The notes beneath the pieces were generated by a model. The model did no database searches. It saw nothing but the letters and a program-made list of their open reading frames with translations, and was not told the origin of the DNA. Source: Candidatus Cloacimonadota bacterium (GTDB lineage: Bacteria; Cloacimonadota; Cloacimonadia; Cloacimonadales; TCS61). Taken from it: DNA of 38,632 nucleotides. Numbering within the stretch: the first letter of the stretch is position 1; each line of letters begins with the position of its first letter. Below are positions 1 to 38,632 of the stretch, piece after piece. A program made the position numbers and the translations under genes. The stretch covers positions 1 to 38,632 of the forward strand of contig JAIPGO010000029.1 of the NCBI GenBank assembly GCA_021736135.1, read 5' to 3'.

Positions 1-128
1 ATGGACATAAAGATCCCGGACAGTATAATATTGTCTGGAAAGCTGATAAAAATGCCAGTGGTATTTACTTCGTAAGAATGAATGCTGCCGGTACCGACCA
101 GATCCAGAAAGTGGTTCTGATGAAATAA
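1..128 (+). CDS. C-terminal end of a secreted protein with a sorting tail (5' end outside window)
   Basis: The frame starting at base 3 is open from the window edge to TAA at 126-128. Its last residues, SGIYFVRMNAAG followed by QKVVLMK, match the final strands of the FlgD-like/type IX secretion C-terminal sorting domain of FCB-group surface proteins. The same ending (SGIYFYLVQAG...KFILLK) occurs in the deiminase at 3610-6075. Only about 41 residues are visible, so the passenger domain is unknown. A hairpin terminator follows directly. Confidence 0.75.
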   Translation, partial: GHKDPGQYNIVWKADKNASGIYFVRMNAAGTDQIQKVVLMK

Positions 129-149
129 TTCTCTCTCCTTTTTTTACCT

Positions 150-185
150 GAAATAGCCGATCTTAGGATTGGCTATTTCTTTATT
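150..185 (+). terminator. Rho-independent terminator of the left-edge gene
   Basis: A perfect 9-bp stem (GAAATAGCC at 150-158, GGCTATTTC at 171-179) with a 12-nt loop is followed by a T-rich stretch, 21 bases after the stop codon. Confidence 0.7.
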
Positions 186-549
186 CTCAAGATATACTCA
201 ATAAACCCATTTTATGCAATAGGATTTCACAAATAGCCGTATGTTTATGGTACAGAGAAAGTTACAAAATGATCATAAATATCAAAAAATATTCAGGGAT
301 CATTTTCTAACTTCTCTGCACTCAGAACCATACGACTCTTTGCAAAAGCCTAACCTGGACAAGCCAGAACCAAAAGGAAGATTTTTGAACCACTGAAGGC
401 ACTGAAAACACGGAAGGAAGAAAAGAAAACATTCTTTTATAGTGTAAACATATAACTCCCAATGATTTCCAATAAGGTGAAAAAATATTCTGCCAAAAAA
501 TGACAGAATATCAGTGGTAATGTACTGCACAAAATGGGATAAAAGCAAA
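186..549. other. Intergenic stretch without a recognisable gene
   Basis: No credible coding region is seen. A minus-strand open frame at 300-548 has no ribosome binding site and no family resemblance. Around 385-420 there is a CCACTGAAGGCACTG / AAAACACGGAAGG run resembling degenerate intergenic repeats seen in many environmental bacterial genomes; that comparison is from memory and weak. Confidence 0.4.
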
Positions 550-567
550 GACCCGCCGAAGCGGGTC
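550..567 (-). terminator. Terminator hairpin downstream of the LruC gene
   Basis: GACCCGC (550-556) pairs perfectly with GCGGGTC (561-567) around a CGAA tetraloop. Read on the minus strand it lies 27 bases past the stop codon at 594 and is followed by TTTGCTTTT, a reasonable termination signal for the lipoprotein/LruC pair. Confidence 0.6.
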
Positions 568-593
568 TCGTATGAGGAGGAGGTAAACTTTAT

Positions 594-974
594 TTAGGGC
601 TGATAATACAGTTTACTTTCATCTGTATTACTACCACCCTCTATGTACCAGTCCGTGTGGTCGACTCCGCCGCTTGTTGCCCATTCATCAAGAAAATAAT
701 AGGCTTCCGTTATCGAAGTTTGCTCTTGCGGATAAGTCCAGACGGTCGGGATGTTTATTGCCCAGGGTAGATTTATTGCCGTCTTGTAATATCTGCCTTC
801 CGTAAGATTACTGTCATCGTCTCCTACACCGAAATACTGGCGATCAGCAGATTCAGTAGGAGGGAATCCGGGCAGGTGAACTTCCTTGCCTCGTTCACCG
901 TTAATATAGATGAAGGGATTAAAGGGAGCCAGCCATTCCATGTAATTTATATTCTGGGTAGGAGTAAGAGTCAT
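594..974 (-). CDS. C-terminal half of LruC-domain (DUF4842) secreted protein, separated by an in-frame stop
   Basis: These 126 codons continue the frame of the gene at 975-1817 immediately after its TAA. The piece carries the conserved second half of the LruC/DUF4842 domain: PFNPFIYINGERGKEVHLPG, then FGVGDDDS, YYKTAINLPWAI and an aromatic WYIEGG tail that ends the family. It has no signal peptide and no clear ribosome binding site of its own, although ATG directly follows TAA so reinitiation is possible. I read it as one gene split by a nonsense codon, with sequencing error or stop read-through as alternatives. LruC proteins are secreted surface or matrix proteins whose exact role is unsettled. 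Confidence 0.7.
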   Translation of the reverse strand: MTLTPTQNINYMEWLAPFNPFIYINGERGKEVHLPGFPPTESADRQYFGVGDDDSNLTEGRYYKTAINLPWAINIPTVWTYPQEQTSITEAYYFLDEWATSGGVDHTDWYIEGGSNTDESKLYYQP

Positions 975-1817
975 TTAGAAATTAAACTCAAAATTATCCA
1001 CCCAGGTTTCGGCAGGATCAGTATTGACGAATTCATCTATTCCCTGGGGACTCATATAATCCATTGCACTGTCAAAAAAGAGCAGAACAAGCTGTCCGTC
1101 ACTGCTTTCCTGCACAAGGTTAAGGTCAACGGGCTCTACAGAGAGCACTTCCACGCTATCAGCCATAAAGGGAAATTCTATTCCGAAACCGTTACTGAAG
1201 CTAGCGCCTATGGCGCGTAAACGGAAGAAACCGAAAACATCTATTACCAGATTTGAGCCATTGGTGACCATATTAAATCGATAATCCATGATCAGATCAT
1301 TAAAATCATAGTCGCCCTGGAAGGGCCAGTAATCTTCATAAGCAAGGGTTCCCCAGCTATTATCACCTTCAGCGGGATACCAGTTATTATATGCTCTTTG
1401 CATATCATCAGGATATTCATCATATTCGTCTGTTACTCCATCACCGTCACTATCATCGGTTCGTGGACAGGCGGCGGAACCGGAATTGGCATTTACCGAG
1501 CCATGTCCGTTCGGTCCACTCAAACTCCAGACGAAATTATCACCATCATTAAAAGTTACTTCAAACACGAATTCCACGCGTCCAGGTTGAAATATTGTCG
1601 GCTGACCCATGTCTTCAGAAGGGGTTCCCACGAACTTGTTATGCACACCTATATTTATCGTAAGCACATTAGGGTTCTCGTTCAGGTAACCGAACCAGGC
1701 AGTCCAGGTGCCATCACCGTTATTGGAAACACATTCCATCACGGGCTGCACTTTTAATCCTGCGAACAGGGCAGTAGTCATCAGCATTATCAATACTATA
1801 AATATTTTAGTTTTCAT
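975..1817 (-). CDS. LruC-domain (DUF4842) secreted protein, N-terminal part
   Basis: The start is ATG at 1817, preceded by AAGGAAGG, in preference to the earlier in-frame start at 1835 that overlaps the upstream gene. Residues 1-20 (MKTKIFIVLIMLMTTALFAG) are a signal peptide. A thrombospondin-like Ca-binding stretch (DDSDGDGVTDEYDEYPDD) lies near residue 130. It leads into the LruC/DUF4842 hallmark YEDYWPFQGDYDFNDLIMDY, an acidic Ca-site-like motif. The frame ends at TAA (975-977) in the middle of the domain, and the missing half follows in the same frame at 974-594. No C-terminal sorting tail is seen in either half. The gene sits 14 bases after a lipoprotein gene, so the two are probably co-transcribed and act together at the cell surface. 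Confidence 0.75.
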   Translation of the reverse strand: MKTKIFIVLIMLMTTALFAGLKVQPVMECVSNNGDGTWTAWFGYLNENPNVLTINIGVHNKFVGTPSEDMGQPTIFQPGRVEFVFEVTFNDGDNFVWSLSGPNGHGSVNANSGSAACPRTDDSDGDGVTDEYDEYPDDMQRAYNNWYPAEGDNSWGTLAYEDYWPFQGDYDFNDLIMDYRFNMVTNGSNLVIDVFGFFRLRAIGASFSNGFGIEFPFMADSVEVLSVEPVDLNLVQESSDGQLVLLFFDSAMDYMSPQGIDEFVNTDPAETWVDNFEFNF

Positions 1818-1831
1818 TATTTCCTTCCTTC

Positions 1832-2212
1832 TCAAAGATATTGCGGAACGAAGCTATAGACGATCTCATTATCCCTGATGTGATAATTTTCCGTAACTGT
1901 ATCCACTTCCTTATAAAGTATCTTAACATCAACTATCCGTGTGGGCAGCTTTATCTTCTGCACAAAACCTACCTGCTGATCTATGGTGCCTTTATACAAC
2001 ATATTACCTTCCATATCTGTAAGATGGAAAGTTCCTGTATAAAGGGCATGCAGTTCCACATTTATCCAACGCTCAGTTTCAAAATTGAAATCATCTGCTA
2101 TATTCAAGGTCGTTATATCAACAGCTTCCTGTTTTGGATCTTCAAATAGGGCGCAGCTACTTAATGCTGTAAGGAGCAGCATTACGCTTAAAAATCTTAT
2201 TATTATCTTCAT
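1832..2212 (-). CDS. Small lipoprotein of unknown function, partner of the LruC gene
   Basis: The start is ATG at 2212 with GGAGG five bases upstream; an earlier in-frame start lacks a binding site. The N-terminus MKIIIRFLSVMLLLTALSSC is a lipoprotein signal with an LSSC lipobox, so the mature 109-residue protein should be lipid-anchored at Cys20. The rest is short beta-strand-like sequence (GTFHLTDMEGNMLYKGTI, FVQKIKLP, VDVKILYKE), plausibly one immunoglobulin-like or transthyretin-like sandwich. I do not recognise the family. It precedes the LruC gene by 14 bases, which suggests a lipoprotein/LruC surface pair. Confidence 0.7.
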   Translation of the reverse strand: MKIIIRFLSVMLLLTALSSCALFEDPKQEAVDITTLNIADDFNFETERWINVELHALYTGTFHLTDMEGNMLYKGTIDQQVGFVQKIKLPTRIVDVKILYKEVDTVTENYHIRDNEIVYSFVPQYL

Positions 2213-2358
2213 AAATACCTCCGTTGTTTTATAAAGCAATCACTGTGCCAATTCGAGAATTAAATTTAACTATCCAATAGTAGTCGTTTCAGTTCTCTCG
2301 CCAGTAATCGCAGTATAAAATTGCCCGTTATCGTACCTGATGTTGCCCAGATATGGAT

Positions 2359-2537
2359 ATTTCTATCAGGTAAATCTGGCTCCCCCGTTTTATTATTCAT
2401 GATTTGTGGTAACTTCTTATTTTATATAGTAATATTCAGGATTTATCTCTTATAATTCCCTTTCAGGGAAATGAAACTCTACAACAGGAGAGATATTTAA
2501 AAATTTCGGGGGGATGCGAAATTTCTATCAGTTAAAT
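2359..2537. repeat. Non-coding transposed repeat, copy A, with flanking direct repeats
   Basis: A core of about 145 bp (2376-2520) is shared in inverted orientation with 26362-26582. It has short inverted ends (TCCCCCG at 2381, CGGGGGGATGCG at 2507-2518) and a central CCCTTTCAGGG hairpin. It is bordered by 17-bp direct repeats at 2359-2375 and 2521-2537 differing by one base. The borders of the other copy are also direct repeats but of different sequence, as expected for target-site duplications. The element encodes no protein. Confidence 0.75.
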
Positions 2538-2643
2538 ACCTTTACAAATAGGAGGTCATTATTTTGAGAAGTAATATCACTTGACTTGATAGGGAAAGAT
2601 AAGAGAGTTGAAAATTAATAAGAAACCTGAAAGAGAGGTGAAG

Positions 2644-3597
2644 ATGAGGATTCTCAAAGTTGCTTTATTATTGTTGATCCTGGCATATCTGGGCAGTTGT
2701 TCGGAATCCGGAGCAAACGATCTGGAGTTTTACCTTTATGGCAATTATACCAATATTGATGGCAGCAATCCTGATTTTGAAATAGCAACAAATCTCACGG
2801 ACGGTGAGATATTTTTTGACGGAATCGTGGAATATGGGGGTACGCCCCCGACGGTTGAATTGATCATGAACAATTTATCAATTTTTTCACAGCAGGAAAA
2901 CTATTATATAGATGACATCGAAGTGGAAGAACAGGTTAATGGAGAATGGGTGTGGTATCCGGAATTCGAAGTGGAATTCGGTAATCTGACGCAACTGGGA
3001 GTTATTCTGGTGCTTGACGTCAGCAGCAGTCTGGGTAATGATTTTGATGATGTGCTGGAATATGCGGTAGAATTCGTGGAAATAGTAATTGAGAATGCTC
3101 CGGAAGCACGGATTGGCGTGGTCAGTTTTGCCACAAATATTGATGTATTGACTCCCACAAATAATATCTACGAAGTGGAATCATATATATATGGACTTGT
3201 GATGGAGGATTATACGCGGATGTATGATGCCATGGCAATCGGCATTGATAATCTGACAGCACTGGAAGTGGACGGCAGAGCGCTGGTTACTTTCACTGAC
3301 GGCTGGGATAATCTTTCCGTTACTACCCCGGTGGAGCTGGTAAGTGATTTAACCGAATTTGGCATTCGCAGTTACACGATGGGCTTGAAAGGCGAAGGTG
3401 GTGTTAATGAAGCTGTTCTGGAAGAACTCTCTGTAAACGGCAATTATCGTTTGACCTCATCAAAAAATGATCTGCGGAAAATATTTCAGTTCTTTGCTGA
3501 ATCGGTTTCCAATGTCTATCAGGTTATTTACCGTCGTAACAGCCAGATTATAACTAATCCGCGCCAGATACGCTACAAATTTATAGATGAGTTATAG
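2644..3597 (+). CDS. VWA-domain lipoprotein
   Basis: The start is ATG at 2644 with a GAGAGGTG binding site; a TTG start 12 codons upstream is possible but would bury the lipoprotein signal. MRILKVALLLLILAYLGSC ends in a lipobox-like LGSC, predicting a lipid anchor at Cys19. After a linker of about 100 residues, a von Willebrand factor A domain begins. It shows the metal-ion-dependent adhesion site DVSSS (Asp125), a Thr in DYTRMYD and the third MIDAS element FTDGWDN. All key residues are present, so it should bind a divalent cation and an unknown ligand outside the membrane. It is 12 bases upstream of the secreted deiminase gene, so they probably share a transcript. Confidence 0.8.
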   Translation: MRILKVALLLLILAYLGSCSESGANDLEFYLYGNYTNIDGSNPDFEIATNLTDGEIFFDGIVEYGGTPPTVELIMNNLSIFSQQENYYIDDIEVEEQVNGEWVWYPEFEVEFGNLTQLGVILVLDVSSSLGNDFDDVLEYAVEFVEIVIENAPEARIGVVSFATNIDVLTPTNNIYEVESYIYGLVMEDYTRMYDAMAIGIDNLTALEVDGRALVTFTDGWDNLSVTTPVELVSDLTEFGIRSYTMGLKGEGGVNEAVLEELSVNGNYRLTSSKNDLRKIFQFFAESVSNVYQVIYRRNSQIITNPRQIRYKFIDEL

Positions 3598-3609
3598 TAA
3601 GGAGCTTAC

Positions 3610-6075
3610 ATGAAACAATTTTTATTGGTATTAATAATTATAAGCCTGAGTGTTTTGGGAGCAGTAGAGAAAATTGACCTGCTGGATTCGGAACCATTTC
3701 CCCTGCAGCATTGGTTAAGCGCGGAAGAGTCTGCCCGCTGGGATGAGATCGGCAGAGATTTCTATGTAACGGACCCGCCACCAGCACCTATTCACAATGT
3801 TGCCGAATTTGAACAGATGGAAGGCGTGCTGGTGCGTTATCCTTTTGGTATTCCGGTAAGTTTGATCGCCTTAATGAGCGGACACACCAGGGTTATCACC
3901 ATCGTCAGCAGCACATCACAGCAGAATACGGTAACAAATCAGTACAACAATAACGGAGTGAATATTGATAATTGTGAATTTCTTATTGCTCCTTCAGACA
4001 GCTACTGGACTCGGGATTACGGTCCCTGGTATGTGATCGATGGTGATGACGAGTTCGGGATAGTCAATTTTCCCTATAATCGTCCGCGACCCAATGACAA
4101 TGATATTCCCATTGAGATGGCGGATTATCTGGGTATCAATCTCTTCGGTATGGATGTGATCCATACCGGTGGGAATTACATGACAGACGGACTGGGGATT
4201 TCAGCTTCTACCACTCTTGTGTATGATGAAAATACTATATCGGACGCAGAAGTGAATCTGCGTATGATGAATTATCTTAGTATCCAGACCTATTATGTTA
4301 TTCAGGATCCGAATAACACCTATATTGATCATATTGACTGCTGGGGTAAATTTCTGGGTGTTGACAAGGTTCTGATCCGCGAGGTTCCGACCACCCATGC
4401 CCAGTATGATGAAATCGAAGAAGTTGCTGATTATTTTGCTGAACAGACCACTTCCTGGGGTAATAATTTTCAGGTTTTCCGCGTATATACTCCCAACGAT
4501 CAGCCTTATACTAATTCCCTGATCCTGAATGATCATGTATATGTGCCCATAATGGGCTCACAATGGGATGATGAAGCGCTTGCTGCTTATGAGGCAGCAA
4601 TGCCCGGTTATACGGTAACTGGCATTATGAGCGCACCTCCCGTATGGGAATCTACCGATGCCCTGCACTGCCGTGCCAAAGGTATTGCCAATCATCAGAT
4701 GCTGTATATCAATCATTTACCCTATCTGGAGGAACAACCGGCTGATGTGGATATGGCTATTAGCTGCGATCTTAATGCCTACAGCGGAGAAGAGATAATT
4801 GCGGACTCTGTGCTCTGTTATTATAAAGTCGGTGGAGCAGATTATACAGCCCTGGTCATGGAGAATATCATCGAAAATACCTGGCTGGCTACGATTCCCG
4901 GTCAACCGGCTGGCTCGGAAGTTTATTACTATTTATATGCTGTAGATGCAGGTGGAAATCATTCATTTCATCCCCTGATTGGTGAACCGGATGCGCATGT
5001 TTATTATCCCGGTGGTGAACTGGAACCGGTTCTGGAAATTAATCCTGAACTTATCACTATGGAAATGACACCGGATACAACAGCTTATACTACTCTTGAA
5101 CTGAGCAATACCGGTGGTGGAGTGATCAATTATATCCTGGAATTTCAAGATACCAGCCGTGATCTGACCGGCAGCAATGTTACCTGCAGCAGTCAGTATT
5201 TCAGTCCGGGTGAAACTACCCAATTCTCTTTTACAGTCGCAAATGAAAGCAATGATGACGAATGGGTAAATGAAGTTACCATCAGTTTTCCGGCAGGTTT
5301 CACGGTAAATAGCGCTTCTGATTTTACCGGAGGTTCCGGTGGCGTTATGGAATATGACGGCAACCAGGGAAATGGCATTACGGTAACCTGGTTTGGCGAA
5401 ACAGTTAATGGTTATGGCGTTTTGCATAATGGAGAAACTGCCAGCACGAATGTGGAAATATCAGTTAATGCTGGATTTTCCGGGGATGCCGTTCTGGAAT
5501 GGACGATTTCCGGTGATAATTACGGCTCTGCACCGCATACTGTTAACGGAGAAATGCTCCTGGAAATTTATGGCGGACCAGTCAGCTGGATTTCCGCGGA
5601 CCAACTTGGTGGTGAACTCTGGGCTATGGAAACTGACGAGATCAATCTGGAATTCAATACTGCCGGTCTGGAACAGGGAATTTACAGCTGCAATCTCATC
5701 GTTACTACAGCAACCGGGGGAAACGTCATTCCCATTGCTTTAACTGTTAATAATACAGCTGGTGATAATGATCAACTGCCTTTGATAACAGAAAGTTATA
5801 TCTATCCGAATCCTTTCTGCCCCAATATCAGTAGAGGTGTAAGCACCGTTAATTTTACACTTTCCAAAAACGAAAATAAGGTAACAATTGCTATCTATAA
5901 TTTCCGGGGACAAAAAGTAGCAGATATTTTTACCGGTTCTATGGAAGCGGGAGTGCATAATATTAACTGGCAGGGCACTTCTTACAGTGGTGAACAGATT
6001 ACCAGCGGTATTTATTTCTATCTTGTGCAGGCTGGAAATGAAGTTCTTACTGAGAAATTTATCTTATTGAAATAA
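3610..6075 (+). CDS. Secreted Porphyromonas-type peptidylarginine deiminase with C-terminal sorting domain
   Basis: This 821-residue protein has an N-terminal signal peptide (MKQFLLVLIIISLSVLGAVE), AAGGAGC upstream and a PAD_porph/agmatine deiminase domain at about residues 55-365. The guanidino-group hydrolase residues are all present: Asp136 in WTRDYGPW, His241 and Asp243 in HIDCWGKFL, and nucleophile Cys354 in DALHCRAKGI. GGNY(M)TDG is also conserved. Secretion and the long tail favour a peptidyl-arginine to peptidyl-citrulline enzyme like Porphyromonas PPAD over cytosolic agmatine deiminase, but substrate cannot be read from sequence. Residues about 370-730 look like beta-sandwich modules. 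Residues about 735-821 form a YPNPF...GIYFYLVQAG sorting tail. It follows the VWA lipoprotein by 12 bases and ends at a strong terminator. Confidence 0.85.
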   Translation: MKQFLLVLIIISLSVLGAVEKIDLLDSEPFPLQHWLSAEESARWDEIGRDFYVTDPPPAPIHNVAEFEQMEGVLVRYPFGIPVSLIALMSGHTRVITIVSSTSQQNTVTNQYNNNGVNIDNCEFLIAPSDSYWTRDYGPWYVIDGDDEFGIVNFPYNRPRPNDNDIPIEMADYLGINLFGMDVIHTGGNYMTDGLGISASTTLVYDENTISDAEVNLRMMNYLSIQTYYVIQDPNNTYIDHIDCWGKFLGVDKVLIREVPTTHAQYDEIEEVADYFAEQTTSWGNNFQVFRVYTPNDQPYTNSLILNDHVYVPIMGSQWDDEALAAYEAAMPGYTVTGIMSAPPVWESTDALHCRAKGIANHQMLYINHLPYLEEQPADVDMAISCDLNAYSGEEIIADSVLCYYKVGGADYTALVMENIIENTWLATIPGQPAGSEVYYYLYAVDAGGNHSFHPLIGEPDAHVYYPGGELEPVLEINPELITMEMTPDTTAYTTLELSNTGGGVINYILEFQDTSRDLTGSNVTCSSQYFSPGETTQFSFTVANESNDDEWVNEVTISFPAGFTVNSASDFTGGSGGVMEYDGNQGNGITVTWFGETVNGYGVLHNGETASTNVEISVNAGFSGDAVLEWTISGDNYGSAPHTVNGEMLLEIYGGPVSWISADQLGGELWAMETDEINLEFNTAGLEQGIYSCNLIVTTATGGNVIPIALTVNNTAGDNDQLPLITESYIYPNPFCPNISRGVSTVNFTLSKNENKVTIAIYNFRGQKVADIFTGSMEAGVHNINWQGTSYSGEQITSGIYFYLVQAGNEVLTEKFILLK

Positions 6076-6094
6076 TATAGTTTACATGCAATTT

Positions 6095-6137
6095 CAGGAG
6101 TCAGGGCAGCTTATTCTATCCTGACTCCTGCTGTTTT
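6095..6137 (+). terminator. Rho-independent terminator after the deiminase gene
   Basis: A perfect 11-bp stem (CAGGAGTCAGG at 6095-6105, CCTGACTCCTG at 6120-6130) is followed by CTGTTTT. It ends the VWA/deiminase transcript. Confidence 0.8.
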
Positions 6138-6171
6138 AATGATCGATGCCCCGTTATTGAAAATGACTCAA

Positions 6172-6600
6172 CTGAAACCTTGCGAATGGTCGAATGACCT
6201 CCCCTTTGGAGTAAATTAACCGTGTTAATTTGTAGAAAACGCAGTTTTCTGAGGCACAAACCACCCGGCAGAAACCTTCGAACGGTGACCGCAGACGTTC
6301 CCCTTTGGAGTAAATTAACAGTGTTAATTTGTAGAAAACGCAGTTTTCTGAGGCACAAACCACTCGGCTGAACTCTTGCGAATGGTGGCCGCGACGTTCC
6401 CCTTTGGAGTAAATTAACAGTGTTAATTTGTAGAAAACGCAGTTTTCTGAGGCACAAACCACTCGGCAGAAACCTAGCGAACGGTGACCGCAGACGTTCC
6501 CCTTTGGAGTAAATTAACAGTGTTAATTTGTAGAAAACGCAGTTTTCTGAGGCACAAACCACTCGGCAGAAACCTTGCGAACGGTCGAATGACCTCCGCC
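6172..6600. repeat. Tandem array of four 99-100-bp hairpin repeats
   Basis: Units start with CCCCTTTGGAGT at 6201, 6300, 6399 and 6499. Each unit carries two small palindromes, AAATTAACAGTGTTAATTT and AGAAAACGCAGTTTTCT, then GAGGCACAAACCAC and a GC-richer linker. Internal linkers contain GACGTT, while both outer borders instead contain GTCGAATGACCTCC, so the array is symmetric at its ends. The unit belongs to the same TTTTGGAGT hairpin family found at 11702-11840, 9128-9178 and 13089-13208. Repetitive minus-strand open frames across it are by-products of the repeat period. Confidence 0.85.
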
Positions 6601-6659
6601 AGTTACTCTTGAAAAATAGAATCAGGAATTCGAGTGTAAGCTGGGGGCTGATGGTCAAC

Positions 6660-6705
6660 CATTGCGGAGGTCTGCGACCATTCGCAAGGTTTCAGCAAGA
6701 GGATA
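6660..6705. repeat. Inverted partial copy of the array border
   Basis: The reverse complement of this stretch contains GAAACCTTGCGAATGGTCG followed by ACCTCCG, matching the left border of the array (6172-6201). The array is therefore framed by an inverted copy about 60 bp beyond its right end. Confidence 0.65.
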
Positions 6706-6735
6706 TTGCTGAACAGTCTGATCTGTTAAGCCGTG

Positions 6736-6781
6736 TTGACACAAATTTAGCTCTTGACATGTAATTGGTTGCTGGTAATTA
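6736..6781 (+). promoter_or_regulatory. Candidate tandem sigma-70-type promoters for nfo
   Basis: Two TTGACA boxes lie 18 bp apart (6736-6741 and 6754-6759). They have possible -10 boxes TGTAAT (6760-6765, spacer 18) and TAATTA (6776-6781, spacer 16). The downstream one is 26 bases from the nfo start. Prediction by eye only. Confidence 0.4.
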
Positions 6782-6807
6782 CATAAAGAAAGCAGAAAGG
6801 AAGGGAA

Positions 6808-7656
6808 ATGAAGTATCTTGGAGCTCATGTGAGTGCTGCCGGGGGAGTGGAAAATGCACCGGTAAATGCGCATAGGATCGGAGCAAAGGCATTTGCACTT
6901 TTTACCAAGAACCAGAAGAAATGGTTTGAAAATCCGCTTACGGTAGATAATATCACATTATTTAAAAAGCGCTGTCTGGAATATGGATATTCTGCGGAAT
7001 ATATTCTGCCGCATGACAGCTATCTTATCAATCCGGGCAGCCCGGAAGCCGATAATATCAGGATTTCCCGCAATTCTTTAATAAATGAGATACAGCGCTG
7101 TGAAGCTCTTGGATTAAAATATCTCAATTTTCATCCGGGAGCGCACAAAAAACTGGTTTCAGAGGATGAATGCCTGCAGATATGCGCAGAAACTATTAAT
7201 ATCTGTCATCAGAAGACGGAGGATCTGGTTCTGGTCATCGAAAATACAGCGGGTCAGGGTACGTCAGTAGGTTACCGTTTTGAGCATTTACGCCGCATCA
7301 TTGACCTGGTGGAAAATAAGGAGAGAGTTGGCGTCTGTCTGGATACCTGTCATGCGTTTGCAGCAGGATATGATCTGCGCACCCGGGCAGACTGCGAGAA
7401 AACTTTTAGTGAGTTTGCTGAAATAATAGGTTTTAAAAAGCTTTGCGGAATGCATCTGAATGATTCCCTGCACGAACTTGGCTCGCGTAAGGACAGGCAT
7501 GCTAATCTGGGAGATGGTTTAATTGGTATAGAATGTTTTCGTTATATTATGCAGGATGAGCGCTTTGATAATATACCCTTGATCCTGGAAACGCGGGATT
7601 CTGATAAATGGGCGGAGGAAATTGCCCTTTTATATGAAATGAGTAAGGAGAGGTAA
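6808..7656 (+). CDS. nfo: Deoxyribonuclease IV (endonuclease IV, AP endonuclease)
   Basis: This 282-residue protein opens with [13 protein letters not shown], the Nfo signature. All nine ligands of the trinuclear zinc centre are present and fall at the same numbers as in the E. coli enzyme: His69, His109, Glu145, Asp179, His182, His216, Asp229, His231 and Glu261. It should cut the phosphodiester 5' of abasic sites in base-excision repair in the cytoplasm. AAGGAAGGG precedes the ATG. The stop codon overlaps the next ATG by one base (TAATG), so the GNAT gene is translationally coupled. It lies just downstream of the repeat array. Confidence 0.95.
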
Positions 7657-8192
7657 TGAATTTTATTATCAGAAAAGCCGATGTTAAAGATCTGAGGCAG
7701 ATATCTTATGTGCACGTGGATAGCTGGCGGGAAACGTATCCTGGTATCGTATCCCAGGATGTGCTGAATAAATTATCTTATGGTAAATCTCTGGAAAACT
7801 GGAAATTCTGTTATGAGCGGTCAACCCAGCATTTTTATGTAGCAGAAATTAATGGTATAATCGCCGGTTTTGCAGTGGGAGGCCCTTCCAGGGATGCGGA
7901 ACTTCTCTATGATGCTGAGATCTATGCCCTTTATGTTTTGCAGAAATATCAGAAACTGGGAATCGGCAAAGCATTAGTTCAAAAACTGGCAGAGGAATTT
8001 CAGAAAGAAAACTGGAAAGATTTTCTTATCTGGTGTCTGCTGAAAAATAAAGCCTGCGGATTTTATGAGAAACTGGGAGCGAAACACGAGGAAACCAAGA
8101 AAATCCGCATAGTCGATAAACCTCTGATAGAACATGGTTACGTTTTCGATATAGAAAAATTTTTGAAAAGAGAAGCAGAACCTGAAATTTAA
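7656..8192 (+). CDS. GNAT-family N-acetyltransferase
   Basis: This 178-residue single-domain protein starts with the usual GNAT first strand (FIIRKADVKDLRQISYVH). The acetyl-CoA pyrophosphate loop is seen at residues 99-105 (QKLGIGK), and the late NKACGFYEKLGAK segment is the family's motif B. The substrate is not predictable. Related stand-alone GNATs modify small amines, antibiotics or proteins. It is coupled to nfo by a one-base overlap, with AAGGAGAGG in the end of nfo as its binding site, so both are on one transcript. It converges on the aminopeptidase gene 14 bases downstream. Confidence 0.8.
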   Translation: MNFIIRKADVKDLRQISYVHVDSWRETYPGIVSQDVLNKLSYGKSLENWKFCYERSTQHFYVAEINGIIAGFAVGGPSRDAELLYDAEIYALYVLQKYQKLGIGKALVQKLAEEFQKENWKDFLIWCLLKNKACGFYEKLGAKHEETKKIRIVDKPLIEHGYVFDIEKFLKREAEPEI

Positions 8193-8206
8193 ATAATATA
8201 ACTTAC

Positions 8207-9028
8207 TTAGCGGTAATAGTTTTTTACAGCCGAGGAAACCATTACGCAGGTCATCAGATATCTATACATTTCCAGGGGATCTTTAGCAGTAAAGCTGATA
8301 GTGCGTTCAGTGATCTTCATCACGCCCGGTATCATCTGCAGGGCGTAAGCAATATTTGTATCAATGAGATCTAATTCCATGGTCAATTGCTGGGGGACGG
8401 GCATCAACCAGGGCTGATAATCCGTTATTTTTTTCCCGGCTTCATACAGGTTTAAAAGCAATTCATGCCAGGGCTGAAATTCTGCTGCATAACGAGAGAT
8501 CACTTTCTTGCTTTCCAGATAAGCCAGGTCTGGTGTCAGGTTTTTCCGCATCCATTCAATTCCCGCATCATCGGAATACATAAAAAGCAGAGGTACTCCA
8601 TAATGCGCTGCCAGCATGGCGTTTATATGCGCTTCCGAAACCTCGGAACCATTGAGCCTGATCTGATAAAAACTGCTGGAAGAATAGGTGTGATCCATAT
8701 TACCGCGCTGTCCCACCGGTGCATGATAACCCAGAAATATTACCCCGTCATAACCTGCATTAATACCTTCCATCATATATAAATGCCGCGGATAACCACT
8801 GACCAGCAGTGTGTCACTTGTGAGTTTTTCATAGATTATGTTATTACCGTCAGCATGAGAATCGCAAAGAACGATCTCCGCCGCCGGGATCACCTGATAA
8901 ATTCCTCTCAGAAATTCATTGATCTGGTCGGTTATCAGTTCGTTATAGCGCTGGCTTCCAAAAACCTGCTGCCAGTTGCAGACTCCGCCCATACCTTCAT
9001 AATCAAAGGAAATGAATAACTTTTTCAT
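8207..9028 (-). CDS. dppA: M55-family D-aminopeptidase (DppA-like)
   Basis: The start is ATG at 9028 with GGAGG five bases upstream; a longer in-frame start exists but has no binding site. The 273-residue protein has the zinc ligands of peptidase family M55: Asp9 and Glu11 in FDYEGMGGV, His58 in CDSHADG, His102 in LGYHAP and Glu132 in SEAHINA. His113 in NMDHTYS sits at the place of the catalytic-region histidine. Family members release N-terminal D-amino acids from short peptides and can recycle D-Ala peptides from peptidoglycan. No signal peptide is seen, so it is cytoplasmic. No dipeptide transporter genes are adjacent, unlike the Bacillus dpp operon. Confidence 0.88.
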   Translation of the reverse strand: MKKLFISFDYEGMGGVCNWQQVFGSQRYNELITDQINEFLRGIYQVIPAAEIVLCDSHADGNNIIYEKLTSDTLLVSGYPRHLYMMEGINAGYDGVIFLGYHAPVGQRGNMDHTYSSSSFYQIRLNGSEVSEAHINAMLAAHYGVPLLFMYSDDAGIEWMRKNLTPDLAYLESKKVISRYAAEFQPWHELLLNLYEAGKKITDYQPWLMPVPQQLTMELDLIDTNIAYALQMIPGVMKITERTISFTAKDPLEMYRYLMTCVMVSSAVKNYYR

Positions 9029-9127
9029 CTTGCCTCCATAATGTAATTCCGGTTCAGGGAAATTTAATGGCAAGATTTTTTTATAATGCAGTCTTTGCTG
9101 AGGGCAATTTACTCTGTCTCCCAGCCT

Positions 9128-9178
9128 TATACTCGACTACGTCTCGTTGCATTAACAATGTTAATGTACTCCAAAAAT
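9128..9178. repeat. TTTTGGAGT-family hairpin repeat, solo copy
   Basis: Read on the minus strand it begins TTTTTGGAGT, followed by a palindrome with 7-bp arms (CATTAAC at 9150-9156, GTTAATG at 9160-9166) and a CGAG-containing tail. The anchor matches the copies at 11702-11840 and 13089-13208, but the hairpin stem is different. Confidence 0.6.
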
Positions 9179-9244
9179 AAATCTAATTGACACTATATCA
9201 CACTGTTATAAAAGAAATCGGTGAAAAAACGGCAGGAGAGTATT

Positions 9245-10351
9245 ATGTCAGCAGGTTCTAAAAGAAAAGATTTTGTGCCAGATTTCAGAGACAATGATGC
9301 TTTTTTAAAGCAGGAAGCACAGCGCGTGATTAAAGAGCGTAAGGAACTGGGAATGGAAAATCTGGTCGGCAATCTGGAAGCGGTGATCATTAATACGGAA
9401 CCGGGAAATCAGAAACCAGCAGTACAGGAATTTCTTGATCACACAGGTTATGATTTTGCTTATGCTTATGAGGAAAAATCTTTTATTACTGCGGTTCTGA
9501 CTTTATCCGGCTCTGCCGACATTCTGATGCGCAGCCGTAAAAAAACGGAAAACCCCTTTCGGGAATTTAATCTGCACCCCAGTTCAAAACATCTGCCCGA
9601 TACCCGACTGGAAACTTTTGTGTTTTCCTGTCAAGATGTCGCAAAATATTTCGAGATCCAAAAGAATAGAGGGGTGAGTTTTCTGGAAAGCTCTGAAAAT
9701 GATAATTACATCTTTCTGCAAACCCGGCCTTCGCTATATACCGGAGTTGCGGTCGGACTGCTCCAGTGGTTCAAGAAAAAAAACTCATATCTCACTCCTG
9801 AATGCAAAATGCTGGACTGGAAATTTATTAAACCTGCCAGAGAATATCTAAAGAATATCGGCAAACTTGATCATACGGCTACCAGGGTTAAAGCCGAAGA
9901 ACGTGACGCCGCTATCATAGAATTCATGGAACTTACCAACTACAATTTTGATCTGGCGATCTACGTTAAAAGCCTTAATTCAATAACAAATGTTGCCCGG
10001 CTCTCAGCACCGGATTTTGCTATGGTGTTCACTTCCGGAATTGCACCTTTCAAAAGCCTGGAAGAATCCGGTCCCACGGAAAAATTCATCTATAATTATG
10101 GCGCACGCACTCATCATCTGGCATTTATCACCCAGAATATTGAAGAAACATACCGCTTCCTGGGTTATGACGGACTGCAATATCTGATCGAACTTATCGG
10201 TTCTCCGGATCAGGGCTTGAAGCAGACTTTTACGGTTGCCTCATCACACACACTGCTGGTGAACGAATATATTTACCGTTACGGAGATTTTACCGGATTC
10301 TTTACGAAAGAAAATGTGACCCTGCTCACCGAAGCTACTGAAAAACAGTAA
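9245..10351 (+). CDS. 4-hydroxyphenylpyruvate dioxygenase-like VOC protein
   Basis: The start is ATG at 9245 with AGGAG six bases upstream. The 368-residue protein has two vicinal-oxygen-chelate halves. The C-terminal half retains the likely iron triad of HPPD: His210 (KLDHTATRV), His291 (RTHHLAFIT) and Glu341 (LLVNEYIYRYG). It also has the HPPD-like LIGSPDQGLKQTFT stretch and a GFFTKENVTLLTEA ending. The His spacing matches HPPD, but the closing helix lacks the family's usual GGFGKGNF wording, so substrate may differ. HPPD needs O2, which would be odd for a strict anaerobe. Co-location with ornithine aminotransferase hints at amino-acid or keto-acid metabolism, without proof of a shared pathway. 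Confidence 0.7.
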   Translation: MSAGSKRKDFVPDFRDNDAFLKQEAQRVIKERKELGMENLVGNLEAVIINTEPGNQKPAVQEFLDHTGYDFAYAYEEKSFITAVLTLSGSADILMRSRKKTENPFREFNLHPSSKHLPDTRLETFVFSCQDVAKYFEIQKNRGVSFLESSENDNYIFLQTRPSLYTGVAVGLLQWFKKKNSYLTPECKMLDWKFIKPAREYLKNIGKLDHTATRVKAEERDAAIIEFMELTNYNFDLAIYVKSLNSITNVARLSAPDFAMVFTSGIAPFKSLEESGPTEKFIYNYGARTHHLAFITQNIEETYRFLGYDGLQYLIELIGSPDQGLKQTFTVASSHTLLVNEYIYRYGDFTGFFTKENVTLLTEATEKQ

Positions 10352-10356
10352 AATAT

Positions 10357-10384
10357 TTGACACTAAAGCAATGGGCAATAATAA
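10357..10384 (+). promoter_or_regulatory. Candidate promoter of ornithine aminotransferase
   Basis: TTGACA (10357-10362), a 16-bp spacer and TAATAA (10379-10384) lie between the VOC gene stop and the rocD start, 33 bases before the ATG. Confidence 0.5.
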
Positions 10385-10417
10385 GACAGATAAAATAAAT
10401 ATTGATTAGGAGGCATA

Positions 10418-11659
10418 ATGGCTGAACTTGTTTATGGAAAAATTTCCAGTCAGGAGTCTATCAGGCTGGAAGAAACTTATGGTGCACATAATTATCATCC
10501 GCTGCCGGTTGTAATTGCCAAAGGGAAGGGACCTTTTGTCTGGGACCCCGAAGGTAACCAGTATTACGATTTTCTTTCTGCCTATTCCGCAGTTAATCAG
10601 GGTCATTGTCACCCTGTAATAATTCAAGCGCTCATCGATCAGGCTCGTGAACTGACCCTGACCAGTAGAGCTTTTTTCAATAATAAGCTGGGGGAATACG
10701 AAAAATTTATCACTGAATTCTTCGGTTATGAAATGGTGCTTCCCATGAATACCGGCGCTGAAGCTGTGGAAACTGCTATGAAACTCAGCCGTAAATGGGG
10801 TTATCAGAAGAAAGGCATTCCGGAAAACGAAGCTATCCTCATTTTTGCCGAAAATAACTTCCACGGCCGCACGATCAGCATTGTTTCCGCTTCCACAGAT
10901 CCCACTGCCTATAAAGAATATGGCCCATTTACTCCCGGCATTGAGATCATCCCTTATAATGATACCGCAGCCCTGGAAAAAATCCTGGCAGAAAAAGGCG
11001 ACAAAGTGGCGGCATTTATCGTGGAACCCATCCAGGGCGAAGCTGGCGTTTATGTTCCAGATGCAGGCTATTTGAAAAAATGCCTTGATATCTGTCATCA
11101 GCATAACGTGCTTTTCGTAGCTGATGAAGTCCAGACGGGAATTGCCCGTACGGGACGTTTGCTGGCATCAGACTGGGAAGATATACATCCGGACATCGTG
11201 ATCCTCGGTAAAGCTATTTCCGGTGGTGTACTGCCCGTTTCGGCAGTTCTCTCCTCTCGCGAAATTATGATGTGCATCAAGCCGGGAGAACATGGTTCCA
11301 CTTTCGGCGGTTTTCCTTTAGCCTGTGCTGTTGCCAAAGCAGCGCTGGAAGTGATACGTGACGAACATCTGACGGAAAAAGCAGAAAAACTGGGCAAAAT
11401 ATTCCGCGCTGAAATGGAAAAGATAGACAGCCCCATGATCGAACTAGTTCGCGGTAAAGGACTTCTTAATGCCGTGATCATCAAACCCACCAATGGCGTT
11501 GAAGCCTGGGACGTTTGCGTGAAAATGAAAGAAAATGGCGTTCTGGCCAAACCCACACATGACCACATCATCCGTTTTGCCCCACCCCTCGTAATCACCG
11601 AAAAAGAACTGATGGATGCCATCAAACGCATCAAAGACACGATACTAAGCTTTAGTTAA
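10418..11659 (+). CDS. rocD: Ornithine--oxo-acid aminotransferase (class III, PLP)
   Basis: This 413-residue protein is preceded by AGGAGG. It is a full-length class III aminotransferase of the ornithine subgroup: early [17 protein letters not shown] and [15 protein letters not shown] are typical of ornithine delta-aminotransferases. [13 protein letters not shown] binds the cofactor phosphate, Asp236 (FVADEVQTG) contacts the pyridine nitrogen, and Lys265 ([10 protein letters not shown]) should form the Schiff base. It would convert ornithine and 2-oxoglutarate to glutamate semialdehyde and glutamate, linking arginine breakdown to proline and glutamate. It probably has its own promoter and ends in a strong terminator. 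Confidence 0.92.
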
Positions 11660-11676
11660 AATAATTAGTTTTATGT

Positions 11677-11705
11677 GGGGGCGAATAATCATTCGCTCCC
11701 ATTTT
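11677..11705 (+). terminator. Rho-independent terminator after rocD
   Basis: A 10-bp stem (11677-11686 with 11691-11700, one G-T pair) with an AATC loop is followed by ATTTT, 17 bases past the rocD stop. Confidence 0.75.
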
Positions 11706-11840
11706 GGAGTGCATTAGCTCTCGCTAATGCAAGAAAACGAAGTTTTCTGAAAGCGTCAGTACTCCGCTTTGAAAGTTTAAGCAAAATGTTCTCTCTCGCC
11801 TGCGGCTCGACGCATTGACACTGTCAATGCACTCCAAAAA
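11702..11840. repeat. TTTTGGAGT-family repeat, full copy with inverted ends
   Basis: The ends are inverted copies: TTTTGGAGTGCATT at the left, AATGCACTCCAAAA at the right. Inside are three small palindromes: GCATTAGC/GCTAATGC (11711-11730), AGAAAAC/GTTTTCT (11732-11748) and GCATTGAC/GTCAATGC (11812-11830). The stretch with the AGAAAAC palindrome matches the tandem units at 6201-6598. The right end is nearly identical over about 45 bp to 13142-13190. The repeat runs into the coding remnant at 11841-11906. Confidence 0.8.
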
Positions 11841-11906
11841 AGTCACCGAAGAAAAGCAGACGGCTGCCAGAAGAAAAAATATCAGTAAAAATACTATCTT
11901 TTTCAT
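11724..11906 (-). pseudogene. Remnant of a secreted-protein gene cut by the hairpin repeat
   Basis: ATG at 11906 overlaps the stop of the preceding gene as ATGA, a normal coupled start. The first 22 codons (MKKIVFLLIFFLLAAVCFSS and on) are a good signal peptide resembling that of its neighbour (MKRIIFLLIVLTMAAICLG). At 11840 the frame runs directly into the TTTTGGAGT repeat and reads repeat sequence until a stop at 11724. I infer a truncated paralogue of the upstream secreted protein, with the remainder deleted or displaced. A real 60-residue secreted peptide is possible but less likely. Confidence 0.55.
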
Positions 11907-12988
11907 AATCCCCACTTCTCATAATTCTTACGGACTAAATCAATTCTACTTTCAACTCTGATTTTAAAATCATTGTAAGGTCTTTCTTTAAAAAAATTTG
12001 ATTCCCGTATCTGTTCGTGTCTTGGAAGATCACTTAGATAATATTTATCCCAGAATATGTCTTTGGCAAAAACAGATCTTGTAAGAAATGTCTTACTATC
12101 AAGCTGATTAATGAGTAGATCATCTTTCCCAATCAGAAGGCAACTTTCTGAAGATGTTTCATAATATAATTTCTTTATAGTATTATTCCCTCTATATTGA
12201 TACGTTCTGGTTAAAACTGATCCCGAACACAATGGAATTAGGTATTCTTTACCAGGTTCTAATGGATTAATACCGGATTTACCAACCGGTCCATCATCAT
12301 AATAACAAGTAGAAATAGTAATTGATTTATCCGGGAAGATATTACCAAATGCTTCCTTAACATTTATTGTTGCAAAAAGTATATTGTCTATACTGTTGGG
12401 GTCTTCCGGTATGCACCTCATACTTTCAGAATATATCACTGTTCCCCGTATCCAGATGGCACCAATAACATTAGTCAATAATCTCAGATCCGGATGCATT
12501 TGCTCAATTCTTGGAAGTAATCTATCCATCAGATATAAAGGTTGCATAAAATAATACAACGAAGTATGTTCAGTAACATCTTTATTTCTGAATGGTTTGA
12601 ATGACAATTTCAGTGCAGCATCTTTTGGAATTACATTCTCAGATACTGTAAAATTATTTATTAAAAAATACTCACTATAGTATAAAGGAATCGCATTTTT
12701 TGCTAACCAGTTCAGATAACAAAAACTCAAAAGCTTTTCTTCAGTTAAAGATGCTATGTAACTTTCTACATATCCTTTTAGTTCATTATTATCTAAACCT
12801 GAATTGCTAAGCTCTTCAGCATATTCATAATAAAACTTAAATAAATCCTCCAATTCTTTCGGATAATCATCCGGTAATTCATTATAATACAGCTTCTTCG
12901 GCATAATCTTTTTCTCTTCCAGATCGTTATTGCCCAGACATATGGCTGCCATGGTCAAGACTATCAGTAAGAATATTATCCTCTTCAT
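11903..12988 (-). CDS. Secreted protein of unknown function
   Basis: This 361-residue protein has GGAG five bases before ATG and a signal peptide (MKRIIFLLIVLTMAAICLG). The mature part is rich in charged and aromatic residues, with helical-looking N-terminal half (ELEDLFKFYYEYAEELSNSG) and a beta-rich second half containing GAIWIRGTVIYSES and PLEPGKEYLIPLCSGS. I do not recognise a family or catalytic motif. The downstream coupled remnant has a related signal peptide, so the locus may once have held two paralogues. It is flanked on both sides by hairpin repeats. Confidence 0.7.
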   Translation of the reverse strand: MKRIIFLLIVLTMAAICLGNNDLEEKKIMPKKLYYNELPDDYPKELEDLFKFYYEYAEELSNSGLDNNELKGYVESYIASLTEEKLLSFCYLNWLAKNAIPLYYSEYFLINNFTVSENVIPKDAALKLSFKPFRNKDVTEHTSLYYFMQPLYLMDRLLPRIEQMHPDLRLLTNVIGAIWIRGTVIYSESMRCIPEDPNSIDNILFATINVKEAFGNIFPDKSITISTCYYDDGPVGKSGINPLEPGKEYLIPLCSGSVLTRTYQYRGNNTIKKLYYETSSESCLLIGKDDLLINQLDSKTFLTRSVFAKDIFWDKYYLSDLPRHEQIRESNFFKERPYNDFKIRVESRIDLVRKNYEKWGL

Positions 12989-13088
12989 CTGTTCTCCTCT
13001 TGTTTATCAATTCCACGTAAGCATAAAACTGTTATTTGTTTCATCCTGTCAAATTATACTTTATGTTTCTATACCATCAGGTTTTTGT

Positions 13089-13208
13089 AGATCAATCTTT
13101 CCAGATTGATCTTTTTTTGCTTAATCAAGATGATTAAGCTACAAGCTCTTGCCTGCGACTCGACGCATTGACACTGTCAATGCACTCCAAAAATACACTC
13201 CAAAAATG
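13089..13208. repeat. TTTTGGAGT-family repeat, multi-hairpin copy
   Basis: Three palindromes stand in a row: AGATCAATCT/AGATTGATCT (13089-13112), GCTTAATCA/TGATTAAGC (13119-13139) and GCATTGAC/GTCAATGC (13165-13183). They are followed by two CACTCCAAAAAT boxes (13183-13208). The right part is nearly identical to 11795-11840. The first hairpin is followed by a T run on the plus strand and could act as a terminator, although no plus-strand gene lies upstream. Confidence 0.75.
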
Positions 13209-13325
13209 TATTCCCAAAAACCAACTTGACAGATAAATACAAATTCTGCACTTATGGTTACCAGATAGATTAATTCTCATTAAGTTTTTTTTACTTTTTT
13301 TCATTACTTTTATTTGTAAGTACTC
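13209..13325. other. Intergenic AT-rich stretch, no gene seen
   Basis: T-rich runs occur around 13285-13315. A TTGACA at about 13227 lacks a good -10 partner. Nothing codes here. Confidence 0.4.
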
Positions 13326-13437
13326 AATAGGTTGGTAAGAGGTGGGTCTTTAGTACCGTCACAGTGAACGGCATAACATTATTTTGTTATGCCGTTCACT
13401 GTGACGGTACTAAAGACCCACCTCTTACCAACCTATT
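13326..13437. repeat. Perfect 53-bp inverted repeat (giant hairpin)
   Basis: The arms at 13326-13378 and 13385-13437 are perfectly complementary over 53 bp around a 6-nt loop (TTATTT). Base 13325 and base 13438 do not pair, so the palindrome has sharp ends. It encodes nothing. Perfect arms of this length imply a recent origin or ongoing correction, as in palindromic miniature mobile elements. Confidence 0.95.
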
Positions 13438-13554
13438 AATAACCTCAAAAGTATTTATCTGAAACTTAACTGGAGATCCTGAATGTAATTACAAGGTTAT
13501 TTTAGAGAATGAGTGGTTATTTTGTCAAATGTTTTTTGGGTATTTTGGGTGGGA

Positions 13555-13665
13555 AATCGTGAAATAAGCCTAATAGGACTAATACGCCTTATATATCTGA
13601 GAAGCCTTATACTTTTTTTATTAGTCAGGCTTATTGGGCTTATAAGGCCTATTTATTGGGAGAGC
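13555..13665. repeat. Degenerate short-period repeat rich in CCTAATA / CTTATA words
   Basis: Words such as AGCCTAATAGG, GCCTTATA, GGCTTATTGGGC and CTTATAAGGCC recur with a period near 9 bases. They are mutually complementary, so either strand can fold. A plus-strand open frame across it (LIGLIRLIYL...) is a by-product. Confidence 0.55.
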
Positions 13666-13672
13666 TTCGGGG

Positions 13673-15853
13673 TCAGATCTGATATACTTCGAGGATACTG
13701 TTAATCTTCAGCAGAGCACTGGTGAGGTTTTTGATCTGTTTACGATCCGTTACTTCCACCACCAGGGTAATATGTTCATGGTCACCGCTTAATTGGGAGG
13801 AACTGGTATGAGTTTTAATTTTCTGCTGGGAAAGCAGGGTTGTGATATCATAATTAAGGCGGGGACGGGGCAGAGCGATCAACAGCAGTCGAATGACCTG
13901 GTTTAAGGTTTTGTCCGGTTTCTGCCAGAGGAGGTGCATGATGCGGTGCGGTTCTTTCTGGCGTAATTGCTGGAAGGCGGGATTGGCGCAATCCTGGCGG
14001 TGTACGCTAAGACCTCGACCGCGCGTGATATAGCCGATAATATCATCGCCGGGCAGAGGGTTACAGCAGTGTGCAAAATGCATCATCAGGTTTTCGAGAC
14101 CCTGGATTTCGATGAATGGCTGGGATGCATCTACGGAGAAATCTTTATCCTGAGCCGGCAGGCTAATGCTTTCCGGTTGTTTATGAGTTGGTTGCAAAAT
14201 ATCAAGAGCTTTATCGATGAGAATATTGCCCTGTCCCAGGTCCGCATAAAGAGCGAGAGCACCGGAAAGCTTTAAAGATTGAGCCAGAGTCAGCACATCC
14301 TGATCGGTAATATGCAGGTCATGTTTTCGGATTTCTTTTTCGAAGATGCTTTTTCCGAGTATTACGGCATCTTCGGTTTCCCGCTGGCGGAACCAGGCGC
14401 GCACGCGCTGCTGGGCGCGGGGAGTAGTTAGAATTTCGAGCCAGTCCTTACTGGGACGCACGTTACGGGCAGTTACAATGGCAATCTGGTCACCATCCTG
14501 AAGCTGATAGCGCAGGGAAACATGCCTGCCGTTAACTTTAGCGCTAAGGCAGTGAAGCCCTACTTCGGAATGTACGGCAAAAGCAAAATCAAGGGGAGTA
14601 GAACCAAGGGGCAGTTCCAGATAATCGGAATCAGGGGTTTTGACGATGATCTTATCCTTAAAGAACTTCTCTTTTAAGGAATGAATGAAATTTTCCGGAT
14701 TATCCTGACGATAAAGAGTGATCAATTCCCGCAGCCAGGTAACCTGTTCGTCAAAAGCTTTATCCAGTCGGGGACGGGAAGAGGAATCAATATGTTCCAG
14801 ATGGGCAAATTCCTTATATTTCCAGTGTGCGGCAGGACCTTCTTCGGCATAAATATGCATTTCCCGGGTGCGAATTTGAATTTCCACCTTTTTGTTCTCA
14901 GCGGAAATTACTACCTGATGCAGCGACTGGTAGCCGTTTGATTTAGGTTGGGTGATATAGTCTTTATATGTAAGGGGCAGAGGCTGAAAAACCGTATTAA
15001 TAATACCCAGGGCAGTGAAACAGTCTTCCACCTGCGATGTGATTATCCTGATGGCATAATAGTCATTGATCTCGTCATAAGTAATGTTCCGCTGCACTTT
15101 TTTGCGGAAAATAGACCAGAAATGCTTACTGCGCCCGTTGATATCAGCTTCGATCTCTTCTACTTCGAGTAGATTATACACGGTGCTGATAAATTCATTG
15201 ATATAAGAATCCCGGGATGATTTTTTTTCTTTCACCACCTGGTGCAATTCGCGGTAAATTTCAGGATAGAGATATTTGAGGCAAAGGTCTTCCATTTCCC
15301 GTTTAATATCCTGCAGCCCGAATCTGTTTGCCAGGGGAATATAAATGGCAAGCGTTTCACGGGCAATGCTGCGCCGTTTGGCAACTTTCAGATGGTGAAG
15401 GGTGCGCATATTATGCAGGCGGTCGGCAATTTTAATAAAGACAACGCGTACGTCCCTGGTAATTGCCAGCAGGAATTTACGATAGTTTTCCGCTTTTTTA
15501 GCCGATTTTCCGGCTTCTTCAGGAAGATCGGTGATCTTAGTGAGGGCATCCACCAGGTAAGCTATTTCCTCACCGTAAAACTCTTTTACTTCCGGCACTG
15601 TTAACGAGGAATCTTCTACCACGTCATGCAGAATCGCAGCAATAATGCTCTGGGCATCAAACCCCAACTCGGCGATGATATAAGCAACGTTCAGCGGATG
15701 GATGATATAATCTTCGCCGGAAGCGCGTTTCTGATCCAGGTGCGCACGTTCTGCCAGGTCAAGTGCCCGGTTGATATTTTTCATATCCAGCCGGGGATTG
15801 ACCTCCAGGATCATCTTCTGAAAATTTGACCTTGTTATCCGCGGATATTCCAT
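13673..15853 (-). CDS. rel: Bifunctional (p)ppGpp synthetase/hydrolase (RelA/SpoT homologue)
   Basis: This 726-residue protein is the usual length for a long RSH enzyme. The HD hydrolase domain is intact: His52 in IIHPLNVAYI, the His76-Asp77 and Glu80-Asp81 pairs in LHDVVEDS, and RLHNMRTL. The synthetase domain follows at about residues 220-340 (YDEINDYYAIRII, SNGYQSLHQVV). Next come TGS (about 395-455, GSTPLDFAFAVHSEVG), a Cys-rich CCNPLPGDDI segment and a C-terminal ACT domain. It should make and degrade the stringent-response alarmone. ATG at 15853 has only a distant GAGGT, but a later Met has none. It stands alone and lies next to the repeat zone. Confidence 0.95.
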   Translation of the reverse strand: MEYPRITRSNFQKMILEVNPRLDMKNINRALDLAERAHLDQKRASGEDYIIHPLNVAYIIAELGFDAQSIIAAILHDVVEDSSLTVPEVKEFYGEEIAYLVDALTKITDLPEEAGKSAKKAENYRKFLLAITRDVRVVFIKIADRLHNMRTLHHLKVAKRRSIARETLAIYIPLANRFGLQDIKREMEDLCLKYLYPEIYRELHQVVKEKKSSRDSYINEFISTVYNLLEVEEIEADINGRSKHFWSIFRKKVQRNITYDEINDYYAIRIITSQVEDCFTALGIINTVFQPLPLTYKDYITQPKSNGYQSLHQVVISAENKKVEIQIRTREMHIYAEEGPAAHWKYKEFAHLEHIDSSSRPRLDKAFDEQVTWLRELITLYRQDNPENFIHSLKEKFFKDKIIVKTPDSDYLELPLGSTPLDFAFAVHSEVGLHCLSAKVNGRHVSLRYQLQDGDQIAIVTARNVRPSKDWLEILTTPRAQQRVRAWFRQRETEDAVILGKSIFEKEIRKHDLHITDQDVLTLAQSLKLSGALALYADLGQGNILIDKALDILQPTHKQPESISLPAQDKDFSVDASQPFIEIQGLENLMMHFAHCCNPLPGDDIIGYITRGRGLSVHRQDCANPAFQQLRQKEPHRIMHLLWQKPDKTLNQVIRLLLIALPRPRLNYDITTLLSQQKIKTHTSSSQLSGDHEHITLVVEVTDRKQIKNLTSALLKINSILEVYQI

Positions 15854-15933
15854 AACTCTATTTTTTTACCTCGGATATTACAAAGAAATTAGTGCTTCAG
15901 CAGTCAAGCAGAAGCTGAGTTTACTGAGCACCT

Positions 15934-15965
15934 AAAAAAAAAGAGCAGATATTTCTATCTGCTCT
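15934..15965 (-). terminator. Strong terminator of the thiol-redox operon
   Basis: On the minus strand a perfect 10-bp stem (AGAGCAGATA/TATCTGCTCT, GAAA loop) is followed by nine Ts, 24 bases past the stop codon at 15990. Confidence 0.9.
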
Positions 15966-15989
15966 ATTACTTTATAAATTCCGGTTAGA

Positions 15990-16841
15990 TCATTTAATCA
16001 GGTCACGGAGATGGGCAACGTAGGATACGGCACCACCTTCTTCGTAACCGAGTTTCTGGATAGTATTGCCTTTGGCGTCTAAAAGAAAGATAGTGGGGAA
16101 GCCTTTGACGCCGAATTTTTGTGCCAGGGAGTTATTGTAACTTTCCTCGCCGGGTGGCAGGGACGTCGATTTAGGAAAATCGAGACGCAGGAGTATTAGG
16201 TTTTCATCCGCGAATTCGATAAATTCCGGTTGCAGAAAAACTTCATTGCTGAGTCTTTTACACCAGACGCACCAGTCGCTGCCGGTAAAATTAACCAGAA
16301 TGCGTTTATTTTCTTTAGTTGCGAGTTTTTGGGCAGTATCCAGATTTTTATACCAGACCTGTCCTTTTTTATCTTCCCAGGTTTCATTTTTTGGGGAATC
16401 ATTCCAGTTCAACACACCTTCGATATATTCCACATATTTAACGGGACCGCCTTCGCGATAACCCAGTTGCATAGCGACATCGCCGTTATTTTCGAGAATA
16501 ATGATCGAGGGGAAACCTCTAACGCCGTATTTTTCGAGTTGAGCCTCATTATAAGCGGCTTGATCTTGGGGTAGTGTAATGGTCTGCGGGAAATCAAGCA
16601 GCACCATTTCCATCTTTTTATTGACGTAGTTTTGAAATTCCTGATGGTCAAAAACTTCACCAGTAAGTTTATGACACCAGGAGCACCAGTCCGAACCGGT
16701 AAAAAAGACAAATACGTATTTATCATTTTCTTTAGCTCTTTGCAGAGCGTCATCGACATTGGACTGCCAGTTGATATTGCCGGCATATATCAAGGTTAAT
16801 GTAACCAGGAAGAACAGCACGGCTAAAGACTTTTTCATCAT
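15990..16841 (-). CDS. Exported double thioredoxin-fold protein
   Basis: ATG at 16841 overlaps the OsmC stop as ATGA; a longer open frame upstream lies inside that gene. Residues 1-20 are a signal peptide (MMKKSLAVLFFLVTLTLIYA). Two thioredoxin_7-type domains follow in tandem, each with TGSDWCxWC: Cys53/Cys56 (CSWC) and Cys191/Cys194 (CVWC). Each also has the cis-proline loop (RGFPS, KGFPT) and a LGYxEGG ending, showing internal duplication. It probably works as a periplasmic disulfide reductase or isomerase. Last gene of a four-gene redox operon ending in a strong terminator. Confidence 0.85.
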   Translation of the reverse strand: MMKKSLAVLFFLVTLTLIYAGNINWQSNVDDALQRAKENDKYVFVFFTGSDWCSWCHKLTGEVFDHQEFQNYVNKKMEMVLLDFPQTITLPQDQAAYNEAQLEKYGVRGFPSIIILENNGDVAMQLGYREGGPVKYVEYIEGVLNWNDSPKNETWEDKKGQVWYKNLDTAQKLATKENKRILVNFTGSDWCVWCKRLSNEVFLQPEFIEFADENLILLRLDFPKSTSLPPGEESYNNSLAQKFGVKGFPTIFLLDAKGNTIQKLGYEEGGAVSYVAHLRDLIK

Positions 16842-17266
16842 ATAAACTTTTCTCCATTGATCGTGATAACAGAATTGATGGCAGCAGTTTTGGATAGCAT
16901 GGTATAAACGCTGCAATAGCGTTCTTCCGAAACGCTGACTGCTTTTTTAAGTTTATTACCGTCGAGGTTCTCTCCGGTAAAATTATAAGACAGATTAATG
17001 ATAGTATAAACTTTGGGATGAGTATCAGCTGTTTCGGCATCGACATCAATATCGAGTTTATATCCTGTAATTCTCATTTTATTAAGAATACCGATAACGC
17101 CGACAGCGCTGCAGGTGGCAAGCGCAGGCAAAAGTAATGACTTGGGACGAGGACCGAGGTCTTGTCCGCCTTCACTTTCAGCAAGATCTATAATAAATTT
17201 GTGATCCTGTAATTCCGCCTCAAATGCATATCCACCCAGCCAGTTTAGCCTGGATGTACTTTTCAT
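16838..17266 (-). CDS. OsmC/Ohr-family protein
   Basis: This 142-residue protein has the two conserved peroxidatic-pair cysteines at Cys52 (LATCSAVGVIGIL) and Cys118 (EERYCSVYTML). The wording is closer to the YhfA/OsmC-like branch than to classical Ohr. Family members reduce organic hydroperoxides in the cytoplasm with thiol donors. It overlaps marR upstream and the thioredoxin gene downstream by 4 bases each (ATGA), so translation is coupled and the proteins are likely made together. The adjacent glutaredoxin or thioredoxin could supply electrons. Confidence 0.88.
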   Translation of the reverse strand: MKSTSRLNWLGGYAFEAELQDHKFIIDLAESEGGQDLGPRPKSLLLPALATCSAVGVIGILNKMRITGYKLDIDVDAETADTHPKVYTIINLSYNFTGENLDGNKLKKAVSVSEERYCSVYTMLSKTAAINSVITINGEKFI

Positions 17267-17718
17267 ACTTTCTTTTGTTTCACATTTAAGATATCATTAT
17301 ACATTCTCAGATAGAGAAGCAAATGTTCATAGATAGCATCGATTTCTTCTTCCGGAAAGCGCTGGATCAGCTTTTCCTGAATTTTGATCAGGTCGTTGAT
17401 AGTTTCATTGGCGGTTTCTTCTCCGGCAGGAGTGATCTTAGCCAGCCAACTGCGGCGATCACGACGGGAAGCGAATCTTTCCACGAGACCCTTTTCTTCC
17501 AGAGTGTCAATCAGACGCGTAATGCGACTGTGCGAAACGTTCAGTTTTTCGGCAATATCATTCATACATACGGCGGTGTTCAGTTCGTTCAGATATTGCA
17601 GAAGGTCACACTCAATTCGTCCGAGACTGAGTTGTTTACGGGTAATGTTTTCCTTACGCAGACAGAGCAAATTCAATTCTTTGCTCAATTTTGAATACTT
17701 GGCAAGTTTCTTGTTCAT
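17263..17718 (-). CDS. MarR-family transcriptional regulator
   Basis: This 151-residue winged-helix protein has GAGGAG six bases before ATG. The recognition region (NDIAEKLNVSHSRITRLIDT) and wing (RRDRRSWLAKITPAG) are typical MarR. Cys19 near the N-terminus (ELNLLCLRKE) is roughly where OhrR-type members carry their redox-sensing cysteine, and a second Cys51 is present. With OsmC next door, organic-peroxide sensing is a reasonable inference, but its sequence at Cys19 does not clearly match the OhrR consensus. It probably represses its own operon. Confidence 0.88.
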   Translation of the reverse strand: MNKKLAKYSKLSKELNLLCLRKENITRKQLSLGRIECDLLQYLNELNTAVCMNDIAEKLNVSHSRITRLIDTLEEKGLVERFASRRDRRSWLAKITPAGEETANETINDLIKIQEKLIQRFPEEEIDAIYEHLLLYLRMYNDILNVKQKKV

Positions 17719-17728
17719 AAAAATCTCC

Positions 17729-17971
17729 TCAAAGGATTTCCAGTTCTTTTTTTATTTTGAATTCATCAAAACCAACGATAGGGCGATTGTTGATCCACAA
17801 TTGGGGAACTCCTCTCTGCCCGCTTTTTTTTACCATATCACGCAGAGCTACTTCATCCCGGGAGACATCAATTTCCTTGAAGGGAACCTGGTGCTGCTTC
17901 AGGAAACTTTTCACTTTCGTGCACCAACTGCAGGTTGGCGTGGTAAATACGATAACTCTTTTTGCTTTCAC
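17729..17971 (-). CDS. Glutaredoxin-like thiol oxidoreductase
   Basis: This 80-residue glutaredoxin-fold protein starts at GTG (17971) with GAGGT six bases upstream. The active site is CSWC (Cys14, Cys17) in FTTPTCSWCTKVKSF, with the cis-Pro loop RGVPQLWI. GFDE replaces the usual G(F/Y)D glutathione-side motif. It resembles the NrdH/YruB-type small reductases that take electrons from thioredoxin reductase. It is the first gene of the operon and probably the cytoplasmic electron donor for OsmC. Confidence 0.88.
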   Translation of the reverse strand: MKAKRVIVFTTPTCSWCTKVKSFLKQHQVPFKEIDVSRDEVALRDMVKKSGQRGVPQLWINNRPIVGFDEFKIKKELEIL

Positions 17972-17997
17972 TTTTCACCTCAAATCACTTTTATGTT

Positions 17998-18025
17998 AAT
18001 ATAACTAAAATTTCCGATAAGGCAA
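17998..18025 (-). promoter_or_regulatory. Candidate promoter of the thiol-redox operon
   Basis: On the minus strand TTGCCT (18025-18020), a 16-bp spacer and TATATT (18003-17998) lie 26 bases before the GTG start. Prediction by eye. Confidence 0.4.
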
Positions 18026-18173
18026 AAAATATATTCACAAGTATCAATAATCTCACTCTAGCAACCTTTCACGCCATGACAACTATTGACTATTTTACAG
18101 AGTTTTCTCCAAAAACGATTTCTTGAACTATGTGAAACAGGTCAAAATTAATTCACTATCAATATATGACAAG

Positions 18174-19163
18174 TTATTTGTTGATATTTTGCAGTAGTTT
18201 AGAGATAATATTATCTGAAGATAAACCTTCTGCTTCGGCAGCAAATGAGATGAGTATCCTGTGTCTGAGAACAATATGAGCGACGGCAATCACGTCCTCC
18301 AGAGAGGGAGAAGGTCTTCCATCGAGGGCAGCTCTGGTCTTGGCGGCAATAATGAGATACTGGGAAGCGCGAGGACCGGCACCCCAGCTGACTTTATTTC
18401 TGATTTCCTGAGGGCAGTCATCACTTTTAGGTCTGGTAGCCCTGACGAGTCGAACGGCAAAATCCATTACATGCTCGCTGACGGGTATTCTGCGGACGAG
18501 TTTTTGAAATTCGACAATAGTTTCGGCATTAATGACGGGGTTTATCTTAACATCGCGATTAATGGTAGTCTGTTGGACGATTTTCACTTCTTCGTCATAG
18601 GAAGGATAATCGATGATAATATTGAACATAAAGCGGTCGAGTTGTGCTTCGGGTAGAGGATAAGTTCCTTCCTGTTCGATCGGGTTCTGAGTAGCCATCA
18701 CGAGGAAAGGTTTTTCCAGGTCAAAGGTTTCATTACCGGCAGTAACCTGATATTCCTGCATAGCCTGCAGCAGAGAGCTTTGCGTTTTGGGAGGAGTGCG
18801 GTTTATTTCGTCAGCGAGAATAATATTCGCGAAAACGGGACCTTTAAGGAACTGGAACTGACGATTATCTGAGGAATCTGATCTGCTGAGAATTTCTGTA
18901 CCAGTAATATCTGACGGCATGAGGTCAGGAGTAAACTGAATGCGGCTGAATTTCATATCTGTTGCTTTGGCAAGAGTGGCAACGAGCATGGTTTTTGCTA
19001 AACCGGGCACGCCTTCTATGAGGCAGTGACCACCCGCAAAAAGAGCGGTGAGAAATTGTTCAATAACTATATCCTGTCCGACGATTTCTTTACGAATTTC
19101 GGCTATGATCGCATTTTTAATCTCGTGCAGTTTATTTAAGGCATCAACATTTGTTGTACTCAT
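18174..19163 (-). CDS. MoxR-family AAA+ ATPase
   Basis: This 329-residue protein is full length for MoxR. It shows Walker A GVPGLAKT, Walker B ILADEINRTPPKTQSSLL, sensor-1 ATQNPIEQEG and the LPEAQLDRF arginine-finger region. MoxR ATPases act as chaperones that activate VWA-containing partners. The usual DUF58 and BatA-like partners do not follow, because the operon ends here. It is the last gene of the ether-lipid operon, 15 bases after the flippase-like gene, with AGGGG upstream. A VWA lipoprotein exists at 2644, but linkage is not implied. Confidence 0.9.
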   Translation of the reverse strand: MSTTNVDALNKLHEIKNAIIAEIRKEIVGQDIVIEQFLTALFAGGHCLIEGVPGLAKTMLVATLAKATDMKFSRIQFTPDLMPSDITGTEILSRSDSSDNRQFQFLKGPVFANIILADEINRTPPKTQSSLLQAMQEYQVTAGNETFDLEKPFLVMATQNPIEQEGTYPLPEAQLDRFMFNIIIDYPSYDEEVKIVQQTTINRDVKINPVINAETIVEFQKLVRRIPVSEHVMDFAVRLVRATRPKSDDCPQEIRNKVSWGAGPRASQYLIIAAKTRAALDGRPSPSLEDVIAVAHIVLRHRILISFAAEAEGLSSDNIISKLLQNINK

Positions 19164-19178
19164 AAAAACCCCTATATC

Positions 19179-20171
19179 TTATTTTTTCTTAAAGGATACT
19201 AATTCCTTAAATTTGATTTTTAAGGCAAGTAAAGAAATGATTCCGAGCAAAAAAATCCAGAATGAAGTAAGAAGATGTGAGAAAAGAACGGCAGCCCCGG
19301 TAAGGTTTTCATCAATTCCGAGCGCGAAGGAGAAAATGAGCGCCCACATGAATTGATTTGAACCTATTTGAGCAGGCGGTGTGGGCAGAATGTAGGTGAG
19401 ATTCATAAGCGTGTAACCAAAAAGGATCATGAAATAACCGGCAGTGGAACCGAAAGCATGAAATACGGTAAAAACGTAAAATGCTTCAGATAGAACAGCC
19501 AGAATGGTCAGTAGATAAACCAATAGATATTCCGGAGTGCGTCCCTGCATAATTGCCAGTCCGTCTATAAAGTTCTCGGCAAAAAAATCGAGTTTTCTTT
19601 TCCAGGAAGCTGGAAAGGGGCGGAAACAGAAAGCAAGGATGCGTTGCGCTTTATTGCGGTGATTAACGGCAAAAAACAGGAAAACAAGAAATAAAAGATA
19701 AATCACCAGAAGCAGGAAAACTATCAAATAGAGCGCTTTATTCATGCGAATTGTAAGTAACGGTAATAGTATGATGATCAGCATAATGGGGAAAAGATCG
19801 GTGATCTTATCAATAAAAATTGAGGGTAGACTGCGCGAAACAGGGAGCTTGTCCTTATTTTTGAGAATGACAGATTTGGCTAGTTCTCCGGCGCGTACGG
19901 GTATAACGTAATTCACGAGCATACCAGCCATAAAAACCTGAAAACAATAAATGTAACCCATCTTTAGTTCTGGTTTGAGGATCAAACGCCAGCGCCAGCT
20001 TCGCAGAAGGTAGGCAAAAATATAGAACCCCGAAAAAAGCGGTATCAGAGTAAGGTCATAATTATTAAAATACCAGAGCAGTTTCTGCCAGTCCACAATG
20101 TGAAGCCACAAAATAAGAAATAGAATTCCCAGTATAATGCCAATGATGAGATTGAGGTTTTTTTTAATCAT
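19179..20171 (-). CDS. Flippase-like integral membrane protein (LPG synthase TM / AglD-like family)
   Basis: This 330-residue protein consists almost entirely of hydrophobic spans, about eight. It has the family's landmarks VNYVIPVRAGELAKSVIL and YILPTPPAQIGSNQF. These belong to the lysylphosphatidylglycerol synthase transmembrane family (UPF0104), which includes archaeal AglD and the flippase half of MprF. It lacks the cytoplasmic aminoacyl-transfer domain of MprF, so lipid translocation is the likely role. ATGA overlap with the methyltransferase gene makes it translationally coupled. In an ether-lipid operon, moving the finished or glycosylated lipid across the membrane is an attractive inference. 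Confidence 0.85.
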   Translation of the reverse strand: MIKKNLNLIIGIILGILFLILWLHIVDWQKLLWYFNNYDLTLIPLFSGFYIFAYLLRSWRWRLILKPELKMGYIYCFQVFMAGMLVNYVIPVRAGELAKSVILKNKDKLPVSRSLPSIFIDKITDLFPIMLIIILLPLLTIRMNKALYLIVFLLLVIYLLFLVFLFFAVNHRNKAQRILAFCFRPFPASWKRKLDFFAENFIDGLAIMQGRTPEYLLVYLLTILAVLSEAFYVFTVFHAFGSTAGYFMILFGYTLMNLTYILPTPPAQIGSNQFMWALIFSFALGIDENLTGAAVLFSHLLTSFWIFLLGIISLLALKIKFKELVSFKKK

Positions 20172-21019
20172 TTTTTTCGAGCGATCAGGTAGCGGTGATG
20201 TGACCAGAATTGTTTAAGGAATTGAGGAAGCGGAGAATCTTCGATGAACATGAACCGGCGGACTTTTGCTTCAAGCTCATTATCTTCTCCGGCATACCAG
20301 GCAAGCATGGACCAGATCCAGTCGGGGTTTTTTTTATCAGGTACTTTCAAGCCGAGTTTACGTTTCAGATCTGCCACCGGCAGGCAGGTATCAGGCCAGG
20401 GAGGTGTATCAAAAACGCCTTCCTCGATAATTTCCAGACCTTGCGTGCGGATTATTGATTTAATACGTGACATCTGCACCCAGCGGGTGTCAATATCGTT
20501 TTTAATGAAGAATTCCTTATCCAGGAGAAATTTCCGCAGCGGGTAGCCGATCTGCAGCGGATTATTAACCGAGATCATGATCAGATTGCCTGAAAGACTG
20601 ATCATACGCCGGATAATGTTTTCTGCATCATGATAAAACCAGAGAGCAGCAAAGTTCCAGACCAGGTCATAACCGTTTTCAGGCAGAGCGGCATTGCTCA
20701 TATCATTTTTCGGGATATAATGAGTAACAAGTCTATCTTCCAGTTTTAAAAGCTGCCAATAGTTTTTCACTTTTTCCAGTCGCTTTTCGTCACAATCCAC
20801 CAGTTCCACGTTGGCCATCTGTTGTGCGAAATATACGGAATTGATGCCATCGACTCCGGTCATGCCATAAATGGGATATTCCAGGACATTTTTTAAATCA
20901 TAAGATTTTAGCAATCGCTGAAAGATATAATTAAGGCGGAAACGCTCATAAACAGTTCCCAGTCCTTCATCATAAGAGGTTCTCAGGTCTTTTTCCGTTT
21001 CCTTGTTTTCTGATACCAT
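20168..21019 (-). CDS. SAM-dependent methyltransferase (class I)
   Basis: This 283-residue protein has a Rossmann methyltransferase pattern: motif I is degenerate (NVLEYPIYGMTGVDG), the acidic end of strand 2 is VELVDCDEKR, and motif IV is NGYDLVWNFAALWFYHD. The late MISVNNPLQIGYPLR and a DTPPWPDTCLPV insertion are characteristic but I do not know the substrate. A lipid, quinone-like or sugar acceptor fits the operon. It begins inside the upstream epimerase gene (37-bp overlap), with AGGAG ten bases before ATG, and overlaps the flippase gene by 4 bases. Confidence 0.75.
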   Translation of the reverse strand: MVSENKETEKDLRTSYDEGLGTVYERFRLNYIFQRLLKSYDLKNVLEYPIYGMTGVDGINSVYFAQQMANVELVDCDEKRLEKVKNYWQLLKLEDRLVTHYIPKNDMSNAALPENGYDLVWNFAALWFYHDAENIIRRMISLSGNLIMISVNNPLQIGYPLRKFLLDKEFFIKNDIDTRWVQMSRIKSIIRTQGLEIIEEGVFDTPPWPDTCLPVADLKRKLGLKVPDKKNPDWIWSMLAWYAGEDNELEAKVRRFMFIEDSPLPQFLKQFWSHHRYLIARKK

Positions 21020-21972
21020 TCTATTGTACTCCTGATGGCGGGTATTGTCTCCGTATCTCTCAAGTTCAGGTCTTCATAAGCATTTTCCACATTATAATAC
21101 CAGTTATGGCTGAAAAGCTGGAAGCGCTGCTGCCAGGTTTTACACTTGATCAGGGCAAAAAAGCGTTCGGCAAAACGGAACCAGGAGACAGGAATCGTTT
21201 TTTGGATGCTAAACGATTTTTCGTGGAGTTCATTACTGATAAAATCTACGAGATCGAGAAGATTAACCGGATGGCGGTCACCGATGTTATAAGTGACTCC
21301 GGGTTTATAATCCAGTTCCACTAATCGCTGCGTTGCCTGAACCAGCTGTTCGACATTACAAAGATGGATATCCGGCATCGGTCGCGGCAAAATGAGCAGT
21401 CCCTTATTAATCAGGTTGATAAGTCCGTAGGGAAAGCCGTAATCCCCTGTCCCGTAAGTAATCGTAGGACGTATAATGACAGCATTCAATCCATAAAGCA
21501 CATATTTATTGATGAGCTTTTCACTCTGGATTTTACTTTCATGGTACAAGTTATCCCCAATTTTTCTGCTTTGATTATCTGCGGGAGTATTCTCCGGAAT
21601 ATTTCCAAATACACCCACAGAAGAAAAATAGATAAATTTTGCCTGAGTTTCAAGGGCCCGGATAGCTAGTTGCTCGGTTGACTGCACATTTGCCTTGAAA
21701 TAATCGTCAGCACTGGTGCGTCCCCTGTTTCTAATGGCTCCTATGTGAATAATGGTATCAAAGCGGTAAAGATTGATCGTCTCCCGAAGTTTTTTAATAT
21801 CTCTCAGGTCAACTTCGAGGATAACGATTTTCTCGGAAACAGCACCCAATTTCTTAGGGTTTGTGCCAGGTCTTACGAGTAAAAAGAGATCATATTTACG
21901 GGTACTGAGAGCGTGAGTAACCAGTCGTCCGATAAAGCCTGCAGCCCCTGTAATTAATATTTTTTTACTCAT
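20983..21972 (-). CDS. NAD-dependent epimerase/dehydratase (extended SDR)
   Basis: This 329-residue protein opens with the nucleotide-binding motif ITGAAGFIGRLV. It continues with the SDR strand IIHIGAIRNRG, a catalytic Ser in YFSSVGVFG, and YHESK (the YxxxK pair). The ending resembles nucleoside-diphosphate-sugar epimerases and 3-beta-hydroxysteroid-like SDRs. A sugar-nucleotide or lipid head-group substrate is plausible from context. It overlaps the CpsB-like gene by 8 bases and the methyltransferase by 37, so it is firmly inside the operon. Confidence 0.85.
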   Translation of the reverse strand: MSKKILITGAAGFIGRLVTHALSTRKYDLFLLVRPGTNPKKLGAVSEKIVILEVDLRDIKKLRETINLYRFDTIIHIGAIRNRGRTSADDYFKANVQSTEQLAIRALETQAKFIYFSSVGVFGNIPENTPADNQSRKIGDNLYHESKIQSEKLINKYVLYGLNAVIIRPTITYGTGDYGFPYGLINLINKGLLILPRPMPDIHLCNVEQLVQATQRLVELDYKPGVTYNIGDRHPVNLLDLVDFISNELHEKSFSIQKTIPVSWFRFAERFFALIKCKTWQQRFQLFSHNWYYNVENAYEDLNLRDTETIPAIRSTIEWYQKTRKRKKT

Positions 21973-22756
21973 GTCCGGTAAAAAACCGCATTATATTTTG
22001 CCATACGGAGGCACGAGGCTGCGGCAGGCGCCAGTGATTAAAATGAGCAATTTTTGTATCAGAATTAAGGGCGGCAGGATTTTCCTGCAGCAGAAGACGG
22101 GCTATTGCTTCCGAAAAATTATCCGTAAGCATCTGATAGATGATTTTCTGGAAACATTGCGGCTGGTCGCCATGATTATCGGAGGCTATAAAATGCAGGT
22201 AACCGTTCTGCAAAAGCTGAAAGGCGGTTCGTTCTACAGATTTTCCATAAACACCCAGAAAGCTGCCGGCGTTGACCTGCAGATAGATATCGTGATGCAG
22301 AAGTTCTTCCACATATTCCGGATCCCTGATAACATCTGCATATCTTTCAGGATGTGCCAGGATGACTTTATATCCGGCTTTCTGCAAAAGATAAATGTTT
22401 TGCAGAAAATCTACCGGTATTTGCTGCATCATTGTTTCCACTAAAACGTACCTGCTGCTGCCCAGTGTCAGGTTTTCCCTTGCAACAGTTTCAGCAGCCA
22501 GATGATCAAGGAAATATTCTGCTCCGGTTTCCAGTTCGATATTGATGCCGGCCTTTTTGACGGCATTGCGTAATTCAATGAGTACCGGTTTAATAGCGGA
22601 ACGTGAATTCGGGTAAAGATTTTGCATATAATGCGGGGTAAGGTAAACCTTCTCAACACCTTCCTCTGCGAGTATACGCAATTGTTCCAGAGATTTTGTT
22701 ATATCATTACTGCCGTCATCAATTCCCGGCAGCAAGTGATTGTGAATATCAATCAT
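21965..22756 (-). CDS. CpsB/YwqE-type PHP-domain phosphatase
   Basis: This 263-residue protein begins MIDIHNHLLPGIDDGS, the metal-binding HxH of PHP phosphatases. It has the family's YLTPHYMQNLYPN, VILAHPERYADV and FIASDNHGD motifs. Characterised relatives (Streptococcus CpsB, Bacillus YwqE) are manganese-dependent protein-tyrosine phosphatases controlling capsule or exopolysaccharide synthesis. No BY-kinase or capsule genes are in this window, which is unusual; here it may act on a small phosphorylated lipid or sugar. It overlaps the GGGP synthase gene by ATGA. Confidence 0.85.
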   Translation of the reverse strand: MIDIHNHLLPGIDDGSNDITKSLEQLRILAEEGVEKVYLTPHYMQNLYPNSRSAIKPVLIELRNAVKKAGINIELETGAEYFLDHLAAETVARENLTLGSSRYVLVETMMQQIPVDFLQNIYLLQKAGYKVILAHPERYADVIRDPEYVEELLHHDIYLQVNAGSFLGVYGKSVERTAFQLLQNGYLHFIASDNHGDQPQCFQKIIYQMLTDNFSEAIARLLLQENPAALNSDTKIAHFNHWRLPQPRASVWQNIMRFFTGHE

Positions 22757-23505
22757 TTTCTGGTTACGCTATGAACAGCCTCAGCAAATTCTCTGATCAG
22801 TGTCGAAACAGTGTCTTTTTCCAGCACATTACCAGTTACGATGAAATCCGCACCGGCAATTGCTTTCGCGCGCGCAGTTTCGGGATTTCTTATCCCTCCG
22901 CCCACAACCAGGGGTATGGTAATTTCTCTTTTAACACAACGGATCATACTTTCGGAGATAGAATCTGCTGCACCGCTACCGGAATCCATATAAACCAGGC
23001 GATGTCCCAGGTATTCTGCAGTCAGGGCATGCACCGCAGCAATATCATCTTTATCATGCGGAATGGGCATACTATGGCTCATATATTGTACTGAAGTTGG
23101 TTTTCCCCCGTCAATGAGAATATATCCTGTGCCAATTGCTTCCAGTCCATATTTTCTGATCAGGGGAGTGGCACGAACCTGTTCACCGATGAGCATCTGC
23201 GCATTTCGGCTGGAGATCATACTGATCAAAAGCAGCGCATCTGCATAAGGAGAGACGAAATTGAATAAGCCTGGGAAGATCAGCACTGGAATTGCTTTTA
23301 CTGACTCTTTGATCTTGCGCAGGTTTTCTTCAAAACGGTCATGGAACATCATACTGCCACCGACAAGTATGCCGTCAGCCCCATTTTCTTCGCATAAAGC
23401 AGCCAGTTCATTTGCCTGGGTACCATTAAAATTATCAGGATCAAGAAGACAGAAATAACCTGCCCTTTCTTGAGCCATGTTCTGCAGTTTTTCATATATT
23501 TTCAT
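22753..23505 (-). CDS. Geranylgeranylglyceryl phosphate synthase family protein (GGGPS/PcrB)
   Basis: This 250-residue TIM-barrel protein has the Mg/diphosphate entry motif CLLDPDNFNG (Asp22, Asp24), GGSMM, the LIFPGLFNFVSP strand, GYILIDGGKPTSV, YMDSGSGA and the phosphate-binding VVGGGIRNPETA and IVTGN. The length and GSGA/GGGIR wording fit the group II synthases shared by archaea and some bacteria. It would join a polyprenyl diphosphate to sn-glycerol-1-phosphate, forming the first archaeal-type ether bond. Bacillus PcrB uses a C35 chain; here the adjacent C20-type synthase and UbiA enzyme favour geranylgeranyl. Both neighbours overlap by 4 bases. Confidence 0.9.
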   Translation of the reverse strand: MKIYEKLQNMAQERAGYFCLLDPDNFNGTQANELAALCEENGADGILVGGSMMFHDRFEENLRKIKESVKAIPVLIFPGLFNFVSPYADALLLISMISSRNAQMLIGEQVRATPLIRKYGLEAIGTGYILIDGGKPTSVQYMSHSMPIPHDKDDIAAVHALTAEYLGHRLVYMDSGSGAADSISESMIRCVKREITIPLVVGGGIRNPETARAKAIAGADFIVTGNVLEKDTVSTLIREFAEAVHSVTRK

Positions 23506-24338
23506 AATTTATTACCTATAATGAATATTACCAGCAAAATTAACATATCAAATTTCATCAGACGTGATATTTTTCTATATACAGTTTCATTTTCAAGCGT
23601 GCTCAAAATGCGGTAGAATATTAATAATGGCAGTATCACAAAGAACATCAACAAAGCAAAAACCGGATAATCAATGAGCTGTTTCATAAAGAAAATACCA
23701 CAGCCAGCAATCATTAACATTACTGTGACCAGAAAAAGAGCTAAGACCTGTGATTTTTTCCAGCTCAAGGCAAGTGTATGAGCACCCGTAAGTTGATCAC
23801 CACGACGATCTTCCATGTCCTTAATGATTTCCCTGAGAAATGTATATAAAAAAGCAAAAAATGCAATGATTAGACTCTGCGATAAATTGTCAGTTACAAT
23901 CGCGCCATAGACAAAGGTTGAAGCGGCAGCGTAAGAAACCAGCAGATTACCCGAAACAAAAGCCCGTTTGAAAATCCCGGCATAGAGAAAAAGCGCAATG
24001 GCGTTGACAAATGCCAGCAGGATACAGATCACACTGCCGGTAAAATAAGAAAGAATGATGCCAATAATAAATAAAATTATCCCATAAATAAATGCTGCCC
24101 GAGAAGACATTTTACCGGATGGTAATACGCGTTGCGGTTTATTGATCATGTCCGTTTCCAGGTCATAATAATCATTAATTACATAACCTGCACCAGCTAT
24201 CAGCATTGCCGAAAATGCTGCTGCCATTACTTGCCAGAATTCACCCGCCTGCTGGAAGAGAGGATAATATGCTCCCAAGAAAACACAAACTGCCACAAAC
24301 TCCAGGTTTGCCGGTCTCAATATTTTAAAATATCCCAA
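23502..24338 (-). CDS. UbiA prenyltransferase, probable digeranylgeranylglyceryl phosphate synthase
   Basis: This 278-residue membrane protein has about eight spans. The two aspartate-rich motifs of UbiA enzymes are present: INDYYDLETD (residues 54-63) and KDMEDRRGDQ (about 172-181). The short length and LRPANLE opening resemble archaeal DGGGP synthases, which add the second geranylgeranyl chain to GGGP. Direct coupling to GGGP synthase (ATGA) supports that over a quinone role. The start is TTG at 24338, 9 bases after the upstream stop; no ATG is available near it. Chlorophyll- or heme-type UbiA functions are unlikely without their pathway genes. Confidence 0.85.
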   Translation of the reverse strand: MGYFKILRPANLEFVAVCVFLGAYYPLFQQAGEFWQVMAAAFSAMLIAGAGYVINDYYDLETDMINKPQRVLPSGKMSSRAAFIYGIILFIIGIILSYFTGSVICILLAFVNAIALFLYAGIFKRAFVSGNLLVSYAAASTFVYGAIVTDNLSQSLIIAFFAFLYTFLREIIKDMEDRRGDQLTGAHTLALSWKKSQVLALFLVTVMLMIAGCGIFFMKQLIDYPVFALLMFFVILPLLIFYRILSTLENETVYRKISRLMKFDMLILLVIFIIGNKL

Positions 24339-24347
24339 TCCGGCAAC

Positions 24348-25235
24348 CTACGGAAGACGTTCCTTGACCTGGTTAATGAATTCAACCAGTATTTCATTGC
24401 CTTCCATGTTTTTGATCATGTTATAACTGTCACGAAGTAGTTTTTCGGCTTTTTTCTTGGCTTTTTCGAGTCCGAGCAAACCGGGATAAGTTGCCTTGTT
24501 ACCTCTCATATCTGAGCCGGGTTCTTTTCCCAGTACTTCATAAGTTCCCACTTCATCCAATATGTCATCAACTATCTGGTAAGCAAGCCCGATGTTCAAG
24601 GCAAAATTGCCCATCGTAATTGTCAGATTTTCATCGGCATCATTTAAAGCGCAAGCCAGTTCCATAGATGCCTGTAAAAGTGCCCCTGTCTTTTTCATGT
24701 GGATATATCTCAACACGTTGATATTGATCTTTTTGCTGTCTGATATCAGGTCAACCGCCTGTCCACCTATCATTCCTCTGGTACTCAACGCGCGCGCTAA
24801 TATGCCGATACACTTTACTGCCTGGTCGCGGTTCTTGATATCTGTGAGGACTTCAAAAGCCAGAGTGATCAATGCGTCTCCTGCCAGTATCGCGGTTGCC
24901 GGATCAAATTTCACATGTACTGAAGGCAGGCCACGCCTTTCCGGTGAATTATCAAGACTGGGTAGATCATCATGAATAAGTGATGCCGTATGAACCAGTT
25001 CCAGCGCTACTGCCGCCGGTGCTACTCGATGCAGACGATTCAGGTTTTTGCTGCCCTGCAATACTTCATACGTGGAAAAAAAGAGAATGGGACGTAAACG
25101 CTTACCGCCACTGAATACTGCATAATTCATCGCTTCATGCAATTGCTGCGGAAATACATCATTCGCTCCCAGGTAGCTGTGTAATACTTCATCCAGAAGT
25201 GTAATCCGGCTTTTAAAATATTCCTGTACTAACAA
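24348..25235 (-). CDS. Polyprenyl diphosphate synthase, probable geranylgeranyl diphosphate synthase
   Basis: This 295-residue protein is a trans-isoprenyl diphosphate synthase. It has the first Asp-rich motif DDLPSLD (Asp89-Asp95), GGKRLRP for IPP binding, and second motif AYQIVDDILD near residue 215. The residue five before the first Asp is Ala84; E. coli IspA, which stops at C15, has Tyr there, while CrtE-type C20 synthases have Ala. I therefore infer a C20 or longer product. The start is TTG at 25235 with AGGAG six bases upstream. It sits directly before the UbiA and GGGPS genes, supplying their substrate. Confidence 0.88.
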   Translation of the reverse strand: MLVQEYFKSRITLLDEVLHSYLGANDVFPQQLHEAMNYAVFSGGKRLRPILFFSTYEVLQGSKNLNRLHRVAPAAVALELVHTASLIHDDLPSLDNSPERRGLPSVHVKFDPATAILAGDALITLAFEVLTDIKNRDQAVKCIGILARALSTRGMIGGQAVDLISDSKKININVLRYIHMKKTGALLQASMELACALNDADENLTITMGNFALNIGLAYQIVDDILDEVGTYEVLGKEPGSDMRGNKATYPGLLGLEKAKKKAEKLLRDSYNMIKNMEGNEILVEFINQVKERLP

Positions 25236-25244
25236 TTTTGTCTC

Positions 25245-26279
25245 CTAATATCTTAATGGTAAAGGTATGCGTTTCCCGCTTTTGGCGGATTCATACATCG
25301 CCAGTATTATTTCCAGCGATTTTCTGCCTTCTCTACCGTCGGTGTGCGGTTCTCCGCTTCCCTGTAAAACATCTACCACATTCTGCAGGTAGCCCAAATG
25401 ACCAAATCCGTAAACACTGCTCGGATTGGTGCCACAGGTTTGAATATCCTTATCATCGTCGTCATAATCCTTAAATTCCCAATGTTCCACTCTGTTAACG
25501 GCTATACCTCCGATCTTGACGGTGCCCGATTCACCCATTACGGTGATTGAGCCTTCATAATTGCGCGGGAAAATATTCATAGTCACTTCAATAGTACCTA
25601 ATGAACCATTGCGGAAACGGATTATGCCACTGCCCATATCCTCTGACTCAATATTGTGATTTAAGGTTGCCGTCATAGCCACCACGCTATCCACAGGTCC
25701 TCCCAGCCACTGGATCAGATCAATATAATGTGATGCCTGATTCATAAAAGCACCGCCATCAAATTCCCAGGTGCCACGCCAGCGCGCCAGATCATAATAA
25801 CTCTGAGGACGTGTCCACCGCACCGTGGCATTTAAACTGAAAATCCTGCCAAATCGTCCTTTATCAATCGCTTTTTTCAAAACTGCGATCGCAGGATTCA
25901 GACGATTCTGCTTTACTACAAATAAATGCACACCGCTAGTGTCACAGGCATGTACGAGTTCGTCCACTTTTACCAGATTAATGCCCATCGGCTTTTCGGT
26001 GATCACATGAATACCACGTTCAGCTGCCTTGATGCCCATTTCCGGATGCATTCCGCTGGGAGTACAGATCAAAATGCCGTCGAGTTCCTCACTATCCAGC
26101 ATTTTCTCATAATCTGTATAAATTTTTCCTACCTGATACTTCTCTGCTGCTTCCGCTGCCCGTTCCTTGATAATATCACAGCAACTGACTATCTCTGCAC
26201 CTTCAATTCCTGCCAGAGATTCAAAATGCTTACCTGAAATGCGTCCGCAACCGACTAAACCAAATTTCTTTATTTCCAT
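25245..26279 (-). CDS. Gfo/Idh/MocA-family oxidoreductase (sugar-nucleotide dehydrogenase-like)
   Basis: This 344-residue protein starts with FGLVGCGRISGKHFES, the NAD-binding motif. It has the family's EKPM catalytic-lysine motif, and WEFDGGAFMNQASHYIDLIQWL carries the conserved Asp/His of the active site. The wording is close to WbpB/WlbA, the UDP-GlcNAc-uronate 3-dehydrogenases, so a sugar-nucleotide or inositol-like substrate is likely. It is the first gene of the nine-gene operon, 9 bases before the prenyl synthase. Together with the epimerase and CpsB-like phosphatase it suggests that a sugar head group is built for the ether lipid; this is inference. Confidence 0.82.
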   Translation of the reverse strand: MEIKKFGLVGCGRISGKHFESLAGIEGAEIVSCCDIIKERAAEAAEKYQVGKIYTDYEKMLDSEELDGILICTPSGMHPEMGIKAAERGIHVITEKPMGINLVKVDELVHACDTSGVHLFVVKQNRLNPAIAVLKKAIDKGRFGRIFSLNATVRWTRPQSYYDLARWRGTWEFDGGAFMNQASHYIDLIQWLGGPVDSVVAMTATLNHNIESEDMGSGIIRFRNGSLGTIEVTMNIFPRNYEGSITVMGESGTVKIGGIAVNRVEHWEFKDYDDDDKDIQTCGTNPSSVYGFGHLGYLQNVVDVLQGSGEPHTDGREGRKSLEIILAMYESAKSGKRIPLPLRY

Positions 26280-26346
26280 AGCTCAAATTATCCTTCCATT
26301 TTTTAACATTTTACACCTTCATATTTGCTTTACTTATTGTCAACTC

Positions 26347-26597
26347 ATAATTATCCGAACTTTCGCATCCCCCCGCAATTTTAAATATCTCTCCTGTTGT
26401 AGAGTTTCATTTCCCTGAAAGGGATAAATTTGTATAGCGTAAGGTAGTCTCGGAGTATCGAGCCAACCTTACGCTATACAAATTTATCCCGTACCGGTAA
26501 TTATAAGAGATAAATCCTAAATATTACTTTATAAAATAAGAAGTTATCACAAATCATGAATAATAAAACAGGGGGATGCCAGATAATTATCCGAACT
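26347..26597. repeat. Non-coding transposed repeat, copy B, with nested insertion
   Basis: The core 26362-26582 matches 2376-2520 in inverse orientation, with inverted ends GCATCCCCC (26365) and GGGGGATGC (26571). The 15-bp sequence ATAATTATCCGAACT is present on both sides (26347-26361 and 26583-26597), a perfect direct repeat unlike the borders of copy A. Relative to copy A it contains 75 additional bases (26424-26498). It lies upstream of the ether-lipid operon, 68 bases from its first codon. Confidence 0.85.
26421..26490. repeat. Perfect 25-bp-arm hairpin nested in copy B
   Basis: The arms 26421-26445 and 26466-26490 are perfectly complementary around a 20-nt loop that itself holds CTCG/CGAG. 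Copy A lacks this hairpin and shows the uninterrupted site, so the 75 bp (26424-26498) is an insertion, or less likely a deletion from copy A. Confidence 0.9.
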
Positions 26598-26701
26598 GAC
26601 ATACTATAGAAATAAATTAGAGTGGCACATATGTATTGGAAATGTGAAAGTAAAAAATAAGGTTATCTTGAACTTCCCTGAGAAACCACATCAACAATTC
26701 T

Positions 26702-26751
26702 ATCCCCCGGACGCCCATAACATATTACTTGTTATGGGTGTCAGGGGAGAA
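26702..26751. repeat. Imperfect hairpin, GCCCATAACA / TGTTATGGGT core
   Basis: A stem of about 18 bp with two G-T pairs surrounds a short TATTACT loop; the outer parts are C-rich and G-rich. No T run follows, so it does not look like a terminator. The rest of 26598-27019 shows no gene. Confidence 0.6.
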
Positions 26752-27019
26752 GGTATTATTACAGTGAGAAATAATGAATGAGTAAAATAAATGAAATAAA
26801 GAGCAATCTTTAATAGTGCGGAACTGTTATCCGGGAATTTAAAGTTAGCGACAGGAAGAGGAAGATCCGAATTATTTTAAGAGATAATTGGACGCACGAG
26901 CAATATATTTAATATTGCTTATAGTAGAATATATATATATTTAAGCAGACACAGGCATTATATAATAAAATGGTACAATTATTCTGAAGATAATAATGAA
27001 GGAAAAGATAAAATAAATC

Positions 27020-27074
27020 TTGACAGGATTCTATGAATAATATGTTTTCGTTCTGTGTACGACAGAGTTGTCGT
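27020..27074 (+). promoter_or_regulatory. Candidate promoter and operator of the TrmB-like regulator
   Basis: TTGACA (27020-27025) with TATGTT (27041-27046, spacer 15) is followed by a perfect palindrome ACGACA-GAGT-TGTCGT at 27059-27074. The palindrome sits just before the ribosome binding site, where an autoregulatory operator would be expected. Prediction by eye. Confidence 0.4.
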
Positions 27075-27098
27075 AAATAAGGTGACAACGGAGGTTGC

Positions 27099-27938
27099 AT
27101 GCAGGATAAGCTAATGGCAAACCTTGTACATATAGGGATGTCTGAGCTGGAAGCGAAGGTTTATCTCGCCTTATTAGATCATTATAAGTTTTCTGCGAAG
27201 GAGTTGTCGCAACACACCGGCATATTTCGGACGCAGATCTACGATGTGCTAAAGACCCTGATCAACAAGGGTTTTTGTACAGAGATATTTGATAACGTGA
27301 AGAAATATGTAGCTGTTGACCCGGAGTTAGCATTACAGTTAGTGATCATAGATCTGGATAAGCGGAGTCGTCTGGCAGAGAATTTATCTCGGCAACTGCA
27401 TCAGCGTTTTCTCTCGAATCATCGGGAGGAGCAGCGCAATGATCAGATGATAGAGGTGCTTCATTCCCCTAATGTCGTTCGGAAAAGACTTCAAAGCTGT
27501 TTTGATGATACACGCAAGATGATATTATCTTTTAACAAGCCGCCCTATCTGATCCGTTATCGGGAAAGTGATCACGATATGGTATGCAGCAGCAGCAAGC
27601 TGGTTACGCATAAAGCGATATTTCAGATAGACAGCAATGACCCATATATATCGCTGGATGTAGCCCGCAGGTTTCAGGAACAGGGTGAATCGGTGCGCTT
27701 GACAGAATTTCTGCCTATGAAGATGATGGTATTCGATAATACGCGAGTTTTTTATCAATTATCGGCAGCCCCAGAGAGTACTAATCAGGATACGGCGACT
27801 TTTATTCAGCATCCGGAGATAACATTGACATTAATAAATTCATTCTGGGTAGAATGGGCAAGAGCGATAACCATAGAAGAATTTGAGCAACAGCTAAAGA
27901 TAGAAATCCCTCCTCAAAAACAAAGAGTGTCCCCATAA
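27099..27938 (+). CDS. TrmB-family transcriptional regulator
   Basis: This 279-residue protein has GGAGG four bases before ATG. Residues about 5-70 form a TrmB-type winged helix: GMSELEAKVYLALLDH, SAKELSQHTGIFRTQIYDVL and LINKGFC are the family's hallmark order. A short coiled stretch (about 85-110) leads to a C-terminal ligand-binding region in which a phospholipase-D-like fold is likely. TrmB regulators, best known from archaea, respond to sugars or metabolites. It is transcribed divergently from the ether-lipid operon 820 bp away, so control of that operon is possible but unproven. Its terminator stem begins inside its last codons. Confidence 0.82.
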   Translation: MQDKLMANLVHIGMSELEAKVYLALLDHYKFSAKELSQHTGIFRTQIYDVLKTLINKGFCTEIFDNVKKYVAVDPELALQLVIIDLDKRSRLAENLSRQLHQRFLSNHREEQRNDQMIEVLHSPNVVRKRLQSCFDDTRKMILSFNKPPYLIRYRESDHDMVCSSSKLVTHKAIFQIDSNDPYISLDVARRFQEQGESVRLTEFLPMKMMVFDNTRVFYQLSAAPESTNQDTATFIQHPEITLTLINSFWVEWARAITIEEFEQQLKIEIPPQKQRVSP

Positions 27939-27980
27939 CTGCTCCCTCCCATTAGCAGGGGGCACTCTCCTCTTTTTTTT
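27925..27980 (+). terminator. Terminator of the TrmB-like gene
   Basis: GAGTGTCCCC (27925-27934) pairs with GGGGGCACTC (27958-27967, one wobble). An inner CTGCT/AGCAG pair and an eight-T run at 27973-27980 complete it. The stem overlaps the final codons and stop. Confidence 0.85.
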
Positions 27981-28011
27981 GTGGAAAACATAGAAATTTT
28001 CGCTAAAACAA

Positions 28012-28042
28012 ACCTGCCCGAAAGGGCGGGTTTTTTCTTTTT
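28012..28042 (+). terminator. Second terminator, upstream of HU
   Basis: ACCTGCCC (28012-28019), GAAA loop and GGGCGGGT (28024-28031, one wobble) are followed by a T-rich run. It insulates the HU gene from upstream transcription. Confidence 0.8.
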
Positions 28043-28084
28043 TAGCCTAATTATCTGCATAACTGTGAATTACGAAAAAAGGGC

Positions 28085-28113
28085 TTGACAGAAAAAGGGG
28101 GTGAAAGTAACAA
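28085..28113 (+). promoter_or_regulatory. Candidate promoter of the HU gene
   Basis: TTGACA (28085-28090), a 17-bp spacer and TAACAA (28108-28113) lie 32 bases before the HU start, right after the double terminator. Confidence 0.55.
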
Positions 28114-28145
28114 GGACATTGATTAAATTATTTAGGAGATAGCGT

Positions 28146-28430
28146 ATGACAAAGGCTGATTTAGTTAAAAGAGTAGCTGATGATACAGGCATCATCCGCA
28201 AAGATGTAGCCCTGGCAGTTGATGCATTCCTGAATGCAGTAAAAGACACACTCCAGGAAGGTGAACACATTGAAATCAGAGGATTTGGCACCTTCAAGCT
28301 CAAAACCCGTAAAGCCCGTATGGGTCGTAATCCCAAGACTGATGAAAAAGTACAGGTTCCTGAACGTATAGTCCCTACTTTTAAGTTCTCAAGAGCTTTT
28401 AAAGAAGAAGTGGACGATTCAAATAAATAG
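28146..28430 (+). CDS. hup: HU-family DNA-binding protein
   Basis: This 94-residue protein is the standard HU length. It opens with MTKADLVKRVADDTGI, has the conserved RGFGTFKLKTRKARMGRNPKT core with the beta-arm that inserts into the minor groove, and ends FKFSRAFKEEV. The arm proline is present in GRNP. It should compact and bend DNA as a dimer. AGGAG precedes ATG, and a strong promoter candidate is upstream. It is followed after 14 bases by a tiny basic-protein gene on the same transcript. Confidence 0.95.
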   Translation: MTKADLVKRVADDTGIIRKDVALAVDAFLNAVKDTLQEGEHIEIRGFGTFKLKTRKARMGRNPKTDEKVQVPERIVPTFKFSRAFKEEVDDSNK

Positions 28431-28444
28431 TTAATGGAGGATGA

Positions 28445-28537
28445 ATGCCCTGCGGTAAGAAAAGGAAAGGTTATAAGATCAATAACCACAAACGGAAAAA
28501 AAGATTGCGTAAGAATCGGCATAAGAAGAAGAAATAA
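28445..28537 (+). CDS. 30-residue very basic protein, AURKAIP1/COX24-like, probably ribosome-associated
   Basis: The reading frame ATG-TAA encodes MPCGKKRKGYKINNHKRKKR followed by LRKNRHKKKK; more than half of the residues are Lys, Arg or His. GGAGG stands four bases before the ATG. The KxxNHKRKKRLRKNRHK pattern is that of the short bacterial proteins annotated as AURKAIP1/COX24-domain (the mS38-like family), thought to sit on the ribosome. It is too short for routine gene calling and likely to be missed. It shares a transcript with HU and ends at a perfect terminator. Confidence 0.8.
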   Translation: MPCGKKRKGYKINNHKRKKRLRKNRHKKKK

Positions 28538-28623
28538 CTGACTTCAGGTTTTTCCTCTCATAATGGGGTTATGATGATCCCTTCTGAAACGCAGAAGCAG
28601 TTCATCTCAAACCGATAGAAATC

Positions 28624-28650
28624 AGACCCGCACCAGCGGGTCTTTTTTTT
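28624..28650 (+). terminator. Terminator of the HU/mini-protein operon
   Basis: GACCCGC (28625-28631), ACCA loop and GCGGGTC (28636-28642) form a perfect stem followed by eight Ts. Confidence 0.92.
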
Positions 28651-29042
28651 GCGCTCAATAACTGAAAATGGGCACAAAAAAACGGGGCAGGCTTTGTTAA
28701 CTGCTCATCCTGCCCCACACAAGATGAAACAGCAGAAGGAAGAATGTTGCACAATGCCTACCCCAATTTTGCCCGTTTTGGCAAGATTCAAAGTGAATCA
28801 GCCTAAAAAACTATGGCTAAGAAGAATTCACGTGGGTGGTGAGACAACCCACGAGACAAAAGATAGTGAACCCGCACAATATGTCAAATATTTTTTACAT
28901 TATTAATATAATAGTGTTCTTGATGGAGCTTTATTTTTACTTTAGGTTAATAATAATCTGGAGATATGGGAAGTAATACGCCCTATAAGCTTCGGTAACC
29001 AATATTTCTGATAAAGTAGTTAACTTGCCGATAAATATAGAG
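28651..29042. other. Intergenic stretch with two hairpins, no gene seen
   Basis: GGGGCAGG/CCTGCCCC (28684-28691 and 28709-28716) and CGTGGGT/ACCCACG (28831-28837 and 28847-28853) are perfect stems without T runs. A plus-strand open frame across 28649-28906 has no ribosome binding site and begins inside the terminator T run, so I do not call it. Confidence 0.5.
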
Positions 29043-29645
29043 TTATATTTTAATTACGCCTTTATCCGTCAGGAGGTGGGTGGCAATGTCATACATATTG
29101 CTGATTTTACCTACGGCTAGTTTATTGCTGATGCCGAAGTAATCGAGGCAGGTACCACAGACGAGGATTTCTGTTCCATACTCAGCCAGCTTTTTCAGAT
29201 TCGCCAGGGTGTCAGCTTTTTCGATACATAGTTTAACTCCGGCATTCATAAAGAGAAGACATTGAGGTTTCACCTGCAATTCGTTAAGAGAAAAGGTAAA
29301 GGCTTTCATCAGTTTCTTGCCCAGTTCTTCGGAACCGTCGCCGATAGACTCGGAGGAAATGAAAACAGTTTTACCGGAAAGCGGGTGTAGCTGCTCAATA
29401 TCAGTTTGCGGATTACCGGGGAGAGGTTTTACATTATCAAGATAAATGGTGAAATCTCCATCATTATCAATAATACGGGAAGCGGGTGATTCTTTTTTTT
29501 CGAGGAAGCTGATTACATTGTCTCTGGCAGCTTTATTATCAACGAGAATTTCCAGTTGGCTAAATCCGCCAGCTTCAAGGGCTTTTTTAGTCAGCAATAC
29601 GGGTTTAGGGCAATCCATTTTTCTGGCGTCAATAACTTTTTTCAT
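29043..29645 (-). CDS. yedF: YedF-family sulfur/selenium carrier protein
   Basis: The start is ATG at 29645 with AAGGAG nine bases upstream, inside the preceding gene (17-bp overlap); a much longer in-frame extension upstream has no support. Residues 1-70 form a TusA-like domain with the carrier motif DCPKPVLLTKKAL, whose Cys accepts persulfide or selenide. The C-terminal part is a DsrE-like domain (CLLFMNAGVKLC, ILVCGTCLDYFGI). This two-domain layout is the YedF family, linked in other bacteria to selenium metabolism. No selD or other Sec gene is in the window. It is the last gene of the double-cubane operon. Confidence 0.88.
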   Translation of the reverse strand: MKKVIDARKMDCPKPVLLTKKALEAGGFSQLEILVDNKAARDNVISFLEKKESPASRIIDNDGDFTIYLDNVKPLPGNPQTDIEQLHPLSGKTVFISSESIGDGSEELGKKLMKAFTFSLNELQVKPQCLLFMNAGVKLCIEKADTLANLKKLAEYGTEILVCGTCLDYFGISNKLAVGKISNMYDIATHLLTDKGVIKI

Positions 29646-29889
29646 AATTCTTAACTCCTTTGTTTTCATTGCAAATAAAGATATTTGATAAGGTGATATT
29701 TTTCTCAGAGCAGAAGCGTATAATTGTGGAACTATCCTGATTATAAACCAGGAGTGCAAAACCACATTCAGCCGAGATTTCGCGGGGAGTAGGGATAAGT
29801 TCAAATTCAAGTTTCAGTAATTTAAAAAAATCTTCAGCTTTTAATGCTTGATGCGTATTAGGGAAAGTAATTACCAGTGGGGAATTCAC
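29629..29889 (-). CDS. DUF3343 protein, putative Se/S carrier-like
   Basis: This 86-residue protein starts at GTG (29889), overlapping the stop of the desulfurase gene as GTGA. It shows the DUF3343 pattern: NTHQALKAEDFFK, PTPREISAECGFALLV with a conserved Cys-Gly, then a second half containing FCSEKNI. Members are small, of unproven function, and repeatedly found beside YedF-like carriers and cysteine desulfurases. From that I infer a role in passing sulfur or selenium. It overlaps yedF by 17 bases. Confidence 0.82.
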   Translation of the reverse strand: MNSPLVITFPNTHQALKAEDFFKLLKLEFELIPTPREISAECGFALLVYNQDSSTIIRFCSEKNITLSNIFICNENKGVKNYEKSY

Positions 29890-31013
29890 TCGTGCAGTCC
29901 TTTAATCACTGCGACAGCCTGATCAATTTCCTCTCTGGTAGTGAAATATCCAGGGGAAAGTCTGATCGTGCCGCCATCAGAGAAAGTATCCAGCGTTTTA
30001 TGAGCGCTGGGAGCGCAATGCAATCCCATACGGGTAGCAATGCCGGCACGGTCAAGGTGGAGGGCAAATTCAGAAAGACCGAGTCTACGTGAAGTCAGGG
30101 AGATCACTCCGGCATTTTGTTGCACAGAAAGGGGACTATGTAGTATAAGTTCCGGTATTTCTGTTAATTTATAGATCAGGTTGGCAGTTATCTCTTGTTT
30201 ATGTTTTCTGATTTTATTGATCCCGGTATGCAGGATAAATTTAAGTGCGCTATTTAATCCGGCGATACCAGGGATATTGAGTGTTCCACTTTCCAGTTTA
30301 TCCGGCATAACTTCCGGTTGTAATTCTTCCGAGCTTCGGCTTCCGGTGCCTCCTTGAAAAAGGGATGCGATCTCAATACCGGGGGAAATGTATAAACCGC
30401 CGGTTCCCATCGGACCCAGCAGTCCTTTATGTCCTGGAAAACAGATAATGTCATAATCATCACCGTTTATAGGTAAAGTGCCCAGTGCCTGAGCGGCATC
30501 AAGAATAACTGGGATACCTTTTTGACGGGCGTTTTGTGCCAGCTCACGGTAAGGCAGGACCAAACCGTTTACATTGGAAGCAGCGGTAAAGATTACGAGG
30601 TCGGGATTCTCATCCAGTTTGGCCGACCAGTCGTCCCAGTCAACGGAGAGTTCCTTAAAGGCAAACTGCCTGATTTTAACATTTTGCTCTTCCAGGCAGC
30701 GGAGAGGCCGCATCACGGAATTATGCTCCAGGGGGGAAGTTAACACAGTCATTCCCGGTTTAACGAGTCCTTTTATTGCCAGGTTCAAGGCCTGAGTAGC
30801 ATTCAAAGTAAAGCAGATGCGCTCTTCATGCAAAACTCCCAGTAGTTCAGCCAGCAGTTTCCGGGTATCATAAATGATCCGGGAAGCTTCGCGGGCTTGG
30901 CCATAGGAAGCGCGTCCGGCATTTGCTCCGACGTTTTCAAGGAAATCCACCATAGCTTCCACGACTCCGGGTGCCTTGGGAAAGCTGGTAGCTGCATTAT
31001 CCAGATAGATCAT
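29886..31013 (-). CDS. Cysteine desulfurase-type class V aminotransferase
   Basis: This 375-residue PLP enzyme has the opening MIYLDNAATSFPKAP and Asp172 in ILDAAQALG. The Schiff-base lysine is Lys196 in FPGHKGLLGP, and catalytic Cys333 lies in GLHCAPSAHKT, followed by GGTIRLSPGYFTT. This matches the desulfurase subfamily often found with YedF (TIGR01977 style), closer to CsdA/SufS than to IscS. It should release sulfur from cysteine, or selenium from selenocysteine, as an enzyme-bound persulfide. It overlaps the activase gene by 17 bases and DUF3343 by 4, so sulfur handed to DUF3343 and YedF is a natural model. Confidence 0.9.
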   Translation of the reverse strand: MIYLDNAATSFPKAPGVVEAMVDFLENVGANAGRASYGQAREASRIIYDTRKLLAELLGVLHEERICFTLNATQALNLAIKGLVKPGMTVLTSPLEHNSVMRPLRCLEEQNVKIRQFAFKELSVDWDDWSAKLDENPDLVIFTAASNVNGLVLPYRELAQNARQKGIPVILDAAQALGTLPINGDDYDIICFPGHKGLLGPMGTGGLYISPGIEIASLFQGGTGSRSSEELQPEVMPDKLESGTLNIPGIAGLNSALKFILHTGINKIRKHKQEITANLIYKLTEIPELILHSPLSVQQNAGVISLTSRRLGLSEFALHLDRAGIATRMGLHCAPSAHKTLDTFSDGGTIRLSPGYFTTREEIDQAVAVIKGLHE

Positions 31014-31770
31014 TATTTTGTCTCCATAATTTTCGTGCTATAATCGCGCTGCCCCAGGCGCCCATCAACTGAGCATTTTCGGGAACGATTACCTCTCCGT
31101 CCAGTCTTTGCCTAAAAAGATAAGCCAGGGCGGGATTTTTGGCAACACCGCCGACGAAAACCAGACTTTGAGAAATACCCACGCGGTTTAACAAGCCAAT
31201 TGCTCTTTCCACAATGGAATTATGAATTCCAAGGGCAACTTCACTAGCAAGTGCACCTCTGGAAAGAGTAGAAATAACTTCGCTTTCAGCAAATACGGTG
31301 CACATATTATTAATTTTTTCAGCACGTTTTGCAGTCAAGGCAATATTGCCGAACTCTGATAACTCCAGATTCAAAGCGCCAGCCATAATTTCCAGAAAAC
31401 GACCTGTACCGGCGGCACATTTATCATTCATGGCAAATTTCTTCATTTTTCCGGCAGGATCAAGAGAAATGGCTTTTGTATCCTGTCCCCCAATATCGAG
31501 GATGGTCAATTCACCCTTATGATACCAGTTTACACCAGCAGCAAAGGCCTTTATCTCGCTTATAGTTTCGGCATTTTCCCAGTTGTCAAAATAATGCCTG
31601 CCATATCCCGTTCCAACCAGGTAATCATAACTATCCGGTGGTAACAGGTCTTTAACCTGCAACTCAAAGTTATACTTATTAGGCAGTATTTTCTCTTCAA
31701 TCATCCCGTTTTCATTCAGGATCACCAGCTTTAAAGTACGTGATCCGATATCAAAACCTGCAAATCTCAT
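30997..31770 (-). CDS. 2-hydroxyacyl-CoA dehydratase / double-cubane activase (BadF/HgdC-type ATPase)
   Basis: This 257-residue ASKHA-fold ATPase has phosphate loops GFDIGSRTLKL and LDIGGQDTKA, and the C-terminal LVFVGGVAKNPAL. The two cysteines that jointly hold the dimer's [4Fe-4S] cluster in HgdC-type activases are present: Cys118 (MNDKCAAGTGRFLE) and Cys157 (INNMCTVFAESEVIS). ATP hydrolysis would drive a low-potential electron into the partner dehydratase or double-cubane protein encoded just upstream. Only one partner subunit is present. A G-rich/C-rich hairpin in the 51-bp gap before it may adjust the activase:enzyme ratio. Confidence 0.92.
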   Translation of the reverse strand: MRFAGFDIGSRTLKLVILNENGMIEEKILPNKYNFELQVKDLLPPDSYDYLVGTGYGRHYFDNWENAETISEIKAFAAGVNWYHKGELTILDIGGQDTKAISLDPAGKMKKFAMNDKCAAGTGRFLEIMAGALNLELSEFGNIALTAKRAEKINNMCTVFAESEVISTLSRGALASEVALGIHNSIVERAIGLLNRVGISQSLVFVGGVAKNPALAYLFRQRLDGEVIVPENAQLMGAWGSAIIARKLWRQNNDLSG

Positions 31771-31784
31771 TTATAATTCCTATA

Positions 31785-31815
31785 AAGGGGAGGCAGAATA
31801 TACCCCCCCCTGTTT
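31785..31815 (-). other. Possible attenuator hairpin between enzyme and activase genes
   Basis: On the minus strand a G run (31810-31803) can pair with CCTCCCC (31793-31787) through one wobble, followed by TTTAT. The stem is short and the T run is weak. It sits between stop and start codons in an otherwise coupled operon. Confidence 0.35.
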
Positions 31816-31821
31816 TTATTT

Positions 31822-33096
31822 TTACTGCTTAATACGTTCAATAAATGCTTCAATGCGAGTGGCAAGCTGTCCCATATCTTCCATACTGTAATCAGTTTCT
31901 ATATTAAGAACGGGAATCCCGTTAGCTTCCAATTGCTTTTCAAATAAACCACTTTCGATGGTATATGGCTGGCAGAATTGCAGGCTATATTGCAGAACGC
32001 CATCAGCCTGATAATCGGCAACCATTTTTTTTACACTTGCCAGGCGGTCTTCATTGGGAGTGAAAACGGCACAATCGATCTGCCAGTAACGTTCCACAAG
32101 AGCATCAATTAATTCCGGCACGGTTGTGCCCTTGATCTCTGTGAGCCAGCGTGCCCCACGTTCACCCGTACATAGCTCTTCACCAACGATCACTGCGCCA
32201 TTCTGTTCAATAATGGCAGGGATTTTCCAGTTGGGGACCGCCATCGGGCAGCCGCTTACCAGGATACGCGGAGCGTCTTTGAGTGCAACACCATCGCCTT
32301 TTTCTATGCGGACTTCCAGTTCATCACAGAGCTTGTTGATGTTTTCGGTAAAGCGTTCTGGATTTTCATTAAAAAATATCTGGTTGATCAGAAGTGAATC
32401 CAAACCGGAAATGGGCGCTGGAGAGGCAGCACGAAGCCTGGCGAGACGCGCCACGGCACTGCGCTTGGCATTAACTACCCTGATCGCTTCTTTCAGGGAT
32501 GCGGCAGTAATCTTTTTTCCGGTCAATTTTTCCAGATAGGCGGCAAAGCGAATAAATTCAGCTTTGAGAAGTTCTTTCCCGGCAACGCTCTTCATCTGGG
32601 GCAGATCCATAACGTAAAGATTTTTCACTAAATCCTTAAATTGTTCATAACCTTTCTTCTTACCGTCACAGGTGTTTTCTCCGACGATCACGTCGCTTGT
32701 TTCCATATAAGGGCACAAACCTGCAAGTTTGAAGCCAAAGGAAGATTTAACGAGAGCGCAGGTATTGCGGGGCAGATATTGTTCTGCCAGCTCGAAACCG
32801 ACTTCCGCACCAGTGCATAATCCCACGGATATGGCATCAACTGCCAGAATGAGTTCTTCCGGTACGAAAACACAGAAAGAACCGACGACTTTTCTTCCGG
32901 CCTGCTGGGCATCAACAAGTTCTTTAACGCGCAGACCGTGGATCTCAGAAACCACGAAATCCAGATACTGCATACCGGCGGGTCTGTTTTTCTGGGTGAG
33001 AAATTGCTTCTGATAGCCGTCTGATAAAACTTGTAATAACTGATCATGAGCTTCCAGGTTCATACCCAGATCTGCCCACATTTTGTGATAAGACAT
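31822..33096 (-). CDS. 2-hydroxyacyl-CoA dehydratase family protein, likely double-cubane cluster protein
   Basis: The start is ATG at 33096 with GGAGG five bases upstream; a GTG two codons earlier overlaps that site. The 424-residue protein has the HgdB/BadDE fold signatures: GSFCVFVPEELILA, VGLCTGAE, ALVKSSFGFKLAGLC with ENTCDGKKKGYE, ILVSGCPMAVPNWK and LQFCQPYTIE. These provide the cysteines for iron-sulfur ligation. Dehydratases are heterodimers, but only one such subunit is encoded here, next to one activase. That arrangement matches the homodimeric double-cubane [8Fe-9S] proteins, which reduce small molecules such as acetylene in vitro and whose natural substrate is unknown. First gene of the operon. 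Confidence 0.87.
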   Translation of the reverse strand: MSYHKMWADLGMNLEAHDQLLQVLSDGYQKQFLTQKNRPAGMQYLDFVVSEIHGLRVKELVDAQQAGRKVVGSFCVFVPEELILAVDAISVGLCTGAEVGFELAEQYLPRNTCALVKSSFGFKLAGLCPYMETSDVIVGENTCDGKKKGYEQFKDLVKNLYVMDLPQMKSVAGKELLKAEFIRFAAYLEKLTGKKITAASLKEAIRVVNAKRSAVARLARLRAASPAPISGLDSLLINQIFFNENPERFTENINKLCDELEVRIEKGDGVALKDAPRILVSGCPMAVPNWKIPAIIEQNGAVIVGEELCTGERGARWLTEIKGTTVPELIDALVERYWQIDCAVFTPNEDRLASVKKMVADYQADGVLQYSLQFCQPYTIESGLFEKQLEANGIPVLNIETDYSMEDMGQLATRIEAFIERIKQ

Positions 33097-33102
33097 ATTC
33101 AC

Positions 33103-33391
33103 CTCCGTTTATTTTGCAGCCAGACTGCAAAATCGAGGTGGTTTCCGATTATGGCAGAATAGCTGCTATTGTACTCCTTTTTGGGGATCTTCCAGATCCG
33201 CTGCTATTTTCTCAGCGTCATCTGTTTGGCAGATAATAAACCATAATCTATGCTCCTGTTATTAATGAATCCACTAAATTAGAAATTACTTTTAGTTGTC
33301 CACAATTTTATCATTTTTAAGGGGAAAAGATGATAAATATTGCCAGTTTTCGGGCTTTCTGGTTTTTTTCATTCAATTTACTGGAGGTAAA
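33103..33391. other. Divergent intergenic region between the double-cubane operon and upp
   Basis: It should hold promoters for both directions, but I see no convincing boxes. A small GGATCT/AGATCC hairpin lies near 33185, in a TACTCCTTTTTGGGGATC context reminiscent of the hairpin repeat family. CCAG/CTGG followed by seven Ts at about 33343-33369 could be a weak attenuator before upp. Confidence 0.35.
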
Positions 33392-34015
33392 ATGCACAAG
33401 ATAATTGATAATAATTTCGTCAAATCCCTGGTGGATAAATTGCGCCATACGGGTACGGAACCGGCTGAATTTTACCGGATAACTACGATCATATCGCAGA
33501 TATTAGCTTACGAAGCCTTGAGAAATGCCGAGTTCAGCAGAGCTTCCATTCCGATCTGGACGGGTAACAGTTATGAAGCAACCATTATTGATCAGCGTAA
33601 ACTGGTAATTCTGCCGATATTACGGGCCGGGATAGGGATGCTGGATGGCGTGCGTCATCTGCTTCCTGCTGCCCAGGTTCAGGTGCTGGGGATGTATCGT
33701 AATGAAGACACCTTGAAACCCATCTGGTATTATAATAAACTCCCGGAAAGCATGCACACTCTGCATGCGATCCTGATAGATCCTATGCTGGCAACTGGTG
33801 GCTCTCTGTGCGATGCCGTGCGGGAACTAAAAAGGCGTGACAGCTATCAGATCACGGTTCTATCTATAGTTGCATCTCCGGAAGGCATAAAAAAATTAGA
33901 AGCAGAAGCACCGGAAATAAATATATTTGTGGCAGCTCTGGACGAAAAACTTAACGAAAACGGCTATATAATCCCCGGTCTGGGTGATGCCGGCGACCGA
34001 ATCTTTAATACCTGA
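33392..34015 (+). CDS. upp: Uracil phosphoribosyltransferase
   Basis: The start is ATG at 33392 with GGAGG four to eight bases upstream; an upstream in-frame extension has no binding site. The 207-residue protein is the normal UPRT length. It carries IPILRAG-type ILPILRAGIGMLDG, the PRPP-binding motif ILIDPMLATGGSL (residues 127-139), and the uracil-binding C-terminus GYIIPGLGDAGDR. It converts uracil and PRPP to UMP in pyrimidine salvage. It is followed 83 bases later by the ferredoxin gene. Confidence 0.95.
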   Translation: MHKIIDNNFVKSLVDKLRHTGTEPAEFYRITTIISQILAYEALRNAEFSRASIPIWTGNSYEATIIDQRKLVILPILRAGIGMLDGVRHLLPAAQVQVLGMYRNEDTLKPIWYYNKLPESMHTLHAILIDPMLATGGSLCDAVRELKRRDSYQITVLSIVASPEGIKKLEAEAPEINIFVAALDEKLNENGYIIPGLGDAGDRIFNT

Positions 34016-34098
34016 GAAATTACTTTACAAATAATCAAGTACTGGCATTCAGGGCACATATTATCCTGGATAATAAATTTAAACATAAGGAGGTAAAT

Positions 34099-34266
34099 AT
34101 GGCAGTAAAAATTAGTAGTGATTGTGTAGGATGTGGAGCCTGCGTGGGCGTTTGCCCAGTGGAAGCATTATCAATAGTTGATGATAAAGCAGTTTGCGAT
34201 GGTGATACCTGTGTGGATTGCGGAGCTTGTGTGAGTGAATGTCCCGTGGAGGCTATTTCTCTCTAA
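34099..34266 (+). CDS. 2[4Fe-4S] bacterial-type ferredoxin
   Basis: The frame ATG (34099) to TAA encodes 55 residues with two CxxCxxCxxxCP motifs: Cys9/12/15/19 and Cys38/41/44/48 with Cys33 nearby. AGGAGGT is directly upstream. This is the classical clostridial-type low-potential ferredoxin, with spacing in the second motif (CVDCGACVSECP) intact. It is shorter than many gene-calling cut-offs. As a soluble electron carrier it could feed the activase of the double-cubane operon nearby, although it lies on the other strand and more general anaerobic roles are equally possible. A strong terminator follows. Confidence 0.93.
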   Translation: MAVKISSDCVGCGACVGVCPVEALSIVDDKAVCDGDTCVDCGACVSECPVEAISL

Positions 34267-34287
34267 ACACGTCCCACCCTTCAACTC

Positions 34288-34319
34288 GGCAGCCGGCATC
34301 AACCGGCTGCTGTTTTTTT
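34288..34319 (+). terminator. Terminator after the ferredoxin gene
   Basis: GCAGCCGG (34289-34296), CATCAA loop and CCGGCTGC (34303-34310) form a perfect stem followed by seven Ts. Confidence 0.9.
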
Positions 34320-34406
34320 ATGGAATGTTTTTATAATCTTATTGCCTGCCGTCAAAGAAAAGCATGGCTGCTTTATCCCGTTCCTCTTGAACAGATCATT
34401 AAAAAT

Positions 34407-34913
34407 CTATTCACTTTCCACATAAACAATAGAGCTGCTCAATTCAAGTTCGTTAAAGTTATTAATGAGTTCTCCGTTCTCATTTATCAATTGAATATTA
34501 CTCAGGCTGATCTCGCTTTGACCGATATTGATTCCTTTGAGTGAAAAAGTAAACAATGTTCCACTACCATTAATCCGATCTATACCATTAGTCTGCGTTA
34601 ATCCGATGCAGATATTAAGACATCCAGTTTCAGCGATACAGTCACATAATGGTTCAATACTCCAAAAACTTCCAGCAGCAACCTGATCTGATTGGATTTC
34701 TACAATTGATGAATCATATTTAAGTTCTCCGGAAAAGGCAAACAAGTTTGAGACATTTTCAATTCTCACTACAAATTCTACCATTGAGTCATTCACAATA
34801 TGGTTTTCTGCCGGGGAGATCATGATGGCTAATTGCTCTTTAGGATCAGTTCCACCATTAGAACAGGATAAAAGCATTATCGCTGACAAAATTATAAGTA
34901 TTATCTTTTTCAT
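34407..34913 (-). CDS. Lipoprotein with a cohesin-like domain
   Basis: This 168-residue protein starts at ATG 34913, overlapping the stop of the upstream gene by one base (TAATG). MKKIILIILSAIMLLSC is a lipoprotein signal with an LLSC lipobox, so the mature protein is lipid-anchored at Cys17. Residues about 30-160 read as a type I cohesin-like beta sandwich: VEFVVRIENVSNLFAFSGEL, KYDSSIVEI, GSGTLFTFSLKG and the closing SLSNIQLINENGE. Cohesins bind dockerins, and the gene directly upstream encodes one. A lipid-anchored cohesin could hold that protein on the surface. Cohesin-like domains also occur alone, so the pairing is inference. Confidence 0.72.
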   Translation of the reverse strand: MKKIILIILSAIMLLSCSNGGTDPKEQLAIMISPAENHIVNDSMVEFVVRIENVSNLFAFSGELKYDSSIVEIQSDQVAAGSFWSIEPLCDCIAETGCLNICIGLTQTNGIDRINGSGTLFTFSLKGINIGQSEISLSNIQLINENGELINNFNELELSSSIVYVESE

Positions 34914-37900
34914 TATATCTCCTTGATCAAAACCATTTTCTTTGTGTCTATAAGATTTCCATTAATAACCAGTTTATAGAAATAAACACCGCAAGATACT
35001 TTGTTATTATTGAGATTTAAACCATCCCAGATGATAGAATAATTCCCGGCATCCTGATCATTCTCCCGAAATCTTTTAACTACTTGTCCCCTGATGTTAT
35101 ATATGGAAAGTTCAATATCGCTCTTTGTAGAAACAGAGTATCTTATTACTGTGGTTGGGTTGAAAGGATTGGGATAATTATTATGCAAGGCATTTACAAA
35201 TATCTCTTCTTGAGGCAGGTCAAAGATGTCCGCTATATGATTTTTCAACCTGATTTCAATATCACTGTCTCCGAGGGATTCGTATAACTCCATAAAATTA
35301 TTTTTATTAGCTATATAATCTTCTTCAGAAAATGAAACAATATCTGCAGCACCGGTATGAGACTTTTCCCAGTTAATACAAATTGCCAGAACATCAGTTA
35401 TATTTACTTCGCCATCTCCATTGCAATCTGCAAGGGTTGCTTCCCGGATTTCCCAATTTTCAGGAATTTCATATCCATTCCACTCAAAAGAAACTGAATC
35501 GCGAGCATCTCCTTCGGTTCTGAAATATACAGCTATAGCGTCTATATCGTTCACATCCACAGTTCCATCTAAATTTGTGTCACCGGGCCAGATCAGGAAA
35601 TCGTTGGGCAAAGTACTAATAATGAGCGTGTTTTCCCATTTACCAGACTCTAAAGGAAGTATATTAATTGACGGCATACCTCGATCCCAGGCAGTTACGG
35701 ATACACAAAACCTCTCTTCAGAGGGATAATTGATGATAGTATCATGATAATATCTTCTTGATAATCTATGTTTTCTCAACTTTTCAAGTTTGTCTGAGTT
35801 ATTAATTACATATTGACCTTGATGCCCCAATAACGGAATCAACCTGTCATCATATAATTCCAGATATAGATCATCGGGAATGGAAGGATGTTTGAAAAGC
35901 AGTACCTGATCATTAAAACTGAGACCCACAGCCAGATTGCTTGCTGTTTCATAATCCATCTGCCAGTCGTAAAGCGGATAGCCATAGACCATGACCTGAT
36001 TGTTCAGGTCTTCTTGCGAATATGGAACCAGATTATAAAGATCATTAAAATGATAATAGTTCAAATCCTCTTCAGTAATAATATGACCATTTGGCAAACC
36101 TGTATCAATATCCAGGTCACCGCCAAAATCTATGTACTGAGGAGTTCCTGAATTAACCATATAATCCGAATAATCCTGTTCGGTTTCTATCTTATCAAAC
36201 CTGCCATATTGTATCCATTGGTCATTTGCCATACTTTCCGGTTTACCCCAGATAGTATATCCCTGAAAGTCATGCCGCAAACGATAGCCAGTCCAGGGAT
36301 TTACCAGGGCATTATTATTGCGGTTTACGGGCATACTAAAATCGTATGCCTGAGAATATTCATCCCAATAATAAGGAGCAAATTCGGTTGGGAAAATACT
36401 TTCATCCCAGTTGCCGATATAACTGTCCAGATACGCAAGGTTATCCTGCCAGCCGATAAAAACTATATTTACTACTTTTGTATCAATGTTATCTATTTCA
36501 GATCTGTTATCCCAATACAATTCAATATCGGTATCATTTTCAGATTTTTCTGCCAGAAGACAGGGTGATTCCGGTGGAATTGCTGATAAATAATGAGATA
36601 GTGTATCCGGAAGACTACTTCCAAATAAGGATTGTGGAGAACCATAGACAGATCTAACCCAGGCGGCTTGACTAAGCATAGAATTATAATTATCTCCTCC
36701 TGCAAAGAGAGCAATTACAATTTTCATTGTTTTTAAGGGTTCAATATTCCAGCGTTTATAATAATTGCCAACATCGTCCGTTTCCATATAGTCAGGCACT
36801 CCATTTCCATCAGAATCTCCAGTATGTTCCTGAGCACCATAAAAACCATAAAGGTATCTCGTATTGAGCCCTCCGGAATTCATCTGAGCATTAGGAAAAT
36901 CTCGCAGAGATATATATTTATCATCATTGGGATTGCCATAATTCGTTAGCAGCCAGTATTTGTCATTATGAGAGGCTGCTCCCGAAGGCGGGTTAAAGCT
37001 CCGAGGATCAGTGTCATCAGGACCATCTCCAATATCCCATGTCCAGCAACTCATAGACAGGTCGGCAGGATTTGGGGAACATAGCATTGTACCTACGTAT
37101 CCGGAAGATAAACCTGCATCACCGTCGAAGTCACGAGAAAATGGAAATTCATAACCTGATCCAGTGACATAACTGCTAACATCATCATTCTTGCGGTTTT
37201 CCTCAATCCAATCTTGAGGACCAACCTCTGCATCAACAAAAAGTCCGGCTGCACAATCATATAATACATCTTCCGAATTCATATTAGTGATAGAAAACTC
37301 AAGGAATGTGATATCTGCAAGATATGAATTACTCCATTGATAACTCATTTGTCGAACTGCAATATTGAGTGGATAATGATTACTTGCCCCACTGCTGGAA
37401 CCATAATCCCTATCACCCTGAGTTCCAAAAGGACTATAATCATAATAATAAGCTATAAAATCCTGCTCTGATAAGGGAAAGCCATCTTCGTCCGTCAGCA
37501 TATCACAATCATCATCAAAGCCTAATGTATAGCAGTAAATTCCATTACTTGGATCATGTGCCAGGTCCGAATACTCCAGCGGAAACCAGATATCGTTATA
37601 TTCTATTACAGGCCCGAATTCATCGTTATTAAGGTCACTCAGCCACATTCCCCCATAATCCTCAAAAACTATTGGCAACTCTTCACTCGCACGGAAGGGA
37701 AATGCCATTCCAGCCGGGTCTTCATCAATCATACCATCACCATCATCATCATATCCTTTTAACTGATCGCTTGTAGATGCTTCCATAACAATATCCTGAG
37801 AATCAAATTGTTGATATTGAGCAGAAGGTATTCCCGTTTCCAGTGGATTATAAGCTGGAAGCAGTTCATATACATCAAGGTCACCATCATAACCAACAGT

Positions 37901-38275
37901 CGTTAATGTATCAACAACCAGATGTAAGTCAGGAGTCCAGTTAGGATCGTTTTCCGGTACAATATCCTGTGCATCTAAGGGTGGCCAGTGCAGCCAGAAT
38001 AATCGTTGTCCATTAACATCTCTTCTTACTTTTTTGGCACCAAACCATAGTGAGGCAACCTTTAATCTATCGATACCGCTATTGGCCGGATACTCCAGCG
38101 AAGGCCATTCTGCTCCATTGGAACCCAAAATTCCAAAATTACTCACTCTCAATTCTAAATTTCCAACGCTGTGAACCCTGGATTTGTCCAAAACTCTTTC
38201 TGAATTTTCCGAGTAACAATTAATACTCAGAAGTGCTAAAAAAGTAAATAAAATAATGCCAATCTTTATTTTCAT
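34913..38275 (-). CDS. Large secreted protein with dockerin and C-terminal sorting domain
   Basis: The start is ATG at 38275 with GGGGGGA upstream; a GTG four codons earlier lies in that site. The 1120-residue protein has a signal peptide (MKIKIGIILFTFLALLSINC). A long unassigned body (about 30-880) carries Ca-loop-like repeats GYDDDGDGMIDED, DDDCDMLTDEDG and DSDGNGVPDY. A dockerin type I pair follows (about 895-965) with loops DTNLDGTVDVND and DCNGDGEVNITD. The protein ends in a YPNPFNPTT...GVYFYKLVINGN sorting domain typical of type IX secretion. The body is rich in Trp, Tyr and Asp and I do not recognise an enzyme fold. It is coupled to the cohesin-like lipoprotein downstream. Confidence 0.82.
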   Translation of the reverse strand: MKIKIGIILFTFLALLSINCYSENSERVLDKSRVHSVGNLELRVSNFGILGSNGAEWPSLEYPANSGIDRLKVASLWFGAKKVRRDVNGQRLFWLHWPPLDAQDIVPENDPNWTPDLHLVVDTLTTVGYDGDLDVYELLPAYNPLETGIPSAQYQQFDSQDIVMEASTSDQLKGYDDDGDGMIDEDPAGMAFPFRASEELPIVFEDYGGMWLSDLNNDEFGPVIEYNDIWFPLEYSDLAHDPSNGIYCYTLGFDDDCDMLTDEDGFPLSEQDFIAYYYDYSPFGTQGDRDYGSSSGASNHYPLNIAVRQMSYQWSNSYLADITFLEFSITNMNSEDVLYDCAAGLFVDAEVGPQDWIEENRKNDDVSSYVTGSGYEFPFSRDFDGDAGLSSGYVGTMLCSPNPADLSMSCWTWDIGDGPDDTDPRSFNPPSGAASHNDKYWLLTNYGNPNDDKYISLRDFPNAQMNSGGLNTRYLYGFYGAQEHTGDSDGNGVPDYMETDDVGNYYKRWNIEPLKTMKIVIALFAGGDNYNSMLSQAAWVRSVYGSPQSLFGSSLPDTLSHYLSAIPPESPCLLAEKSENDTDIELYWDNRSEIDNIDTKVVNIVFIGWQDNLAYLDSYIGNWDESIFPTEFAPYYWDEYSQAYDFSMPVNRNNNALVNPWTGYRLRHDFQGYTIWGKPESMANDQWIQYGRFDKIETEQDYSDYMVNSGTPQYIDFGGDLDIDTGLPNGHIITEEDLNYYHFNDLYNLVPYSQEDLNNQVMVYGYPLYDWQMDYETASNLAVGLSFNDQVLLFKHPSIPDDLYLELYDDRLIPLLGHQGQYVINNSDKLEKLRKHRLSRRYYHDTIINYPSEERFCVSVTAWDRGMPSINILPLESGKWENTLIISTLPNDFLIWPGDTNLDGTVDVNDIDAIAVYFRTEGDARDSVSFEWNGYEIPENWEIREATLADCNGDGEVNITDVLAICINWEKSHTGAADIVSFSEEDYIANKNNFMELYESLGDSDIEIRLKNHIADIFDLPQEEIFVNALHNNYPNPFNPTTVIRYSVSTKSDIELSIYNIRGQVVKRFRENDQDAGNYSIIWDGLNLNNNKVSCGVYFYKLVINGNLIDTKKMVLIKEI

Positions 38276-38632
38276 CTTTCCCCCCACGTGATAATATTCT
38301 CTTTAAAATTGAGACTATCCAATATACTGCCAATCTTATAAAAAAATACTTTGTGTCCAATTTACTTCTCTACTTGTTGGCTGCAAAACTCCCAATGCTT
38401 TAAATTAATTAAATTTTCAATATTATATGAGTCAAGTAAATATGCTTGAGACTAAAACACCTAAATTGGAGACTGTTCACTTTTATGCCACCTTTTTCAA
38501 TAACTTATGCTGAATAATATCAATAATAATGCACAATTATTGTTTTCTGGCAATTTCATTTCAAGTTTGTACATTTATAAGTATCTATTATAAAGTCACT
38601 TATCACTGCTTTCGTTTTCCCCATAGGGGATA
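38276..38632. other. AT-rich region upstream of the dockerin gene
   Basis: It should contain the promoter of the dockerin/cohesin pair on the minus strand, but I see no confident promoter boxes, repeat or gene up to the window end. Confidence 0.35.

Follow-up and report, generated by a model that had tools for sequence, protein, structure and literature searches.

A double-cubane cluster protein and its activase in a putative selenium-handling operon of Cloacimonadota

Acetylene, azide and hydrazine are reported substrates of double-cubane cluster proteins (DCCPs), whose double-cubane cluster contains a bridging chalcogen (PMC11971306). No natural substrate is known for them, and their biological function was still called unknown in a 2025 paper (PMC11971306). 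A link between DCCPs and selenium is already in print, as a 2023 preprint provisionally connected a dicubane cluster protein with selenium metabolism and listed DCCP, DCCPR and Sec lyase among the known or putative selenium genes that accompany SelABD in Type 1 mlp clusters (PMC10418091). Those clusters centre on corrinoid methyltransferases and methyl-selenium, whereas the operon described here contains no corrinoid methyltransferase. It has also been documented, in the locus-tag listing of Table 1 of Lin et al. (2015), that Slackia heliotrinireducens carries an adjoining run of activase, DUF3343, Sec lyase family protein, YedF, a second DUF3343 and a 2-hydroxyglutaryl-CoA dehydratase subunit (Shel_25420-Shel_25470) near SelD (Shel_25360), and DUF3343 is called a possible Se chaperone there (PMC5322559). 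The locus-tag order of the Slackia run differs from ours, as does its second DUF3343; the dehydratase is not termed double-cubane in that listing, and the likeness is one of locus tags only. What this study adds is a mapping of the cluster ligands, an operon found in three genera, loss events that separate its two halves, and a distance-decay control for the selenium neighbourhood.

The window analysed here, a whole stretch of 38,632 nucleotides from a Candidatus Cloacimonadota bacterium, contains five genes in one orientation on the minus strand, with all five reading frames open end to end. Firstly, the DCCP gene (31822-33096) encodes P0001, a single HGD-D subunit of 424 aa with an ATG start, near which lies an in-frame GTG at 33102. 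It is followed by a 51-nt gap (31771-31821, minus strand, classed as flank only) with a G-run/C-run hairpin, the predicted fold of which (-18.4 kcal/mol) is not significant in comparison with shuffled sequences (z -0.90). Then come the DCCP activase, an ATP-dependent reductase of 257 aa (30997-31770), a 375-aa EF2568-type cysteine desulfurase or selenocysteine-lyase-like PLP enzyme (29886-31013), the putative Se/S carrier DUF3343 (29629-29889, 86 aa, GTG start) and YedF (29043-29645, 200 aa). The activase and desulfurase genes overlap by 17 bp, desulfurase and DUF3343 by 4 bp, and DUF3343 and YedF by 17 bp. The coordinates thus bear out a sequence-only reading of this DNA, which had described five genes of which the last four overlap by 4-17 bp; the desulfurase Lys196 and Cys333 and the two cluster cysteines of the activase that it named (Cys118 and Cys157) are likewise present. 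Four of the five proteins passed the curated NCBIfam cut-offs, and DUF3343 was judged by its Pfam model.

P0001 is almost certainly a double-cubane cluster protein. It scored 460.8 bits against the double_cubane model NF040772 (cut-off 350), and its best PDB relatives are 7yyl and 6eno, the DCCP of Carboxydothermus hydrogenoformans (E about 1e-130), with which it aligns end to end over residues 3-423, N-terminal extension included. Ligand numbering was based on BzdN, the published [8Fe-9S] ligands of which are Cys36/73/100/263/293/327 (PMC11971306); in the HMMER alignment all six correspond to cysteines of P0001, namely Cys75/113/143/309/342/375. The Carboxydothermus protein shares the six ligand cysteines and the one-subunit-plus-activase arrangement with the pair in the window. 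It differs in having Thr where P0001 has Cys283, and the window DCCP, unlike the Carboxydothermus protein of this comparison, shares its operon with the desulfurase, DUF3343 and YedF. Each of the three DCCP-bearing genomes of the phylum has one HGD-D gene and one activase per operon, and no second subunit was seen in the operon of the window or in those of its relatives. The sequence-only reading had claimed a double-cubane type protein working as one subunit with its own activase, and this part stands on the curated model, on 6ENO/7YYL as best solved relatives and on the cysteine mapping, which gave a complete two-cubane ligand set rather than one fitting a single cubane. An [8Fe-9S] cluster and an ATP-driven reductase activity are predicted for P0001.

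The activase scored 213.8 bits against TIGR00241 (cut-off 125.4), and its PDB matches include 7yyl_E, a DCCP activase (E 1.8e-44). The desulfurase belongs to the EF2568-type family TIGR01977 (404.5 bits, cut-off 377); it fell under the cut-off of the SclA Sec lyase model NF040779 (293.7 vs 525 bits), which leaves it in the wider TIGR01977 family, and also under those of the NCBIfam SufS, IscS and NifS models. This desulfurase family handles sulfur as well. DUF3343 matched the Pfam Se_S_carrier family PF11823 with 70.9 bits (cut-off 25), and its CG motif at Cys42 is part of a CGF motif found in the DUF3343 proteins of the window and of its relatives. YedF matched selenium_YedF (TIGR03527) with 190.4 bits (cut-off 110), and contains a TusA domain with CPKP at residue 12 and a DsrE-like domain with CGTC at 163-166.

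The genome also encodes proteins of selenium use. SelD (362.9 bits), which the first reading had named as a point to check, is present on another contig (C63), and an in-frame TGA in the motif AAGUAAKLSP suggests that it is itself a selenoprotein. SelB is also encoded (331.6 bits, cut-off 242.25), and on the strength of selB, selD and a selenoprotein gene with in-frame TGA the genome is classed as a selenocysteine user; a tRNA-Sec was looked for near selB and selD and none was found there. A role in the cofactor of selenium-dependent molybdenum hydroxylases (SDMH) was considered and rejected, because the marker YqeB (TIGR03309) was absent in a profile search of this genome, which is 97.95% complete. 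Across the phylum, selD occurs in 23 of the 25 YedF-bearing genomes as compared with 59 of 125 overall (Fisher p 2.6e-7, kinship ignored), and the two YedF genomes lacking it are only 67% and 73% complete. The steady partner of the desulfurase-DUF3343-YedF relay is selD. The three relay families and their order in the window are those of the SelD-desulfurase-DUF3343-YedF modules of selenium-using bacteria, of which G051 (desulfurase-SelD-DUF3343-YedF) and G082 are examples within the phylum; the window differs from these modules in that selD lies on the other contig and the DCCP-activase pair stands upstream.

A true DCCP was found in only 3 of the 125 phylum genomes searched, which belong to three genera, and in all three, the relatives G089 and G067 among them, the order is DCCP, activase, desulfurase, DUF3343, YedF. 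Since the order recurs in every DCCP-bearing genome of these 125, the grouping is not due to chance. In two further genomes of the G089 genus, G087 and G088, desulfurase-DUF3343-YedF lies at the same locus, and a search of that locus for DCCP, activase or a remnant found none. A uracil phosphoribosyltransferase gene adjoins the cluster in the window, G089, G087 and G088. In the desulfurase tree G087 and G088 nest beside G089, and thus the pair was either lost in G087 and G088 or gained in G089; the order shared by three genera favours loss. A third case is G082, in which about 50 N-terminal DCCP codons are left, fused directly to the desulfurase start on one draft contig, and followed by desulfurase-SelD-DUF3343-YedF. 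Readings of this fragment as a small gene resembling DCCP, or as a DCCP with selenocysteine, were rejected, as reading all frames identified an N-terminal remnant. The relay without DCCP in G087 and G088, and beside a remnant in G082, indicates that it has a job independent of DCCP. Moreover, G087 has all three relay genes and selD but no DCCP, and selenium use therefore needs no DCCP. G089 on one side and G087 and G088 on the other are close natural genome pairs with and without the DCCP-activase pair, open to comparison.

Building on the observed genes, families, ligand cysteines, gene order and separability, and on the link of both the relay and DCCP to selenium genes, we propose that the operon handles selenium, or possibly selenium and sulfur, and that DCCP and its activase are an accessory pair within it which reduces Se or S species, a reading to which we give an even chance. 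That the operon is linked to selenium in some way is probable. It is a more tentative suggestion that the natural substrate of DCCP is a selenium species, and we regard as possible, though doubtful, that DCCP is an ATP-driven selenium reductase of carrier-bound perselenide or of elemental or alkylated Se, with the desulfurase, DUF3343 and YedF delivering its substrate or passing selenide on to SelD. To judge from the protein families, the desulfurase would act on selenocysteine (or cysteine), with the released Se (or S) held on Cys333 as a per(sel)enide; DUF3343 (Cys42) and YedF (CPxP, CGTC) would be its carriers, and SelD, encoded elsewhere in the genome, would convert selenide to selenophosphate for selenocysteine synthesis. 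Less firmly, the activase might reduce the [8Fe-9S] cluster of DCCP with low-potential electrons at the expense of ATP. DCCP in turn might reduce Se/S species, for example elemental selenium, perselenide on a carrier, or oxidised or alkylated forms, so that selenide stays available. Should the nearby selenium genes point to function, they would offer a short list of candidate substrates for ATP-driven low-potential reductases that have no known one.

It may be, although we think it less likely, that some unrelated small molecule is the substrate of the DCCP-activase pair, or that the pair serves sulfur metabolism, and that it is grouped with the relay only through shared expression under anoxic conditions low in sulfur or selenium. 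The small molecules that DCCPs are reported to reduce, with no natural substrate known (PMC11971306), and the separability of the two operon halves are both compatible with this. Further evidence that bears on it comes from 78 DCCP loci beyond Cloacimonadota, taken from the best-scoring 80 of more than 560 and biased towards near relatives. Among these best-scoring loci an activase lies within 7 kb in 66 of 78 and a selenium-linked gene in 25 of 78; most carry the activase alone, and the 53 loci with no selenium gene within 7 kb include many on short contigs. However, among the selenium-linked neighbours in this set (YedF 11, YedE 10, SelB 6, LysR_Sec 4, SelD 3, desulfurase 3, plus DUF3343-like genes) are selD, selB and yedE, none of which is a general redox gene. 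Representatives of these families were identified with curated models; a DUF3343-like fusion matched no NCBIfam model. The density of selenium genes around the same 78 loci (best 80 of more than 560), for which distance decay serves as an internal control, falls with each 2-kb bin from DCCP through 90, 70, 24, 11 and 6 per Mb, and is thus about 14 times higher within 2 kb than at 8-10 kb. The link extends over several phyla with varied gene orders, for instance DCCP-activase-YedF-desulfurase-DUF3343 in L144 and DCCP-activase-SelD-desulfurase-YedF in L090, a Myxococcota contig, and such differences in order between phyla speak for function, and not inheritance, as the basis of the link.

Co-occurrence over whole genomes is less telling. 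While selD is present in 44 of 46 DCCP genomes, and the two without it are possibly incomplete bins, its base rate is 132 of 148 (89%) in the Desulfobacterota-type phylum (of Desulfosarcina) that dominates the sample and 116 of 198 (59%) in the Bacteroidota class sampled. Because these base rates are high, the co-occurrence is weak evidence, and we rejected it as proof. In a control set of 14 genomes, each of the two families exceeds its cut-off in just two, and these are the same for both, E. coli and M. jannaschii, a coincidence that is suggestive in a small sample.

The sequence-only reading had envisaged a self-contained redox system whose relay would feed the cluster by supplying sulfide, perhaps the bridging sulfide, for [8Fe-9S] assembly. 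This is very unlikely. It would agree with the co-transcription-like layout of the five genes in three genera, but G087 and G088 have the relay at this locus and no DCCP, the relay persists after DCCP decay in G082, just 3 of the 78 outside loci (from the best 80 of more than 560) have a desulfurase of this type close to DCCP, and none of the three relay genes is near E. coli yjiM/yjiL. We therefore reject a cluster-maturation relay, as the two halves are separable and most DCCP genes elsewhere, in the outside set drawn from the best 80 of more than 560, occur without it. Of that earlier reading, the double-cubane type, the single subunit with activase and selD have held, while the self-contained, cluster-feeding relay has not; its selenium alternative is better supported than the sulfide relay, in the form of SelD-associated selenium handling.

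A version in which the relay inserts selenium into DCCP to give a selenide-bridged double cubane is highly improbable. To our knowledge there is no report of selenium in published double-cubane structures, no sequence feature predicts selenium in the DCCP cluster, and the separability of relay and DCCP counts against it as it does against sulfide, set against which are the association of DCCP with selenium genes and the presence of a bridging chalcogen in the cluster (PMC11971306). Lastly, that P0001 is an enzyme of the HgdAB/HadBC/Bzd type, whether 2-hydroxyacyl-CoA dehydratase or benzoyl-CoA reductase, is improbable in the extreme and was rejected, since beyond a common superfamily and weak matches to the HadC, BzdN and BcrC models the scores are far under the cut-offs (138.2 vs 700, 89.7 vs 453.8 and 69.8 vs 421.15 bits, respectively), P0001 has six ligand cysteines and not three, with non-Cys residues in HadC (2-hydroxyisocaproyl-CoA dehydratase) at the positions matching Cys75 and Cys309, and the partner subunit is missing from the operons of the window and its relatives. 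This genome has one other HGD-D protein, encoded on a separate contig beside a metallophosphatase.

In relatives from the same phylum, the desulfurase, DUF3343 and YedF genes are also found without the double-cubane cluster protein (DCCP). One Cloacimonadota genome (G088) carries the three genes twice, on separate contigs (L051, L065) and in neither copy with DCCP, which reflects either duplication or strain mixture within the bin. In another (G082), one draft contig retains an N-terminal DCCP remnant fused to the desulfurase start (L049:2578-2780), and the remainder of DCCP and the entire activase are gone. In the window itself, a G-run/C-run hairpin with a short U-tail lies between DCCP and the activase (31771-31821), and it was not significant when tested against shuffles.

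Among other DCCP loci, a recurrent neighbour is a protein of about 190 aa (L095:10632-12052, with similar places in L080, L087, L096, L131, and L140) that pairwise search marks as DUF3343-like and that none of the NCBIfam models matched. It is repeatedly accompanied near DCCP by YedE and a YjeF-C-like kinase/dehydratase, and some of the DCCP loci holding it also contain SelD. Of the 80 loci compared (L067-L146, the best 80 of more than 560, biased to near relatives), about 15 have a gene from a PstB-like family of phosphate ABC transporters (ATPase cluster) close to DCCP, joined in some by a permease and a phosphate-binding-like protein; this proximity reflects either lineage synteny or a functional link.

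Divergent extra DCCP-family paralogues stand in tandem in several loci (L088, L077, L098, and L143), possibly as a heteromeric or diversified set. The genome of the window encodes a second HGD-D protein besides DCCP (336 aa; contig C10, 9490-10434; L063), flanked by an ABC-ATPase-like gene and a metallophosphatase gene, and Cloacimonadota often have weaker DCCP-model matches of similar size. On contig C63 of this genome, selD lies about 5 kb from two URO-D-type methyltransferase genes and one B12-binding corrinoid protein gene (L048:206-3608), which recall the corrinoid methyl-selenium clusters of PMC10418091.
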